Shown here piece after piece: positions 1-64,000 of a stretch of 64,000 nt of DNA. A program made the translations under genes and the position numbers. Source of the stretch: an uncultured Prevotellaceae bacterium (GTDB lineage: Bacteria; Bacteroidota; Bacteroidia; Bacteroidales; Bacteroidaceae); assembly GCA_947176895.1 (NCBI GenBank), contig CAMWSK010000003.1, positions 84,827-148,826 of the forward strand. Direction: 5' to 3'. The notes beneath the pieces are model-generated. The model had not been told where the DNA came from, did not search any database, and saw only the letters and a list, made by a program, of their open reading frames with translations. Position 1 is the stretch's first letter; the number at the start of each line of letters is the position of its first letter.

Positions 1-133
1 TGAAGTTTTCCTCCTCAAAGCCCACAACGGAATAGCTCTTGAACTTGTCATCATTCTCTTCCTCGCAAGAGGTGAACACAGAGAGGGTTGTTCCTGCCAT
101 CAGCAGGAAAGCCATGGATTTAAATGCTTTCAT
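1..133 (-). CDS. Lipoprotein, 5' end only; probable B12-binding surface lipoprotein (BtuH/DUF4465-like)
   Basis: Only the first ~44 codons are inside the window. The minus strand reads MKAFKSMAFLLMAGTTLS, then a lipobox ending FTSC and an acidic linker (EEENDDKF), so the product is an exported lipoprotein. After the linker comes SVVGFEEENF, which resembles the first strand of DUF4465 proteins. The leader carries a cobalamin riboswitch, and in gut Bacteroidota such riboswitches control B12 capture genes, including surface lipoproteins of the BtuG and BtuH groups. Assignment as BtuH-like is therefore an inference from riboswitch plus lipobox plus the short N-terminal match. The rest of the gene, and any btuB neighbour, lies left of the window. 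Confidence 0.6.
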   Translation of the reverse strand, partial: MKAFKSMAFLLMAGTTLSVFTSCEEENDDKFKSYSVVGFEEENF

Positions 134-184
134 TGTTTTTGTTTATATTATAAGGTGTTAAGTTCGCCACGTTTGTCCTCGTCG

Positions 185-300
185 TGAAACCTGTTCTTGG
201 TCAGCTTACGTGCAGGGCATTCTGACTTGCGCCACGGTGTGACGCTTACAGTTGCGGGACAGCCGGGATTCTCACCCGATTCCCCCTGCATGAAGTCAGT
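185..300 (-). promoter_or_regulatory. Cobalamin riboswitch
   Basis: The minus strand contains the conserved cobalamin core in order: GGGAATCGGGTGAGAATCCC, then CTGTCCCGCAACTGTAAGC, then a B12-box-like AAGTCAGAATGCCCTGC. It lies ~50-165 nt upstream of the lipoprotein ATG. A Bacteroidota -7 box variant (TACCTTCG, minus strand 303-310) sits just upstream and would start the transcript at about 296, at the aptamer 5' end. B12 is expected to reduce expression of the downstream lipoprotein. The compact form, without the extended peripheral domain, suggests the short (class II-like) type. The expression platform was not resolved. Confidence 0.88.
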
Positions 301-465
301 TGCGAAGGTACGAAATGTTTTTGTTATGGCATCAAGTGAAGAGATTATTTTTTTGCTCTTTTTTGACAATTGTTTTCGAATTGATTTTATTTCGGTGTTA
401 AACCTTTTTGCCTTGTGGATGTCTAAAGAGTATACGAAGTTGAAAACCTTTAATTGAAGAAACGT

Positions 466-987
466 ATGAAAAAGATTGTTTTGTTGGCAGCTGCGGCTGC
501 TTTGATGAGTGTGAACACTTTTGCCCAGAAGGTCGGTTCCGAGGAGAAGTGGGAGGATAGGATTGAGAAGCGTGCCGAGCGAATAGCCGAACGGATGGGT
601 TTGGACGACAAGACCGAGGACAAGTTCGAGAACGATTACAAGAAGATGATGAAGGAACTGTATGACGCTTGCCTTTGTCCCGGGAAAACGGACCAGGACG
701 GCAAGAAACAGAACATGACCGATGCCGAGGCCAAGAAGCGTTTGCAGGACATGATAGAAACTCAGAAGAAGCGCCTGGAAATCGTGCGTGACTACTCTAA
801 AAAGATGAGTAAATATTTGAACGAGAAGCAGGTTCTTCGGGTCATGAGTCCTGTGCTTCATCAGGGGGATGACTGCCGTAAGAATCTCGGAAAAGGCAAG
901 CATCAATATGGCAATAAGGGAAAATACCGGCAGGCAAAGCCAAGCAGAGACTTTGCTGGCCAGACGAGATGTCCTGCCAAGAAGTAA
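466..987 (+). CDS. Small periplasmic helical protein (Spy/DUF4890-like)
   Basis: The ORF track starts at a TTG (454), but ATG 466 gives a cleaner start: MKKIVLLAAAAALMSVNTFAQ is a standard signal peptide with cleavage after FA-Q. The mature part is strongly helical and charged (residues ~25-60 contain RIEKRAERIAERMGLDD), then a long KKRLQDMIETQKKRLEIVRDYSKKM helix, then a basic low-complexity tail. The layout recalls the Spy/CpxP and DUF4890 groups of periplasmic proteins, which bind unfolded proteins or metals, but no diagnostic LTxxQ motif is present. Function unknown. It is monocistronic, divergent from the riboswitch gene, and followed by a terminator. Confidence 0.75.
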   Translation: MKKIVLLAAAAALMSVNTFAQKVGSEEKWEDRIEKRAERIAERMGLDDKTEDKFENDYKKMMKELYDACLCPGKTDQDGKKQNMTDAEAKKRLQDMIETQKKRLEIVRDYSKKMSKYLNEKQVLRVMSPVLHQGDDCRKNLGKGKHQYGNKGKYRQAKPSRDFAGQTRCPAKK

Positions 988-1028
988 TGTGAAAGGATCG
1001 CCGCGCCCGGACATACCCGGGTGAAGAG

Positions 1029-1067
1029 GAGGCCGCGCAGTAATAATCTTACGGCGCGGCCTCTTTC
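1029..1067 (+). terminator. Rho-independent terminator
   Basis: A perfect 10-bp GC-rich stem (GAGGCCGCGC / GCGCGGCCTC) with a 15-nt loop is followed by TTTCCTT. It closes the transcript of the periplasmic protein gene 40 nt upstream. Confidence 0.75.
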
Positions 1068-1094
1068 CTTGTGCCGCACGAAACAAATTTTCAT

Positions 1095-1235
1095 GCCGTT
1101 TTGCAAAGCCTTCAAAAAGGCATGTGCATGTTTCGGGAAAAACATGCTCATCTTTTTGAAAAACGTGTTCATGTTTTTCAAAAACATCAAGATGTTTTTT
1201 CGGGGGCTTGGGGGGAAGGAGGATTTTACAGGTGT
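1095..1235. repeat. Palindromic repeat array, copy R1
   Basis: Three palindromic units with ACATG or ACGTG-type half-sites start at 1142, 1163 and 1184, exactly 21 bp apart, after a shorter CATGTGCATG unit at 1121. A head hairpin (GCCTT CAAA AAGGC) precedes them and a tail CGGGGGCTTGGGG follows. Both flanks recur at copy R5 (39.3 kb). No credible gene lies here. It sits ~150 bp upstream of the 1386 gene's promoter. Confidence 0.8.
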
Positions 1236-1354
1236 TATAAATTCATCGAGCTCACGATGACCAAAGGTTTTGGCTATAAAATTTATTTGGGAAAAACATG
1301 GTTTATGTGCTCATGAAAAGCGTTTTAATTTTTCCACATTTCATATATTTGTCT

Positions 1355-1362
1355 TATCTTTG
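1355..1362 (+). promoter_or_regulatory. Bacteroidota -7 promoter box (TATCTTTG)
   Basis: Exact match to TAnnTTTG. The predicted transcript start is about 1369, giving a ~17-nt leader before the ATG at 1386. No convincing -33 TTTG was seen. Confidence 0.6.
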
Positions 1363-1385
1363 TAAGTAGATATCCTTACATCCCG

Positions 1386-1958
1386 ATGGAACAGACACAA
1401 TTCAAGGAAAACGTCATTCTTGTCGACGCCGACTATGTTGATGAGGTGGCCGGCAATTTGAAGGAGTATTTCCGGAAAACGCTTTCGCGTGACATTCCTT
1501 TGGCCGACATGGCCGACTGGCTGGTGTGTGCCGCTTTGGATGGCGGCGTGCCTGCGGACAGCAAAGGGGTGCAGTGTTTCTTCATACACCGGCCGGGCAC
1601 CTTGTGCCTGAAGTCTTTTACACCCGGAGATTTGCGGAAGGAGCTGGATGGTGTCGGTTTCAAGGATCAAGCCTTGGGCGAGTTCCTGCTGGCGTGTCTG
1701 CCCGATCAGTCGCCCGTGCAGGACGATTTCTTTTGCGAATGTGTCCGGGCCTTGCTGGGCAGCAAGGAGGTCGGGCGGTTGGTCCTTGTGCCCGATTTGG
1801 CGCGGAGTGGCGATGGCCTGACCCGTCTGATGGCGGAGACAAGGACGGACAAGCAAGTGACACTGCTGGGCATGATGCCGCAAGAGGGTTTTGAACACGT
1901 GGTGCTTGGCTTCGGTCTGCTGCATGCGATGGGTGTGAAGAGTGAGGAAATCAAGTAA
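1386..1958 (+). CDS. Conserved Bacteroidales hypothetical (DUF6621-like)
   Basis: A 190-aa soluble protein without signal peptide or membrane segment, starting MEQTQFKENVILVDADYVD. From memory it resembles the uncharacterised DUF6621 group found upstream of saccharopine-dehydrogenase-like genes in Bacteroidales. A recognisable central stretch is CFFIHRPGTLCLKSFTPGDL, and there is a hydrophobic C-terminal helix (HVVLGFGLLHAMG). It has its own promoter and lies 31 nt upstream of the dehydrogenase gene, so the two are probably cotranscribed. No catalytic motif was recognised. Confidence 0.8.
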   Translation: MEQTQFKENVILVDADYVDEVAGNLKEYFRKTLSRDIPLADMADWLVCAALDGGVPADSKGVQCFFIHRPGTLCLKSFTPGDLRKELDGVGFKDQALGEFLLACLPDQSPVQDDFFCECVRALLGSKEVGRLVLVPDLARSGDGLTRLMAETRTDKQVTLLGMMPQEGFEHVVLGFGLLHAMGVKSEEIK

Positions 1959-1989
1959 AAACATTAGCGGATAAAATTATAACAAAATA

Positions 1990-3231
1990 ATGATGGGAAG
2001 AGTTTTGATTATCGGTGCTGGTGGCGTGGCTACGGTTGCCGCCCACAAGGTGTGCCAGAACAAAGAGGTGTTCACCGAGATTAAGATTGCCAGCCGCACG
2101 AAAAGCAAGTGCGACGCCTTGGCCAAAGTGCTTAACGACAAGTATGGTACGCAGGTGACCACCGCCCGGGTGGATGCCGACAGCGTGGAGGAGTTGGTGG
2201 CGCTGCTCAGCGACTACAAGCCCGAACTGGTGATGAACCTGGCTTTGCCTTATCAGGACCTGACCATCATGGAGGCTTGCCTGCAGACGGGCTGCAACTA
2301 TCTGGACACGGCCAACTATGAGCCGAAGGACGAGGCTCACTTCGAGTACAGCTGGCAGTGGGCCTATCGCGAGCGCTTTGAGAAGGCCGGCCTGTGTGCC
2401 ATCCTGGGTTGCGGCTTCGACCCGGGCGTGACCAGCGTGTTCACGGCCTATGCCGACAAGCACCACTTCGACGAGATGCACTACCTGGACATCGTGGATT
2501 GCAACGCCGGCAACCACCACAAGGCTTTTGCCACGAACTTCAACCCTGAGATCAATATCCGCGAGATTACCCAAAAGGGCCTGTATTATCAGGACGGCAA
2601 GTACATCGAAACGGAGCCTATGGAGATACACATGCCCCTGAACTATCCCAACATCGGTCCCAAGGAGAGCTATCTGCTGCATCACGAGGAGATTGAGTCC
2701 CTGGTGATAAACTATCCCACCATCAAGCGTGCCCGTTTCTGGATGACTTTCGGCCAGCAATACCTGACCTATCTGGACGTTATCCAGAACATCGGTATGG
2801 CCCGCATCGACGAGGTGGAGTACAAGGCACCCAAAGCTGACGGCACGGGCGAGGAGACGGTGAAGATTGTCCCCCTGCAGTTCCTGAAGGCTGTGTTGCC
2901 CAATCCGCAGGACTTGGGTCAGAACTATGATGGCGAGACCAGCATCGGATGTCGTATCCGTGGTGTGCGTGATGGTCAGGAACATACGTACTATGTGTAC
3001 AACAACTGCTCCCACCAAGCCGCTTATGAGGAGACCGGGATGCAGGGCGTGAGCTATACCACGGGCGTGCCGGCCATGATCGGTGCCAAACTGTTCCTGC
3101 AGGGTGTGTGGAGCAAGCCCGGTGTGCACAACGTCGAGGAGTTCGACCCCGACCCCTTCATGCAGCAGCTCAACGAACAGGGATTGCCCTGGCACGAACT
3201 GCACGATGTGGATCTGGAGTTTGAAGACTAA
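1990..3231 (+). CDS. Saccharopine dehydrogenase family; probable carboxynorspermidine/carboxyspermidine dehydrogenase
   Basis: 413 aa. The N-terminal Rossmann motif VLIIGAGGVATVAAHKV binds NAD(P)H, and the Lys9/saccharopine-reductase fold continues with NLALPYQDLTIMEACLQTGCNYLDTANYE and GCGFDPGVTSVF. In Bacteroidota this subgroup (COG1748) reductively condenses aspartate semialdehyde with a diamine in the carboxyspermidine route to spermidine; a lysine-pathway role is less likely because no lysine genes are adjacent. The decarboxylase partner is not in the window. Two ATGs (1990 and 1993) are possible. It follows the DUF6621-like gene by 31 nt and precedes recA by 30 nt. Confidence 0.88.
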   Translation: MMGRVLIIGAGGVATVAAHKVCQNKEVFTEIKIASRTKSKCDALAKVLNDKYGTQVTTARVDADSVEELVALLSDYKPELVMNLALPYQDLTIMEACLQTGCNYLDTANYEPKDEAHFEYSWQWAYRERFEKAGLCAILGCGFDPGVTSVFTAYADKHHFDEMHYLDIVDCNAGNHHKAFATNFNPEINIREITQKGLYYQDGKYIETEPMEIHMPLNYPNIGPKESYLLHHEEIESLVINYPTIKRARFWMTFGQQYLTYLDVIQNIGMARIDEVEYKAPKADGTGEETVKIVPLQFLKAVLPNPQDLGQNYDGETSIGCRIRGVRDGQEHTYYVYNNCSHQAAYEETGMQGVSYTTGVPAMIGAKLFLQGVWSKPGVHNVEEFDPDPFMQQLNEQGLPWHELHDVDLEFED

Positions 3232-3261
3232 TACCATCTACCATATTTTATACGAAAGACA

Positions 3262-4353
3262 ATGGCAAAGAAAGAAGAGGCTAAAAAGATGCTGGGCACA
3301 GATGCCACTCCGGAGGAGAAGAAGAAGGCGCTGGCAGCAGCGATGGGTGCTATAGAAAAGAACTTCGGAAAAGGTTCCATCATGAGGATGGGCGACGAGA
3401 CGATAGAGAACGTGGAGGTCATTCCCACAGGCTCGCTCAGCCTGGATGCCGCACTGGGAGTGGGAGGATATCCCAAGGGACGTATCATCGAGATTTACGG
3501 ACCCGAGAGCAGCGGTAAGACCACACTGGCCATTCACGCTATTGCCGAGGCCCAGAAGCAGGGCGGCACGGCGGCTTTCATCGATGCCGAGCACGCTTTC
3601 GACCGTTTCTATGCCGAGAAACTGGGCGTGGACGTGAGCGAGCTGCTCATCTCACAGCCGGACAATGGCGAGCAGGCTCTGGAGATTGCCGACCAGCTGA
3701 TCCGCTCCAGCGCGATAGACATCATCGTCATCGACTCGGTGGCCGCCCTGACCCCCAAGGCGGAGATTGAGGGTGACATGGGAGACAACAAGGTGGGACT
3801 GCAGGCCCGGCTGATGAGCCAGGCGCTCAGAAAGATTACGGCCAGCGTGGCAAAGACCAAGACCACCTGCATCTTCATCAACCAGCTTCGCGAGAAGATC
3901 GGTGTGATGTTCGGCAATCCCGAGACCACCACGGGTGGCAATGCCCTGAAGTTCTACGCCAGTGTTCGTCTGGATGTTCGCAAGAGTTCGGCCATCAAGG
4001 ACGGCGATGAGATATTGGGTAACCTGACGAAGGTGAAAGTGGTGAAGAACAAGGTGGCGCCTCCGTTCCGTCGTGCCGAGTTCGACATCATGTTTGGCGA
4101 GGGAATCAGTCGCGCAGGCGAGTTGATTGACCTGGGCGTGAAGTTCGAGATATTGCAGAAGAGCGGTTCCTGGTTCAGCTACGACGGCACCCGCATCGGT
4201 CAAGGCCGTGATGCCGTGAAGCAATTGCTGAAGGATAATCAGGAGCTGGCCGACGAGATTGCGGCAAAAATCTCTGATGTCCTCAGGGGGCATCCCGATG
4301 CTTTGGCCGCAGGAAGTGACACGGATAGCGAGGAGGTATCCGAAACGGAATAA
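3262..4353 (+). CDS. recA: Recombinase RecA
   Basis: 363 aa, full length. Walker A is [11 protein letters not shown] (near residue 75), Walker B is [10 protein letters not shown], and the L2 loop region [21 protein letters not shown] is intact. The acidic C-terminal tail ([10 protein letters not shown]) is typical. RecA forms the filament for homologous recombination and induces any SOS response. No LexA-like operator was seen upstream; the start is 30 nt after the dehydrogenase stop, so it may be read from that promoter. A strong terminator follows. Confidence 0.98.
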
Positions 4354-4407
4354 TCCCTTACCGTATGTTCCTGTGACGGAATTTACAGAAACAGGTAAAT
4401 GAGTTTT

Positions 4408-4444
4408 CCGGGGGCAGAATCGAAAGGTTCTTCCCCCGGTTGTT
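4408..4444 (+). terminator. Rho-independent terminator after recA
   Basis: Stem CCGGGGGCAGAA paired with TTCTTCCCCCGG around a short loop, followed by TTGTTGT. About 55 nt beyond the recA stop. Confidence 0.75.
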
Positions 4445-4701
4445 GTATGTGCAGGTCTGTTGGGGGTAACTACATCGTTAATGGCAAAAAACGGGTGATA
4501 AAGTAGGTTCATAATAGATTTTTATGTCCCCTTCTGTGACACATCGCCAACCTCGTGGAGGGTATGGCGATGTTTTTTATTTCATCAAAGGACTGCGAGT
4601 GTTCTGTAAAATCACCAATAACGCGAGTTTGATGAAATCGGAATAAACTTGAAACGGTCATCAAGCCGCAGATATACCCCATGTTTAGGGTGCTGTAAAC
4701 C
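4445..4701. other. Gene-free boundary between recA and the accessory block
   Basis: No credible ORF. Two structures are visible. A hairpin ACATCGCCA / TGGCGATGT followed by six T's (4541-4578) looks like a terminator although no gene precedes it directly. A perfect 11-bp inverted repeat ATTTCATCAAA / TTTGATGAAAT (4579-4589 and 4628-4638) flanks 38 bp. The composition becomes AT-rich from here on. Confidence 0.6.
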
Positions 4702-5151
4702 ATGATTCATCCCTACGTTGTGGATGAATGGAATATTTCCATATTCAAAATGAAGGGAAATTACTCAATTCAAAGAGATTATAAGGGGAAAATAAGTATA
4801 TTTGTATTTAAATGGGAAGCATCCTATTATGACATCATTGGACTAATGGACAGAAATGTAACTTTTGCAGAAGAACATAATGGTATTTTTGAAGGACGAA
4901 ATGTTCATTTTGGAAGTTGTAGTACGCTTTGTATGACTAATGACGAAGTCCTTAGATTCAAATACCTTACGAAAGCAAGAATGATAACAGGTTATACAAG
5001 GGATGTGAGTTTTACACCAAGTTTTATATTTGAAACATGGCTGCTGAATACTATTTGCTTGAAGCCTGGATACGCCGGGAAACGTATAAAGAATCTCGCA
5101 GAGAAAGAAATGCCATATTACAGTAATCTTTTCGGCTTTGAAGCCTTTTGA
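4702..5151 (+). CDS. Accessory hypothetical, DUF6642/caspase-like C-terminal half
   Basis: 149 aa, AT-rich, no signal peptide. The segment GRNVHFGSCSTLCMTNDEVL followed by ITGYTRDVSFTPSFIFETWLLN resembles the second half of DUF6642-type proteins, in which a Cys in HFGSC follows an upstream LAFHG histidine motif, as in caspase/CHAT-like folds. Here the region that should hold the His motif reads YYDIIGLMDRNVTF, and the N-terminus is short, so the protein may be inactive or truncated. This assignment is from memory and is tentative. It lies 32 nt upstream of another unknown gene and probably shares its transcript. Confidence 0.6.
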   Translation: MIHPYVVDEWNISIFKMKGNYSIQRDYKGKISIFVFKWEASYYDIIGLMDRNVTFAEEHNGIFEGRNVHFGSCSTLCMTNDEVLRFKYLTKARMITGYTRDVSFTPSFIFETWLLNTICLKPGYAGKRIKNLAEKEMPYYSNLFGFEAF

Positions 5152-5183
5152 TTATCAATGAATATTATATTTAAACTATCTTT

Positions 5184-5546
5184 ATGAATACAACAATAAA
5201 CACTTCCGACAAATTGATTTTTGTGAATATCAAGAAGTCATACGAGGCTATGATAAATCATGACACGGAAAGTCCATTCTATCGTGACAGCCTTAAAGAA
5301 TGTACACGAAAGTTTTGGCCGGTTAAAGATGAAAAAGCGAATGTAGCTTCCCATATACTTGGATGTTATAAAGGTATTGTAAAAGAGGTTATCAAAATAT
5401 CTTCGTCCTTTACATCCGAAGAAGAATATCCAGGAAGAAAAGTGTTTGAGGGAGAAGAGTTGGAAGATTCTCCGTATTTGGGCATGGATATTCGTGATAT
5501 ATTTGATACTCTTGCCAATTTCAGAATCAAATATTACAACATGTGA
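5184..5546 (+). CDS. Accessory hypothetical, unknown
   Basis: 120 aa, AT-rich codon use like its left neighbour. No signal peptide, membrane helix or recognised motif. The pattern GIVKEVIKISSSF...GRKVFEGEE...YLGMDI recalls small beta-barrel (PUA/Sm-like) domains with an R-x-F-x-G strand, but this is weak. It sits between the DUF6642-like gene and the FKBP gene, whose ATG is 17 nt downstream of its stop. Confidence 0.6.
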   Translation: MNTTINTSDKLIFVNIKKSYEAMINHDTESPFYRDSLKECTRKFWPVKDEKANVASHILGCYKGIVKEVIKISSSFTSEEEYPGRKVFEGEELEDSPYLGMDIRDIFDTLANFRIKYYNM

Positions 5547-5562
5547 TAAATGTATAACCATC

Positions 5563-5961
5563 ATGAACAAAAGAGAATATGCACAGGCCAACAAAGCTTG
5601 GATAGAAGAGAAAGCATTGGAGGAAGGTGTGAAGGCACTTTCGAAGGGTATATATTACAAGGTGTTGGCGGAGGGCCGGAACGACGGCAGGCATCCCTCG
5701 CCCCGCAGCATCGTCACCGCACACTACACGGGGTGGACTATAAACGGAAAGAAATTCGACAGCAGTTGCGGAGGGGCACCCTTGGCCATACGCCTCTGCG
5801 ACTTGATAGAGGGCTGGATTGTCGCCATGCAGCAGATGTGCGTGGGCGACAGGTGGGAGGTGTATATTCCTGCTGAAATGGGATACGGCAAGTTTTCGCA
5901 GCCCGGCATTCCCGCAGGCTCCACGCTGATATTCGAGATTGAACTGCTGGGGATTGCATAA
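5563..5961 (+). CDS. FKBP-type peptidyl-prolyl cis-trans isomerase
   Basis: The ORF track begins at 5446, inside the previous gene; ATG 5563 gives MNKREYAQANKAWIEEKA and a normal domain start, 132 aa. The FKBP core is clear: VTAHYTGWTINGKKFDSS, LIEGWIVAMQQMCVGDRWEVYIPAEMGYG and IPAGSTLIFEIELLGI. There is no signal peptide, so it acts in the cytoplasm as a proline isomerase and chaperone. The composition changes from AT-rich to GC-richer inside this gene, suggesting that it belongs to a different insertion from the two genes before it. After it, 130 nt hold only a 19-codon ORF. Confidence 0.88.
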   Translation: MNKREYAQANKAWIEEKALEEGVKALSKGIYYKVLAEGRNDGRHPSPRSIVTAHYTGWTINGKKFDSSCGGAPLAIRLCDLIEGWIVAMQQMCVGDRWEVYIPAEMGYGKFSQPGIPAGSTLIFEIELLGIA

Positions 5962-6091
5962 CACTTAAAGGACATGGCAGATATAGACATTGTGCTGAGA
6001 CAAAAGATAATCCTCCTATATACAAGAGTGTAGGTACCCGCAAAAAATGAAATAACGAAAACTGCTGATTATTTAAACGTAAGAACAGGTT

Positions 6092-7300
6092 ATGCAGCGT
6101 GTGATTATAGAGACGAAAAGGTTGTTGTTGAGGGAAATGTGCCTTTCGGACATGGAGGCATTATCCTCGATATTGCAAGATGAGAATGTGATGTATGCAT
6201 ATAACGGGGCTTTCAGCGATGGGGAGACTATTGACTGGATGCAAAAGCAGCTGCAACGGTACAAGGAATATGGTTTCGGCTTGTGGGGCATGTTCCTTAA
6301 AAGCACTGGCGAAATGATAGGACAATGCGGCATCACGATGCAGGAATACAAGAGGACGCAGATTCCCGAAATCGGTTATCTGCTGGCTCGTAAGTACTGG
6401 CATAAGGGCTATGCCACGGAAGCCGCTGCCGCCTGTCGTGAGTACGGGTTTAACGTGCTGTGTTTTGATGCGTTATATTCCATTATCCGGGATACGAATA
6501 TCGCCTCGCAGAATGTCGCTCTTCGTAATGGCATGATTTTAACAGATACTATTATCAAGCATTATCGTGGAGTGGATATGCCACACATGGTTTTTTGTGT
6601 CAGGAAAGATGATGCAAAATCAAGTAGTATGGAAACTTACAAGAATACAAAAGAGACAGAAGTGCAACCGAACCCTGACATGGTTTTCCCCGTGAGGGAC
6701 TGCGAGACCGTTACATTCGTCAAACCGACCGTAAAGAATCCGAACATAATTGTCGGTGAGTTCACTTATTTTAGCGATACCGGCTTTGAGCGGCACGTGT
6801 TGCATCATTATGATTTCAACGGCGACCGACTGATTATAGGTAAGTTCTGTCAGATAGCATCGGGAGTGACATTCATCATGAACGGTGCGAACCACCAAAT
6901 GAACGCGGTATCAACATATCCTTTCTACATCATGGAGGGGTGGCCCAAGACACCACCGACGGCAGAGAATCTTCCGCTGAAAGGTGACACGGTCGTAGGT
7001 AACGATGTGTGGATTGGGCAGAACGCAACCATACTGCCCGGTGTCCATATTGGCGATGGTGCCATCATCGGGCTCGGCAGCGTTGTGGGGCACGACATAG
7101 AGCCATACACTATAGTCGCGGGCAATCCTGCACGAGTAATCAGAAAGCGTTTTGACGATGAGTTAATCGGTTTATTGCAAGCACTGCAATGGTGGAACAA
7201 AAGCATCAGTGAAATTCAGCAACTGATTCCATTATTGACCGATGGTGACTTAATGCGAGTAAAGAAGAGTATCATTAAAATCCTTGAACAAAATGGATAA
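6092..7300 (+). CDS. GNAT acetyltransferase fused to Vat-type (streptogramin A) xenobiotic acetyltransferase
   Basis: 402 aa in one uninterrupted frame. Residues 1-170 are a GNAT domain of the RimJ/RimL type ([17 protein letters not shown] near the start; [20 protein letters not shown] is the acetyl-CoA loop). Residues ~190-402 are a left-handed beta-helix acetyltransferase of the Vat/CatB group: [20 protein letters not shown] with the catalytic His, then [29 protein letters not shown]-like repeats and a helical C-terminus. Vat enzymes O-acetylate group A streptogramins; whether this one confers resistance cannot be told from sequence. ATG 6629 (METYKNTKE) lies in the linker and could permit separate translation of the second half. 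It is next to an AraC regulator and a CatA-like gene. Confidence 0.88.
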
Positions 7301-7440
7301 AAGCAAGGTTTACCCCCCCGGACAGGTGATATGCAAACTGTGTATCTGAAGTCTGTCATCAGTTGTCCTACAATAGAAGTTGGCGACTCAACAGCCACCC
7401 GGAAATTGCTCACGAAGATGAAGAAATCAAACGAAACCTA

Positions 7441-8229
7441 ATGTCAATGAGAATCTATAAGCCAAGAAAAGAATTGCGCCCTTATGTGCGCTACTATTGG
7501 GTGCTGGAGGGCAATGAGCCTTTCTGTGTCCTGACATTTCCCATAGGTTGTCCTCAGATTATATTCCATCGCAGGTTGCCGCTTTATATCCCGGAACTTG
7601 CTGCTTATCAGAGCGTATTTACCATAAGCGGACAGGTGAATTTCCCGGCACATATTCAGTCTGACGGAAATTTGGACATGCTGGTGGCGGTGTTCTATCC
7701 GCATACTGTCGGAATGTTCATCGGCACGCCACCCTCGGCATTCTACAATCAGGAGATTTCGGGCTATGATATAGAGAACCGGCAACTTGACGATGTTGCC
7801 GCAAGAATATTCGACTGCCCCAGCGGCGGCGAGTCTATATGCATACTTGAACGATGGCTGCTGACAAAGATAAGGCCAACTTTGAACATGCGGAGAACTG
7901 GGAGTTCGATAGGAGAACTTATGCGCACTCCGTCAGTTTCTGTCAATGTTCTTGCCAACGATGCCTGCCTGGGCAGGAAACAGTATGAACGGGTGTTTCG
8001 TGAGCAGGTAGGTATGAATCCCAAGGAATATGCCCGCGTGGTAAGGTTTCAGAAAGCAATGAGGATGTTGCAGATGGGTTTGCGTGATTATTCTTACATT
8101 GCTTATCATTGCGGCTATGCCGACCAGTCGCATTTCATCCGCGATTTCAAGGCAATGAGCGGACATACGCCCAAGTCGCTGCCAGATTATTGCATGCCAT
8201 ATTCCGATTTGTTCACCTGTCCTGTGTGA
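7441..8229 (+). CDS. AraC-family transcriptional regulator
   Basis: The track ORF starts at 7363, but ATG 7441 (MSMRIYKPRKELRPYVRYYWVLEG) matches the usual start of this subgroup, with a DUF6597-like N-terminal domain of about 150 residues. The C-terminal double HTH is intact: SVSVNVLANDACLGRKQYERVFREQVGMNPKEYARVVRFQKAM, then SYIAYHCGYADQSHFIRDFKAMSGHTPKSL. 262 aa from the chosen start. It probably controls the CatA-like gene 58 nt downstream, which has its own promoter, and perhaps the GNAT-Vat gene upstream. The effector is unknown. Confidence 0.9.
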   Translation: MSMRIYKPRKELRPYVRYYWVLEGNEPFCVLTFPIGCPQIIFHRRLPLYIPELAAYQSVFTISGQVNFPAHIQSDGNLDMLVAVFYPHTVGMFIGTPPSAFYNQEISGYDIENRQLDDVAARIFDCPSGGESICILERWLLTKIRPTLNMRRTGSSIGELMRTPSVSVNVLANDACLGRKQYERVFREQVGMNPKEYARVVRFQKAMRMLQMGLRDYSYIAYHCGYADQSHFIRDFKAMSGHTPKSLPDYCMPYSDLFTCPV

Positions 8230-8267
8230 ATGTCTCTTTTATTCTATGTAGCGTAAAAACGACTGCG

Positions 8268-8275
8268 TAGCTTTG
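8268..8275 (+). promoter_or_regulatory. -7 box (TAGCTTTG) of the CatA-like gene
   Basis: Exact TAnnTTTG. A start about 7 nt downstream (about 8282) leaves only ~6 nt before ATG 8288, so the mRNA would be nearly leaderless. It also shows that the TTG start used by the ORF track (8273) lies inside the promoter. Confidence 0.6.
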
Positions 8276-8287
8276 CATCAAAAAAAG

Positions 8288-8908
8288 ATGATGCAAGAAG
8301 TTAATCCTGCGGAGACACCCCGCGCCTACGCTTTCGAGATGTGGATGAAAGCCCCGATGCCGATGGTGACATTCTTAAAGACACTCAACGTATCCCATCT
8401 TGTGAAGATTAGCAGAAAAACAGGTTTGAAGTTCAATATGCTGATGTGCTGGTGTATTGGCAGGGCGGCCGGTCAGGTGAAAGAGTTCTATATGTTGCCC
8501 GTCGGCAACAGACTTATCCATTATGATTCGATAGCTGTCAATACCATTGTAGTCAATAGAATGGGAGAAGTGAACTCATGTGACATTCCTTTTCCCGGTG
8601 ACAATCTGGCAGAGTTCAACCGCAGTTATCTTCGGTTGACGAGGCAGGTGGCCGAATCATGCGAGAACCACGACATCTCTGACAGTATGGTAATCGGTAC
8701 TTCCGCATTGGCACAATATGAGATAGACGGAGCTATTGGCATGTATAGCGGAATTTTCAACAACCCCTTTATAATATGGGGACGCTATCGCAAAAAGTGG
8801 TTCAAAACCCTATTGACAATATCATTCCAGTTCCATCACACCCAAATGGACGGAGCCCATGCCGCCCGTTTCCTTGATTTTGTTCAAAAAGAGATAGATT
8901 CAATATAA
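8288..8908 (+). CDS. CatA-like O-acetyltransferase (chloramphenicol acetyltransferase family)
   Basis: 206 aa from ATG 8288 (MMQEVNPAETPRAYAFEMW). It matches the trimeric CatA fold, with the catalytic motif HHTQMDGAHAARFLD near the C-terminus equivalent to the HHxxxDG of chloramphenicol acetyltransferases. The rest is divergent from classical cat genes (for example MLPVGNRLIHYDSIAVNTIVV), so the substrate may be something other than chloramphenicol. It follows an AraC regulator and has a promoter of its own. Together with the GNAT-Vat gene it makes an acetyltransferase-rich accessory block. Confidence 0.85.
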   Translation: MMQEVNPAETPRAYAFEMWMKAPMPMVTFLKTLNVSHLVKISRKTGLKFNMLMCWCIGRAAGQVKEFYMLPVGNRLIHYDSIAVNTIVVNRMGEVNSCDIPFPGDNLAEFNRSYLRLTRQVAESCENHDISDSMVIGTSALAQYEIDGAIGMYSGIFNNPFIIWGRYRKKWFKTLLTISFQFHHTQMDGAHAARFLDFVQKEIDSI

Positions 8909-8953
8909 ACTCGTGATGAGCCACAGAGCCAAATGCCGCCCACTTTCTATTGT

Positions 8954-9196
8954 TCATCTTTTTCTTAGTCTGTTCCAAGACGGAATGCCCCTGATGAGGT
9001 GTATGACAGCGGTTATGCCCATAGCCAGGCCTATGCCATAATGCCACAATCCAAGATGTGGAATTTTAATCGGTGAAACTAATTTGACCGTACCTGTCAG
9101 CAGCGTGGCTATAAACAATATAATAAGCAACCAAGTGTCGGCATAGAACCATCTGATCTGCCTTGACCAAGCGTTCCGCCTCCTCGAATATCGCAT
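8954..9196 (-). pseudogene. Fragment of a small membrane protein (DUF4405-like)
   Basis: The minus-strand frame carries two hydrophobic helices: WFYADTWLLIILFIATLLTGTVKLV and LWHYGIGLAMGITAVIHLI, ending SWNRLRKR. This resembles the helix pair of DUF4405-type membrane proteins. The first ~14 codons (MRYSRRRNAWSRQ) overlap the coding frame of the neighbouring remnant and do not look like a natural start, so the gene is probably cut at about 9160 by a deletion. It could instead be a genuine 80-aa protein. Confidence 0.4.
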
Positions 9197-9525
9197 TCGT
9201 CACGCTGTCCGGACTACCGTTTTCCTTTGCCGCTTTCAACCGTTGTTCCAAGAGTCGGGCCTCTGGAGTCAGGTCAAGCCCTTCCTTTTCCATCATCGTG
9301 AGTTTCTTTCTCACCAATGAAAACTTGTCGTCTATTTCCTGTTCCAATCGGAGTAACTCTGTGTTTCGTGGGGTGGAAGCTTTCACCTTGGCGGGTCCGT
9401 CGGATGTGAACTTGATGTGCACAGAATCTCCCTCGGCAAAGAACCGGGCATAGCGTCCCACGCCATCTTGGTTCCAAATCGTGATACAGAAGGGTAGTGC
9501 ACAAGAGCAAAAGAGAGTGCTTCAT
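9066..9525 (-). pseudogene. Remnant of a DUF4369-like (peroxiredoxin-associated) exported protein
   Basis: The minus-strand ATG at 9525 opens a signal-peptide-like MKHSLLLLCTTLL, but the recognisable body (GRYARFFAEGDSVHIKFTSD, then a long helical NTELLRLEQEIDDKFSLVRKKL region) is in another frame, from a GTG at 9461. The body resembles the DUF4369 domain that precedes thioredoxin/AhpC domains in Bacteroidota, and the thioredoxin part is absent. It runs into the membrane-protein fragment at ~9160-9066. A frameshifted, C-terminally truncated remnant explains this best. Confidence 0.45.
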
Positions 9526-9554
9526 GGTATGGATGTTATGTTCGTTTCCTTTTT

Positions 9555-9602
9555 ATGAAAAAGCAAGCAGAGCGAAGCAATATTAGCTCCGCTCTGCTTT
9601 TG
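9555..9602 (-). terminator. Terminator downstream of tRNA-Arg
   Basis: On the minus strand AAGCAGAGC pairs with GCTCTGCTT, with an inner GGAGC/GCTTC helix extension, followed by GCTTTTT. It directly abuts the tRNA 3' end. Confidence 0.7.
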
Positions 9603-9676
9603 TGACTCCTGCAGGATTCAAACCTGCAACCTTTTGATCCGTAGTCAAATGCTCTATTCAGTTGAGCTAAGGAGCC
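9603..9676 (-). tRNA. tRNA-Arg (ACG)
   Basis: The minus strand folds as a complete cloverleaf: acceptor GGCTCCT / AGGAGTC, D stem GCTC/GAGC, anticodon stem TTTGA/TCAAA with loop CTACGGA (anticodon ACG), T stem GCAGG/CCTGC with TTTGAAT loop, discriminator A. CCA is not encoded. Its 3' end faces the accessory stretch 4.4-9.5 kb. Confidence 0.95.
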
Positions 9677-9736
9677 TTTTTCTGAATGCAAAGGTAGCTC
9701 TTTTTCTTGAACTACCCAAGCATTCAGAAGAAATTT

Positions 9737-11785
9737 TTACAGAATGTCGTAGCTCCTCTTGATGAAGTTGGTCAGCTGTTCGCCTTGTAACAAGCCGTTT
9801 TGCAGCAGTGCGAGATCGATGATCTGTTTCACCTTCTCGTTGCCTTGTGCATACCGGGCCAAGATGTCGTCGCGCTTCTTTTCCTCAGCCTTGATGTCGT
9901 CGCCACACTTTTTCAGGTCTTCCTTCTCGGCGTCACTGATTTCCTCGGGCTTTTTCTTGTCCTGCTCTTGGCGAAGAACGGCCTGACGGGCATTCAGTCC
10001 GCGCAGCTCGGCCTCGATGGGCTTCAATGCTTCGGCCGTGCTTTCTTCGCTGTTCTCCAGAATGTCCTTAATCAGCTTGTTGTCGGTGTTGAGCACCATG
10101 CTGTACATGTCGGGCATCTCGCCATAGAAGTCCATGCCGGGCTGAATCTTTGCCATCTCTTTCATGCGGCGCATGTACTCGCTTTGGGTGAGCACCACAG
10201 GCAGTGCGTTTTCGCCCATGGCCTTCGTCTCCACGTGAAATTCCGTCTTCCCGCCTGCGGGCACCTGACTCTTGAACAGGGTGGAGAGCTTGCCTGCACG
10301 GCTTTCTTCCAGTTCCTCATGTTTCGCGTCTTCCTTCTCAATCAAACGGTCGAGCAGGTCGCCGTCCACACGTGCGAAGGTGGTCTTCTCCAGCTTGCGT
10401 TCCAGCAACTGCACCAGGGGAGTGTCCAGTTGTCCGTTGAGCAGGAGCACGTTATAGCCCTTGTCTTTGGCAGCCTGTATGTAAGTCCACTGTTGGTCTT
10501 TGTCCTGGGCATAGAGGTAAACGAGTTGTCCGTCCTTGTTGGTCTGGTTGTCCTTGATGAGGGTCTGATACTCCTCCATGGTGTAGTTCTTGCCATCCAC
10601 ATCGGTGAAGAGGAAGAACTTGTTGGCCTTGTCGTAGAAGTCCTCCTGGGTGAGCATGCCATAGTTGATGAAGATGCGCAGGTCGTTCCATTTCTCTTCA
10701 AAGTCCTTGCGGTCCTGCTTGAAGAGCTGTTGCAGCCGGTCGCTCACCTTCTTGGTGATATACGAGCTGATTTTCTTCACATTCTGGTCACTCTGCAGAT
10801 AGCTGCGGCTCACGTTCAGGGGAATGTCGGGACTGTCGATCACACCGTGCAGCAGCATCAGGAAGTCGGGCACGATGCCTTCCACGTTGTCGGTCACGAA
10901 CACCTGGTTGCAATAGAGTTGAATCTTGTTGCGTTGCAGCTCCATCTGGTTCTTCACTTTGGGGAAGTAGAGTACACCCGTGAGGTTGAAGGGATAGTCC
11001 ACGTTCAGGTGAATCCAGAACAGAGGCTCGTCGGTCATGGGGTAGAGGCCGCGATAGAATTCCTTGTAGTCCTCGTCCTTCAGGTCTGCGGGTTTCTTGG
11101 TCCAGATGGGAGTGGTGTCGTTGATTACGTTGTCCTCTTCGGTGTCCTGCATTTTGCCATCCTTCCATTCCTGCTTTTTGCCGAACACGACGGGCACGGC
11201 CAGGAAGCGGCAATACTTTTTCAAGAGGCCTTCCAGTTTGTTCTTCTCCAGGAAATCCTTCTGGTCATCATCGATGTACATGATGATGTCGGTGCCGCGG
11301 TCGGCCTTCTCCGTCTCTTCGAGCGTGAACTCGGGGCTGCCGTCGCAACTCCACTTTTGGGCGGGGGCATCCTGATAGCTCTTCGTCACAATCTCCACCT
11401 TCTTGCTCACCATGAACGAACTGTAGAAGCCCAGGCCGAAGTGACCGATGATGGCGTTGGCGTCATCCTTGTATTTGTCCAGAAAATCATTGGCTCCGGA
11501 GAAGGCAATCTGGTTGATGTAGCGTTCGATTTCATCAGCCGTCATGCCGATGCCGCGGTCGCTCACGGTGATGGTGCCGGCCTCCTTGTCGATGCTCACG
11601 CGCACCGACAGGTCGCCCAACTCGCCCTGAAACTCGCCTTTTCCGGCCAGGGTCTTTAATTTTTGTGTGGCATCACAGGCGTTGCTCACAATCTCGCGGA
11701 TGAAAATCTCGTGATCGCTGTACAAGAACTTTTTGATGACGGGGAAGATGTTCTCGGTTGTAACCCCGATGTTTCCTGTTTGCAT
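9737..11785 (-). CDS. htpG: Molecular chaperone HtpG (Hsp90)
   Basis: 682 aa. The GHKL ATP-binding domain is intact: REIVSNACDATQKL, SDRGIGMTADEIERYINQIA and IGHFGLGFYSSFMVS. The middle domain (PLFWIHLNVDYPFNLTGVLYFP) and C-terminal dimerisation domain follow, with a charged KKPEEISDAEKEDLKK insertion typical of the longer Bacteroidota form. It starts 21 nt after the stop of the Clp ATPase gene on the same strand, so both probably form one stress operon under the sigma-54-type promoter at 14.37 kb. Stop lies 60 nt from tRNA-Arg. Confidence 0.97.
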   Translation of the reverse strand: MQTGNIGVTTENIFPVIKKFLYSDHEIFIREIVSNACDATQKLKTLAGKGEFQGELGDLSVRVSIDKEAGTITVSDRGIGMTADEIERYINQIAFSGANDFLDKYKDDANAIIGHFGLGFYSSFMVSKKVEIVTKSYQDAPAQKWSCDGSPEFTLEETEKADRGTDIIMYIDDDQKDFLEKNKLEGLLKKYCRFLAVPVVFGKKQEWKDGKMQDTEEDNVINDTTPIWTKKPADLKDEDYKEFYRGLYPMTDEPLFWIHLNVDYPFNLTGVLYFPKVKNQMELQRNKIQLYCNQVFVTDNVEGIVPDFLMLLHGVIDSPDIPLNVSRSYLQSDQNVKKISSYITKKVSDRLQQLFKQDRKDFEEKWNDLRIFINYGMLTQEDFYDKANKFFLFTDVDGKNYTMEEYQTLIKDNQTNKDGQLVYLYAQDKDQQWTYIQAAKDKGYNVLLLNGQLDTPLVQLLERKLEKTTFARVDGDLLDRLIEKEDAKHEELEESRAGKLSTLFKSQVPAGGKTEFHVETKAMGENALPVVLTQSEYMRRMKEMAKIQPGMDFYGEMPDMYSMVLNTDNKLIKDILENSEESTAEALKPIEAELRGLNARQAVLRQEQDKKKPEEISDAEKEDLKKCGDDIKAEEKKRDDILARYAQGNEKVKQIIDLALLQNGLLQGEQLTNFIKRSYDIL

Positions 11786-11806
11786 GTTATATATTATAAT
11801 GTATGG

Positions 11807-14326
11807 TTATTGTTTTTGTTCTATCTCGATTTTCCCCTCTTTGGCACGTGCCACGAAAGTGGTGCCCATGGGGGCGTCGTCCAGGATGGCCTGGCAGAGC
11901 GGGTCCTCCAGATGATGCTGCAGGGCACGCCTCAGCGGGCGGGCGCCATATTGTGCGTCATAGCCCTCCTTGCCCAGCAGCTGACGGGCGGCAGGTGTCA
12001 CCTCCAGGTGGAAGCCCTGCTGCTCGATTCTTTGTTGCAGGGGGAGAAGTTCGATGCCCACAATCTTTTGGATGGCCTCCTCGGAAAGCTGGTTGAAGTA
12101 GACAATATCATCCAACCGGTTGAGGAACTCGGGCGCAAACTCTTTCTTGATGCTTTTGGATATCATGGAGTTGGCTCTGTCTTTCTCAATCTTTCCTGAA
12201 GAGGAGGATTGAAAGCCGATACCGTTGCCGAAGTCTTTCAACTGGCGTGTGCCGCTGTTGCTGGTCATCACGATGATGGTGTTTTTGAAGTCGATGGTGG
12301 CTCCGTTGCCGTCGGTCAGCCGGCCTTCGTCCATCACCTGCAGCAGCATGTTGAACACATCGTGGTGGGCTTTCTCAATCTCGTCGAACAGCACGATAGA
12401 GTAGGGCTTGCGGCGCACTTTCTCGGTCAGTTCGCCACCTTCCTCGAATCCCACGTATCCCGGAGGGGCACCCACCATGCGGCTCACGTTGTGCTTCTCC
12501 ATAAACTCGCTCATGTCCACACGGATGAGAGCGTCCTCGGAACCGAACACCTCACGTGCCAGCATCTTTGTCAGATAGGTCTTGCCCACGCCTGTGGGTC
12601 CCACGAACATGAAGATGCCGATGGGGCGGTTGGGGTCTTTCAGTCCCACCCGCGAACGCTGTATGCTTCTCACCAGGGTGTCTATGGCTTCGTCCTGACC
12701 CACCACGTGGCGTTTCAGGCTCTGTGCCATATTCTTCAGTTGCTTGTTTTCCTGTCCTCCGATACGTTGCACGGGGATGCCGGTCATCTGGCTCACCACC
12801 TGTGCCACCGTCTCGGCATCAATGTCCCGGCGGTTGTCCTTCAGTTCCTGCTCCCAGATGGCCCGTCGCTGTTCCAGACTGCGTTGTGCCACCTCCAGCT
12901 GGTCGCGCAGGTCGGCGGCCAGCTCGAAGTTCTGCTTCTTCACCGCATCGTTCTTCTCCTCTTCCAGCCGTGTCACCTCCTTTTCCAGATGAGTGATGTC
13001 GGCCGGGATGGGGATGTCCTGGATATGGATGCGGCTGCCCGTCTCGTCCATGATGTCGATGGCCTTGTCGGGGAATTGGCGGTCGCTGATATAGCGCTCT
13101 GCCAGGCGCACGCACTCGGCCAAAGCCTCGTCGGTGAAATGCACGTTGTGGTGCTGCTCGTAGCGTTCGCGCAGGTTCTTCAGGATGACCAGTGTCTGTC
13201 CGGCGGTGGTGGGTTCCACCATCACTTTTTGGAAACGACGCTCCAGAGCACCGTCTTTCTCGATGCTCTTGTGGTATTCCTTCAGTGTGGTTGCACCGAT
13301 ACATTGTATGGCTCCGCGGCTCAGGGCCGGCTTCATCAGGTTGGCGGCGTCCATGCTGCCGGCGGCCGATCCGGCGCCAATCATCGTATGTATCTCGTCG
13401 ATGAAGATGATGATTTCGGGATGTTCTTTCAGCTCGTTGATGATGGCCTTGATACGCTCTTCAAACTGGCCGCGATACTTGGTTCCGGCCACCACGCTGC
13501 CCAGGTCGAGCACCACGATGCGCTTGTCCCACAGGGCACGGCTGATGGTTCGGTCCACGATTTTCTGTGCCAGCCCTTCGGCAATGGCGCTTTTGCCCAC
13601 GCCGGGTTCGCCGATGAGGATGGGGTTGTTCTTCTTGCGGCGGCTCAGAATCTGTGCCACACGCTGAATCTCCGTCTCGCGCCCCACCACAGGGTCCAGC
13701 AGTTTGTCCTTGGCCGCCTGTGTCAGGTCTGTGCCAAACTGGTCGAGGGCCGGCGTGTCGCTCTGCCCGCTGCTCTTTTTCTCCCGGTTTACGGTCTGCG
13801 TACGAGAAGGGAAATCCTCATCCTCTTCTTCCTCGTCAAACTCCTCTTCTTCGTTGCCGCCACCGAATCCGAATCCGTTTTTCGGGGCTTCCACGATGCC
13901 CAGCGCGTCCATCAGGGCCGGAGCCGTCACGTTCTGTTCCTTCAGGATTTCCGCTCCGTCGTTGTGCTCGTCTTGCAGGATGCCCAAAAGCAACATCTTC
14001 AGATCTATCACCTGGCAGTTCATTTCACGGCACGTGTTCACGCATCGCTTGATGACACGTGTGCTGGCACCGTCCAGTTCCAATTCGGAGATGTCGGAGG
14101 GCTGAAAGGCCGATGGGTTGGCCTGTGCCCGACGTTCCAACTCGTGTTGCAACACATCGACGTTCACGCCCAGCCGGTGAAACACCTGGTTTACCAGAGG
14201 GGCTTGCTGATGCAGGATGCCAAGAAGCAGGAACAAGGGCGAAACCTGATCGCAACTGAGGCGGAAGGCTTCGCGTCTGCTCCACTCAAAGACGCCCTGC
14301 AATTCGGGTGCGAATCTTATTTCCAT
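11807..14326 (-). CDS. clpC: ATP-dependent Clp protease ATP-binding subunit, ClpC type
   Basis: 839 aa from ATG 14326 (MEIRFAPELQGVFEWSRREA). Domains: Clp N-domain (1-145), an acidic EEEEFDEEEEDEDF linker, AAA1 with GEPGVGKSAIAEG, a short coiled middle domain with a UVR-like EEEKNDAVKKQNFELAADLRDQL segment, AAA2 with GPTGVGKTYLTKM, and a ClpP-docking GIGF loop. The upstream track start (14368) would lie 5' of the transcript start implied by the sigma-54 element, so it is rejected; AAGGAGA precedes 14326 at a good distance. The role is to unfold proteins for ClpP or disaggregation. htpG follows 21 nt later. Confidence 0.93.
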   Translation of the reverse strand: MEIRFAPELQGVFEWSRREAFRLSCDQVSPLFLLLGILHQQAPLVNQVFHRLGVNVDVLQHELERRAQANPSAFQPSDISELELDGASTRVIKRCVNTCREMNCQVIDLKMLLLGILQDEHNDGAEILKEQNVTAPALMDALGIVEAPKNGFGFGGGNEEEEFDEEEEDEDFPSRTQTVNREKKSSGQSDTPALDQFGTDLTQAAKDKLLDPVVGRETEIQRVAQILSRRKKNNPILIGEPGVGKSAIAEGLAQKIVDRTISRALWDKRIVVLDLGSVVAGTKYRGQFEERIKAIINELKEHPEIIIFIDEIHTMIGAGSAAGSMDAANLMKPALSRGAIQCIGATTLKEYHKSIEKDGALERRFQKVMVEPTTAGQTLVILKNLRERYEQHHNVHFTDEALAECVRLAERYISDRQFPDKAIDIMDETGSRIHIQDIPIPADITHLEKEVTRLEEEKNDAVKKQNFELAADLRDQLEVAQRSLEQRRAIWEQELKDNRRDIDAETVAQVVSQMTGIPVQRIGGQENKQLKNMAQSLKRHVVGQDEAIDTLVRSIQRSRVGLKDPNRPIGIFMFVGPTGVGKTYLTKMLAREVFGSEDALIRVDMSEFMEKHNVSRMVGAPPGYVGFEEGGELTEKVRRKPYSIVLFDEIEKAHHDVFNMLLQVMDEGRLTDGNGATIDFKNTIIVMTSNSGTRQLKDFGNGIGFQSSSSGKIEKDRANSMISKSIKKEFAPEFLNRLDDIVYFNQLSEEAIQKIVGIELLPLQQRIEQQGFHLEVTPAARQLLGKEGYDAQYGARPLRRALQHHLEDPLCQAILDDAPMGTTFVARAKEGKIEIEQKQ

Positions 14327-14370
14327 ATCTTGCTTTCTCCTTATCATTATATTATTATACTTTTGCATAC

Positions 14371-14387
14371 AGCAAACGCCGTGCCAA
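14371..14387 (-). promoter_or_regulatory. Sigma-54 (RpoN) -24/-12 promoter of clpC-htpG
   Basis: The minus strand reads TTGGCACGGCGTTTGCT. This has the invariant GG and GC exactly 10 nt apart and matches the TGGCAC-N5-TTGC consensus. Start would be near 14361, a 34-nt leader. An inverted repeat GACAC-tttgtca-GTGTC lies just upstream (minus strand, about 14395-14412). Confidence 0.75.
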
Positions 14388-14504
14388 GAAATTGCGACAC
14401 TGACAAAGTGTCATTCTTTTCTGCTTGGCATGACAAAATTGCCTGACCGGCGCGGTTTTCTTAAGATTGGAATGCTTGTATTGATAATCAGCTACTTGCA
14501 GGAT

Positions 14505-14602
14505 GTTGGAAAACATGTGGATGTTTTGACAAAAACATGAACACGTTTTTGAAAAACATGAACATGTTTGAGGCAATACATGAGCATGTTTTCAAAAATC
14601 TT
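14505..14602. repeat. Palindromic repeat array, copy R2
   Basis: Four ACATG-started palindromic units begin at 14513, 14535, 14556 and 14578 (spacing 22, 21, 22), for example AAAAACATGAACATGTTT. The array lies in the ~490-bp gap between divergent clpC and gyrA. Apart from this array and the two promoters, no feature was seen in that gap. Confidence 0.8.
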
Positions 14603-14798
14603 CCTGGTGTTGTTTAAAAAAGCATCTGCATGATTCTTTTTGGGGTTCTTCGCCGGGATGCCCGTACGGTCAAAATGTCAGTCGTTACAGATGAAAAACG
14701 TAAGGCCCCAAAAACAGGCAAATCCCTGTAAAAGCCCTTTCCTTGCATTCTGAGCGCATGGAAGCTTCCTCGCGGGGTGTAAATTAAGGAGGCCTAAA

Positions 14799-14830
14799 TT
14801 TGCAGGAAACGGCGTTTTTTCGTAATTTTG
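14799..14830 (+). promoter_or_regulatory. gyrA promoter (TTTG-N20-TAATTTTG)
   Basis: Both Bacteroidota elements are present: TTTG at 14799-14802 and TAATTTTG at 14823-14830, 20 nt apart. Expected start about 14837, leaving a ~23-nt leader. Confidence 0.75.
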
Positions 14831-14859
14831 TAGTCAAAGAACATCTTTATTAACAGACA

Positions 14860-17367
14860 ATGACAGACACAGAAGACAGAATTCTGAAAGTGGATATCGA
14901 GCAGGAGATGCGGAAGAGCTACATCGACTACTCGATGTCCGTAATCGTGGCCCGTGCGTTGCCCGATGCACGTGACGGCTTCAAACCCGTTCACCGCCGC
15001 ATCCTTTTCGGTATGCGCGAGTTGGGCAATCTGCACAACAAACCTTATAAGAAGAGTGCGCGTACCGTGGGTGATGTGCTTGGTAAGTACCATCCCCATG
15101 GCGACGGTTCGGTGTATGGCGCATTGGTGCGCATGGCCCAGGAGTGGAACATGCGTTACACACTGGTCGACGGTCAGGGTAACTTCGGTTCGGTTGACGG
15201 CGACAGCGCCGCTGCCATGCGTTACACCGAGGCCCGGTTGAGCATGATGGGCGAGGCCATGATGCAGGATTTGGAAAAGGAAACCGTGGACATGGCGCTG
15301 AACTTCGACGATTCGCTGCGCGAGCCCACCGTGTTGCCCACCCGTATTCCCAACCTGCTGGTGAACGGTGCCACGGGTATTGCCGTGGGTATGGCCACCA
15401 ACATCCCCACCCACAACCTGGGCGAGGTGGTGGAGGCCTGTCAGGCTTTTGTGGACAATCCCGAACTGCAGAGCCTCGACCTGATGAAGTGGATCAAGGG
15501 TCCCGACTTTCCCACGGGCGCCTATATCATGGGACTGCAGGGAATCAAGGATGCCTATGAGACCGGTCGCGGACGCATCATCATGCGTGCCAAGGGCGAG
15601 GTGGAAACACAGAACGACAAGGATACGATTGTCTTTACGGAGATTCCTTATGGCGTAAACAAGTCGGAGCTGATCAAGAGCATCGCCCAGCTGGTGATTG
15701 ACAAGAAAATCGACGGCATCAGCCATGTGAACGATGAGACCGACAAGGATGGTATGCGCATCGTGGTGGACATCAAGCGCGATGCCAACGCCCAGGTGGT
15801 GATGAACAAGCTGTTCAAGATGACGGCTCTGCAAACGTCGTTCAGCGTGAATGCCATTGCTTTGGTGAAAGGGCGCCCCCGTCTGCTGACATTGCGCGAC
15901 TGCATCAAGGTGTTCGTGGACCATCGTCGCGACGTGATTCTGCGCCGTACGGCTTTCGACTTGCGTAAGGCTCAGGAACGCAGCCACATCCTTGAGGGAC
16001 TGATTCTGGCATGCGACAATATTGATGAGGTGGTACACATCATCCGCGGAAGCAAGACACCCGCCGATGCCCAGCGTAACCTGGAGGCCCGCTTCGAGCT
16101 GGATGAGTTGCAGAGCAAGGCCATCGTGGACATGCGCCTGTCGCAGCTCACCGGTCTGCGCATGGATGACCTGCGCAACGAGTATGCCGACCTGCAAAAG
16201 AAAATCGAGTTTTATAACCGGTTGCTGGTGGACGTGGAATTGCAGAACAAGGTAATCAAGGACGAGCTGGAGGAGGTGAAGCAGCAGTATGCCGACCCCC
16301 GCCGCACCGAAATCCGCCCTGCTGCCGATGAGTTCAACGCCGAGGACTTCTATGCCGATGACGAGGTGGTGATAACCATCAGCCACATGGGATATATCAA
16401 GCGTACCCCCCTGGCCGAGTTCCGCGCCCAGAGCCGTGGAGGTGTGGGCAGCAAGGCTGCTTCCACGCGCGACAACGACTTTGTGGAGAGCCTCTACACG
16501 GCCACGATGCACAACACCATGCTGTTCTTCACCCAAAACGGCCGTTGCTACTGGACAAAGGTGTACGAACTGCCCGAGGGTGCCAAGAACAACAAGGGAC
16601 GTGCTTTGCAGAACCTGTTGAACATCGAGGGCGGAGACAAGGTGAATGCCTGTCTGTGTATCCGCAAACTGGCCGACCCCGAGTTCTGCGCACGCCACTA
16701 TGTGTTGTTTGCCACCAAGGATGGCGTAATCAAGAAGACGTGCCTCACGGAATACAGCCGTCCCCGCACCAATGGCGTGAATGCCATCAGCATCAACGAG
16801 GGTGACAGCGTGGTGAGTGTCCAACTGACCAACGGTGAGGACGAGATAGTGATTGCCAACCGCAACGGACGTGCCATACACTTCAGCGAGAAGGACGTGC
16901 GCCCCATGGGACGAACGGCAACAGGTGTCTCCTCCATGCAGCTGGATGATGACGGCGACGAGGTGGTTGGCATGGTTGTGGTGGAGAACCCCGAGACCGA
17001 CTGCATCGTATGTATCAGCGAGAACGGTTTCGGCAAAAAGAGCCTGGCATCGGACTATCGCATGACCAGCCGCCGTGCCAAGGGTGTGAAGACCCTGGAG
17101 GTGACCGAGAAGACCGGCAAACTGGTGACGGTGCGCTCGGTGGACGATTCGCAGGACCTGATGATCATCAACAAGAGCGGTGTGACGATACGTTTGCATG
17201 TGGACGAGATTCGCCAGACGGGGCGTGTGGCCCAGGGCGTGAAGCTCATAGACATTGCCAAGCGCAACGATATCATCAGCAGCGTGTGTGTGGTGCCTCG
17301 CGAGGATGAAAACACCGAGGAGGCCGACGGACAGCCAAATAGTGAACAAGAAAAAATAACCGATTAA
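14860..17367 (+). CDS. gyrA: DNA gyrase subunit A
   Basis: 835 aa. N-terminal breakage-reunion domain ([30 protein letters not shown]) with the active-site Tyr in [12 protein letters not shown]. The C-terminal beta-pinwheel carries a GyrA-box-like QSRGGVG, favouring gyrase over topoisomerase IV. The quinolone-determining region reads [20 protein letters not shown]: the usual Ser after HGD is Gly, and the usual acidic (or, in Bacteroides, Phe) site four residues later is also Gly. Own promoter; TPR gene follows 20 nt downstream. Confidence 0.95.
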
Positions 17368-17387
17368 TTCATTTAAATCTACAAATT

Positions 17388-18767
17388 ATGAAAAAGGTAT
17401 TTTTGAGCATGATAGCTCTGGGCATGCTTACGGTTGCCCGGGCACAGCAGTTGACTCCCGAGGAAAAGGCTGCCTTGAAGGCTGCACAGAAGGAGGCTAA
17501 GACCGAGATGACCGCAGGCATCAAGTTGCGTGATGAGGTGCTGCTGCTGAACACGGCCATCCAGGAGGAACAGGCCAAGGAGGAAAAGGCCAACCAAGAG
17601 AAAATCAAGGAAAAACAGGCTCAGATTAAAGTAAAAAGCCTGGAGGCCATCGATCATCTGCAAAAAGCGTTGAGAAGCGGCATGATCGCTGACAAGAAAA
17701 TCTTTGAGCCGGCCAAAGCCTTGGACGATGTGGGCACGTTCGCTCTGAATCCCGAATTGAATCTGGCTGCCCAGGACCAACCCTTTGATACGCTGGCATA
17801 CGCCAAGGCCGTGGATGCCGTGTGCGAGGGGTGCTATGGTGTGATCTCAAAGGGAAACAAGAAGGACGAGCTGCAGAAGATGGCCATTATGCAGAATGAG
17901 CTGAAAATGCCCAAGCTGATGACCTATTATGCCTACCTGACCCTTTGGTACACACAGGACAAGAACATCAAGGGAGCAGAGCAGGCCTTTGAGAAGTATA
18001 AGAACTTCGGCAAGGATTATCCTCTGGTGGCCGAGAACGATGCCGTGAAGAATCCTCAGTACCCCTTCAGCCAGTTTGCCTTTAACCTTTACTACACGGC
18101 TTATGAGTTGAAGGATTATGATTTGGCCGAGAAGTATTATAAGGAGGCTTTGGAATATCCCGATGAGAACAGCCATAGTTTTGTGATTGCCAGCCGCCCC
18201 CAGATGTATAAGGAAGCGGGCGACACCGTGAAGTGGGCCAAAGCTTTGGAGGATGTGGTGATGCAGTTCGGAGACGAGGAAGTGGGTGAGACCGCCCTGC
18301 AGAACCTGTTGAGCATCTACAGCCACCAGGGCAACGAGGTGATGGCAAAGAAGGTTGACGAGATTCTGGCAAAGAACCCCGAGAGCAAAGTGGCCAACTA
18401 TGGCAAGGGCTACAGTTTGTTTGCCGCAGAGAAATTTGAGGAGGCCAAGCAATACTACGACAAGGCTATTGCCATAGACGGCACATATGCCAACGCCTAC
18501 TACATGGCAGGCATGTGTGAATACCGCACGGCGCTGGATAACTATTACAAGCAGATCGACTCAAAGAAGTACACAAGCGTGTCGGCCATGAAGGAGGCAG
18601 AAGAAACGTACGTGCGCTCACACTTCCGTGCAGCTCTGCCTTATTTCGAGAAACTTCGCGAGTTGAAGCCTGAGGCTGTGGATGATTGGGCAAGCCCCCT
18701 GCAGAATATCTACAAGAATCTGGGCCAAACGGATAAAGCTGAAGAAATGGAGCAGTTGCTGAATTAA
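17388..18767 (+). CDS. Exported tetratricopeptide-repeat protein
   Basis: 459 aa. Signal peptide MKKVFLSMIALGMLTVARAQQ, then a Lys/Glu-rich coiled segment (EEKAALKAAQKEAKTE, KANQEKIKEKQAQIK) to about residue 85. The remainder is TPR-like helical hairpins, e.g. YDLAEKYYKEALEYP and KFEEAKQYYDKAIAIDGTYANAYYMAG. Such periplasmic TPR proteins are common in Bacteroidales, with unknown partners. It lies 20 nt after gyrA and may be cotranscribed; a hairpin follows it. Confidence 0.85.
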   Translation: MKKVFLSMIALGMLTVARAQQLTPEEKAALKAAQKEAKTEMTAGIKLRDEVLLLNTAIQEEQAKEEKANQEKIKEKQAQIKVKSLEAIDHLQKALRSGMIADKKIFEPAKALDDVGTFALNPELNLAAQDQPFDTLAYAKAVDAVCEGCYGVISKGNKKDELQKMAIMQNELKMPKLMTYYAYLTLWYTQDKNIKGAEQAFEKYKNFGKDYPLVAENDAVKNPQYPFSQFAFNLYYTAYELKDYDLAEKYYKEALEYPDENSHSFVIASRPQMYKEAGDTVKWAKALEDVVMQFGDEEVGETALQNLLSIYSHQGNEVMAKKVDEILAKNPESKVANYGKGYSLFAAEKFEEAKQYYDKAIAIDGTYANAYYMAGMCEYRTALDNYYKQIDSKKYTSVSAMKEAEETYVRSHFRAALPYFEKLRELKPEAVDDWASPLQNIYKNLGQTDKAEEMEQLLN

Positions 18768-18802
18768 GAAGCACGCACTTCTTCCTGTGCATAAGTCAAA
18801 CC

Positions 18803-18850
18803 GGCCTCATGGGCCTCATGAGTGTCTCATGAGGCATCATGAGGCCTTTG
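18803..18850 (+). terminator. Long imperfect hairpin, possible terminator
   Basis: GGCCTCATG-gg-CCTCATGAG pairs with CTCATGAGG-ca(t)-CATGAGGCC across a 3-nt loop. Only TTT follows, so termination may be weak. It separates the TPR gene from the next gene. Confidence 0.5.
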
Positions 18851-18869
18851 AAGATAAAACGGAAAAGAG

Positions 18870-20111
18870 ATGAAACGAATACTCATACTGTTAGTCACAT
18901 TTTTTTCTTTGACGTCGGGTTGGGCAGAGGACAAGCCTCAAGAGCCTGTGAAAGTAAAGGTGCTGCTGAAGAATGCCAAATCCGCGATAAAGAACAACAA
19001 CGAGCAGGAAAAAAATGAGACCGCCCTGTTGGAGGCCTTGGGACGTGAGGATGTCAATGACAAACAACGGGCAGAATTTCTGTATCTTTGTTCGGAACTT
19101 CAACGTAATCTGAACGACCAGCAGAACATGAAGCTTTACCTTAAGCAGGAATATGATACGCTGAAGTTCTTCAACACGATACTCAAGATGGACAGACATC
19201 TGCTTCGCTGTGACAGTGTGGAGCGGTTGAGCGGGGTGTTCAAGTGGCGCGACAAGGCCCGAACCACCATTCTTAAATACCATGCCAACCTGCTTAGCGG
19301 AGGCAAATGGTTGCTCAAACGAGGGAATGTTGCCGAAGCATACGAGCATTTTGACATGTATCTGCGTATGCCGGACGAACCCATGATGGAATCTCAGAAA
19401 GCCATAAGGGAGGATTCTGTTTTGTCGAAGGTGGCTTATTGGGCTACGATTTCCGCCTACAATGCCCGTCAGTATGGAAATGCCCTCAAATATATGGATG
19501 ATGCTGTGGCCGGTGTGGACACCGCCCTGCGGGCCTCGCTCATGGAGTATAAGGCGGTTTGCCAGAATCAGGTGAAAGACACACCGGGCTATGTGCAGAC
19601 GTTGAAACAGGGAACCGAGAACTATGGCTCTCATGATTTCTTCTATCTCAATCTGATGGACTATTTCATAAGTGTGGACAGTGCGGATGTGGCGGTAAAA
19701 TTAAGCAAGTACATGTTGATGCAGCAGGGTGAAAGGGCCTTGTATTGGTATGGAATGTGTCAGGCCTACCAACGCATGTGTGAGTATGACCGGATGGCAC
19801 GTTGTGCAGACAGTACCTTGAACATCGACAACACGTTTGCGGATGCTTATTATTTGAAGGGCATTGCCTATTTGAATCAGGCTACAGCCTTTAGCAAGAC
19901 CATGAGCAGCGATATTCGCAGTGCGAAGTTCAAGCGAGACCGTGTACGTCTGAACAGCCTGTTCCAAATGGCCCGTGGTCCGCTGGAGACCTACCGCGCC
20001 CTGCGCCCCGAGGAGAAACAGCGTTGGGGCGAACCGCTATATACCATTTATCTGAATCTGAACTTAGGAAAGGAGTTTTCCGAGATAGAAAAAGAACTGA
20101 ATGCACAGTAA
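18870..20111 (+). CDS. Exported TPR-like protein in the histidine-kinase operon
   Basis: 413 aa with signal peptide MKRILILLVTFFSLTSGWAE. The mature protein is almost entirely helical hairpins of TPR character (NVAEAYEHFDMYLRMPDE, RMARCADSTLNIDNTFADAYYLKG), with no catalytic motif. Its last codons overlap the ATG of the large kinase gene (20101) by 11 nt, so the two are translationally coupled; it may therefore be a periplasmic partner of the kinase's own TPR sensor region. That link is an inference from gene order. Confidence 0.8.
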   Translation: MKRILILLVTFFSLTSGWAEDKPQEPVKVKVLLKNAKSAIKNNNEQEKNETALLEALGREDVNDKQRAEFLYLCSELQRNLNDQQNMKLYLKQEYDTLKFFNTILKMDRHLLRCDSVERLSGVFKWRDKARTTILKYHANLLSGGKWLLKRGNVAEAYEHFDMYLRMPDEPMMESQKAIREDSVLSKVAYWATISAYNARQYGNALKYMDDAVAGVDTALRASLMEYKAVCQNQVKDTPGYVQTLKQGTENYGSHDFFYLNLMDYFISVDSADVAVKLSKYMLMQQGERALYWYGMCQAYQRMCEYDRMARCADSTLNIDNTFADAYYLKGIAYLNQATAFSKTMSSDIRSAKFKRDRVRLNSLFQMARGPLETYRALRPEEKQRWGEPLYTIYLNLNLGKEFSEIEKELNAQ

Positions 20112-23100
20112 GCACTACGTATGGCTGACGGGATTGTTCCTTGCGTTGGGAATGCTCTCTTGCAGTCGTTCCGTCCGGCCTGTCCAAGGCGATGTCTTGG
20201 AACAGTTGGATGTCCGTGCCTACGAGATGCGTTATCGGGACGTGAAAGAGACCGAGCGTCTGGCTCGGGAAGCCCTGCGCCTCAGCGGGGGAACCGATGA
20301 TGTGGCCCAATTGAATCTGGCTTATGTGGCCTATCAGCGCATGGATTTTGACGGTGTGGAGCGGATTTTGCGTAAGTTAAAAGGAAACACGCATAATCAG
20401 GTCTACCTGCTTTGCGCTGATGTAATGACCATGAAGACGGTGCAGCGCACGGGTGACTATACGGCTTTTTTCAGGGCGATGTATGATGCGCAACGGCGGA
20501 TGAAGCGTATTGAGGAGGAACAAGAGGACCTTAGTGAACTGGAGCACGTCTTTTGGCTTTATTCGTGCAGTGAATTTCATATCATTGCCTCTACCTATTA
20601 TTATTATCAAGGGCAGGAAGACCTGTCCAAGCAACATATCCGCAAGGTGGGAGAACGCTATCTGAGTGCTTCCGACACTGCACAGTGGATTTACTATAAC
20701 TACATGTTGGGTTCGGGGGGGCTGGTAGATGCTCCCACCCGGGAGGAGGTGACACTCACGGAATTTGACCACCTTATCACGGCATACCGCCTGAGCCACA
20801 AGAAGCGGTACCTGTATTTCGAGGGAAATGCCATGCAGGCGTTGGCTCAGATGGTCAGGCAGCATTATGGAATGTTGAGGACACGTCGTCCCGAGGAGCT
20901 TCTTTTGCTGGAGGTCGGGATGAAGGCTGCGGGAGAGGATGATTTGAGTCTCGCCCTTTGCCAACGGGCAATCAAGTTGTTTACGACCTATGACGACATG
21001 TTCCAGATGGCTTGCTGTTACCGGACGATGGGACAGTTGCTCTTCTCACAAGGACGATACGAGGAAGCCTTGAGTCAGTATGCCCGGGCGCTGCACCAGG
21101 TCAATCGCCATCATCTTAATTATTATCATTGTACCGATACGCTTGTCCTTTATGATACCGATTATCCGGAGGTCAGCCTCGAGGCCATGTGGCTGCAGAA
21201 CGAAAGCGTGAAGACCGTGCCGGAATGGATTGCAGGCATACGTGAACAAATCTCGCAAACATATAGTGCCTTGGGCATGAAGTGGGCCAGCGACTATAAT
21301 CGGAATGTCTATCTGGACATCCTGCAACTGACCAATCAGAATGACGAACTGGAGGTTCGTCGCGCACAGCTTCAAGTGGAACAGGGCAAACTTCGTCTGC
21401 GGACCTATTTTGTCATTTTCCTGTTCCTCGGGTTGCTGGTCATGCTGTGGGCCTATCGTCGTCGGGTGTCAAAGCGTGTGTTCTCGCTTCGCAAACAGCT
21501 GGATGACTTGCAATCGGGTGAATGGGTGCCTGCTTCTGTTCAACAGCTGAAAGAGCAGGAGGAGGATGCAGAGGAGCAGTTAGCCGCAACGCGACTGCAA
21601 TTAATCAAATGCAAACAGCAGAATGTTGTGGGACGTGCCCGCGTGTCGTTGGTTCATGCCATCTTGCCGTTCCTTGACCGTGTCAGGGGCGAGGTGATTC
21701 GCATGAAACGTGAAGGTGGGGTGAGCGAATACCGACGGACGTATATTCAGGAGTTGGTGAACCAGATTGCCGATTATAACGATATCCTTACCGAGTGGAT
21801 ACGTATGCGTCAGGGGCGGTTGGCTCTGAACATCCGCACCGTGGAATTGGGGAGTTTGTTCCGTATCGTGGGAGAAGGGCGACAGGCTTTTGAGCAGAAG
21901 GGTGTCAGTCTGGAACTGCATCCAACGGAACTGAAAGTGAAGGCCGATGAAGCTCTGACCCTGTTTATGATAAACACCTTGGCCGACAATGCCAGAAAAT
22001 TCACACCACAGGGCGGACGGGTGGAGGTGTCGGCCCACACGGTGGAGGATTGTGTGGAGGTAAGCGTGTGCGACACCGGTATAGGCCTCAGTCCCGAAGA
22101 CATCGACACGTTGAACAATAACCAGGTTTATGACCCGGAGACAATAGGAAACAGCCAAAGTGACCAAAAGGGTTTCGGCTTCGGTTTGGCCAATTGCCGT
22201 GGAATCATAGAGAAATACAAGAAGCACAGTGAGCTTTTCCGTAACAGTCTCTTCGGCGTGCGAAGCAATTCCTCCTCCGGCTGTACTTTCTTCTTCCGTT
22301 TGCCCCGTGTGCTGGGCGTAGTGGTCTTTTTCTTATTCTTGCCTGTTTCCGGCATGGCGCAAAGCGCACGGGCCCTTTATGATTCGCTTTATCATGCCAA
22401 TCTTCGGGAGGATTATTCTTTGGCGCTTGATTATGGCGATAAAGCTCTTGGTGCAGATTCTCTGGATCATCGCACCGAGATGGGTATTCGTAACGAGATG
22501 GCCTTGGCCGCTTTGGCATTGAACGATTGGGAGACCTACGAAGTGCATAACGCACGCTACACCCAGTTGCAGAAGCAGCTTAATCAAGATGCCACGCTGC
22601 CCGAATATGTCAATCGCATGGAGGCCTATCACCGCAACTCCCGTCTTTTGCTCTTGTTCATCATCCTGTTGTCAATGGGGGCTTTGTGGCTTGTCTACAA
22701 GTTGTTTGTCAATCGGCGCCTGATGATTGAGACCGATGTGCAGTGCCAATTGGACTTGTTAAAAGAGGAGCAGGAAGAGGCTCTTCGCAGACAGATAGGC
22801 ATATTGAACGACGGTACCAAGCAAAATATGTTCGAGTTACAACGCGTATATGTGCAGAATCAGGTGCTCGACAATTGTCTCAGCACCATCAAGCATGAAT
22901 CGATGTATTATCCCGCACGTATCCGCCATCTGGCTCAGGACATTCATGAGGGCGGGCGTGTTGCCCCGTTGGAGGAAACGGTTAACTATTATCGCCACAT
23001 CTTCTCCATCCTTATGCAGCAGGCCGACGATCAGGTGGCCCGGCCCGGTTTCAAGCGCCAAAGTCTTTCTTCGGATGAGATAAGGGAAATGTTGGTTTCG

Positions 23101-23499
23101 GTGCTTCGCAAGGGAGGATGGCTGGCTTCGGATGGGGTTATGTCCGGCGGGGAAGAGGCCTTGGTGATGGCCGATTCCGTGCTTATGGAGTTTTTCTGTC
23201 AGCAATTGGTACAGGGATTGGCCGGCCGGCATTACCTCGCTCCCTCCTCTTGCCGTGTATGCACCTCCCATTCTCCGTCCGGCAGTTTTGTCCTTTTTGA
23301 ACTGAATGTTTCTGGAACGATGCTCGATGACGAGCAAATTTCCCGAATGTTCATGCCATCGGTACAGGGCCTTCCTCTTTATGTGGCCCGTCAGATTATC
23401 CGTGAGCATGATACATATAGCGGCAATCCCGGCCTGCGTCTGCTGGCTCAGTCCACAGACGATGGTTATCGGGTGGTGTTTACCCTGTCAAAGAAGTAG
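20101..23499 (+). CDS. Two-module sensor histidine kinase (DUF5112/DUF5113-like)
   Basis: 1132 aa. Order: signal or lipoprotein-like N-terminus (LALGMLSCSRS), TPR-type sensor to ~430, membrane helix ~435-455 (FVIFLFLGLLVMLWAY), a GHKL ATPase domain ~600-735 with N box NTLADNARKFTPQGG, G1 DTGIGLSPED and G2 GFGFGLANCRG. Then an internal signal-peptide-like VVFFLFLPVSGMAQ (~740-753), a second TPR segment, a second membrane helix (~850-870), and a C-terminal domain with an H-box-like STIKHESMYYPARI (~930) but no clear ATPase motifs. The phosphoacceptor His and the ATPase thus sit in different halves. The response regulator follows 26 nt later. Family names are from memory. Confidence 0.85.
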   Translation: MHSKHYVWLTGLFLALGMLSCSRSVRPVQGDVLEQLDVRAYEMRYRDVKETERLAREALRLSGGTDDVAQLNLAYVAYQRMDFDGVERILRKLKGNTHNQVYLLCADVMTMKTVQRTGDYTAFFRAMYDAQRRMKRIEEEQEDLSELEHVFWLYSCSEFHIIASTYYYYQGQEDLSKQHIRKVGERYLSASDTAQWIYYNYMLGSGGLVDAPTREEVTLTEFDHLITAYRLSHKKRYLYFEGNAMQALAQMVRQHYGMLRTRRPEELLLLEVGMKAAGEDDLSLALCQRAIKLFTTYDDMFQMACCYRTMGQLLFSQGRYEEALSQYARALHQVNRHHLNYYHCTDTLVLYDTDYPEVSLEAMWLQNESVKTVPEWIAGIREQISQTYSALGMKWASDYNRNVYLDILQLTNQNDELEVRRAQLQVEQGKLRLRTYFVIFLFLGLLVMLWAYRRRVSKRVFSLRKQLDDLQSGEWVPASVQQLKEQEEDAEEQLAATRLQLIKCKQQNVVGRARVSLVHAILPFLDRVRGEVIRMKREGGVSEYRRTYIQELVNQIADYNDILTEWIRMRQGRLALNIRTVELGSLFRIVGEGRQAFEQKGVSLELHPTELKVKADEALTLFMINTLADNARKFTPQGGRVEVSAHTVEDCVEVSVCDTGIGLSPEDIDTLNNNQVYDPETIGNSQSDQKGFGFGLANCRGIIEKYKKHSELFRNSLFGVRSNSSSGCTFFFRLPRVLGVVVFFLFLPVSGMAQSARALYDSLYHANLREDYSLALDYGDKALGADSLDHRTEMGIRNEMALAALALNDWETYEVHNARYTQLQKQLNQDATLPEYVNRMEAYHRNSRLLLLFIILLSMGALWLVYKLFVNRRLMIETDVQCQLDLLKEEQEEALRRQIGILNDGTKQNMFELQRVYVQNQVLDNCLSTIKHESMYYPARIRHLAQDIHEGGRVAPLEETVNYYRHIFSILMQQADDQVARPGFKRQSLSSDEIREMLVSVLRKGGWLASDGVMSGGEEALVMADSVLMEFFCQQLVQGLAGRHYLAPSSCRVCTSHSPSGSFVLFELNVSGTMLDDEQISRMFMPSVQGLPLYVARQIIREHDTYSGNPGLRLLAQSTDDGYRVVFTLSKK

Positions 23500-23525
23500 T
23501 ATATAACCAATCATAAAACAGAATT

Positions 23526-24245
23526 ATGTCTCCATTTACCGTAATTATAGTAGAGGATGTGAAGCTTGAGCTGAAGGGCACGCAGGAGATTTTCCGCAGC
23601 GAGATACCCGAGGCCACCATCTTGGGAACGGCACAGAACGAGAGCGAAGTATGGAAACTCTTTCGCCAACAAGTGCCCGATTTGCTGTTGCTTGACTTAG
23701 GTCTGGGCGGAAGTACCACCGTGGGTGTGGACATCTGCCGCCAGGTTCGCCAAAGCTATCCCTCCGTTCGTGTGTTGGTGTTCACCGGCGAGGTGCTCAA
23801 CGAACGATTGTGGGTCGAGGTGCTCAACGCCGGGGCCGCTGGCATTGTACTCAAGACGGGGGAATTGCTCACCCGCAACGAGGTGAAGTTGGCCATGAAC
23901 GGGCGCAACTATGTGTTCAACGAACCTATTCTGGAAAAGATAATAGCCAGATATAAGCGCATTGTGTGTGAGGAAACCTTGCGCACAGACGCACTTATCC
24001 ATTATGATATAGACGAGTACGACGAGATTTATCTGCGCCATTTGGCCTTGGGTTATACGAAGGATATGATTGCCCAGTTGCGCACCATGCCTTTCGGCAC
24101 CAAAAGTCTGGAGAAGCGCCAGGCCGAACTTATCGGCCGCCTGTTCTCCGAGAGCGAACGCCAGGGGGTGAATGCCACGCGTCTGGTGGTGCGTGCCCTG
24201 CAGCTTCATATTCTTGACCTTGATAATCTTCACGCCGATGATTAA
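23526..24245 (+). CDS. Response regulator with LuxR-like output domain (DUF5932-like)
   Basis: 239 aa. The receiver domain has the acidic pocket (VIIVEDVKLE), phosphoacceptor Asp in LLLLDLGLGG, the switch Thr in VLVFTGEV and Lys in GIVLKTGE. After a ~50-residue linker, residues ~165-235 (LRHLALGYTKDMIAQLRTMPFGTKSLEKRQAELIGRLF) form a LuxR/FixJ-like helix-turn-helix. It is the likely partner of the preceding kinase. Targets are unknown. The last codons overlap the ATG of the next gene. Confidence 0.88.
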   Translation: MSPFTVIIVEDVKLELKGTQEIFRSEIPEATILGTAQNESEVWKLFRQQVPDLLLLDLGLGGSTTVGVDICRQVRQSYPSVRVLVFTGEVLNERLWVEVLNAGAAGIVLKTGELLTRNEVKLAMNGRNYVFNEPILEKIIARYKRIVCEETLRTDALIHYDIDEYDEIYLRHLALGYTKDMIAQLRTMPFGTKSLEKRQAELIGRLFSESERQGVNATRLVVRALQLHILDLDNLHADD

Positions 24246-24756
24246 TCGTTTTTTTCAGATTGCCATCGTTTTGGCTCTGCTTCTTGCCCTGCTTTCGTGC
24301 ATTGCCTTCATCATGGGCTTGCCTGTCAACAATCTGTTGTCGGCTGAAGGCTTTCGCTGGTTGTTGGTACATGGAGTGCAGGATGGAGCATTCCGTTATC
24401 TGCCCGCTGCGGTGCTTGCGGCTATTGCGTTGGGCACCGTTCCTTTGCGCCGCACCCGACACAGCACTTTCCAACTCTTCCTGCGTTACGCCCTGCTTTT
24501 GGGCTTTTGGATTTTCATGGGGCTATGGAAGAACAGCCCGTTGCGAGGCATCTCCGGTGGCTTGTGGCCTTCACCCTTGAGCCATAGCTGGTTTGCCATC
24601 CTTTGTCTTTCACTCACGGCGGTGAATCTTTCTTTCGCATGGAATCGGGTGGGGCAGGCTTTGGCCGATGGCATACGCCGGTATGCTTTGGCTTTGTCGG
24701 CCTTCCTTGTTCTTGCTTTCTTGTATAATGAACTAAACTACATCTTATGGACATAG
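24238..24756 (+). CDS. Small multi-helix membrane protein (AbgT-like N-terminal fragment)
   Basis: The track start (24172) lies inside the regulator gene; ATG 24238 overlaps its stop (ATGATTAA), suggesting coupled translation. The 172-aa product has five or so hydrophobic helices. LPVNNLLSAEGFRWLLVHGVQDGAF followed by LPAAVLAAIALGTV resembles the start of AbgT/YfcC-type transporters, but the protein is far shorter than a full AbgT (~500 aa). It may be a specialised small relative that works with the two-component system. Its end overlaps the helicase start by 10 nt. Confidence 0.7.
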   Translation: MINRFFQIAIVLALLLALLSCIAFIMGLPVNNLLSAEGFRWLLVHGVQDGAFRYLPAAVLAAIALGTVPLRRTRHSTFQLFLRYALLLGFWIFMGLWKNSPLRGISGGLWPSPLSHSWFAILCLSLTAVNLSFAWNRVGQALADGIRRYALALSAFLVLAFLYNELNYILWT

Positions 24757-27038
24757 ACATCCTGCTTTCTCAACTCAACGATGCCCAGCGCTCTTCCGTG
24801 GAGTACTGCGACGGTCCTTCCTTGGTCATCGCCGGGGCAGGCAGTGGCAAGACGCGGGTACTCACCTATAAGGTCGCCTATCTGTTGGCCCGGGGATTCA
24901 GTCCGTGGTCCATTCTGGTGCTGACCTTTACCAACAAGGCCGCCAAGGAGATGCGCGAACGTGTTTGCCGGTTGGTGGGCGACAGCGATACCGGTGCCTT
25001 GTGGATGGGCACTTTCCATAGCGTGTTTGCCCGCATCCTGCGTATCGAGTGCGAGCATATCGGCTATTCCCACGATTTCACCATCTATGACGCCCAGGAT
25101 GCCCAAAGTCTGGTGAAGCAGATTGTCAAGGAGATGGGGCTGGACGAGAAGCTATACAAACCCGGTATGGTGGCTTCACGCATCAGCGAGGCGAAGAACA
25201 ATATGGTCACATCGGAGGCTTATGCCCGGGACTATGAGACCATGCAGCGCGACCGGCTGCAACAGGTGGGGCAGATTCATGCCGTCTATTCCGCCTATCA
25301 GCAACGTCTGCGCCAAAGCGATGCGATGGATTTCGATGATCTGCTTGTCAACACCTACCGGTTGCTGAAGTCAAATCCCGAGGTGAGAGAGAGGTATCAA
25401 CAGCGTTTCCGCTTCGTGTTGGTAGATGAGTATCAGGATACCAATCGTGTGCAACACGAGGTGGTGAAGTTGCTCACCGAGCAGCATCACCGCGTGTGTG
25501 TGGTGGGCGATGATGCCCAGAGCATCTACAGTTTCCGGGGCGCGGTGATCGACAACATCCTTGACTTTCAAAAGCTCTACCCCGAGACCAAACTCTTCAA
25601 ACTGGAACAGAACTACCGCAGCACGCAGACCATCGTAGGTGCGGCCAACAGCCTGATAGACCACAACCGGAATCAGATTCGTAAGGACGTGTATAGCAAG
25701 AACGAGAAGGGCGAACCCATCGATGTGCTTGAGGCTTATAGCGACAAAGAGGAGGCCAGCATCGTGATGCGGCGCATCCGCTCGTTGCGCCAACGGCAGC
25801 CTTTGGAGTGGAGCGATTTCGCCATTCTTTACCGTACCAATGCGCAAAGCCGAACCTTCGAGGAAGAGTTCCGCCGTCAGGGTATGCCTTATCGCATCGT
25901 GGGCGGCTTTTCGTTCTATCAGCGCAAGGAGGTGAAGGATGCGGTGGCCTATCTTCGTCTGGCCGTGAACCCCAACGACGAGACATCTCTGCGCCGCGTC
26001 ATCAACTATCCCACACGCGGCATCGGCAACACCACCGTTCAAAAGGTGAGTCTGGCGGCAGCCGAGGCCGATGTGCCCATGTATCGGGTGGTGTCCTCCC
26101 CCGAGGACTTCTCCACGGGATTGAATGCCGCCACATGTCAGCGGTTGAAGGCTTTTGCCGGGATGGTCGACACGGCCCGCCTGATGGCCGAAGAGAAGGA
26201 TGCCTATGAAGTGGCCACATATATTATTAAGGAGAGTGGGTTGTGGTCGAACATCTTTTCGGGAAAAACAATCGAAGACCTCAACAGCCAGCAATATCTG
26301 CAGGAACTGATGGACGGCATCGCCTCATACGTGGACGAAGCCACCGAGGCCGGTCAGTCCGCTTCGCTCACACAATACTTGCAGGACATCTCGCTGTTGA
26401 GCGACCTGGAGGAGGGCGAGACGGATGAGGGCAACAGAATCACGCTCATGACGGCCCATTCTGCCAAGGGATTGGAGTTCCCCGTGGTGTTTGTGGTGGG
26501 CATGGAAGAGGGCTTGTTCCCGGGCGAGCGTCTCACCACGCAACGTGAGATTGAAGAGGAGCGCCGGCTGTTTTATGTGGCCATGACGCGTGCCGAGCAC
26601 CGGCTTTTTATCACGTGGAGCCGTTCGCGTGTGCGTTTCGGGCAGTTTACCAATTGCACCCGTTCGCGTTTCATCGGCGAGATATCCTCCGATTTCCTGA
26701 ATAATGCCAAAGGGGCGGGGCGTGCCTTCTTTGTTCATGATGAGCCGGAGCGTCCCAAAGAAAGGGTCGTGGTTGAGAAGAAGCCCGTCCCCGTTGCTCC
26801 TGCCCGCCTTACTTCGATGCGCAGCGTCACCTCGTCCTACACGGCCCAAGCCCCTTTGCCCGCCTCGTCTGCCGGTCTGAGTGTGGGCTGCCGCATCCGC
26901 CACCAGCGTTTTGGCGTGGGTACGGTCAGGGAGATTCAAGGCACAGGGTTGGACACGAAAGCCACCGTGGAGTTTGAAAACGTGGGTACCAAACAGCTCC
27001 TTCTTCGCTTTTCCAAGTTTGATCTTTTGGACGCTTGA
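24747..27038 (+). CDS. UvrD/PcrA-type ATP-dependent DNA helicase
   Basis: 763 aa superfamily 1A helicase with all motifs: GAGSGKTRVLTYKVAYLL (I), TFTNKAAKEMRERV (Ia), VDEYQDTN (II), DDAQSIYSFRGA (III), QNYRSTQTIV (IV), LMTAHSAKGLEFPVVF (V) and FYVAMTRAEHRL (VI). The C-terminal ~60 residues (VGCRIRHQRFGVGTVREIQG) form the small Tudor-like domain of PcrA that contacts RNA polymerase. The role is repair and removal of obstacles at forks and transcription complexes. It is the last gene of the overlapping run starting at the kinase operon. Confidence 0.96.
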   Translation: MDIDILLSQLNDAQRSSVEYCDGPSLVIAGAGSGKTRVLTYKVAYLLARGFSPWSILVLTFTNKAAKEMRERVCRLVGDSDTGALWMGTFHSVFARILRIECEHIGYSHDFTIYDAQDAQSLVKQIVKEMGLDEKLYKPGMVASRISEAKNNMVTSEAYARDYETMQRDRLQQVGQIHAVYSAYQQRLRQSDAMDFDDLLVNTYRLLKSNPEVRERYQQRFRFVLVDEYQDTNRVQHEVVKLLTEQHHRVCVVGDDAQSIYSFRGAVIDNILDFQKLYPETKLFKLEQNYRSTQTIVGAANSLIDHNRNQIRKDVYSKNEKGEPIDVLEAYSDKEEASIVMRRIRSLRQRQPLEWSDFAILYRTNAQSRTFEEEFRRQGMPYRIVGGFSFYQRKEVKDAVAYLRLAVNPNDETSLRRVINYPTRGIGNTTVQKVSLAAAEADVPMYRVVSSPEDFSTGLNAATCQRLKAFAGMVDTARLMAEEKDAYEVATYIIKESGLWSNIFSGKTIEDLNSQQYLQELMDGIASYVDEATEAGQSASLTQYLQDISLLSDLEEGETDEGNRITLMTAHSAKGLEFPVVFVVGMEEGLFPGERLTTQREIEEERRLFYVAMTRAEHRLFITWSRSRVRFGQFTNCTRSRFIGEISSDFLNNAKGAGRAFFVHDEPERPKERVVVEKKPVPVAPARLTSMRSVTSSYTAQAPLPASSAGLSVGCRIRHQRFGVGTVREIQGTGLDTKATVEFENVGTKQLLLRFSKFDLLDA

Positions 27039-27064
27039 TTTTTTGCAAGCTGACGTGCAAATAT

Positions 27065-27106
27065 AAACATCGCGATGTTTCAACAAAAACATCGCGGTGT
27101 TTTTTA
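27065..27106. repeat. Palindromic repeat R3, also a bidirectional terminator
   Basis: Two palindromes with ACATCGCGATGT cores start at 27067 and 27089 (22 bp apart); the second, AAAAACATCGCGGTGTTTTTT, would terminate both converging genes. It is a GC-core variant of the ACATG arrays elsewhere in the window. Confidence 0.7.
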
Positions 27107-27128
27107 GAAGTTGTCGGGGGAATGAATC

Positions 27129-28067
27129 TCATCCTCCGGATACGGGTCTGCAGTGGTGAATGCGGATGGGATGAGTGGTGGCCTTGAGTGTGTCCCGGCG
27201 GAGGGTGATGCGTGCCATGACTGCCCGGCAGGTTTCCGGAGCGTGTTGGTCGAAGACGAAGTTGCCCAAGCTGTAGAAGACCGGGATGGAGTCGTAGGGT
27301 CGCTGCGGTTGCACCACATGGGGATGATGGCCTATGATGGCATCGGCGCCTGCTGCGGTGAGCACTCGTGCCTGTCGTATCTGTTGTGGCGTGGCATGGT
27401 TTTGGAACTCTGTGCCCCAGTGGAGCACACAGATGATGTGGTGCGACGGATGCCGGGACCGGTAGGCGCGTATGGCCTCGGCCAGTTGTGCGGCATTTGT
27501 CCGGCAAGGGGAGGTGTCGGACGGGTCGGGCATCCAATTTTCCAGAGGGATGAGCACGGCACAGAAGAGGGCTGCCGTGATGCTGCCTTTATGTATGAGG
27601 GTGGGAGAGAGGCGTTGCTCGGGGTTGTCGCCCCATCCCATGGGCGTGATGCCTGCCCGGCACAGGACCTCCACGGTGGAGCGTAGGCCTTGGAATCCCT
27701 GGTCGTTGCTATGGTTGTTGGCCAGGGTGGCGTGGGTGATGCCTGCCCTGCGCATGACGGATGCCGTGCATGTGTCGGCACGGAAGATGAAACGTTTTCC
27801 CAACGGGGTGGAGACTTCGGTGAGCGGACATTCCAGATTGATGACTGTGGCATCGGCCGTATGGAAAAGGGAGTCCACTCCGCTAAAGAGCCATTCCCAA
27901 CCATGTTTCCCGGTCTCGCGGCGCACGCCTCGGTCCAGGAGCACGTCTCCCGTGAAGAGGATGACCAGCGAGTCATCCTCTTCACGGGAAGTGTCTGTCC
28001 GCGATGTCACTCCCCGGTCGCATGAGACGACCGGCAGCATGGCAAGGAATAGCGGAAGTGCACGCAT
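27129..28067 (-). CDS. CapA-like (PGA_cap) metallophosphatase-fold lipoprotein
   Basis: The chosen ATG 28067 overlaps the upstream stop (TGATG) and gives MRALPLFLAMLPVVSCD, a lipoprotein signal; the track start 40 codons earlier lies within the neighbour. 312 aa. CapA motifs are in order: LFTGDVLLDRGV, INLECPLTE, ANNHSNDQG, VLHWGTEF, GHHPHVVQ and YSLGNFVF. CapA proteins share a metallophosphatase fold and are linked with poly-gamma-glutamate, but in Bacteroidota the function is generally unproved and no pgs genes are nearby. Third gene of a minus-strand operon. Confidence 0.88.
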   Translation of the reverse strand: MRALPLFLAMLPVVSCDRGVTSRTDTSREEDDSLVILFTGDVLLDRGVRRETGKHGWEWLFSGVDSLFHTADATVINLECPLTEVSTPLGKRFIFRADTCTASVMRRAGITHATLANNHSNDQGFQGLRSTVEVLCRAGITPMGWGDNPEQRLSPTLIHKGSITAALFCAVLIPLENWMPDPSDTSPCRTNAAQLAEAIRAYRSRHPSHHIICVLHWGTEFQNHATPQQIRQARVLTAAGADAIIGHHPHVVQPQRPYDSIPVFYSLGNFVFDQHAPETCRAVMARITLRRDTLKATTHPIRIHHCRPVSGG

Positions 28068-30589
28068 CAGCATCCGGAAGAGTAGACAAAGCGTTCGTCG
28101 GGATTGGCCGGCTCGCCTTGCAGGAGCAGGGGAGCAAACCACTCGGGCACGGCAGGAGCCTTCCCTTTGATGAGCATGTCCTGCCACTGCTCGTCGGTGA
28201 GGCGGTCGCCCATGGGGCGCACGAACTCATAATAGCTGTAGACGGCTCCACGGGTGAGATAGTAGCGGCCTTGCATTTCCACTACCACATAGATTTCGTT
28301 TGGGAATCCGGCAGCCTCATAGAGGATGCCGTCCTTGGGGCAGTTGCGTATGTTGCGTGTGAACACATCGGCCACCTGTGCCACATATCGGTCCGCGCCT
28401 TTTATCAGATCCCACGAGTCGTAAACGGCGTCCGGGTCAAGAACCGAAAGGGTGTACCACTCTAAATGTGAACCTATCTTGTGGATTTCCTCATATTCGG
28501 CTTGTGTGAGGCTCTTGCCGGCAAGCTCCTTTTCCGTGGCCCTGCGGCATAGTCCCACCATGTCGGAGAGGGTCTTGCCCCGTTCGTCCAGCATCTCTGT
28601 GAGGAAACCGTTTTGCTCCAGCATCCGGCGGGTGAGTGCGAGCAGGTTTTCCATCTCTTTCCAGAAAGGAAGGTTCGGCTCCACGTAGCCAAGCACCTTG
28701 GGTTCCGGCAGGCCTGCTCCTCCGCACTCGGCTCCGAGCGGCTGTTCGCAGTAGAGTATGGCATCGTGTTTGAGCAACGCCCACGAGGCCAGTGCCGAAT
28801 TAAGGTCTTTCAGTTTCCAGGCCCGGGTCTGCATGAACGCCGGCTGCTGTTTGTCGGTCTTCTGCAAGGCGATGAGCGTGTGCATCCATTTGTTGTATAG
28901 GGTGCTGTCCCATCCTGAGAATTGCTTCATGCGTTGGGTCTGCTTTTCCCGTTCTTTTCCGTAATCGCTCCATGGCTGTTGTTTGTTATGCTCCTTCAGG
29001 AGCGAGGTGGCCGTTTCCACTCCCAGAACATCCATCACGTCCAGTCCGGAGGGATAGGCGCGTGGAGCATTGGGGGCGGGGTCATAGAGTGTGCCCAGGA
29101 TTTCACCGTCAAAGGTGTATCTTCCCGGCATCATGTTCATTTCGTCCTGAAAGTCCACCGCCTCCTTGGGACGGATGCGGTTGTGTGTTTTGAACTCCTG
29201 CTGAAGCCACCCGTCTATCTGTGCCACGGCTTCCCGGTTCAGGAAGATGTCGTTGCCCGTGAGATGATGGTTGCGCATGTATGCGGCCAGGTCCAGGATG
29301 GATACGTTGTCGGGGGTGCCCATGAGGAAGGTGAGTGCCCGGTTGATGTTGTGCAGCCGGCGTTGTGCGTCGGGAACGTCATTGACGAGTGATGCCAGAC
29401 TGATTGCCTGCTCCAGTTGTGCCCGGTCTTCGCGTTTAAAGCATCCTTTCTGCAGCCACATCATGGCACGGAAGTATTGTTGGTCTGATTCCTTGCGGGT
29501 GTAGTGGCCTCTCGGTTTGAACAGGCTGTAGGGGAATTGGGTGCGGGTGCGGAACAGCGGAGACAATTCATCACGGGCGGCCTCGGCCAGTTCCACTTCG
29601 CGCAGATAGGTCTGCATGGGCGCACCCTCCATCCACGTCTTCAGGTCTGCCAATTTTTCATCCTCCAGCGCATCATGCCCAAGCAGTTTGAGGCCCACGG
29701 CACAGTATATGGCATTGTCCATGTCTTGGGCAAGGCGCTGTTCCGGGCAGACGGACAGGCGTTCCTGACATTCCTGCAACATCAGCCACAGGGCCTTGTG
29801 AAGGGATTCCCTCATCAAGTCCCCTTCCAGACTTTTAAGCACGTAGCTGAAGTACATGTGAAAGACCTGCAGCATGACGTCTGTGGTGACAAAGTTGGGG
29901 ACGCTGCAGTAATCGTTGTTCTCGTAGATGTGGAACAATTGCTGGTGGTTGGTGGACTGCAATGCGATGTTGTGTTCCCGCAACATGCGGGCAAAGGCGG
30001 AGTCGGGCTGGAATATCTGGAACGAGTTGACGGCCAAAGCCGGGTTGAGCAACTGCACCCCTTCGGTCGAGGGGACGAATTTCTGCCGCTCCAGTTCCTT
30101 CATGCGGCGGTCTATGCGCTCCACGAAGGCCTGTTCCTTGGGCGTAAGCTCTATCATGGCATAGGCCCTGGGATAGTCTTCCTCCAATGCGGTGTAGTAG
30201 CTCTCCACCTGTTGCTGGGTGAGGCCGCTACTGGTGCCTTCCCACGTTTCCCAGCACAGCGAATCGTACCATGTGGTGTGGTTCCGGAAGAAATGGTTCA
30301 GTTCTCCCTCCATGAACCAATGGCCGTGTGTGGCATAGACATAGCTGCGGAGCAGGCGCAGACTGTTGTAGCTGAGGCGGCTGATGTCCTGATTAAGATC
30401 CACGTGGCGTGGCAGGGGCTTGTCCTGCAGCATGAAGAACAGGCTGTCGGGCAACGTGGTGCATGATGTGTCAGGGGTGATAGTGTCCTCCTCCCCTGAC
30501 ATTTGCGTGGTGGAGCGTGAAGGCTTGTTTTTGCATCCGCACACTGCCAATAGCAGTATGCAAAGGATGATGCTGTTTCTCGTTCTCAT
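28067..30589 (-). CDS. DUF3160 lipoprotein with YARHG domain
   Basis: 840 aa. N-terminal lipoprotein signal (MRTRNSIILCILLLAVCGC). Residues ~65-105 (LRLLRSYVYATHGHWFMEGELNHFF) match the YARHG extracellular module. The rest is a large DUF3160-type domain (QIFQPDSAFARMLREHNIALQSTNHQQLFHIYENNDY, later FPNEIYVVVEMQGRYYLTRGAVYSYYEF). Function is unknown; the protein should sit on the periplasmic or outer surface. It ends with a stop that overlaps the CapA-like start and begins 16 nt after the small lipoprotein gene, so three envelope proteins are coexpressed. Confidence 0.85.
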   Translation of the reverse strand: MRTRNSIILCILLLAVCGCKNKPSRSTTQMSGEEDTITPDTSCTTLPDSLFFMLQDKPLPRHVDLNQDISRLSYNSLRLLRSYVYATHGHWFMEGELNHFFRNHTTWYDSLCWETWEGTSSGLTQQQVESYYTALEEDYPRAYAMIELTPKEQAFVERIDRRMKELERQKFVPSTEGVQLLNPALAVNSFQIFQPDSAFARMLREHNIALQSTNHQQLFHIYENNDYCSVPNFVTTDVMLQVFHMYFSYVLKSLEGDLMRESLHKALWLMLQECQERLSVCPEQRLAQDMDNAIYCAVGLKLLGHDALEDEKLADLKTWMEGAPMQTYLREVELAEAARDELSPLFRTRTQFPYSLFKPRGHYTRKESDQQYFRAMMWLQKGCFKREDRAQLEQAISLASLVNDVPDAQRRLHNINRALTFLMGTPDNVSILDLAAYMRNHHLTGNDIFLNREAVAQIDGWLQQEFKTHNRIRPKEAVDFQDEMNMMPGRYTFDGEILGTLYDPAPNAPRAYPSGLDVMDVLGVETATSLLKEHNKQQPWSDYGKEREKQTQRMKQFSGWDSTLYNKWMHTLIALQKTDKQQPAFMQTRAWKLKDLNSALASWALLKHDAILYCEQPLGAECGGAGLPEPKVLGYVEPNLPFWKEMENLLALTRRMLEQNGFLTEMLDERGKTLSDMVGLCRRATEKELAGKSLTQAEYEEIHKIGSHLEWYTLSVLDPDAVYDSWDLIKGADRYVAQVADVFTRNIRNCPKDGILYEAAGFPNEIYVVVEMQGRYYLTRGAVYSYYEFVRPMGDRLTDEQWQDMLIKGKAPAVPEWFAPLLLQGEPANPDERFVYSSGC

Positions 30590-30605
30590 ACTATATTATT
30601 GTTGC

Positions 30606-31133
30606 TTATTGTGAAACGTGGTTGATGGGCATGCTCAGATGTTTTCGGAAATGAAGCCCGAAGCCCCGGTAGAAATATTCATTGCGTATCTTGGTGCTGT
30701 CCGGTCCGTATTCCTCTGTGTGTATGCATGCCGGCACGGAATCCCGGCATACGGAGAAGTCCGATAAAGGGTATCCCACCCGGGAACCCAGCCAAAAGGG
30801 GCGTATGTATCGTCCGCGATACAGATGATAGATGAACAGCCTCCGTCCCTGGGGCCAATAGCGTGTGGGCTTCACCACGCCGATGCAAATCTCCGGAATG
30901 CCGTCCCCCGTCAGGTCGCCGCAATCGAAGCGGTAAACGGGATAGGCCAGCCGCATGCTGTCGCGCCTCACTCCGTTCACGTCCAGAAAGAGCATGTGCA
31001 AAGAATCGTTAAGTCGTTCCAAATGGATTCTATACGATCCGTGTACATACTCATTATCCTGTGGTCCGCTCTGTCGGCAAGCAACCGGTAGGCATGCCAG
31101 GACGGCGAAAAGAAAACCGTACAAAGCTTTCAT
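30606..31133 (-). CDS. Small lipoprotein, FG-GAP-like, unknown
   Basis: 175 aa. MKALYGFLFAVLACLPVACRQ carries a lipobox (PVAC). The middle GDLTGDGIPEICIGVVKPTRYWP is an FG-GAP-like calcium loop of the sort seen in beta-propeller proteins; one copy only. First gene of the three-gene minus-strand operon. The -7 box TATTTTTG (minus strand 31139-31146) lies so close that the transcript should start at or within a nucleotide or two of the ATG. Confidence 0.8.
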   Translation of the reverse strand: MKALYGFLFAVLACLPVACRQSGPQDNEYVHGSYRIHLERLNDSLHMLFLDVNGVRRDSMRLAYPVYRFDCGDLTGDGIPEICIGVVKPTRYWPQGRRLFIYHLYRGRYIRPFWLGSRVGYPLSDFSVCRDSVPACIHTEEYGPDSTKIRNEYFYRGFGLHFRKHLSMPINHVSQ

Positions 31134-31184
31134 ATATGCAAAAATAAGAATTAATGGCCATATTTTGTATCCGTAGACCGAACG

Positions 31185-31252
31185 AAAAAAACATGAACAT
31201 GATTTTAAAAAACATGAACACGTTTTTGAAAAACATGAACATGTTTTCCGTC
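31185..31252. repeat. Palindromic repeat array, copy R4
   Basis: Three ACATGAACATG/ACATGAACACG units start at 31191, 31212 and 31233, exactly 21 bp apart, between divergent transcripts (30606 gene and lptD). Confidence 0.8.
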
Positions 31253-31333
31253 ATTCATTGCGGTCTTGTATGTTGGGCGTTGTCGCGCCTCAATAAAGCC
31301 ATGTCATATTGCCCATAATCCGCTTTTTTGTTG

Positions 31334-31341
31334 TACCTTTG
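31334..31341 (+). promoter_or_regulatory. lptD -7 box (TACCTTTG)
   Basis: Exact TAnnTTTG. A start near 31348 rules out the track's TTG start at 31328 and favours ATG 31367. Confidence 0.6.
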
Positions 31342-31366
31342 TGGTCTCGTATCCAAGAAAGCACGC

Positions 31367-34291
31367 ATGGGGCAAGATAAGTTAAGGCTGTTTGCGGTCT
31401 GCATAGCGGCAAGCATGATGTTCATGCTTGCTTTTGCGGCTTCACCGTCATTCTATGCCGCGCCCCGTTTTGCGGGCGCATTCCCCGACACGACAGGCCA
31501 TGCAACCTCAGATACGCTGGAGTGGGAAGATTCCCTCAGTGCCAATTCTTATGCCGCCCGTCGTCGTGCCCGTTCCGCAGCGAAGGATTCCACGGAGACA
31601 CGGAAACTTACGGTGGACAGCGTGCTGAGCACTTTTGGTGCCGACACCATTTCGCAGATGTTACGCCGCGGAGAAGTGCTTGAGGTGGGCGTGGACAGCA
31701 GCAAGCTGGAGAAGCGCCCTTCAATGGATTCCGTGAAGGTAAGTAAAAGTTCCTTGGACGTCCCCGTGACCTATACGGCAAAGGACAGCATCACGTTTGA
31801 CTATGAGCATTCCCGTGCCACCCTGTTCGGTGACGGAAAGGTCAGCTATGAGAACATGCAACTGGAAGCCGACGAGATTGCCATGAGCTTGGACAGCAGC
31901 ATCGTGCATGCTGCCGGAAGAACCGACAGCACCGGAACGGTGAAGGGAAAACCGACCTTCACGCAGGGAAATGACGGCTACGAGCCTGACCGCATCAGTT
32001 ATAATTTCAAGACACGAAAGGCCTTTATCCACAATGTCTACACGCAGCAGGGCGAGGGCTACCTGATCAGTGAGCAGAGCAAGCGTGACAGCACGGGCAC
32101 CTTGTTCTTCTCGGGTGGTAAGTATACAACCTGTGACGCCGAACATCCTCATTTCTATATGAAGCTGACCCGCGGAAAAGCCAAGCCCGGTGAGCGTGCG
32201 ATTTTCGGGCCTGCCTATCTGGTGGTGGAGGATGTGCCTCTGCCTTTGGCTATTCCTTACGGCTTTTTCCCGTTCACAAAGAGCTATTCCAGCGGTATCA
32301 TCATGCCCTCTTATGGCGATGAAACCAGTCGGGGCTTTTATTTGCGCGACGGAGGCTACTATTTTGCCATCAATGACAAGATAGACCTTAAGCTGTTGGG
32401 TGAAATCTATACCAAAGGTTCGTGGGGATTGTCCGCACACACTACCTACAAGAAGCGTTATCGTTTCAGCGGCAACTTCTTTGCCAGTTTCCAAAACACG
32501 AAAACAGGCGAGAAGAACATGCCGGACTATGCCGTGAGCAAGAGCTTCAAGGTCACATGGAGCCATCGCCAGGATGCGAAGGCCAACCCCACACAGAGCT
32601 TCTCGGCCAGCGTGAACTTCGCCACAAGCAGCTACGAACGCAATAACCTGGTTTCAATGTACAATCCTGAGAGCTATACCCAGAGCACTCGAACCAGTTC
32701 CGTGGCTTACAGCAAAACGTTTTCCTCGATAGGACTTACACTCTCGGGTACGTGGAATTTAAGTCAGAACATGCGCGACAGCTCGCTTTCCATGACGTTG
32801 CCCTCCCTGAATATCTCTTTGGCTCGTTTCAATCCTTTTAAACGCAAGAAGAAGGTGGGCGCGGAACGGTGGTATGAAAAGATTGCGCTCAGCTACACCG
32901 GTACGCTTTCCAATACCATCTCCACCAAGGAGAACCTTCTCTTTAAGAGCAATCTGATAAAGGATTGGAGGAACGGTATGCGCCATTCGGTTCCCATCAG
33001 TGCTTCGTTTACGTTGTTCAACTATGTGAACATCACTCCGTCGCTTAACTTCACCGACCGTATGTACACCCATAAGGTGAAGCAACATTGGGATGAGGAG
33101 ACGCAAACCGTGGCACGTGACACGATTTATGGTTTCAATAACGTATACAACTATAATCTGTCTGTCTCGGCCAATACCAAACTTTATGGTATGTACACGC
33201 CGGCACCTTGGTTCGGGGGCAAGAAGATTGTTGCCATCCGTCATGTCTTCACCCCCACGGTGAGTTTCAGTTATGCTCCCGATTTCGGTCAAAGTCGTTT
33301 TGGGTATTGGGATTCATACGTGCGCACCGATGCCGACGGTAATGTCAGCACGGTGAGCTATTCTCCCTATTCGGGAAGCCTTTATGGTACGGTGTCGAAG
33401 GGAAAGACGGGAAGCGTGACGCTGGATGTGTCCAACAATGTGGAGATGAAAGTGCGACGGGACACCACCGATGCAAAGATAAGTCTTATTGATGAGCTGG
33501 GAGCCAACCTCAGTTACAATATGGCGGCTCCGCAACGTAAATGGAGCGACCTTAACATGCGTCTGCGTCTGAAACTCACCAAGAGCTACACCTTCAGCAT
33601 GAATGCCGTCTTCGCCACGTATGCTTATGAAAAAGATGCCAATGGCAACGTCTATGTGGGCAATTCCACCGAATGGAGCCATGGCCGCTTCGGTCGCTTC
33701 CAGGGCATGAGCCAGAATTTGAGCTATACCTTTAATAACGATACCTTCCGGAAGCTTTTTGGCAAGAAAAAAGGAAATCAGTCCACTTCGTCAGATGATG
33801 AGATTGACGACGAGGAAGAGACAGACCCCGAGATGCAGAATGTCGACCCCGACCGTGCCAAGGCAAAGAATGGGGCAGAACAGAGTAAGGAGGGGCTGGA
33901 CGAAGACGGCTATGTGCGCTTCTCTCTTCCTTGGAACTTTAGTGTCTCGTATGGTGTCACTCTTCGCGAAAACACTTCAGGGCGCTTCAACGACTCGCGT
34001 ATGCGTTATCCTTATAAGCTTACCCACACGTTGAATTTCTCGGGCAATGTACGTATATCCAAGGGATGGAATATCAATTTCAGCAGCGGTTATGACTTTA
34101 ACCGCCATAAACTTTCCATGACCACGGCTTCTTTGGCACGTGATTTACATTGCTTCTCCATGTCTTGTTCCATGGTGATCGCGCCTTATCGCAGCTACAA
34201 CTTTACGTTCAGTTGCGATGCCGGCACACTGGCCGATGTGTTGAAATGGAAGAAACAGAGCAGCTATTCCAGCAATGTGGAATGGTATTGA
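31367..34291 (+). CDS. lptD: Outer-membrane LPS assembly protein LptD (Bacteroidota type)
   Basis: 974 aa from ATG 31367 (MGQDKLRLFAVCIAASMMFMLAFA, signal peptide). Residues ~140-280 are the OstA/LptA-like jellyroll (ITFDYEHSRATLFGDGKVSYENMQLEADEIAM), and ~290 to the end a large beta-barrel (ATFVPLAIPYGFFPFTKSYSSGIIMPSYG-type start, many alternating YxFSxxxxY strands). LptD with LptE inserts LPS into the outer leaflet. The barrel has an acidic extra loop (DDEIDDEEETDPE) at about 820. The Bacteroidota form is divergent, so family assignment rests on layout and the jellyroll/plug motifs. Own promoter; monocistronic. Confidence 0.88.
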   Translation: MGQDKLRLFAVCIAASMMFMLAFAASPSFYAAPRFAGAFPDTTGHATSDTLEWEDSLSANSYAARRRARSAAKDSTETRKLTVDSVLSTFGADTISQMLRRGEVLEVGVDSSKLEKRPSMDSVKVSKSSLDVPVTYTAKDSITFDYEHSRATLFGDGKVSYENMQLEADEIAMSLDSSIVHAAGRTDSTGTVKGKPTFTQGNDGYEPDRISYNFKTRKAFIHNVYTQQGEGYLISEQSKRDSTGTLFFSGGKYTTCDAEHPHFYMKLTRGKAKPGERAIFGPAYLVVEDVPLPLAIPYGFFPFTKSYSSGIIMPSYGDETSRGFYLRDGGYYFAINDKIDLKLLGEIYTKGSWGLSAHTTYKKRYRFSGNFFASFQNTKTGEKNMPDYAVSKSFKVTWSHRQDAKANPTQSFSASVNFATSSYERNNLVSMYNPESYTQSTRTSSVAYSKTFSSIGLTLSGTWNLSQNMRDSSLSMTLPSLNISLARFNPFKRKKKVGAERWYEKIALSYTGTLSNTISTKENLLFKSNLIKDWRNGMRHSVPISASFTLFNYVNITPSLNFTDRMYTHKVKQHWDEETQTVARDTIYGFNNVYNYNLSVSANTKLYGMYTPAPWFGGKKIVAIRHVFTPTVSFSYAPDFGQSRFGYWDSYVRTDADGNVSTVSYSPYSGSLYGTVSKGKTGSVTLDVSNNVEMKVRRDTTDAKISLIDELGANLSYNMAAPQRKWSDLNMRLRLKLTKSYTFSMNAVFATYAYEKDANGNVYVGNSTEWSHGRFGRFQGMSQNLSYTFNNDTFRKLFGKKKGNQSTSSDDEIDDEEETDPEMQNVDPDRAKAKNGAEQSKEGLDEDGYVRFSLPWNFSVSYGVTLRENTSGRFNDSRMRYPYKLTHTLNFSGNVRISKGWNINFSSGYDFNRHKLSMTTASLARDLHCFSMSCSMVIAPYRSYNFTFSCDAGTLADVLKWKKQSSYSSNVEWY

Positions 34292-34315
34292 TACACCTTA
34301 ATAATAAAGAAGGGG

Positions 34316-34681
34316 TCAGAAAAGCAATAGCTGGGCGGTGTCGTTTTGCGGCTCGGCTTCTGCCGCGCACAAAGAATGGGTGGTTGCCTCAGAGTCGGCA
34401 TACGAAGTCATCAGTTCGTCGATGAAATCCAGTTGAATGGCTGCGTCGGGCTTGATGGAATATGTGCCCCATGCCGTTCTTTTGAAGAGCGAATAGTGAC
34501 GTCTTGACTGATGCCAAAGATAAAAACGTATCTGCTGATGCAGTCTGTGGAAGTCCAACGAGGACTCAAACAACCCATAGTGGAAATTATAGATACGTCT
34601 GGCAATGTCGCGCACAGGCAGACCCGCCTGGCCGCAAGAAAGCAGAATGGCAACTATGTCGCGATGATATTCGTTAGTCAT
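34316..34681 (-). CDS. Small conserved protein, winged-helix-like, unknown
   Basis: 121 aa with no signal. MTNEYHRDIVAILLSCGQAGLPVRDIARRIYN is shaped like a winged-helix N-terminus (helix, turn, recognition helix), then IRFYLWHQSRRHYSLFKRTAWGTYSI as a wing, and an acidic tail. DNA binding is possible but not shown by any specific motif. The -7 box TAAATTTG (minus strand 34689-34696) is only ~8 nt from the ATG, so the mRNA should be leaderless or nearly so. Convergent with lptD and divergent from the lipoprotein at 34809. Confidence 0.7.
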   Translation of the reverse strand: MTNEYHRDIVAILLSCGQAGLPVRDIARRIYNFHYGLFESSLDFHRLHQQIRFYLWHQSRRHYSLFKRTAWGTYSIKPDAAIQLDFIDELMTSYADSEATTHSLCAAEAEPQNDTAQLLLF

Positions 34682-34750
34682 TTGATTGCAAATTTAATAA
34701 ATAATGGCTTAATCCAACATGTTTTGTGATGAAATCCGCATAGAATTGTG

Positions 34751-34758
34751 TATCTTTG
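34751..34758 (+). promoter_or_regulatory. -7 box (TATCTTTG) of the 34809 lipoprotein gene
   Basis: Exact TAnnTTTG, start expected near 34765, leader ~44 nt. Confidence 0.55.
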
Positions 34759-34808
34759 TACCAAGACTCGTAGAAATACAGACTATAACTTAACAAAAGA
34801 AAGCAAAA

Positions 34809-35522
34809 ATGAAAAAATTATTCTATGGTGTGGCTTTGGCTGTGACTCTTGTTGCATGTAACAAAGAAATCAGTCGACATCAGATAGCCGTCATCTATCC
34901 CAGTTTCAACGGTCAGAAAGCTGTTTATGCCGACCACACACAGGATAGCATCATTTTGTTGACCTTTGACAGCTATCGCTCCATCGTGTATGGCGCAGAT
35001 GACTGGTTTACGCTTGACCCCGTGATGAAGGATATGGAGGTGAAGTATTCCTATGACAATATGTACAGATTCGTCATCCCTGTGGAGATGGATGTCAACG
35101 CGACCGGTTCGTCCCGTACGGCCCGCGTAGACATCAACAACTATGGAGTCGACTGGAATCAGACGGTCAGCACCGGCTTCCACCAATATGGCTGGTTGGA
35201 TGTTTCCCGTCCCATGCCCGTGTATATGACATCGGAAGACAATCAACAAAGAAAAGCTTTGTTTGAGTTGAAGGATAGTGCCACTCAGGTTGCCGACAGC
35301 ATCGAATTCCGCACGGAAAAGGCATGGACACTCACCTCCAAGCAAAATCTCGTGACTATGGACAAGACCTCCGGTGAGGGTGGCGAGGAATATACGATGG
35401 TAAAGCTTTCCCTGTTGCCCAATCTGACTGATAAGGAGTGCATGGATACCCTTCTGCTGCAAAGCAGTGGCGTCACCACTCCCATCTATGTGAAGCAGGC
35501 CGCAGCCAAGAAAAAAGAATAA
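34809..35522 (+). CDS. Lipoprotein with BACON-like beta-sandwich
   Basis: 237 aa. MKKLFYGVALAVTLVACNKE has a lipobox (LVAC). Two beta-rich segments follow: FLTFDSYRSIVYGADDWFTLD-type (DSIILLTFDSYRSIVYG) and IEFRTEKAWTLTSKQNLVTM, each shaped like the BACON/Bacteroidales immunoglobulin-like fold in which a W closes the strand. It ends VKQAAAKKKE. Binding partner unknown. mltG follows 45 nt later and may share the transcript. Confidence 0.75.
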   Translation: MKKLFYGVALAVTLVACNKEISRHQIAVIYPSFNGQKAVYADHTQDSIILLTFDSYRSIVYGADDWFTLDPVMKDMEVKYSYDNMYRFVIPVEMDVNATGSSRTARVDINNYGVDWNQTVSTGFHQYGWLDVSRPMPVYMTSEDNQQRKALFELKDSATQVADSIEFRTEKAWTLTSKQNLVTMDKTSGEGGEEYTMVKLSLLPNLTDKECMDTLLLQSSGVTTPIYVKQAAAKKKE

Positions 35523-35567
35523 TCCGGGTGTTGGCGTGCTAACAGCTCTTTTAAAACAGAATGACAG

Positions 35568-36569
35568 ATGAAAAGGAGGGTACCGTGTGTCCTCTTGGCT
35601 ATGGTGGTTGTTGCGGGCGTTTCCGCAGCAATCACCTATCATGTTTTCAGAGGAGCCGCCTATAAGGGAGCCGAACCCGTGACTCTTTATTTGCGCCCCG
35701 GCGACAATCTTTCAGATAAGCTGCAACAGATAGGAGTGCGCACCACGGGTTTGCGTGCGTTGAGCAAGGTGTTCCGCTTCCGTCAGCGATCCGGGAAATA
35801 TGTTGTATTTCCCGGCGAAGACATCATCACCATTTTCAGGCGTCTGCGCAACGGGCATCAGGAGCCTGTGAGGCTGGTGCTTCCCGGACTGAGAACCATG
35901 CCCGACATGGCCGGTTTTTTGGCAAGAAAATTGATGATGGACTCGACACAGGTGGCTCGGGCTTTTGCCGACACGTCTTTCGTCCAAACCTATGGATATA
36001 CTCCGGAGACGTTGCCCGCCCTTTTTGTTCCCAACACGTATGAGGTTTATTGGAATGTGTCGCTTTCGGATCTTTTGCATCGGTTACAGCGTGAGCACGA
36101 CATCTTCTGGAATACCGGTCGCCTGGCCTTGTGCGAGAGCATCGGGCTGACGCCTGTGGAGGTGGCCACATTGGCCAGCATTGTAGATGAGGAGACTGCC
36201 GTTGATGCGGAAAAACCCGATGTGGCCGGCATGTATCTTAACAGGATGGCCATCTCGATGCCCTTGCAGGCCGACCCGACGGTGAAGTTTGCCGTGGGGG
36301 ATTTCACGTTACGCAGGATAATGAAGAAGCATACCGAGGTGGACAGCCCCTATAATACCTATATATATAAAGGTCTTCCTCCCGGCCCCATCCGTGTGGC
36401 CTCGATAGCGGGAATTGATGCCGTGCTGCACCACACGAAGCATAATTATCTGTACATGTGTGCCAAGGAGGACTTCTCGGGCACACATAATTTTGCCTCT
36501 AACTTCAACGAGCATCTGCGCAATGCCCGCAACTATCAGCGTGCATTGAACAAGAGGAACATCAGGTAA
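35568..36569 (+). CDS. mltG: Endolytic murein transglycosylase MltG
   Basis: 333 aa. A single N-terminal membrane helix (VLLAMVVVAGVSAAITYHVF), a LysM-like segment (PGDNLSDKLQQIGVRT), and the YceG catalytic domain with the active-site Glu in ATLASIVDEETAV, followed by AGMYLNRMAISMPLQADPTVKFAVG and YNTYIYKGLPPGPIRVASIAGIDAVLH. It cleaves nascent glycan strands and is thought to end glycan elongation. Length is typical of Bacteroidota MltG. Confidence 0.95.
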   Translation: MKRRVPCVLLAMVVVAGVSAAITYHVFRGAAYKGAEPVTLYLRPGDNLSDKLQQIGVRTTGLRALSKVFRFRQRSGKYVVFPGEDIITIFRRLRNGHQEPVRLVLPGLRTMPDMAGFLARKLMMDSTQVARAFADTSFVQTYGYTPETLPALFVPNTYEVYWNVSLSDLLHRLQREHDIFWNTGRLALCESIGLTPVEVATLASIVDEETAVDAEKPDVAGMYLNRMAISMPLQADPTVKFAVGDFTLRRIMKKHTEVDSPYNTYIYKGLPPGPIRVASIAGIDAVLHHTKHNYLYMCAKEDFSGTHNFASNFNEHLRNARNYQRALNKRNIR

Positions 36570-36594
36570 AGTTTATTTCGGACTGCAGAATAAA

Positions 36595-37242
36595 TTATAC
36601 CATATAGGGGTTGTTGTGCCGTTCAAAGTCTATGTCGGTGGGCGTGCCGTGCCCCGGCAATACGCGTGTTTCGCCCGGTAGGGTGAAAAGAACTTGTTGT
36701 ACACTCTGCACCTCCTGCTCCCAGTCGCCTCCCGGCATATCGGTTCTGCCCAGTCCGCACCGAAACAAAGTGTCACCGGAGAATACCACGCCAGCTTTTT
36801 CCGCATAGAAACTTACGCCTCCCGGTGTGTGGCCCGGCGTATGAAGTACATGGATGGTGGTGGAGCCGAGGGGGATGCGGAGACCATGTGTCAGGTCGTA
36901 GACGGGTTCCACTTGGGGCATGGGTATATGCAAGCCGCACAGATTGTTCACGAGTTGGGGGTTCCGTTCCCAAATCGTCCGCTCCATCGTGTGGCAATGG
37001 GGTTGCAACCCATAGCGATTGTGCAGCATGTCTGCGCCAAGCACGTGGTCGAAGTGGGCATGGGTCTGTAGCGACAGGGTGGGGTGAAGTCCGGCCTCAT
37101 CGCAATAGTCCGCTATTTGCTCAAACTCATGTGGGGTCATGCAGCCGCAGTCGATGACGGCGGCTTCGTGGGTCTCCTCGTCACTCAGCACATAGCAGTT
37201 CACGCCCAGTGGGTTGACGGTGAAGGTCTTGATGTTCATCAT
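36595..37242 (-). CDS. MBL-fold metallohydrolase (glyoxalase II-like)
   Basis: 215 aa. Metal site motifs: THAHFDH, HTPGHTPGG, GDTLF and the C-terminal GHG. No signal peptide. The compact size and single domain resemble YcbL/GloB-like thioester hydrolases; the substrate is not known. Its ATG overlaps the rsmG stop by 4 nt, so it is the last gene of the nhaC-rsmG operon. A second ATG one codon in (37239) is equally possible. Confidence 0.9.
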   Translation of the reverse strand: MMNIKTFTVNPLGVNCYVLSDEETHEAAVIDCGCMTPHEFEQIADYCDEAGLHPTLSLQTHAHFDHVLGADMLHNRYGLQPHCHTMERTIWERNPQLVNNLCGLHIPMPQVEPVYDLTHGLRIPLGSTTIHVLHTPGHTPGGVSFYAEKAGVVFSGDTLFRCGLGRTDMPGGDWEQEVQSVQQVLFTLPGETRVLPGHGTPTDIDFERHNNPYMV

Positions 37243-37859
37243 AGGCAGGTATGCACCACTTTTTTTGTTTCAAAATAAGGCTCTTCAAAGTAATCGGAGA
37301 GGGGCGTGATGTCTGTCAGGGACTTCAGCGGAAGGGTCTCGTGCTCCAGCTCGCCGCCCTTCAGGCAGATGAGTCCGTTGGGCAGGGCGTTCTGCTGGTT
37401 GTGGCTGATGTTCTTGCGAACAATCTTCACCAGGTCGGCCAGGGGCATCACGGCACGCGACACCACATAGTCGAATTTCCCTTTTTCTTCTTCGGCGCGA
37501 CACCATCGGGTGGTCACGTTCTGCAGTCCCAAGGCTTGGGCCACTTCGGTGGTCACCAGAATCTTTTTCTTTATGCTGTCCACCAGGTGAAACTGCACTT
37601 CAGAAAACAGAATGGCCAAAGGTATGCCGGGGAAACCGCCTCCCGTGCCCAGGTCCATGACACGTGTGCCGGGGCGGAAACTGATGATTTGGGCAATACC
37701 CAAAGAGTGGAGCACATGATGCTCGTAAAGGTTGTCGATATCCTTGCGCGAGATGACGTTAATCTTGGCATTCCAGTCACGGTAAAGCTCGTCAAGTTGG
37801 GCAAACTGTTCGCGCTGGCGCTCGGTCAGCTTCGGAAAATATTTGTCAATCAGTTCCAT
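37239..37859 (-). CDS. rsmG: 16S rRNA (guanine-N7) methyltransferase RsmG
   Basis: 206 aa. SAM-binding motif VMDLGTGGGFPGIPLAI, followed by LVDSIKKKILVTTEVAQALGL and DYVVSRAVMPL, all characteristic of RsmG/GidB, which methylates G527 of 16S rRNA. Loss of this gene gives low-level streptomycin resistance in other bacteria. It overlaps the nhaC stop by 14 nt, giving tight coupling to a sodium/proton antiporter. Confidence 0.95.
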   Translation of the reverse strand: MELIDKYFPKLTERQREQFAQLDELYRDWNAKINVISRKDIDNLYEHHVLHSLGIAQIISFRPGTRVMDLGTGGGFPGIPLAILFSEVQFHLVDSIKKKILVTTEVAQALGLQNVTTRWCRAEEEKGKFDYVVSRAVMPLADLVKIVRKNISHNQQNALPNGLICLKGGELEHETLPLKSLTDITPLSDYFEEPYFETKKVVHTCL

Positions 37860-39156
37860 GTTTTTTCGTTCTTTTTAGCAGGATGTGTCCCAAGGCGCAT
37901 GCGCCCAGGATAAAAGGATAATATAAATAAGGTATGATGTCCAGCGGGTTCAGCATGGCAATGCCGGCAGCCATCAGCAGTTGGGCGCCGTAGGGGATGA
38001 AGGCTTGGGTGAAGCAGGAGAAAGTGTCCAGAAGGCTGGCTGTACGCTGTGGTTCGATGCCGTATTTCCGGCTGATTTCCTTGGCCAGAGGGCCGGCCGT
38101 GAGGATGGCGATGGTGTTGTTGGCCGTGCAGATGTTGGTCACGACGGTCAGGAAAGCAATGCACAACTCGGCGCCGCGACTTCCCGAAACAACACGCGAA
38201 AGACGCTGGAGCAGAAAGTCGATGCCGCCCAGGTGGCGAATCACCCCCATCAGTCCGGCTGCCAACAGCGTGACGATAATCAGCTCGCTCATACCCATGA
38301 TGCCTTCGCCCATCGCCTGCAACCATCGGAACAAACCATAGCTGCCGCTAATCATGCCGATAATGCCGGAAGACAAAATACCCAGCACCAGTACGACCAT
38401 CACATTCAACCCACAGATGGCGGTGGCCAACACCAACAGGTAGGGTGCCGTCATCAGCCAGTCCACCTCTTTGGGGGTGAAGGTCAAGGGCATGCGGGAA
38501 CCTATGAAAACATACAGGCAGATGGCTATGGCCGCAGCCGGAAAGGCGATGCGCACATTGGCGCGGAACTTGTCTCTCATGCGGCATCCTTGGGTGCGCG
38601 TGGCCACGATGGTGGTGTCGGAGATAAACGAGAGGTTGTCACCGAAGAAGGCTCCTCCTACCACGCCGGCCACCACCAGAGGCATCAGGGCACCCGTCTG
38701 TTGGGCTATGCCCGATGCTATAGGCGTGAGCGCCACGATGGTTCCCACGGATGTGCCGATGCTCAGCGAAATGAAGCAGGCGGCGATAAACAGACCCGAA
38801 AGAATGAGCTGGGGAGGCAACACGTTGAGCGTGAGCGCCACGATGGCATCCACGGAACCCATGGACTTGGCGCTGGCTGCAAAGGCTCCGGCCAAAATGA
38901 AAATCCACACCATCATCAGCAGGTCAGGGCGGGCCGCACCGCTGGAAAAGATTTCCATGCGCTCATCCAGCGAAGGAGCACGCGTAATCATCACGGCATA
39001 AACCGAGGCCGCAACAAAAGCAACGGTGATGGGAACGCCATAGAAATCTCCTGCCACCAAACTGAGAACAACAAAAAAGGCGAGAAACACCATGAGGGGG
39101 GACAAGGCCAACAGCCCTTGTCTCAAGCCGATTGTATGTGGATTTTGTCGTGTCAT
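37846..39156 (-). CDS. nhaC: NhaC-type Na+/H+ antiporter
   Basis: 436 aa, ~11 membrane helices. NhaC family stretches include SIGTSVGTIVALTPIA, GGAFFGDNLSFISDTTIVATRTQGC and the C-terminal NNTIAILTAGPLAKEI. It exchanges sodium for protons across the inner membrane. Two TAnnTTTG boxes lie upstream on the minus strand (TACTTTTG 39175-39182, TACCTTTG 39185-39192), the nearer giving a ~12-nt leader. First gene of the nhaC-rsmG-MBL operon. Confidence 0.92.
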   Translation of the reverse strand: MTRQNPHTIGLRQGLLALSPLMVFLAFFVVLSLVAGDFYGVPITVAFVAASVYAVMITRAPSLDERMEIFSSGAARPDLLMMVWIFILAGAFAASAKSMGSVDAIVALTLNVLPPQLILSGLFIAACFISLSIGTSVGTIVALTPIASGIAQQTGALMPLVVAGVVGGAFFGDNLSFISDTTIVATRTQGCRMRDKFRANVRIAFPAAAIAICLYVFIGSRMPLTFTPKEVDWLMTAPYLLVLATAICGLNVMVVLVLGILSSGIIGMISGSYGLFRWLQAMGEGIMGMSELIIVTLLAAGLMGVIRHLGGIDFLLQRLSRVVSGSRGAELCIAFLTVVTNICTANNTIAILTAGPLAKEISRKYGIEPQRTASLLDTFSCFTQAFIPYGAQLLMAAGIAMLNPLDIIPYLYYPFILGACALGHILLKRTKKHGTD

Positions 39157-39284
39157 GCTTCAACTATCTGACTGCAAAAGTACGCAAAGGTAAGTGCAGA
39201 GGCAAGAAAAAGTGTTTTTTTCTTGTGTTTCAAAAACAGAAAACGGCAAAAGCAACTCTTCCGGCGCGGCCTTGCAAAACGCCG

Positions 39285-39422
39285 TTTGCAGAGTCTTCAA
39301 AAAGACATGTGCATGTTTTGGAAAAAACATGTTCATCTTTTTTTGAAACATGTTCATGTTTTTCAAAAACGTGTTCATGTATTTTTCGGGGGCTTGGGGA
39401 CGGGGATTTTTTACAGACAACC
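39285..39422. repeat. Palindromic repeat array, copy R5
   Basis: Four units start at 39305, 39327, 39348 and 39369 (22, 21, 21 bp). The head hairpin GTCTT CAAA AAGAC and tail CGGGGGCTTGGGG are shared with R1. It lies between divergent nhaC and map. Several short ORFs in the track here are read-through of the repeat. Confidence 0.82.
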
Positions 39423-39458
39423 AAAATTCATCTGACTTATGCTTTGTGCGTGGATTTT

Positions 39459-39490
39459 ATTGTGCGTGTGCGAAAAAAGACGTAATTTTG
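39459..39490 (+). promoter_or_regulatory. map promoter (ATTG-N20-TAATTTTG)
   Basis: TAATTTTG at 39483-39490 with a near-match -33 (ATTG) 20 nt upstream. Start about 39497, leader ~45 nt. Confidence 0.65.
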
Positions 39491-39541
39491 CCAACGGATT
39501 TACGGCTCCCGTCACGGGGCCGGTAACAAGAAAGGAAGACA

Positions 39542-40411
39542 ATGGCAAGAAAACCTAAAAATGTGTGGGAGGTGTTTCCCGGTCAGCCTCTGACCGAGAT
39601 GGACCGCCGCATCCTGGAGGCTCAGGAACGTGGAAAACTGGTGCCCACACGTCAATTGATAAAGACTCCCGAACAAATCGACGGTATCCGAAAGGCCGGC
39701 GTGCTGAACACGGCGGTGCTGGACCTGGTGGCCGAGAAAATCAAGCCGGGCATGTCTACGCTTGAGATTGACAAACTGGTGTATGACTATACCACAAAAC
39801 ATGGCGGCATTCCTGCTCCGTTGAACTACGAGGGGTTTCCGAACAGCTGTTGCACAAGCATCAATGATGTGGTGTGCCATGGGATTCCGTCTGCCGACGA
39901 CATCCTGCAGGAGGGCGATATCGTCAACGTGGACTGCACCACCATCCTTGACGGTTACTATGCCGACGCCAGCCGTATGTTTGTCATCGGAGGCCAGACG
40001 CAGCCACGGTGGCAAAAGCTGGTGGACGTGGCGTGGGAATGCCTGAAGATAGGGGAACAGGTGTGCTCGCAGCCATACGTATATGTGGGCGACCTGGGCA
40101 ATGCCATTGCCAAACATGCCCACAAAAACCACATGTCGGTGGTGAGGGACCTGTGCGGCCACGGCGTGGGAGTGGATTTCCACGAGGAGCCGGATGTGGA
40201 GCATTACGGCCATAAAGGCACGGGTATGCTGCTGGTGCCCGGCATGACGTTCACCATCGAGCCGATGATCAACCTCGGCCATTGGCAGGTGTGCATTGAT
40301 GACGATGACCCTACGGGATGGACTGTGGTGACCGAGGATTATGAACCCAGCGCACAGTGGGAACACACATATGTGATGACGGAAAACGGAGTGGAGATAC
40401 TGACACACTAA
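39542..40411 (+). CDS. map: Type I methionine aminopeptidase
   Basis: 289 aa. It removes the initiator Met from nascent proteins. All five metal ligands are present: Asp in VDCTTILDGYYADASRMF (two), His in GHGVGVDFHEEPDV, Glu in TIEPMINLG and Glu in WEHTYVMTENGVEI. An N-terminal extension of ~40 residues (MARKPKNVWEVFPGQPLTEMD...) precedes the pita-bread domain; it has no Zn-binding SEC-C motif. tsaD starts 5 nt after the stop, so the two are cotranscribed. Confidence 0.97.
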   Translation: MARKPKNVWEVFPGQPLTEMDRRILEAQERGKLVPTRQLIKTPEQIDGIRKAGVLNTAVLDLVAEKIKPGMSTLEIDKLVYDYTTKHGGIPAPLNYEGFPNSCCTSINDVVCHGIPSADDILQEGDIVNVDCTTILDGYYADASRMFVIGGQTQPRWQKLVDVAWECLKIGEQVCSQPYVYVGDLGNAIAKHAHKNHMSVVRDLCGHGVGVDFHEEPDVEHYGHKGTGMLLVPGMTFTIEPMINLGHWQVCIDDDDPTGWTVVTEDYEPSAQWEHTYVMTENGVEILTH

Positions 40412-40416
40412 CGGCG

Positions 40417-41451
40417 ATGGATGAACGGAAAGACATTATTATATTAGGTATAGAGAGTTCGTGCGATGACACCAGTGCCGCTGTCATCAAAAACGGTATT
40501 CTGTTGAGCAATGTGACGGCCTCGCAGGCCGTGCACGAGGCTTATGGCGGCGTGGTGCCGGAACTGGCAAGCAGAGCGCATCAGCAAAACATTGTGCCCG
40601 TCGTGGACCAAGCGCTGAAGAGGGCGGGAGTGAAGCGCGAACAGCTTTCGGCCATCGCCTTTACACGTGGTCCGGGGCTGATAGGCTCGCTGCATGTGGG
40701 GGTGAGTTTTGCCAAAGGCATGGCCGTAGCGCTCGACATCCCCATGATAGAGGTAAACCATCTGCAGGGCCACATTCTGGCACACTTCATCAAGGAAAGC
40801 GAAGAGGACACGAATCAGCCTAAGTTCCCTTTCCTGTGCCTTTTGGTGAGCGGAGGAAACTCCCAGATTGTGCTGGTGAAGGCCTATAACGATATGGAAA
40901 TCATCGGGCAGACCATTGATGATGCGGCGGGTGAGGCGATAGACAAATGCTCTAAAGTGATGGGACTGGGCTATCCGGGCGGCCCGATCATTGACCGGCT
41001 GGCCCGTCAGGGAAATCCCGAAGCCTATCAGTTTGCCAAACCGAACATCCCGGGATATGACTATAGTTTTAGCGGACTGAAGACAAGTTTCCTCTATAAT
41101 CTGCGTGACTGGATTAAAACGGACCCCGACTTCATCGAGCACCATAAAGAGGATTTGGCCGCAAGCCTGGAGAAAACCATCGTGGACATCCTTATGAAAA
41201 AACTGCTGAAGGCGGCCAAGGACTTGAAAATCCGTCAGGTGGCTGTGGCCGGAGGCGTGAGTGCCAACACGGGTATCCGCAACGCTTTCCTGCAATGCCA
41301 CGAGAAATATCACTGGAAAATCTTTATCCCCAAGTTCAGCTACACCACCGACAATGCCGGCATGATAGCCATAGCAGGTTACTATAAATACCGTGACGGC
41401 GATTTCTGTCCGATGGAAAAACCGCCCTATAGTCGTGTAAGCATGGCATAA
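40417..41451 (+). CDS. tsaD: tRNA N6-threonylcarbamoyladenosine transferase TsaD
   Basis: The track start (40357) lies inside map; ATG 40417 gives [18 protein letters not shown], the normal start of TsaD. 344 aa. Metal site [12 protein letters not shown], substrate motifs [46 protein letters not shown], and [14 protein letters not shown] near the C-terminus. With TsaB and TsaE it makes t6A37 on ANN-decoding tRNAs. Partners are not in the window. Confidence 0.97.
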
Positions 41452-41476
41452 AGAGTTAAAAAATAGTGGTGAAAGA

Positions 41477-41508
41477 TTTGTCGCATTGAGAAAAAATGCC
41501 TATCTTTG
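41477..41508 (+). promoter_or_regulatory. rpmB promoter (TTTG-N20-TATCTTTG)
   Basis: Perfect Bacteroidota promoter: TTTG at 41477-41480, TATCTTTG at 41501-41508. Transcript start ~41515, a 46-nt leader that contains a small GCTATT/AATAGC hairpin. Confidence 0.78.
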
Positions 41509-41560
41509 CATCCTGTTTGGAGAAGGCTATTGGAATAGCAAAAAAGAAGGAAGATTAGAA

Positions 41561-41821
41561 ATGTCTAAGATTTGTCAAATTACCGGTAAGAAAGCCATGA
41601 TTGGCAACAATGTGTCGCACTCAAAGCGTCGCACAAAGCGTCACTTCGATGTGAACCTTTTCACCAAGAAGTTCTACTATGTAGAGCAGGATTGCTGGAT
41701 CAGCCTGAGCATTTCGGCTGCCGGCCTGCGCATGATCAACAAGGTAGGCTTGGATGCAGCCTTGACCCAGGCTGTGGCTAAGGGTTACTGCGACTGGAAA
41801 AACATTAAGGTAATCGGTTAA
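41561..41821 (+). CDS. rpmB: 50S ribosomal protein bL28
   Basis: The track ORF (41486) extends upstream into the leader; ATG 41561 gives [27 protein letters not shown], the standard L28 start. 86 aa. First gene of a three-gene transcript with rpmG and the DUF4295 gene, behind the promoter at 41477. Confidence 0.97.
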
Positions 41822-41839
41822 TAGAATAAGCAAATAACT

Positions 41840-42028
41840 ATGGCAAAGAAAGCTAAAGGCAATAGAGTGCAGGTAATCCTTGAGTGCACCGAGATGAAAG
41901 CCAGCGGTCTGCCCGGCACTTCTCGTTACGTGACCACCAAGAACCGTAAGAACACTCCCGAGCGTCTGGAGATAAAGAAGTACAATCCCATTCTGAAGAG
42001 AATGACCGTACACAAGGAAATTAAGTAA
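41840..42028 (+). CDS. rpmG: 50S ribosomal protein bL33
   Basis: 62 aa: [20 protein letters not shown], then [27 protein letters not shown]. There are no CxxC zinc pairs, so it is the zinc-free form. 18 nt after rpmB. Confidence 0.97.
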
Positions 42029-42055
42029 TCAACCTACAAAAGACAGTAACATACT

Positions 42056-42214
42056 ATGGCAAAAAAAGTAGTTGCTACCCTGAAGACCGGTAAGAACGAT
42101 GGCCGTTCATATACCAAGGTTATCAAGATGGTCAAGAGCCCCAAAACCGGTGCATACGTATTCGATGAGCAGATGGTTCCCAACGAAGCCGTTAAGGACT
42201 TCTTCAAGAACTGA
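42056..42214 (+). CDS. DUF4295 small basic protein, Bacteroidota-specific, probable ribosomal subunit
   Basis: Missing from the ORF track because it is only 52 aa. ATG 42056 reads MAKKVVATLKTGKNDGRSYTKVIKMVKSPK..., ending EAVKDFFKN. It is strongly basic and sits 27 nt after rpmG, before a terminator, in the same transcript as two ribosomal proteins. DUF4295 proteins always follow rpmB-rpmG in Bacteroidota as far as I recall, and a phylum-specific large-subunit protein called bL38 was reported from a Flavobacterium ribosome structure; I believe it is this family but cannot verify that here. Confidence 0.85.
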   Translation: MAKKVVATLKTGKNDGRSYTKVIKMVKSPKTGAYVFDEQMVPNEAVKDFFKN

Positions 42215-42245
42215 TTGCTGAAGACAAAATCATACAACGTTATAC

Positions 42246-42281
42246 AGAGGTATATTCGAAAGAGTATACCTCTTCTTTTTT
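42246..42281 (+). terminator. Terminator of the rpmB-rpmG-DUF4295 transcript
   Basis: AGAGGTATA / TATACCTCT stem with a 10-nt loop, followed by TCTTTTTTC. Confidence 0.8.
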
Positions 42282-42344
42282 CTTCCATAGCGACTTGTCC
42301 TATATTTTCTTCAAAAAAAGAATAGCGTTCAGTTATTTTTTATT

Positions 42345-42352
42345 TAACTTTG
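42345..42352 (+). promoter_or_regulatory. ftsY -7 box (TAACTTTG)
   Basis: Exact TAnnTTTG. Start ~42359, 18-nt leader to ATG 42377; it excludes the track's GTG at 42362 as a comfortable start. Confidence 0.6.
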
Positions 42353-42376
42353 TAGGGTATAGTGCATAGAATCAAT

Positions 42377-43327
42377 ATGAGTTTTTTTGGTAAGTTATTT
42401 TCAAGAGACAAGGACAAGAAGGAAACGCTGGACCAAGGTCTTCAAAAGACAAAGGAAAGTTTGTTGGGTAAGTTTACACGTGCCATAGCCGGCAAATCGA
42501 AGGTGGACGACGATGTGCTGGATAATTTGGAAGAGGTTCTTGTTACCAGTGATGTGGGGGTTGACACTACGCTCAACATCATCCGCCGTATCGAGGAGCG
42601 CGTGGCTCGTGACAAATATGTGAATACGGACGAGCTGAACACGATTTTACGTGAAGAGATTGCCGCACTCTTGCAAGAGAACGACACCCATATCACGACA
42701 ATCGAGGAAAAGAAACCTTATGTGATTATGGTCGTGGGAGTAAACGGAGTGGGTAAAACCACTACTATAGGAAAGCTTGCCTATCGGTTTAAGAACCAAG
42801 GGTTGAAGGTTGTGCTTGGCGCTGCCGACACTTTCCGTGCGGCAGCTGTGGAACAGATTGTCATCTGGGGCGAACGTGTGGGCGTGCCCGTAGTGAGGCA
42901 ACAGATGGGAAGCGACCCGGCCAGCGTGGCTTTCGACACATTGCAGAGTGCCAAGGCACAAGGAGCGGATGTGGTGATCATCGATACGGCCGGACGTTTG
43001 CACAACAAGGTGGGGTTGATGGATGAGCTTACGAAAATCAAACGTGTGATGCAAAAGGTGGTTCCTGATGCTCCCCACGATGTGATGCTGGTGTTGGATG
43101 CCAGCACGGGACAGAACGCCTACGAACAGGCTAAGCAGTTTACCCAGGCTGTGGATATCACCAGTATGGCTGTAACGAAATTGGACGGAACGGCAAAGGG
43201 AGGTGTCGTGTTGGGGATTAGCGAACGATTTAAAATCCCTATCCGCTACATCGGACTCGGTGAGGGGATAGATGATCTGCAGGTGTTTGACGCTAAGGAA
43301 TTTGTGAACACTTTGTTCGGCGAATAG
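42377..43327 (+). CDS. ftsY: Signal recognition particle receptor FtsY
   Basis: 316 aa from ATG 42377 (MSFFGKLFSRDKDKKETLDQG). A short basic N-terminal stretch replaces the long acidic A domain of enterobacteria. NG domain: GVNGVGKTTTIGKLA (G1), DTFRAAAVEQ, DTAGRLHNK (G3), TKLDGTAKGG (G4) and GLGEGIDDLQVFD at the end. It docks SRP-ribosome complexes at the membrane. rimO follows 6 nt later. Confidence 0.97.
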   Translation: MSFFGKLFSRDKDKKETLDQGLQKTKESLLGKFTRAIAGKSKVDDDVLDNLEEVLVTSDVGVDTTLNIIRRIEERVARDKYVNTDELNTILREEIAALLQENDTHITTIEEKKPYVIMVVGVNGVGKTTTIGKLAYRFKNQGLKVVLGAADTFRAAAVEQIVIWGERVGVPVVRQQMGSDPASVAFDTLQSAKAQGADVVIIDTAGRLHNKVGLMDELTKIKRVMQKVVPDAPHDVMLVLDASTGQNAYEQAKQFTQAVDITSMAVTKLDGTAKGGVVLGISERFKIPIRYIGLGEGIDDLQVFDAKEFVNTLFGE

Positions 43328-43333
43328 AGCAGG

Positions 43334-44644
43334 ATGAGAAAGGATAAGATAGACGTGATAACGCTGGGCTGTAGCAAGAACTTGGTGGACAGCGAGAGAT
43401 TGATTGCCCAGTTGGAAATGTCAGGCTATAAGGTGGAACACGATGCGGAGAAACCGGATGGTGAGATCGCAGTGGTAAACACCTGCGGTTTCATTGCCGA
43501 CGCCCAGGAGGAGAGTATCAACATGATTCTTGAATTGGGCGAGCGCAAGCGTCGGGGCGAGTTGAAGCGTCTGTATGTGATGGGATGTCTCAGCCAGCGT
43601 TTTCTGAGTGAGTTGGAAAAGGAAATCCCGGAGGTGGACAAGTTCTATGGGAAGTTCAATTGGGACGAGTTGCTTTCCGATTTAGGACAGACTTATAACC
43701 ATGAGGCTCAGAACAAACGGCACCTCACCACTCCCGGCCATTATGCTTATGTGAAAATCAGCGAAGGTTGCGACCGCCGATGCAGCTATTGCGCGATTCC
43801 CATCATAACGGGCAGGCATAAGAGCCGTCCCGAGGAGGATATTCTGGACGAAGTGCGCTATCTCGTAGGGCAGGGCGTGAAGGAGTTTCAGATTATTGCT
43901 CAGGAATTGACTTACTATGGATTGGATCTTTACAAAGAGCGTCGCATCGCTCAACTTATAGAGCATATAAGTGATATTCCCGGAGTGGAGTGGATTCGCC
44001 TGCATTATGCTTATCCCACCGATTTTCCCAAAGAACTTTATCGTGTGATGCGTGAACGGAAAAACGTGTGCAAGTATCTTGACATCGCTCTGCAGCATGT
44101 TTCCGACCCTGTGCTTGACGCTATGCACCGTCATATCTCGAAGCAGGAGACCTATGATTTCGTGGAGGAAATCAGGCGTGAAGTGCCCGGTATCCATTTG
44201 CGCACCACGCTGATGGTGGGGCATCCCGGAGAAACGGAAGAGGGTTTTACCGAGTTGATGGCGTTTGTGCGTTGGGCTCGTTTCGAGCGTATGGGTGCCT
44301 TTGCCTATAGCGAAGAGATGGGTACCTTCAGCGCGGAGCATTATGCCGATGACATCCCCGAAGAAACCAAGGAAGCCCGCCTGAGCAAACTGATGCGTTT
44401 GCAGCAACGCATTTCCGGTGAAGTGCAGGGCGAGAAAGTGGGGCAGACAATGAAGGTGATTATCGACCGTCAAGAGGGGGAATATTATGTCGGCAGAACA
44501 GAATTTGATTCGCCCGAGGTGGACCCCGAGACATTGATTGCCGTGAGTGAAGGCGAACTTAAGATAGGTGATTTTTATTTGTGTGATATCTACGAGGCCG
44601 ATGATTTTGACCTTTATGCCCACGTAATTCAGCATATATCATGA
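43334..44644 (+). CDS. rimO: Ribosomal protein S12 methylthiotransferase RimO
   Basis: 436 aa. N-terminal UPF0004 domain with the second cluster's cysteines (TLGCSKNLVDSE, VVNTCGF, VMGCLSQ), radical-SAM motif EGCDRRCSYCAIP, and a C-terminal TRAM domain. DGE-type EEGF...FAYSEEMGT is RimO rather than MiaB. It methylthiolates Asp of ribosomal protein S12. The end overlaps the HU gene by 4 nt (ATGA). Confidence 0.96.
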   Translation: MRKDKIDVITLGCSKNLVDSERLIAQLEMSGYKVEHDAEKPDGEIAVVNTCGFIADAQEESINMILELGERKRRGELKRLYVMGCLSQRFLSELEKEIPEVDKFYGKFNWDELLSDLGQTYNHEAQNKRHLTTPGHYAYVKISEGCDRRCSYCAIPIITGRHKSRPEEDILDEVRYLVGQGVKEFQIIAQELTYYGLDLYKERRIAQLIEHISDIPGVEWIRLHYAYPTDFPKELYRVMRERKNVCKYLDIALQHVSDPVLDAMHRHISKQETYDFVEEIRREVPGIHLRTTLMVGHPGETEEGFTELMAFVRWARFERMGAFAYSEEMGTFSAEHYADDIPEETKEARLSKLMRLQQRISGEVQGEKVGQTMKVIIDRQEGEYYVGRTEFDSPEVDPETLIAVSEGELKIGDFYLCDIYEADDFDLYAHVIQHIS

Positions 44645-44922
44645 ACAACAAGGAGTTTATAGCCGAAATGGCTCGGCGAATGGAGATGACCACAAAGGAA
44701 TCATCTGCTTTGGTTCAAGGTCTTTGTGCAGAGATCGAGACCTTTTTGGGGGATGAGGATTCCATTTCTTTACCTAATTTCGGAACGTTTGAGGTGAAGA
44801 AAAAGCTGGAACGAGTGGTTGTGTCTCCATCTACCAAACAAAGAATGCTGGTTCCGCCCAAAATGGTTATCGGGTTCAAGGCCAGTGCAAATGTGAAAGA
44901 ACTATTGAAGAAATTGAAGTAG
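44641..44922 (+). CDS. HU-family DNA-binding protein
   Basis: 93 aa. MNNKEFIAEMARRMEMTTKESSALVQGL is the HU dimer helix pair; SLPNFGTFEVKKKLERVVVSPSTKQRMLVPPKMVIGFKASANVKELLK is the beta-arm and C-terminal helix. The arm carries no RNP-type GRNP motif, so DNA contact may differ from canonical HU. Start overlaps rimO; the HU-LysM gene follows 6 nt later, suggesting the two products could heterodimerise. Confidence 0.9.
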   Translation: MNNKEFIAEMARRMEMTTKESSALVQGLCAEIETFLGDEDSISLPNFGTFEVKKKLERVVVSPSTKQRMLVPPKMVIGFKASANVKELLKKLK

Positions 44923-44928
44923 TGCCCT

Positions 44929-46074
44929 ATGAACAATAAGATTTCTCTACAAGATTTGGCGGCGTCCTTCGCTGTCCGTAAGGGGTTGCCTAAGAAGCAG
45001 GCCGAGTTGTTTGTGCGCACGATGTTCGAGATTGTACAGGAATATGTGCTCAAGGAGGGCCTGGTAAAGATTAAAGGGCTGGGGACTTTTAAGCTTATCA
45101 GTGTGGAGAGCCGTTCAAGCGTGGATGTAAGTACGGGAGAACGTATCCAGATTGAGAGCCACTCCAAGATTACCTTCACGCCGGACAAGGGATTGGCCGA
45201 CCAGGTGAACAAGCCTTTTGCCGGTTTCACCACCGTAATACTTAATCCGGATACGAAGTTAGAGGACATGGAGGCCATGGAGCTGAACGAGTCCTTGTTG
45301 CCGGAACTGAAACCGGAAGAACTCGTTGAGGATTCTGAAACAGAGGACCTGCCTGATGTGGAGATTGAAGAGGTGATGCCCGCTGATGGGGAAGAGGCAG
45401 GGAACGTTGCGGAATATGAGCCGGAAGCAGAGGATTCCGTAGTGACGCTTGGTGAACAAATAGAACAACCCGTAGCAGAACAGGAGGAGGAAAAGGACAT
45501 GAAAAACGAATCGAAGATGGTTGACACTGAGGTTATCCGGCAAATGGTGAAGAATGCCGTGAACAAGGAGATGAAGAAACAGCGCGGCGTGGTGCTGTCG
45601 TGGGGATGGGTGGCAATGTGCATGCTGCTGGTTGTGGCGCTGTTGATTGGCTCTTTCGTGTTGGGTTATTACATGGGTGGAGATGCTCATCGACCTTCTT
45701 CCACCCAAACGGTTGAGTCCAAAGTCACGGTGAAGAAAGCCAAAGAGGTCAAGCCCGTGAAGGCGGTCGTGGAAGACACCGCAAAGAGCCAGGTTGCTCC
45801 CATCACTTCGGCAGCTCCCACCGAGCTTCAGGTGAAGCCTGTTGAGGCAAAGCCCGTTGCAAAATACGAACAGATGCCCGGAGGAGCCTACGAGATTGTG
45901 GGCGTGAAGGGCGAGCATGTGATGAAGGCCGGCGACAACCTGCTGAGGATTGCCCGCAAAACCTACGGCGACCCCGCGTTGTCCAGCTACATCGTATTCT
46001 TCAACCACATCGAGAACCCCGACCTTGTGCCTCTGGGTGCAGTGCTTAAGCTGCCCGAATTGGTTAAGAAATAA
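44929..46074 (+). CDS. HU domain - transmembrane helix - LysM protein
   Basis: 381 aa with three parts. Residues 1-92 are an HU-type fold (AASFAVRKGLPKKQAELFVRTMFEIV, GLGTFKLISVESRSSVDVSTGERIQI, KITFTPDKGLADQVNKPF). Residues ~100-200 are acidic and likely disordered (EEVMPADGEEAGNVAEYEPEAED). One membrane helix follows at ~225-250 (WVAMCMLLVVALLIGSFVLGYYMGG). A periplasmic K/V/P/A-rich stalk leads to a C-terminal LysM (~325-378: EHVMKAGDNLLRIARKTYGD...LVPLGAVLKLPE). With no signal peptide, the N-terminus is cytoplasmic and the LysM is periplasmic, so the protein could link the nucleoid and peptidoglycan. A terminator follows. Confidence 0.92.
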   Translation: MNNKISLQDLAASFAVRKGLPKKQAELFVRTMFEIVQEYVLKEGLVKIKGLGTFKLISVESRSSVDVSTGERIQIESHSKITFTPDKGLADQVNKPFAGFTTVILNPDTKLEDMEAMELNESLLPELKPEELVEDSETEDLPDVEIEEVMPADGEEAGNVAEYEPEAEDSVVTLGEQIEQPVAEQEEEKDMKNESKMVDTEVIRQMVKNAVNKEMKKQRGVVLSWGWVAMCMLLVVALLIGSFVLGYYMGGDAHRPSSTQTVESKVTVKKAKEVKPVKAVVEDTAKSQVAPITSAAPTELQVKPVEAKPVAKYEQMPGGAYEIVGVKGEHVMKAGDNLLRIARKTYGDPALSSYIVFFNHIENPDLVPLGAVLKLPELVKK

Positions 46075-46095
46075 GTCCGCATTTAATAGAAAACG

Positions 46096-46140
46096 ACAAG
46101 GCCTTTATAACCTAATATTGGGTTGTGAAGGCCTTGTTGA
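46096..46140 (+). terminator. Terminator after the HU-LysM gene
   Basis: ACAAGGCCTT / AAGGCCTTGT outer stem with an inner ATAACC/GGGTT part, then TTGATTGT. Just beyond it (46149-46175) are three perfect tandem copies of AAACAGACT plus AAAC, an isolated microsatellite. Confidence 0.7.
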
Positions 46141-46236
46141 TTGTACTGAAACAGACTAAACAGACTAAACAGACTAAACTATAAGAATAATCTAATAAAG
46201 TTTATTCCTGTTCAGGCATAGCACACAAAAAATATC

Positions 46237-46244
46237 TATATTTG
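46237..46244 (+). promoter_or_regulatory. -7 box (TATATTTG) upstream of the hairpin and lipoprotein pair
   Basis: Exact TAnnTTTG with no ORF for 260 nt downstream. A transcript from ~46251 would include the whole 166-nt hairpin as its leader and then the lipoprotein genes. Confidence 0.55.
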
Positions 46245-46285
46245 TACTTGGATTGAGTCTACTCTTTCCAAGACATACGAAAAAG

Positions 46286-46451
46286 AGGCGTTATGCTTAT
46301 CTTGTAGTCGAGAACCTGAGAAATTTGAGACAAGTATACAAGGATATGCATAGCAGTTCTCACGCTATAGCGTGGGCTGCTATTGTTACATCTGTATACT
46401 TCAGGTTTTCTCAGGACCTTCGACTAAGGTGTAGCATTGCAGTCCACGCCT
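46286..46451 (+). repeat. Large imperfect inverted repeat / structured RNA candidate
   Basis: The two arms match along their whole length. The outer AGGCG/CGCCT and ATGCT/AGCAT are followed by TAGTCGA against TCGACTA, then CCTGAGAAA against TTTCTCAGG. AGTATACA/TGTATACT and ATAGCAG/CTGCTAT come next, closing on the perfect palindrome CACGCTATAGCGTG. No ORF of note lies inside. It may be a MITE-like foldback element or a structured leader of the 46510 gene. Confidence 0.75.
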
Positions 46452-46509
46452 TTATTAACTAATATTTACGCCTAAAAGGGACTGTGAGGGCTTAAAAAAC
46501 TTAAGGTTT

Positions 46510-47430
46510 ATGCGAAAACTTAAAACCTTTCTTAATCCCGTCAATCTGTATTCAGATTCGTTTTGGGGTAAAGTTCCCGTTATCTTAACATCGTTATGTT
46601 CATTTGCCTTTCTGTGCTCATGTTCAGAAGGTAAAATGGTCATATCAAGTGTTGGTTATCAGTCCATCCGAACCTCATTCCTGCAACCAGATGCAAAGGA
46701 AAACAAAATCCCAGATGAGGCGGAAATCATTTTAGCATATACTGTCGGCATAAATGGTGAACTGGGGGTCGGAATCAGTAACAATACTGATGAAATTATG
46801 GTAATAGACCAAGCAATGTCTTTTTTTATCAACGATGGCCAATCCATTTCATATTACGATCCAACGATAAGAACACAAACAATAACGAACACATCGTCCA
46901 AAACGAAAGGTGGTTCTGTTAATCTCGGAGCCGTTAATGATGTCCTAAATATAGGGGGACGAATTGGAAGCGTACTCAACCGAATAAATGTGGGAGGTTC
47001 AAGAACAGTGGGAACTTCAATTGAAAACACAACCATCACTGCTGATGAACCTCGAATATCCATCGGTCCACGTGGAAGCGGCACCATGTCTAAAACCTTC
47101 ACAATAACGGGTGTCGGACAAGATTATTTAAGTGACAGAACTATTTCATCAACATATTCTTTTCAAACCAGTCCGTCTCGATTTAGTGTTTGCATATCTT
47201 ATTCCTTGGACGGTGGTCAAAACTTTAAAAAGATAGTAACGGATTTTTATGTAAACTCAAGTCATGTGTTTCCTGTCACACGTAAAGGAATGGTGAACGA
47301 ATCGCTGAGAAAGATTTACAAAGCTAAATCAGATGCACTGAATGAGAACCTTTGGATATTACATTTCAACAACAATGTTCCTGGTTCAAACAGCTCTATC
47401 GTAAATGGATACCTGTATGACTATCAATAA
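46510..47430 (+). CDS. Accessory lipoprotein, unknown
   Basis: 306 aa, AT-rich relative to its surroundings. N-terminal basic segment, then VPVILTSLCSFAFLCSCSE with a lipobox (FLCSC); ATG 46510 puts the signal unusually deep (~38 residues). The mature part is beta-rich with a Gly/Ser/Asn section (GSVNLGAVNDVLNIGGRIGSVLNRINVGGS) and no catalytic motif. Its pair partner follows 33 nt later. I recognise no family. Confidence 0.8.
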   Translation: MRKLKTFLNPVNLYSDSFWGKVPVILTSLCSFAFLCSCSEGKMVISSVGYQSIRTSFLQPDAKENKIPDEAEIILAYTVGINGELGVGISNNTDEIMVIDQAMSFFINDGQSISYYDPTIRTQTITNTSSKTKGGSVNLGAVNDVLNIGGRIGSVLNRINVGGSRTVGTSIENTTITADEPRISIGPRGSGTMSKTFTITGVGQDYLSDRTISSTYSFQTSPSRFSVCISYSLDGGQNFKKIVTDFYVNSSHVFPVTRKGMVNESLRKIYKAKSDALNENLWILHFNNNVPGSNSSIVNGYLYDYQ

Positions 47431-47463
47431 TAGAATAATTGTCAATCAAAAAACAAACTTAAA

Positions 47464-48429
47464 ATGAGAAACAGAACCACCTTTATTATATTGGCATTAA
47501 TTACAATTTTTGTAATGTCTTCATGCCACACGACAGAAAAATTCGTTGTATACGGTCAGCAGGGAACAGAAATATTTAGTCCACAAATGCAGCAAATTGG
47601 GGAAATCGGCTTTGACGGAAGTGCAAAAATAAAATTATCAAGCGATGATTGCGCTTCTTATTTATTGGCGAAAAATCCAGGATCAGACCTTTACATCCCT
47701 TTTGCACTGGATTACAAAAACAAATCGTATGGTAGTTCAAGATTTTTAAGCGGACTTGAATATGTTGTTGCGATAGGTAGCGTATCAGCAGGCTTAGGTT
47801 TCGGACTTGCTTCCGGTGGAGATGATGCACCGTTAGCCGCAGTTGCTCTAGCATCCATACCAACATCATTTGCAGGAATAGCCACAAGCAATAGGTTAAA
47901 TCAAACTACTCGTGAGTGGAAATTTACCTATCATAAACAACAACACACGAATAATGACTTGCTTTTTACAGAGCCACAGTTTAACGAACCTGTAAAACAG
48001 CGTGTTTTTCACACGGAACAATCAGAACAAGATGTTTCTGAAATTGCTGGATGGACGCAAGAGAAGAGTCAATCAATCAAATTACCATTTAAGAACAAAA
48101 CTTATAATGTGATCCAGGTGGTGACTCACTTTAATGGTAGAAGTTTAAAAATGGAACCAGAAGGGAATGTCGTGGTAAAAGGTAATACCATTACAATTAA
48201 AATAGAGGGCAACAGTTATTTAAATAACATGGTCATTGGTATAACTAAAGATCTGAATAAAACACTAAGATTTGGTGATCCCTTGCGCAATTATTGTTTG
48301 TATAGTAGTTCTGATGATGAAGAAGTCGGGTTGTTTTATGAAGAAATTGACAGGAGTCTCGGATTGATTGAGCAGAAAATACTGATTAAAAAAGATGATT
48401 CTATTTTGTTTGAAATAGTTTTTATGTAA
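47464..48429 (+). CDS. Accessory lipoprotein with glycine-zipper-like segment, unknown
   Basis: 321 aa. MRNRTTFIILALITIFVMSSCHT has a lipobox (MSSC). About residues 100-145 (LEYVVAIGSVSAGLGFGLASGG...AAVALASIPTSFAGIA) form a hydrophobic Gly/Ala-rich stretch able to insert into a membrane, flanked by soluble domains. AT-rich like its upstream partner, and followed by a terminator. The pair may act together at the outer membrane, but I find no recognised family. Confidence 0.8.
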   Translation: MRNRTTFIILALITIFVMSSCHTTEKFVVYGQQGTEIFSPQMQQIGEIGFDGSAKIKLSSDDCASYLLAKNPGSDLYIPFALDYKNKSYGSSRFLSGLEYVVAIGSVSAGLGFGLASGGDDAPLAAVALASIPTSFAGIATSNRLNQTTREWKFTYHKQQHTNNDLLFTEPQFNEPVKQRVFHTEQSEQDVSEIAGWTQEKSQSIKLPFKNKTYNVIQVVTHFNGRSLKMEPEGNVVVKGNTITIKIEGNSYLNNMVIGITKDLNKTLRFGDPLRNYCLYSSSDDEEVGLFYEEIDRSLGLIEQKILIKKDDSILFEIVFM

Positions 48430-48445
48430 CATAAGTCAACCATGT

Positions 48446-48489
48446 AAAAATGAGCGGCCGTTTCAGTATTGATTTGGTCGCCCATTTTT
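48446..48489 (+). terminator. Terminator after the lipoprotein pair
   Basis: AAAAATGaGCGgCC pairs with GGtCGCcCATTTTT with two wobble/mismatch positions; T-run of five is part of the stem and works in either direction. Confidence 0.6.
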
Positions 48490-48842
48490 GTGGAATTCTG
48501 TTGTGTGGAAAAAACAAGTCACAACTGAAAGCCACCGTCCTGTTCTTCTGCGAATAATCGCTTTCCCTTGCTCTAATTTTTTTGAAATACTGCCTGTAAA
48601 AAGGCACATGACGCACAATAAATTTCCAAACACTACGGTGAATTCTCCATCTCAGGGCTCGAGACGTGTCTCTAAAGCCTTGAGATTTGTATTCCAAGTC
48701 CTGAGACGAACGTGCAAAGGTTTGAAACAAAGAATTCGCCGCGGCGATTGCTGTTTTACACCTGGCGTTTCCCAAGCGCTTTCTCAAAGTTGTAAAAATG
48801 ATTAAAGACGCCTTCTGCGTAACTTTTTTTAAAACAATATAG
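48490..48842. repeat. Gene-free stretch, possible dispersed Prevotella repeat
   Basis: Overlapping ORFs on both strands look spurious (Arg/Ser/Cys-rich, no motif). The centre has clustered related half-sites: CTCAGGGCTCGAGACGTGTC, then GTCTCT, GCCTTGAGA and CCTGAGACG. The minus-strand reading (WKFIVRHVPFYRQYFKK) resembles translations I recall from many Prevotella intergenic regions, which suggests a repeated element rather than a gene. Confidence 0.4.
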
Positions 48843-48873
48843 TTGCTTGCTAAACGTAAATGGTCTACCTTTG
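48843..48873 (+). promoter_or_regulatory. Bat operon promoter (TTGC-N19-TACCTTTG)
   Basis: TTGC at 48843-48846 and TACCTTTG at 48866-48873, 19 nt apart. Start ~48880, leader ~43 nt. Confidence 0.72.
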
Positions 48874-48922
48874 AAAATCAGTTGAAATAAGGGATAATAG
48901 AGTAACAAATATATTTATAAAT

Positions 48923-49909
48923 ATGGTAGATATTCGTGAGTTGAACGAGCTGATTGAGCAGAAAAGCTCGTTCATCACAAACTTGCAGACCGGCATGTCA
49001 CAGGTGATTGTCGGTCAGAAACATTTGGTGGATTCGCTGCTTATCGGTCTGTTGAGCGATGGTCACGTGTTGCTGGAGGGCGTTCCCGGTCTGGCCAAAA
49101 CACAGGCCATCAAGACATTGGCATCTTTGGTTGATGCCAAGTTCAGCCGCATTCAGTTTACCCCCGACCTTTTGCCTGCCGATGTTATCGGTACGATGAT
49201 ATATAGTCAGAAGGAGGAGAAGTTTATGGTGGAGCAAGGTCCCGTGTTTGCCAACTTCGTCTTGGCTGATGAGATTAACCGTGCACCGGCCAAAGTGCAG
49301 AGTGCTTTGCTTGAGGCCATGCAGGAGCGTCAGGTGACCATCGGAAAGACGACCTATCCGTTGCCTGAGCCTTTCCTGGTGCTGGCCACCCAAAACCCCA
49401 TTGAACAGGAGGGAACCTATCCTTTGCCCGAGGCTCAGGTGGACCGCTTCATGCTGAAGGTGGTCATCGACTATCCCCAATTGGAAGAGGAAAAGAAGAT
49501 TATCCGCATGAACATCACGGGCGAGAAGCCCCAGGTGCGTGCCTTGCTTTCCACACGGGAGATTCAGGAGGCCCGCGAGATTGTCCGTCAGGTGTATATT
49601 GACGAGAAAATCGAGCAGTATATCGTGGACCTGGTGTTCGCTACCCGTTATCCCGAGAAGTATAACCTGAAGGATATGCGGGACTACATCGAGTTCGGCT
49701 GTTCTCCCCGTGCCAGCATCAACCTGGCTTTGGCGGCAAGGGCTTATGCCTTTATCAAGCATCGCGGCTATGTGATTCCCGAGGATGTGCGTGCCGTGGC
49801 TCATGATGTGCTTCGCCACCGCATAGGACTGACTTATGAGGCAGAGGCCAACAATGTTTCCGTAGAGGAAATCATCAGCAAGATTATCAACAACGTAGAA
49901 GTGCCCTAA
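48923..49909 (+). CDS. MoxR-family AAA+ ATPase (Bat operon)
   Basis: 328 aa. Walker A-like GVPGLAKTQ, Walker B VLADEINRAPAKVQSALLEAMQE, sensor 1 ATQNPIEQEGTYPLPEAQVDRFML. MoxR ATPases act as chaperones for VWA-domain proteins, which are encoded downstream in this operon (BatA, BatB). The stop overlaps the DUF58 start by one base (TAATGG). Confidence 0.95.
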   Translation: MVDIRELNELIEQKSSFITNLQTGMSQVIVGQKHLVDSLLIGLLSDGHVLLEGVPGLAKTQAIKTLASLVDAKFSRIQFTPDLLPADVIGTMIYSQKEEKFMVEQGPVFANFVLADEINRAPAKVQSALLEAMQERQVTIGKTTYPLPEPFLVLATQNPIEQEGTYPLPEAQVDRFMLKVVIDYPQLEEEKKIIRMNITGEKPQVRALLSTREIQEAREIVRQVYIDEKIEQYIVDLVFATRYPEKYNLKDMRDYIEFGCSPRASINLALAARAYAFIKHRGYVIPEDVRAVAHDVLRHRIGLTYEAEANNVSVEEIISKIINNVEVP

Positions 49910-50781
49910 TGGAAACGTCGGATATACTGAAACGAGTCCGGCAGATAGAAATCAAGACCCGAGGCCTTTCAAACAACATCTTTGCCGGCGAGTATCACTC
50001 TGCCTTCAAAGGTAGGGGAATGGCCTTTAGTGAAGTGCGCGAGTATCAGTATGGTGATGATATCCGCGACATCGAGTGGAATGTGTCGGCCCGCTTCAGC
50101 AAGCCCTATGTGAAGGTGTTTGAGGAGGAACGGGAACTGACCGTCATGCTGTTGGTGGACGTAAGCGAGAGCCTGAACTTCGGCACCACCAATCAGTTGA
50201 AACGTGACATGGTGACGGAAATTGCCGCCACATTGGCTGTCTCGGCCATTCAGAACAATGATAAAATCGGTGTGATTTTCTTTTCAGACCGCATAGAGAA
50301 ATTCATACCCCCGAAAAAGGGACAAAAGCACATTCTTTATATCATTCGCGAGTTGCTGGACTTCAAGCCTCAGAGCAGGAATACATCGCTTTCTGTCGTG
50401 TTGCAGTATCTGACCCAGGCTATGAAGCGACGCTGTACGGCCTTTGTGCTCAGTGACTTTATTGATGTGAAAGACTTTACCACGCCTCTTACGGTGGCCA
50501 ATCGCAAACACGACGTGGTGGCCATTCAGGTTTATGATCGTCGGGTGGCAGAATTGCCCAACGTCGGCCTTATGAAGGTGTTTGATGCGGAAAGCCTTCA
50601 TGAGATGTATCTCGATACCGGCAGCAGCTATGTGCGCAAAGCGCATGCACGATGGTGGAAGGAACAGAGCGGGCGCTTGGAGCAAATCTTCAAGAAGTGT
50701 AATGTGGATAACATAAGCATCCGTACTGATCAGGACTATGTGTCGTCTCTAAAGATGTTGTTTTCTAAGCGAACAAGATGA
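49909..50781 (+). CDS. DUF58 protein (Bat operon)
   Basis: 290 aa. DUF58 core: GRGMAFSEVREYQYGDDIRDIEWNVSARFSKPYVKVFEEERE followed by a VWA-like MLLVDVSESLNFG. No membrane helix. DUF58 genes travel with moxR and VWA genes; the molecular role is not established. Ends ATGA, overlapping the next gene. Confidence 0.93.
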   Translation: METSDILKRVRQIEIKTRGLSNNIFAGEYHSAFKGRGMAFSEVREYQYGDDIRDIEWNVSARFSKPYVKVFEEERELTVMLLVDVSESLNFGTTNQLKRDMVTEIAATLAVSAIQNNDKIGVIFFSDRIEKFIPPKKGQKHILYIIRELLDFKPQSRNTSLSVVLQYLTQAMKRRCTAFVLSDFIDVKDFTTPLTVANRKHDVVAIQVYDRRVAELPNVGLMKVFDAESLHEMYLDTGSSYVRKAHARWWKEQSGRLEQIFKKCNVDNISIRTDQDYVSSLKMLFSKRTR

Positions 50782-51851
50782 AAGGACTGGTACTATTTAT
50801 AAATTTGTTGCTGGTTTCCGCCGGTCTGCATGCTCAGGTTGTAGTCAATGCAAAAATTGATGATATGCAGATGCTTGTAGGGGAGCAGACTAAACTTTCA
50901 CTTGAAGTTGTTTGTGATGCCGGCCAGCGTGTGGAATTACCGCCGTTCAAGGATGGCCAGGAGGTGTTGCCCAACATCGAGGTTGTGAAGGTGATGCCTG
51001 TGGACACCGCTTCCTTGAATGCCGGGAAACGCAAGCAGTATCGTCAAGACTATTTGATTACGGCTTGGGACTCCTCGCTTTATTATCTGCCTCCTTTGCC
51101 GGTGATGGTGGATGATTCCCTGTATGAAAGCAAGAGCCTGGCGTTAAAGGTGTACACGGTGGATGTGGATACGCTTGACTATAACAAATACTTCGACATC
51201 AAGGATGTCATGCCTGCTCCTTTTTCCTTTGATGATTGGAAATGGGTGACAGGGGTGGCCTTGATGAACGCGGTGTTGCTGGTGTGCTTCATCCTGCTGC
51301 TGGTTGCTTTGATTACGGGGAAACCTCTCATCCGCATTCGTAAGCGTAAACCAAAGGAACCGGCTCATCAGGTGGCTTTAAGAGAGATTGAGCGCATCAA
51401 GGAAGAACGAACCTGGGTCCGGGAGGGAAGCAAGGAGTATTACACCCAACTGACAGATACCCTGCGCACCTATATTAAGGAGCGTTACGGCTTTAATGCC
51501 CTGGAGATGACATCAGCGGAAATCATTGAAAAGTTGATGCAGGAAGACAATCAAGTGGCATTGAATGAATTGAGAGGTCTGTTTCAAACAGCCGACCTGG
51601 TGAAGTTCGCAAAATATGAAACGCAGATAAACGAGAATGACGCCAACTTGCTGACAGCCTTAGAGTATGTGCAGCAGACCAAGCGTGAGGCGGACCCGAA
51701 GGAAGAGGAGAAGGAAGAAGAATTGCCACCCGAAGTGAAGCGCAGTCGTGTCAATCGCATTTCGCTTTATGTGACCACTGTTGCGGTCGGATTGGCTATG
51801 TTGGTGTCCGCGGGATGGCTGTTCTATCGGCTTCGCGACTTATTGATGTAA
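50778..51851 (+). CDS. Bat-operon membrane protein, DUF4381/BatD-like
   Basis: 357 aa. Signal peptide MKGLVLFINLLLVSAGLHAQ, a beta-sandwich BatD-like domain to ~150 (DDMQMLVGEQTKLSLEVVC, YLITAWDSSLYYLPPLPVMV), a membrane helix ~160-182 (VTGVALMNAVLLVCFILLLVAL), a cytoplasmic part with KEPAHQVALREIERIKEERTW and YGFNALEMTSAEIIEKL, and a second helix at the C-terminus. This hypothetical lies between DUF58 and BatA in Bacteroidota Bat operons. Function unknown. Confidence 0.88.
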   Translation: MKGLVLFINLLLVSAGLHAQVVVNAKIDDMQMLVGEQTKLSLEVVCDAGQRVELPPFKDGQEVLPNIEVVKVMPVDTASLNAGKRKQYRQDYLITAWDSSLYYLPPLPVMVDDSLYESKSLALKVYTVDVDTLDYNKYFDIKDVMPAPFSFDDWKWVTGVALMNAVLLVCFILLLVALITGKPLIRIRKRKPKEPAHQVALREIERIKEERTWVREGSKEYYTQLTDTLRTYIKERYGFNALEMTSAEIIEKLMQEDNQVALNELRGLFQTADLVKFAKYETQINENDANLLTALEYVQQTKREADPKEEEKEEELPPEVKRSRVNRISLYVTTVAVGLAMLVSAGWLFYRLRDLLM

Positions 51852-51858
51852 CAGGAAG

Positions 51859-52857
51859 ATGATATTTGCAAGTCCCACATATTTATATTTGTTGTTGCTT
51901 CTCGTGCCATATATAATATGGTATGTGTTGGCACATTCAACCTTCCATCCCAAGATGCAGGTCAGTTCCACCGAGGCTTATCGTGGCTTGCATCGTACTT
52001 GGAGGGTGTATCTGGTGCATGTCCCGTTTTTGCTTCGCGTGGTATGCCTTGCCGGGGTAATCATAGCCTTGGCACGCCCGCAGGAGCAGGATTCTTATAA
52101 GCATGTAAACGTCGAGGGTATCGATGTGATGCTTTGTATGGATGTGAGCACCAGTATGCTGGCGGAGGACCTTAAGCCCAACCGGGTGAAGGCTGCCCGC
52201 GAGGTGGCTACGAAGTTTGTGTCCGGCAGACCGGACGACAACATCGGTCTGACCGTATTTGCCGGAGAAGCCTTCACTCTCTGTCCCTTGACGGTGAACC
52301 ATTCTTCGCTGATCAATCTTCTTCATAATCTGCAATGCGACATGACGGAGCGTGGCGTGATTGAAGATGGAACAGCCATTGGCATGGGGTTGGCCAGTGC
52401 CATAACCCGATTGAAGGACAGCAAGGCCAAAAGCAAAGTAATCATATTGCTGACCGATGGAAGCAACAACCGCGGTGACATTTCGCCCATGAAGGCTGCG
52501 GAAATAGCTCAAACCTATGGCATAAGAATCTATACCATTGGTGTCGGAACCAACGGCCTGGCAAATTATCCCATAAGGGTGGCCGGCGTGACGCAGTATC
52601 TGCAGGTTCCTGTCGAAATCGACACAGAGACATTGCAGAACATTGCCGACAAAACGAACGGACAATTCTATCGTGCCCAAAATACGCAAGCGCTTTATGA
52701 TGTCTACAAGGAGATTGACCAGCTTGAGCGAACCAAATTCTCTACTCAGAAATTCACAAAAAATGAAGAAGGCTTCAGACCTTTTGTCGCCTTGGCTTTG
52801 TTTGTACTGCTTTTGGAACTTCTGCTTCGGACCACGTTGTTAAAACGAATACCTTGA
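51859..52857 (+). CDS. batA: BatA, VWA-domain membrane protein
   Basis: 332 aa. Two N-terminal helices, a vWA domain ~90-290 with the MIDAS motif (MLCMDVSTSMLAED, TDGSNNRG), and a C-terminal helix (FVALALFVLLLELLL). Bat proteins were defined by their effect on aerotolerance in Bacteroides fragilis; the mechanism is not settled. It shares architecture with BatB, encoded immediately after. Confidence 0.95.
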   Translation: MIFASPTYLYLLLLLVPYIIWYVLAHSTFHPKMQVSSTEAYRGLHRTWRVYLVHVPFLLRVVCLAGVIIALARPQEQDSYKHVNVEGIDVMLCMDVSTSMLAEDLKPNRVKAAREVATKFVSGRPDDNIGLTVFAGEAFTLCPLTVNHSSLINLLHNLQCDMTERGVIEDGTAIGMGLASAITRLKDSKAKSKVIILLTDGSNNRGDISPMKAAEIAQTYGIRIYTIGVGTNGLANYPIRVAGVTQYLQVPVEIDTETLQNIADKTNGQFYRAQNTQALYDVYKEIDQLERTKFSTQKFTKNEEGFRPFVALALFVLLLELLLRTTLLKRIP

Positions 52858-52858
52858 T

Positions 52859-54595
52859 ATGTTTAGATTTGAAAACCCGCAATATCTATATCTGCTTGTT
52901 CTGGTTCCTGCATTTATCTTGATTTATGTCTTGAACCATTACCGCAAACGTAACAGATTGAAGGCTTACGGCGATCCTCGGTTGTTGCGCGGATTGATGC
53001 GTGACGTGTCGGCATGGCATCCTTTGGCGAAGTTTGCTCTGTTGATGGTGGCCTTATCATCGCTCATCATCGCCTTCGCCCGCCCCCAATACGGCACGAA
53101 AATCAACACAAGCGAACGTAATGGCATAGAGGCCATGATTGCCGTGGATGTGAGCAACAGCATGTTGGCCGAGGATGTGCGTCCCAGCAGACTGGATAAA
53201 GCCAAGATGTTGTTCAGCAATATGGTGGACAACATGAAAGACGATCATGTCGGCATCGTGGTGTTTGCCGGTGAGGCCTACACAAAGCTTCCCATGACAA
53301 ACGACTATGTCTCGACCAAGTTGGTTCTCGATCAAATGGATCCCTCTATGGTCGCGTCACAAGGGACGGATGTTGCCGCGGCCATTGAACTGGCACAACA
53401 AAACTTCTCGGGACGTGAGGATGTGACCCGTGCCATTTTTCTTATTACGGACGGAGAGGATAACGAGGGTGGGGCTGTGGAGGCCGCCCGCAAAGCGGCT
53501 TCCCAAGGTGTCAGAGTGTATGTGCTTGGCGTGGGTAGCCCGCAGGGTGCCCATATACCGATGCCCGGAACTCATCAGAACATGGTGGATGAAGAGGGCG
53601 TACCTGTGGTTACGGCGTTGAACGAGAAGATGTGTGCCGAGATTGCCGAGGCCGGTGAAGGCGCCTATATCTATGTGGAGAACAGCACATCGGCTCAAGC
53701 ACAATTAAACAAATACCTGAGTAAACTTCAGAAGACAAACCTGGAAAAGAACGTCTATAGTGAGTTTGATGAGCAGTTTCAAGGCTTCCTGCTTATAGCT
53801 CTCGTCTGTTTGTTGTTGGAAGTGTTGTTGCTGGAAAGGCAGACACATCTTTTTCGTCGTAAGCAAACGGTTGTATCGGTTTTGTGCCTTTTGTTTTCAA
53901 CGGCGGCTGTTGCCCAGAGCCATCGTGATTATGTCCGTCGGGGTAACCGTATGTACCAGAAAGAAATGTATGAGAAAGCCCTTGTCGAGTATAAAAACGC
54001 TTATCAGAAGGATTCCACGGATTTGGTGGTGCTTTATGACTATGCCAACTCGTTGCTTCAGTTGGGGGATACGTCCGGCGTCAAGGAAGCCAACAACCTG
54101 CTGTTGCGTGCCTCGAAGCTGGCTCAGTCTTCAGACCGTAAAGCAAGAATCCACCACAATCTTGGATGGTTGTATCAAAGTATTCATCGCGAGGTAAAAA
54201 GAACGGGGCAAGAGATGAAGGACTTGCCAAGCACGAAATTGCTGGAAATAGCTATTGCCAATTATAAAGAAGCGCTGCGAAATACGCCGGACGATGAGGA
54301 AACGCGCTACAATTATGTCCTATGTCAGCGCCAATTGGAAAAAGAGCAACAGCAGGGAGGTGGAGGAGAATCGCAGCAACAAAGCCCTCAGCAGAATAAA
54401 GATGACCAGCAGGACCAGAAGGAACAACCCGATAAGCCTGAGCAAAACAAAGAGCAGAACGCAGAGCCGCTGGATAAAGATAAGCGGAATGCCGAACAGT
54501 TGCTGAAGGCCGCCCTGCAGAATGAACGGAAAACCCAAGACAAAGTGAAACAACAGCATCAAAGCGATAAAAGAAGATTGAAGAAACAATGGTAA
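52859..54595 (+). CDS. BatB-BatC fusion: VWA membrane protein plus TPR domain
   Basis: 578 aa. Residues 1-335 are BatB: two helices, a vWA domain with MIAVDVSNSMLAED and LITDGEDNEGG, and a third helix (FLLIALVCLLLEVLLLE). At ~336-352 there is a signal-peptide-like TVVSVLCLLFSTAAVAQ and then TPRs (YVRRGNRMYQKEMYEKALVEYKNAYQ, ARIHHNLGWLYQSI) and a Gln/Glu/Asp-rich tail, which is the layout of BatC. In other Bacteroidota these are usually two genes. The internal hydrophobic segment puts the TPR part in the periplasm. Confidence 0.92.
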   Translation: MFRFENPQYLYLLVLVPAFILIYVLNHYRKRNRLKAYGDPRLLRGLMRDVSAWHPLAKFALLMVALSSLIIAFARPQYGTKINTSERNGIEAMIAVDVSNSMLAEDVRPSRLDKAKMLFSNMVDNMKDDHVGIVVFAGEAYTKLPMTNDYVSTKLVLDQMDPSMVASQGTDVAAAIELAQQNFSGREDVTRAIFLITDGEDNEGGAVEAARKAASQGVRVYVLGVGSPQGAHIPMPGTHQNMVDEEGVPVVTALNEKMCAEIAEAGEGAYIYVENSTSAQAQLNKYLSKLQKTNLEKNVYSEFDEQFQGFLLIALVCLLLEVLLLERQTHLFRRKQTVVSVLCLLFSTAAVAQSHRDYVRRGNRMYQKEMYEKALVEYKNAYQKDSTDLVVLYDYANSLLQLGDTSGVKEANNLLLRASKLAQSSDRKARIHHNLGWLYQSIHREVKRTGQEMKDLPSTKLLEIAIANYKEALRNTPDDEETRYNYVLCQRQLEKEQQQGGGGESQQQSPQQNKDDQQDQKEQPDKPEQNKEQNAEPLDKDKRNAEQLLKAALQNERKTQDKVKQQHQSDKRRLKKQW

Positions 54596-56397
54596 GACGA
54601 GAATATCTACTGCTGCTTCTGTGTGCGTTATTGTTGCCGTCGACGCTTATAGCGCAGATAAAGGTATCCCTTCAAGCACCCCAACAAGTGATTGAAGGGC
54701 ATAGCTTTAGAATAAGTTATGTGGTAAATTCACAGGAAGTGCAGGATGTCAGTGTGGGAGATTTTACGGGTTTTGAACTGACCTATGGCCCGGCAACCAG
54801 TCGCAGTTTCAGCCAGACGATGATTAACGGCAAGAGCACGACCAACAGTTCTGTTACTTTTTCATATACGTTGTCAGCTACGCAATCGGGAACCTTTACG
54901 CTTCCTGCCATGACGGTTACGGTAGACGGGCGAAAATACAAAAGTGGCACGGCACAGGTGAAAGTCGTGAAAGATGTGCCTGCCTCAAGCACTCCCTCGA
55001 CCCCCACTCATCAGCGTACTCAAAGAGTGGGAGAAAAGGTAACCGACAGCGATCTGTTTGTTACCGTCACAGCCAGCAAAAAGAATGTTTATGAGCAGGA
55101 GGCTGTGTTGCTTACATATAAGCTATACACCCTGGTAACGATAGAGAGTTGTGAGACCAAGTTGCCCGAAATGGATGACTTCTTCTCACAAGAGGTACCA
55201 CTTCCCAAACAGAAATCACTGAGCTATGAGGCTCACGATGACCGTCTTTATGGTACCGTCACTTGGTGTCAATATGTTGTTTATCCTCAGAAGTCGGGTG
55301 AACTTACGATTCCCGCATTGCCTTTTGATGTCGTTGTGGTTCAGCAGGACCGTTCATCTGACCCTCTTGATGTCTTCTTCGGAGGAGGAGTATCCGAAGT
55401 GAGGGTGAAAAAGCGGGTAAAGGCTCCGGCGGTTGCCTTGAATGTGATGCCGTTGCCCCAGAGCAGCACCGGTTTTTCCGGTGCCGTGGGGTCGGACTTC
55501 TCCGTAAAGGCTTCGCTGAGTCCTCAAAAAGTTGATGCAAACGATGCCGTTCAGTTAAGTCTTGTCGTTAATGGCACGGGGAATCTTAAGCTATTGTCTG
55601 CCCCGGAAGTAAAATGGCCCTCGGATTTTGAGAGCTATGATGCCAAGCAGTCCGACAACCATCGCCCCACGACAGCCGGTGCGACGGGGTCTGTGAGCTT
55701 TGATTATACGGCAGTACCCCGCCATGGAGGCAGTTATCAGATTCCCCCCGTAGAGTTTACTTACTTTGATGTCCAGAAGAAGGAATATAAGACCCTAAAG
55801 ACGGACAGCTTCAACCTGGAAGTGAAAGGTGTGGCCGGGAGCAGTCGCTCGAAATATTCCGGTCAGGAGGATGTGGAGGTGCTGAACTCTGACATCCGCC
55901 ATATTATGACGGGAGGCACAGGCACGTCGCAACGTGGTGCCCGATTCTTCGGAAGCCTTTCCTATCTACTCGTCTTTCCGATTGCGTTACTGGTGTTTGT
56001 CCTTTTTGTTATCGCGATGCGTCGCCATGCCGCCTCGACGGCAGACATCACCCATAACCGTCACAAGCATGCGGGGAAAGTTGCGTCAAGGCGTCTGAAG
56101 TTGGCCCGTCAGTTACAAAAGGGGAACCGGCGTGAGGCTTTTTATGATGAGGTGATGCGGGCACTTTGGGGTTACGTGGCAGACAAGTTGGGACTTCCTG
56201 TAGCCGACCTTTCAAAGGACAATGTGAGCCTTCTGCTTTCACAGCGAGGCGTGGAAATGAATACCATAGAGGCTTTTGCTTCCGTGTTGGAAGAGTGCGA
56301 GTTTGCCCGTTTTGCGCAAGGTGCGGCCAGCACCACCATGGAGCAGGTCATGGAGCAGGCTGCGGATGTCATTGATAAAATTGAAGAAAAATTATGA
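54589..56397 (+). CDS. batD: BatD oxygen-tolerance protein
   Basis: 602 aa. Signal peptide MVRREYLLLLLCALLLPSTLIAQ, tandem beta-sandwich repeats (IEGHSFRISYVVNSQEVQDV, VYEQEAVLLTYKLYT, VDANDAVQLSLVVNGTGN), a membrane helix ~465-485 (LLVFPIALLVFVLFVIAM) and a helical cytoplasmic tail (GYVADKLGLPVADLSKDNVSLLL). Start overlaps the BatBC stop and its own stop overlaps batE by four nt. It probably binds or presents the VWA proteins. Confidence 0.92.
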   Translation: MVRREYLLLLLCALLLPSTLIAQIKVSLQAPQQVIEGHSFRISYVVNSQEVQDVSVGDFTGFELTYGPATSRSFSQTMINGKSTTNSSVTFSYTLSATQSGTFTLPAMTVTVDGRKYKSGTAQVKVVKDVPASSTPSTPTHQRTQRVGEKVTDSDLFVTVTASKKNVYEQEAVLLTYKLYTLVTIESCETKLPEMDDFFSQEVPLPKQKSLSYEAHDDRLYGTVTWCQYVVYPQKSGELTIPALPFDVVVVQQDRSSDPLDVFFGGGVSEVRVKKRVKAPAVALNVMPLPQSSTGFSGAVGSDFSVKASLSPQKVDANDAVQLSLVVNGTGNLKLLSAPEVKWPSDFESYDAKQSDNHRPTTAGATGSVSFDYTAVPRHGGSYQIPPVEFTYFDVQKKEYKTLKTDSFNLEVKGVAGSSRSKYSGQEDVEVLNSDIRHIMTGGTGTSQRGARFFGSLSYLLVFPIALLVFVLFVIAMRRHAASTADITHNRHKHAGKVASRRLKLARQLQKGNRREAFYDEVMRALWGYVADKLGLPVADLSKDNVSLLLSQRGVEMNTIEAFASVLEECEFARFAQGAASTTMEQVMEQAADVIDKIEEKL

Positions 56398-57137
56398 AGA
56401 TATTTTCGCTGTTCTTTTTGTTTGCTTTCACCTTTCTGCCACAAGTTTCGGCATCAGATGATATACGTACGCAGGCAGATAGCGCCTACATGGCAGAGCG
56501 ATATGCCGAGGCTTTGAAATATTATCAGGAACTGGAGCCTTCCGCCTCCACGTTATATAATATAGGAAACTGTTATTATCGGCTTGACAGTCTTTCGGCC
56601 GCCATCCTTTTTTATGAGCGTGCCCATTTGCTGAGTCCCGGCAACGACAATATCAAGTTTAACCTTGCTTTGGCACAGGGAAAGACCGTGGACAAGGCTG
56701 CGCCCCGACATGAGTTTTTTTTCGTCGGGTGGTATCGTACTTTATGCCACGTCATGAGCGTTGACGCTTGGGCGTATGTTGCCGTGGCGGCATTTCTGCT
56801 GGCTCTCCTGTTTTTCGCCTGGCACATTCTTTGGGCAAGCGGACGCGTTGGCAAGATAACGTTGGGTGTTTCCATCGTGGCCTTTGCGGTTTGTGTGCTC
56901 TCCAACGTGTTTGCTTTCAGCCAGCATTACCAGCTCACACATCGCACGGGAGCTGTTGTCATGCTTCAGTCAGTTCCTGTGCGAAGCATTCCCGACCAGG
57001 GAGGCAAGGAGCTGTTTGTGTTGCATGCCGGCACACGCGTGGAGGTTGTGGACAGCAGTCTGGAGGATTGGAGCGAAGTGGAATTGTCTGATGGCAAGAG
57101 GGGTTGGATCAAGCGGTCGGCCATTGAAATCATTTAA
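56394..57137 (+). CDS. batE: BatE, TPR and SH3-like membrane protein
   Basis: 247 aa. Signal peptide MKIFSLFFLFAFTFLPQVSA, TPRs (AERYAEALKYYQELEPSASTLYNIGNCYYRL), two membrane helices (WAYVAVAAFLLALLFFAWHILW, LGVSIVAFAVCVLSNVFAF) and a C-terminal bacterial SH3-like domain (VPVRSIPDQGGKELFVLHAGTRVEVV...GWIKRSAIEII). Last Bat gene; the PAP2 gene starts immediately after its stop. Confidence 0.9.
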   Translation: MKIFSLFFLFAFTFLPQVSASDDIRTQADSAYMAERYAEALKYYQELEPSASTLYNIGNCYYRLDSLSAAILFYERAHLLSPGNDNIKFNLALAQGKTVDKAAPRHEFFFVGWYRTLCHVMSVDAWAYVAVAAFLLALLFFAWHILWASGRVGKITLGVSIVAFAVCVLSNVFAFSQHYQLTHRTGAVVMLQSVPVRSIPDQGGKELFVLHAGTRVEVVDSSLEDWSEVELSDGKRGWIKRSAIEII

Positions 57138-57827
57138 ATGATAGGTGTTATGGAATGGCTCATACAAATTGACAAACAGCTTTTGCTGTGCCTGAACGGA
57201 TCGGATTGCCTGTGGTTGGATAATCTGATGTGGTACGTAAGCAAGACGGGCACGTGGACGTTTATGCTGCTTGCCCTTCTCTATCTGGTGGTGCGTCGCG
57301 ACAATTGGCGTGCAACGGTTTCTTTTCTGCTTTGTTTCGTCCTTTGTATCGTGCTGGCCGACCAGATAAGCAGTTCCATCATCAAGCCCCTTGTGATGCG
57401 TCCCCGTCCCACACACGATGCCGTAATCGGTTCGATGGTCGATGTGGTTCGCGGCTATCGTGGCGGGCAATTCGGTTTTGTTTCAAGTCACGCGGCCAAC
57501 ACGTTCGCTGTTGTCACCTTGCTGTCTTTGGTTGTTCGTCGCCGTGCGCTCACGCTCATCACCTTCTTCTGGGCCATGCTGGTGAGCTATTCGCGCGTCT
57601 ATCTTGGTGTTCATTACCCCGGTGACATCCTTTGCGGGGGAGTGTTGGGAGTGTTTGTCGGTTGGGCGATGTTCCGCCTCTACCTTTGTCTGGCATCTTT
57701 GTCGCATGATAACAGGGAAGCCCGCAACCATTCTACGGCCACGGGCTTCTCTGAGTTTCGTTTGCGTTGCTTTTATGCCTCGGTTTTTCTCACCTGTATT
57801 TTTTTGATTATCTACAGTTTCCTTTAA
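57138..57827 (+). CDS. PAP2-family phosphatase
   Basis: 229 aa. Membrane helices with the phosphatase signature: KPLVMRPRPTHD (motif 1), GFVSSHAANT (motif 2) and SRVYLGVHYPGDI (motif 3). These enzymes dephosphorylate lipid phosphates such as undecaprenyl pyrophosphate or phosphatidylglycerophosphate, and the outward-facing site suggests a role in envelope lipid recycling. A basic C-terminal segment and a last helix extend beyond the domain. It immediately follows batE and likely shares its transcript. Confidence 0.9.
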   Translation: MIGVMEWLIQIDKQLLLCLNGSDCLWLDNLMWYVSKTGTWTFMLLALLYLVVRRDNWRATVSFLLCFVLCIVLADQISSSIIKPLVMRPRPTHDAVIGSMVDVVRGYRGGQFGFVSSHAANTFAVVTLLSLVVRRRALTLITFFWAMLVSYSRVYLGVHYPGDILCGGVLGVFVGWAMFRLYLCLASLSHDNREARNHSTATGFSEFRLRCFYASVFLTCIFLIIYSFL

Positions 57828-57843
57828 TCGTCCGGCAATGGCG

Positions 57844-58677
57844 CTATCGTCTGCTGCTCCGGCTGCTGCCTGCTCCGGACGAGCTCCGGCTACTGCCTTG
57901 TCTGCTTCCGACACCTGCGTTGCTGTTGCGGCTTGAGGTGCTTGTTCCGCGGCTGGGTACGCTTACGCTTGTTCCCCGACCTTCGCCACGCCTGTTGTTC
58001 ACCGTTGTCCGGCTGCTGCTACGCATGTCATTATCTCTTCTTGGAGGATTGCTTGGCACAACTCTGTTGTGATTCTCGGGGCGGCGTCCTGTTTCGGGCT
58101 GTGGTATTCTGCCGTTTCCTCTGCCGGGATTCCCACCGTATCGTTTGTTATTCCCTTTGTCCGGGTGGGTCACCGTGTGTTGCCTGTCACTTCTCATACC
58201 TCCGTTCCAGTGCGGACGTCGGTTGTGATAAAAGCTATGATGTCCTTCCATGTGGTGGCGGCCATGGCCTCCTCTGTAATGCCAATAGATGGTGGGACGG
58301 GAATAGTAGAAGTGTGTGTGGGCATAGTGTCGATAGACGGGGAAGTACCATGCACCGCTCAACCAGCGTACCGGACGATAGAAATAGTCCAATGTGCGAT
58401 AGGCGGCCCACTGCCATTCATACAGGATGTAGCGGATATCCTCGTTTCGGTACATGAGATACACGGCATCCACATCGGCGGGTGTTCTCAACTGCAGGAA
58501 ATAGTCCAGGTTGATTTCATAGATGTCATTGTACTGAGCACTGTTCAGGTTCAGTTCATAGGCCATCTTATCGGTAAGATAATAAGCCTGGCGGCGGGCC
58601 GTCTCATAATCCATGGCATTTGCCCGGCCGATTGCGAAGCCCAATGAGCAAATCAATGCAATGATGTAGTGTTTCAT
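57844..58677 (-). CDS. Secreted Tyr/His then Arg/Ser/Gly-rich protein, unknown
   Basis: 277 aa. Signal peptide MKHYIIALICSLGFAIGRANA. Residues ~22-95 are helical (RRQAYYLTDKMAYELNLNSAQYNDIYEINLDYFLQL), similar to small stress-type periplasmic proteins. Residues ~105-150 are His/Tyr-rich (YRHYAHTHFYYSRPTIYWHYRGGHGRHHMEGHH) and could bind metals. From ~155 the chain is low-complexity Arg/Asn/Gly and finally Ser/Arg repeats. The -7 box TACCTTTG is at 58715-58722 on the minus strand. Convergent with the PAP2 gene; 100 nt to ispE. Confidence 0.8.
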   Translation of the reverse strand: MKHYIIALICSLGFAIGRANAMDYETARRQAYYLTDKMAYELNLNSAQYNDIYEINLDYFLQLRTPADVDAVYLMYRNEDIRYILYEWQWAAYRTLDYFYRPVRWLSGAWYFPVYRHYAHTHFYYSRPTIYWHYRGGHGRHHMEGHHSFYHNRRPHWNGGMRSDRQHTVTHPDKGNNKRYGGNPGRGNGRIPQPETGRRPENHNRVVPSNPPRRDNDMRSSSRTTVNNRRGEGRGTSVSVPSRGTSTSSRNSNAGVGSRQGSSRSSSGAGSSRSSRR

Positions 58678-58777
58678 AGTCGAATCTCCTTTCTCGGTTT
58701 ATTGGTTTCTGTTGCAAAGGTAGCACCGTTCCGGGCCACATGCAAGGGGATTCGCCTAAAGCGCACGGGGAGTTTCC

Positions 58778-59605
58778 CTAATTGTCGAGGGGAGATGTGA
58801 ACTGGAAACAGGTGGTGTCGATGTGCGTCTCCTGTGTGAAGATTCCGAACACCGAGCTTCCGCTTCCGCTCATGGCTGCATACAGGGCACCCGCATCGAG
58901 CATCTGTCGCTTTATCCGTTCGATGTCGGGATGTGCAGGAAAGATATTTCGTTCAAAATCGTTCTCGATCAACGTCTGCCACTGACGGATGGGCTGCCGG
59001 ATGCTTTGCATCAACGGGTGTTTGGGCTGCCCGGGTTTCACGCCGCCGTAGGCCTCGCGGGTGCTCACGAAATCGTCAGGTTTGACCAACGTCAGCCACA
59101 ATCCCTTCAAATCAAGGTCGATGGGCTCCAGAAGGTCACCGATTCCGCGGGCAAACATGGGTGCGTCTTGGATGAAAAAAGCGCAATCGGCTCCCAGTGT
59201 GGCTGCCATGCCCATCAGCCCGTCCTCATCAATGCCCAACCGCAACATCCGGTTCAGCATCCTCAGCGTGAAGGCGGCATCGCTGCTGCCGCCTCCCAGG
59301 CCGGCACCGCTGGGGATGTTCTTTTTCAGGCGTAGGCCCACGGGGGGCACACCATAGCCTCTTTGTCTCAACAGCGCCACGGCACGCATCACCAGATTGT
59401 CCTTTGCGTCGCCCTCCAATGTGATGCCCTCCAGTTGCAACTCGTCTTCCCCGTCACTTTTCACGCGGATGGTCAACTCGTCGCATAGGGGGATGGGAAC
59501 AAAAACGGTCTCCAGGTTGTGGTAACCGTCGGGGCGACGTTCCGTAATATACAAACCAAGGTTTATTTTGGCGTGGGGATGTGTGGTGAGGGTATTGGGA
59601 AACAT
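58778..59605 (-). CDS. ispE: 4-(cytidine 5'-diphospho)-2-C-methyl-D-erythritol kinase IspE
   Basis: 275 aa GHMP kinase. Motif 1 HAKINLGLYITERRPDGYHNLETV, ATP loop PSGAGLGGGSSDAA, motif 3 GALYAAMSGSGSSVFGIF. It carries out the fourth step of the non-mevalonate isoprenoid route. The -7 box TACCTTTG (minus strand 59632-59639) gives a ~20-nt leader to ATG 59605. The track's + strand ORFs here are antisense shadows. Confidence 0.96.
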   Translation of the reverse strand: MFPNTLTTHPHAKINLGLYITERRPDGYHNLETVFVPIPLCDELTIRVKSDGEDELQLEGITLEGDAKDNLVMRAVALLRQRGYGVPPVGLRLKKNIPSGAGLGGGSSDAAFTLRMLNRMLRLGIDEDGLMGMAATLGADCAFFIQDAPMFARGIGDLLEPIDLDLKGLWLTLVKPDDFVSTREAYGGVKPGQPKHPLMQSIRQPIRQWQTLIENDFERNIFPAHPDIERIKRQMLDAGALYAAMSGSGSSVFGIFTQETHIDTTCFQFTSPLDN

Positions 59606-59715
59606 TGTTGCTATGATGTGTTAGTTGCTTTCAAAGGTATGAAAAACTTTTCAAATGGCCGTTGCGTCATCAGGAAAACTTGACGCAGGATAATTGAGTG
59701 AACATCGCGGCAAAG

Positions 59716-59802
59716 CGATTGAAACATGTTCATGTTTTTCCGAAACGTGTTCATGTTTTTCAAAAACATGTTGATGTTTTGCCTGAAATGTGCGGATGTC
59801 AT
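59716..59802. repeat. Palindromic repeat array, copy R6
   Basis: Units begin at 59724, 59745, 59766 and (degenerate) 59787, each 21 bp apart, e.g. GAAACATGTTCATGTTTTTC. It lies between divergent ispE and the 59888 gene. Confidence 0.8.
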
Positions 59803-59887
59803 TTTTTATCCGTCTTCATGCGTGAATGAAATTTCTTTTGCTTACATTTGTATGAAATAAGGTAGAGATTATATTTACAGAAAGAAT

Positions 59888-60670
59888 ATGGCAAAGAAAG
59901 CAAACACGGGACTCATCCGTTTGGAATCCATTGAAGAACTGAACGCAAGTAATGTTTGGGGCATGGACGCATGGCTGATTGCAAGCCTCTGGGAAAAAGA
60001 AAAAGGCACGGAGAATTTTGCTAGCCAAGAGGAGAAATTGCTCAACGTGTTGCGTATTGCCTTTGAGGTGGTGCACTATAATCCCGAGGACGAGCGCGAG
60101 AACGAGGTGTATGGCAACGACAGCGGATGGACCCAACTGAGCAGCGTGGTCAACAGCAAAAACAAGATTGCGATAAGGGCCAGGGTAATCAGCAAGATTG
60201 GTGACCTGAACGCCCAAAATGTCAAAACCATCTCTGCGGCCACCTTGCTGGACCTCATCAGCCGGAATTTCGGTTCGGGATGGGACGCGTTGCCCTCAAA
60301 CCTGAAAGAGATTATCGAGAGTGCTTTTGATATCAGCACCAGCCAACTGCCCACCAGCCGTCTGCATCTGCCCGGCGGATCGCTGGACAGGAAAGTGAAA
60401 GCCGGCTATGACGTGCTTGAAATTCCCAAAGGCACATGGACCGAAGCCATCTTTGCCCGCAAAAAGGAATCTGGGGACGAAAGTGCATATCAGGCGGATT
60501 CCGGTTATGACGATGACCGCCTGATTGTGGACGATGATGAGGATTTCGTGAACGACAACGGAGCTGACGACACTTTCTATAGCAGCTTTGCCGATGAGAC
60601 CCGTGAAGAAGATGATGAAGAGCTGGAAGGGCTGGACATTAAAAACGGCGAGGATTTAGACCGCGACTGA
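59888..60670 (+). CDS. Acidic conserved hypothetical, unknown
   Basis: 260 aa, soluble, no signal peptide. A structured helical part to ~165 (SIEELNASNVWGMDAWLIASLWEKEKG, ISAATLLDLISRNFGSGWDALPSNLKEIIESAFD) is followed by an acidic tail (YDDDRLIVDDDEDFVNDNGADD, ETREEDDEELEG). The -7 box TACATTTG is at 59843-59850. No family was recognised. It converges with the SpoU methyltransferase gene, whose stop is 5 nt away, so there is no room for a separate terminator. Confidence 0.75.
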   Translation: MAKKANTGLIRLESIEELNASNVWGMDAWLIASLWEKEKGTENFASQEEKLLNVLRIAFEVVHYNPEDERENEVYGNDSGWTQLSSVVNSKNKIAIRARVISKIGDLNAQNVKTISAATLLDLISRNFGSGWDALPSNLKEIIESAFDISTSQLPTSRLHLPGGSLDRKVKAGYDVLEIPKGTWTEAIFARKKESGDESAYQADSGYDDDRLIVDDDEDFVNDNGADDTFYSSFADETREEDDEELEGLDIKNGEDLDRD

Positions 60671-60674
60671 TTGA

Positions 60675-61433
60675 TTACTTGACTCTCCGTCTGAACTCGG
60701 CACACACGATGGCTGTGGCCACAGCCACATTCAGGCTTTCGCTTGTGGCCTTGCCCTCGGGAAAGGGCGGAACAAACAGACGGGCGTTCACCAATGCGCC
60801 CACTTCAGGGCTTACGCCATTGCCCTCGTTGCCCATCACGATGACACCGGAGGGCGAAAGGGGGGTGGTATAGATATCATCGCCATCAAGGAAAGTACCA
60901 TAGATTTGGCCGGAGAATCTGCGTAGTTCTTCGGCCAAATCCGTGTAGTGCACCTGCACGCGGGCCAAAGCGCCCATGGTGGCCTGCACAGCCTTGGGAC
61001 CGAAGATGTCGGCCGACAGGGGCGAGCAGAACACATGCTCAATGCCAAACCAGTCGGCCAATCGCACAATGGTGCCCAGGTTTCCGGGGTCTTGCACCCC
61101 GTCCAATGCAATCACCAGATTCTCGTTTGCGGTTTCCTGAAGGGATACTGTATGGTTGGGAATCTGAAACAAGGCCAACAGGTTCTGGGGATTCTGTTGC
61201 AGGCTGGCACGCTGCAGTTCATCCGGTGTCACACAATCACAGGGAACACCCGTGGGCAAAACGCCGGGATTGTGCTGCAACCACTCTTCCGTGGCTGCGA
61301 AATAAACGGGCCGGAAAGCGGTTAGAAGGTCTAAAACGAGTTTGTGCCCCTCGGCCACAAAGAGCCCTGTACGTCGCCGGTATTTCTTCAACTCAAGTTG
61401 TTTTATCTCCTTAATCCTGTTTTTGCTTATCAT
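60675..61433 (-). CDS. SpoU/TrmH-family RNA 2'-O-methyltransferase
   Basis: 252 aa from ATG 61433 (MISKNRIKEIKQLELKKYRRRTGLFVAEGHKLV). The track start 16 codons earlier spans the TACCTTTG promoter box (minus strand 61455-61462), so it would not be transcribed as coding sequence. SpoU motifs: DGVQDPGNLGTIVRLADWFGI, MGNEGNGVSPEV and SESLNVAVATAIVCAEF, the knot that binds SAM. An N-terminal substrate-binding domain is of the RlmB/TsnR type. Substrate rRNA or tRNA position unknown. Divergent from tamL. Confidence 0.93.
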   Translation of the reverse strand: MISKNRIKEIKQLELKKYRRRTGLFVAEGHKLVLDLLTAFRPVYFAATEEWLQHNPGVLPTGVPCDCVTPDELQRASLQQNPQNLLALFQIPNHTVSLQETANENLVIALDGVQDPGNLGTIVRLADWFGIEHVFCSPLSADIFGPKAVQATMGALARVQVHYTDLAEELRRFSGQIYGTFLDGDDIYTTPLSPSGVIVMGNEGNGVSPEVGALVNARLFVPPFPEGKATSESLNVAVATAIVCAEFRRRVK

Positions 61434-61526
61434 GTGGCTGTTTTCTGTTTCTTGCAAAGGTAGAAATTTATCGCCAATCATGTGCCATTAGCCCGGGAAA
61501 AGCTTTCGTGTTAGCAAATTTAACTG

Positions 61527-61534
61527 TAAATTTG
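61527..61534 (+). promoter_or_regulatory. tamL -7 box (TAAATTTG)
   Basis: Exact TAnnTTTG. Start ~61541 would leave about five nt before ATG 61546, another near-leaderless arrangement. Confidence 0.55.
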
Positions 61535-61545
61535 TAGTCAATAAG

Positions 61546-63777
61546 ATGAGATGGCTTGGAAAGATATATCGTAGGGTAGTGGCCGGGGGTGTGGTGTCTG
61601 TGGCCATTGCCTCATGCAGCGTGTCACGCTTTATTCCCGAGGGCGACTATCTGCTGGACGGGGCTGAGGTGCGGACGGACACCAAAGAGTTGCCGTCCGT
61701 TCAGTTGCAAGGCTATATCCAGCAACATCCCAATACCCGTTGGCTGAGTTTTGCCAAGGTGCCCATGCTGCCTTGGATGATAAGTGGCCGGGATACCACC
61801 AAGCGTATCAATCGTTTTCTGCATCGGGTGGGGCAGGCTCCGGTCATCTATGATCCGGTGAAGGCGAGCACCACACGGCAGGATGTGGAGACGGCTGTAA
61901 GGAACATGGGTTACCTGTCTGCGAATGTTCGTGTTGTGGAGCGTTCGAAAAAGAAAAAGATGAAGGTGACCTATCTGGTGGAAACCCATGAACGCTACCG
62001 TGTGGACCAGGTGTATCAACATGTCAACGACTCCGTGATAGGCGCACTATTGAACGGGACGGACTCCAAATCATTGCTTCAAAAAGGGATTCCCTTCGAC
62101 GTCAATCTGCTGGAGCAGGAACGCGTTCGCCTGAACACGCTGATACGTAACCACGGATACTATCGGTTCAACAAGGACAACATACATTTTCGTGCCGACA
62201 CCACGGGCGGGCCCGACAAAGTTCGCTTGGCCGCTGTCATCGACGCACAGGGGCAGCAGGCCTATCATATTGGCAATGTAAACTTCCGCACGGATACCAT
62301 CGTGGGGCGAAAATCTATTCGGGAGAATGTGCTGAAGGCAAAGACACACCTGATTCCCGGTCAGATTTACCAGGACAAGAAGTTGCAACGCACCTATAAC
62401 GGACTCAGCACTTTGGGAGCTGTGGTCAGCAGTAATGTGCAGCTGGAACCCGCAGAGGATGACAGTCTGAAGCTGGACGCCATGGTCAGCGTGCTCACGG
62501 CCAAACCACACACCTTTGACGTCGAGCTTGAAGGCACGAACAGTGCGGGAGATTTCGGCGCAGCCGTGAGCTTCGGTTACCGGAACCGCAACATCATGCG
62601 CGGCTCTGAAGTGTTCGGAATAAAGGCGCGTGGCGCGTACGAGGCCATACGCGGACTGAACGGATATGAAGACCAAGACTATATAGAGTATGGAGTGGAG
62701 GCTGCGCTGACCTTCCCCGACTTGAAGATGCCTTGGGTGTCAAGAGACTTCCGACGCAACATCACGGCTACGAGCGAGGTGTCGCTTAACTATGACAGTC
62801 AGGACCGCCCCGAATTTCATCGCCGCGTTGTGACGGGCGCCTGGCGCTACCGATGGCATGCCGATGACCGCAGACGGCAGCACCGACTTGACCTCATAGA
62901 CCTTAACTATGTGTTCATGCCCTGGATTTCGCCGACCTTCAAGAAAGATTATCTGGATAACGAGGAATCGCGCAATGCCATCCTACGTTATAATTACGAG
63001 AATCTCTTCATCATGAAGCTGGGATATATGCTGACACTCAGCTCACAACCCTTGGCACTCAACACAGGCAGCTATGGCACCAACGCATGGAACATGCGAA
63101 TAGGTGTGGAGAGTGCCGGCAATCTGCTTTACGGTATCACGAATCTGTTCAACACCGCAAAAAATTCCGAAGGATATTATCAGGTGTTCAACATCGCCTA
63201 TGCACAATATGTCAAGGGGGATTTTGACTTTACCAAGAGCTTCCGCCTGAACAACGAGAACTCCCTGGCTTTTCATTTCGGACTCGGAGTGGCTTTTCCA
63301 TACGGCAATGCCACGATTCTGCCCTATGAAAAAAGATATTTCAGCGGAGGAGCCAACAGCGTGAGAGGATGGAGCGTGCGTGGTTTGGGACCAGGTCGGT
63401 TCCGCGGACGGGACGGCAGAATCGATTTTATCAATCAGACAGGAGACATTAAGCTTGACATGAACCTGGAGTATCGGACCCACCTGTTTTGGCTTATTGA
63501 TGGAGCCGTGTTTGTGGATGCGGGAAATATATGGACAGCGAGAGACTATGAGGCCCAACCCGGCGGACAATTCCGATTCAAGTCTTTTTGGAAAGAGATA
63601 GCCGTGGCCTATGGTCTGGGGGTTCGTCTGAACTTCAATTACTTCATTCTGCGTCTTGATGGTGGCATGAAGGCGGTCAATCCGTCTTACACAGACTCAT
63701 TCCATCATTTCCCAATCATTCATCCACGCTTCAAGCGCGATTTCGCCCTTCACTTCGCCGTGGGACTTCCGTTCTAA
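61546..63777 (+). CDS. tamL: TamL-type BamA-superfamily outer-membrane lipoprotein
   Basis: 743 aa. Short signal ending in a lipobox (SVAIASCSVSRF), as in Bacteroidota TamL, which replaces the lipid-free TamA. Three or so POTRA domains to ~330 (TTRQDVETAVRNMGYLSANVRV, NTLIRNHGYYRFNKDNIHFRAD, YNGLSTLGAVVSSNVQLEP), then a 16-strand barrel containing the Omp85 signature region YFSGGANSVRGWSVRGLGPG. It assembles outer-membrane proteins with TamB, which is not in the window. Divergent from the SpoU methyltransferase gene, an arrangement I recall as common in Bacteroidales. Confidence 0.92.
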   Translation: MRWLGKIYRRVVAGGVVSVAIASCSVSRFIPEGDYLLDGAEVRTDTKELPSVQLQGYIQQHPNTRWLSFAKVPMLPWMISGRDTTKRINRFLHRVGQAPVIYDPVKASTTRQDVETAVRNMGYLSANVRVVERSKKKKMKVTYLVETHERYRVDQVYQHVNDSVIGALLNGTDSKSLLQKGIPFDVNLLEQERVRLNTLIRNHGYYRFNKDNIHFRADTTGGPDKVRLAAVIDAQGQQAYHIGNVNFRTDTIVGRKSIRENVLKAKTHLIPGQIYQDKKLQRTYNGLSTLGAVVSSNVQLEPAEDDSLKLDAMVSVLTAKPHTFDVELEGTNSAGDFGAAVSFGYRNRNIMRGSEVFGIKARGAYEAIRGLNGYEDQDYIEYGVEAALTFPDLKMPWVSRDFRRNITATSEVSLNYDSQDRPEFHRRVVTGAWRYRWHADDRRRQHRLDLIDLNYVFMPWISPTFKKDYLDNEESRNAILRYNYENLFIMKLGYMLTLSSQPLALNTGSYGTNAWNMRIGVESAGNLLYGITNLFNTAKNSEGYYQVFNIAYAQYVKGDFDFTKSFRLNNENSLAFHFGLGVAFPYGNATILPYEKRYFSGGANSVRGWSVRGLGPGRFRGRDGRIDFINQTGDIKLDMNLEYRTHLFWLIDGAVFVDAGNIWTARDYEAQPGGQFRFKSFWKEIAVAYGLGVRLNFNYFILRLDGGMKAVNPSYTDSFHHFPIIHPRFKRDFALHFAVGLPF

Positions 63778-63794
63778 AAATTAAGGGAAACTAA

Positions 63795-63828
63795 AAAGAG
63801 AGACTCTCAAAACTGAGAATCTCTCTTT
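63795..63828. terminator. Bidirectional terminator between tamL and tRNA-Lys
   Basis: AAAGAGAGAcTCTCA / TGAGAaTCTCTCTTT stem with a short AAAC loop; A-run on one side and T-run on the other serve both strands. Confidence 0.75.
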
Positions 63829-63831
63829 CTG

Positions 63832-63904
63832 TACGCCCTCAGGGATTCGAACCCTGGACCCATTGATTAAGAGTCAATTGCTCTACCAACTGAGCTAAGG
63901 ACGC
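63832..63904 (-). tRNA. tRNA-Lys (CTT)
   Basis: The minus strand folds as GCGTCCT TA GCTC AGTTGGTA GAGC A ATTGA CTCTTAA TCAAT, then the T arm CAGGG TTCGAAT CCCTG and AGGGCGT A. Anticodon loop CTCTTAA gives anticodon CTT (Lys). First acceptor pair is G-U. 73 nt, CCA not encoded. Confidence 0.95.
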
Positions 63905-63947
63905 AAAAGTTGACTTGTTCTGTTTATACCGCCAAGCCTTGCGGTTG

Positions 63948-64000
63948 TACGCCCTCAGGGATTCGAACCCTGGACCCATTGATTAAGAGTCAATTGCTCT
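63948..64000 (-). tRNA. tRNA-Lys (CTT), second copy, cut by window end
   Basis: From T63948 the sequence is identical to the first copy as far as it goes (T arm, variable loop, anticodon arm), so it is a tandem duplicate 43 bp upstream on the minus strand. The 5' portion is outside the window. Confidence 0.9.

Follow-up and report, generated by a model that had tools for sequence, protein, structure and literature searches.

A membrane-anchored HU-LysM protein and its free HU partner: a candidate link between nucleoid and peptidoglycan in Bacteroidales

Introduction

Several described systems share parts of their make-up with the protein studied here. Proteins of the IHF/HU superfamily (PF00216) can have distinct subunits, as in IHF alpha and beta, and in the HU-HIG family (PF18291) an HU-superfamily domain is fused to other domains (Ig, wHTH or a glycine-rich part). 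In the HU-CCDC81_bac/SPOR proteins (PF18174/PF18175 with PF05036) a single chain holds two HU domains of the CCDC81 type, one hydrophobic helix and a SPOR domain, which binds peptidoglycan. The HU family of these proteins is common in the class, and Burroughs and colleagues are said to have predicted, in Cell Cycle in 2017, a chromosome-partitioning role for the SPOR-linked HU proteins. A fourth group comprises the polar landmark proteins HubP, FimV and TspA, which have a periplasmic LysM domain, a single helix, an acidic cytoplasmic part and TPR. HubP, with its periplasmic LysM and acidic cytosolic domain, positions and tethers a chromosome origin via ParA1 (PMC8789113).

Here we describe a two-gene system found in a window of 64,000 nucleotides from an uncultured Prevotellaceae bacterium (order Bacteroidales), in which one protein carries an HU domain, a transmembrane (TM) helix and a LysM domain, and the gene just upstream encodes a free HU. 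We found no publication on the family when searching the literature for an HU-LysM protein already described.

Results

The genes of the system, the domains of the membrane protein and the preceding context gene are located in the window as follows:

43334–44644, + strand: rimO, a context gene that is not part of the system; it overlaps the start of the free HU gene by 4 nt (ATGA)
44641–44922, + strand: free HU-family protein, 93 aa, with a full basic arm and proline P63 (PF00216, 1e-20); the proposed dimer partner and DNA grip
44929–46074, + strand: HU-TM-LysM protein, whole gene (ORF of 381 aa)
44929–45219, + strand: HU domain of the membrane protein (aa 1–97; PF00216, 3e-18; HU fold in AlphaFold2)
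45220–45600, + strand: cytoplasmic acidic disordered linker (aa 98–224; 34% D/E; pLDDT mostly <50)
45601–45684, + strand: single transmembrane helix (aa 225–252; hydropathy and AlphaFold2; N-in by the positive-inside rule)
45685–45888, + strand: low-confidence linker following the helix, probably periplasmic (aa 253–320; mostly low pLDDT)
45889–46068, + strand: LysM domain (aa 321–380; profile match to the Kbp and ECP6 LysM; AlphaFold2 fold)

A gap of 6 nt separates the stop codon of the free HU gene from the start codon (ATG) of the HU-TM-LysM gene. Both HU domains of the pair score well above the curated cut-off of PF00216 (66.2 and 73.9 bits against 22.4), and in the membrane protein the Pfam match covers residues 8–94 (E 3e-18). 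An AlphaFold2 model of this protein, built with 30 homologues, has a confident HU domain, one helix and a confident C-terminal domain, with disordered linkers between them. The HU domain of the model shows the HU fold (two helices, beta saddle and arm; TMt 0.84 to PDB 5lvt), and a Foldseek search with the N-terminal part retrieves HU and IHF structures. The single Kyte–Doolittle peak (residues 228–246) falls within the modelled helix (225–252), and the linker upstream of it, with 34% D/E and 6% K/R, ends in the basic flank KEMKKQR. No signal peptide is found in the HU-TM-LysM protein; its N-terminus is the HU domain itself.

Residues 321–380 form a beta-alpha-alpha-beta domain (pLDDT about 89–97). 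The Pfam LysM family (PF01476) has no match in the window protein up to E 1 and is seen in only some homologues, there below threshold (14.6–17.9 bits against a cut-off of 20.9); the family profile matches solved LysM structures, namely Kbp (2.5e-6), ECP6 (1.8e-6) and other LysM chains. A domain below the Pfam cut-off could bind something other than peptidoglycan. Taken together, Pfam, hydropathy, AlphaFold2 and the LysM profile confirm the order that an earlier note on this DNA had read from the sequence: HU, acidic linker, one TM helix and LysM, with no signal peptide.

The protein differs from each of the described systems. Like IHF alpha and beta, the two HUs are distinct subunits with matches to PF00216 and the HU fold, but one of them is anchored in the membrane and carries a LysM, and its arm is degraded in Bacteroidales. 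The HU-CCDC81_bac/SPOR proteins resemble the membrane protein in that a single chain has HU, one hydrophobic helix and a domain for binding peptidoglycan, but theirs are two HU domains of the CCDC81 type and a SPOR rather than a LysM; against the Pfam set of PF18174, PF18175 and SPOR, the window protein reaches only 12.5 bits for PF18175 (cut-off 35) and has no SPOR. The window proteins also score below the HU-HIG cut-off and have no Ig, wHTH or glycine-rich part. HubP, FimV and TspA have the opposite chain order (N-terminal LysM, helix, acidic repeats, TPR) and neither an HU domain nor a partner HU, whereas the window protein begins with HU, has its LysM at the C-terminus and gives no TPR match in Pfam; we regard the likeness as an analogy that may indicate a possible way of working, not as homology.

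A protein of the SPOR type is encoded in the same genome (L036; G000:C18, 1309–2397). This protein of 362 aa combines a pair of CCDC81-type HU domains with one hydrophobic segment and a SPOR domain; all three Pfam families score above cut-off, and the gene has a DEAD-box helicase-like gene on one side and an FHA-like gene on the other. With this second chain of HU, a TM segment and a wall-binding domain, envelope anchoring of HU looks like a design that recurs in the phylum.

Relatives of the HU-TM-LysM protein occur throughout the genus of the window and in Bacteroides, Phocaeicola, Paraprevotella and Alloprevotella. Within the order its distribution is patchy (39 out of 247 genomes), so that the idea of a protein present in every genome of the order was rejected, and any tether that it forms would not be a universal need. 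Full-length homologues outside the order were found only in one family of the same phylum but a different class (f48). Searches of the other orders of the class gave matches of free-HU length only, except for one short match to the C-terminal part. In f48 (loci L042–L066) about 50 extra residues follow the LysM; they are rich in Ala, Lys and Glu and probably helical. One homologue (L177) matches only from about residue 83, and its HU, which is not recognised, may be lost or strongly diverged.

The charges around the helix favour an N-in orientation in both groups: the flanking K/R counts are higher on the N-terminal side in 100 loci against 14 in Bacteroidales, and in 35 against 1 in f48. The HU domain is therefore very probably cytoplasmic and the LysM periplasmic, and the topology claimed in the earlier note is well supported. 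The opposite arrangement, with HU outside the cytoplasm (e.g. binding extracellular DNA), is very improbable, given these counts, the missing signal peptide and a partner HU that is soluble and without an export signal; we found nothing in its favour.

We examined 185 loci and recognised the membrane HU in 184 (the exception is L177); these include some near-duplicates, and at 92% identity, with gappy pairs left out, 151 pairs remain. In all 184 loci of Bacteroidales and f48 the membrane HU has a free HU beside it or joined to it by fusion. The free HU lies directly upstream on the same strand in 182 of them (within 60 nt in 179, with overlapping genes in 97); of the two exceptions, L090 is a start-codon artefact with the free HU present, and L178 is a natural fusion. 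The gene immediately upstream is rimO in 117 out of 144 loci of Bacteroidales. It is never rimO at the 38 loci of f48, where the pair is nevertheless kept, so the pairing does not depend on that operon. In effect, the pair is obligate. In the window the two genes share a reading frame, which raised the possibility of a read-through fusion; all three frames occur among the 182 loci (89, 68 and 25), however, and the shared frame is not a recoding signal.

When neighbouring genes fuse, their products are classically taken to be physical partners; between HU proteins the obvious partnership is a dimer. We found 20 loci in one genus of the same family as the window (the genus of L178), and four of them encode natural HU-HU-TM-LysM fusions (L207, which is the same gene as L178, L208, L210 and L219). 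Some of these genomes are drafts, and four separate assemblies agree on the fusion. The fusions do not form one clade: in a tree, L208 is closest to the unfused L218 (support 0.965). On the strength of these natural fusions, our comparison suggests that the two HUs form one heterodimer, and the partnership with the free HU proposed in the earlier note gains firm support from the fusions and from the adjacency at every locus.

Structure models and couplings bear on the same point. When the two HUs are modelled as one chain, using gene pairs that are naturally in frame and translating them past the stop codon, the model matches single-chain IHF over ~200 columns (TM 0.57, rmsd 5.8–6.6), a weak match that is consistent with a heterodimer; the likeness to IHF is moderate, and any HU pair would probably give the same. 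A coupling analysis with about 125 effective sequences gave inter-HU pairs (e.g. F47–F33 and L44–F33) that are plausible for the core of an HU dimer; its top score lies within the shuffled null, and the shuffles also disturb relatedness.

The arms of the two HUs are not alike. In Bacteroidales the intercalating proline (P63) is kept in 99% of the free HUs, whereas in 97% of the membrane HUs this position is V or I (V67 in the window protein, whose arm has no proline and a near-neutral charge), and the mean net charge of the arm is +5.5 for the free HU against +0.2 for the membrane HU. Four residues of the membrane HU (R62, G70, H78 and K80) are almost invariant in Bacteroidales. In f48, by contrast, the proline is present in 100% of both HUs, and the membrane HU has a canonical NPQTG arm; this may point to a DNA-binding ancestor, a suggestion drawn from comparing the arms.

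The length of the arm differs as well. In 12 out of 19 loci of the fusion-bearing genus the arm of the membrane HU is cut to 8–18 residues (against 28), and short arms are also found elsewhere in the order (L176 and L179), which makes at least 14 loci in total; the arm of the free HU has about 30 residues in every one measured. Loci in which the beta-arm of the membrane HU is mostly lost next to a full-length arm of the free HU are L176, L179, L212, L213, L217, L218, L220, L221, L223 and L224. In six out of the 14 short-arm pairs (L212, L213, L219, L221, L224 and L176) the first HU also has no intercalating proline, so sharp DNA bending is not universal.

Because the arm of the membrane HU in this clade is neutral on average, without the intercalating proline and sometimes short, the DNA grip is likely to be the free HU, and the membrane HU would serve mainly as anchor and dimer half. 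The earlier note had regarded a loss of DNA contacts from the HU fold as an argument against its reading. Such a loss is partly what we see, in the membrane HU of this clade. Alternatively, the HU domains could be a protein-interaction module only, as has been proposed for CCDC81-type HU, and the pair an envelope scaffold without DNA binding. The neutral or short arms of the membrane HU fit such a scaffold, as do the pairs with no proline in either HU and a further match of the two-HU model to HU-like microtubule inner proteins. We nevertheless think it unlikely, as the arm of the free HU is strongly basic with P63 in 99–100% of the loci, and as the membrane HU of f48 keeps its canonical arm.

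Discussion

The reading that we prefer, and to which we give somewhat better than even chances, is a membrane-anchored, IHF-like HU heterodimer that links nucleoid DNA to peptidoglycan via LysM. The free HU and the membrane HU would form one IHF-like dimer. Its intact basic arm would come from the free HU, which would grip DNA in vivo, while the membrane HU, as the other half of the dimer body, would dock the free HU. The long acidic linker would hold the membrane HU to the single TM helix, and the LysM may bind peptidoglycan in the periplasm, so that nucleoid DNA would be physically linked to the cell wall. Such a link might act in nucleoid positioning or segregation, or in excluding division over the nucleoid.

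This reading is supported by comparison of sequences (architecture, topology signal, obligate pairing, natural fusions and asymmetric arms), and its parts differ in strength. At this level the heterodimer is well supported, DNA binding via the free HU and wall binding via LysM are each plausible, and any part played in positioning or segregating the nucleoid is conjectural. For the tether between chromosome and wall claimed in the earlier note, pairing, fusions and topology add weight, whereas the uneven arms weaken the part in which the membrane HU itself holds DNA. A more specific version, in which the membrane HU gave up its DNA contacts to become the dock of a dedicated envelope-spanning chromosome anchor, and the nucleoid is coupled to peptidoglycan mechanically and reversibly as free HU is loaded, which would position or segregate the chromosome, is speculative and in our view rather doubtful.

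Chromosome placement and segregation in this large gut phylum have, to our knowledge, been little studied, and genetics is workable in Bacteroides. There the two-gene system, with its obligate partner, natural fusions and asymmetric arms, offers a clear candidate, open to testing, for a structure that links DNA directly to the wall.

There are two further explanations. The protein might be a landmark of the HubP/FimV kind, with LysM and helix providing localisation, the acidic linker recruiting clients and only indirect contact with the chromosome; HubP joins the same three elements and positions the origin via ParA1 (PMC8789113), and the linker of HU-TM-LysM is long and acidic. In the linker, however, conservation of both sequence and length is poor, unlike in the HU domain; HubP-type repeats and TPR are absent, and the obligate HU partner is left unexplained; we consider a landmark of this kind improbable. 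A membrane-tethered regulator, whose LysM senses the state of the wall and whose HU pair changes expression at particular sites, has a similarly small chance of being right: in its broad architecture the protein is similar to one-component membrane regulators, but HU-fold proteins usually have little sequence specificity and no conserved target operon was seen.

The surroundings of the two genes in the window include a short tandem repeat (aaacagact) just 3' of the HU-TM-LysM gene (46155–46180) and, further on, two probable lipoproteins (46510–48429), which lie between this gene and a MoxR-type ATPase at 48923. A MoxR gene is found downstream, on the same strand, in 99 out of 144 homologous loci.
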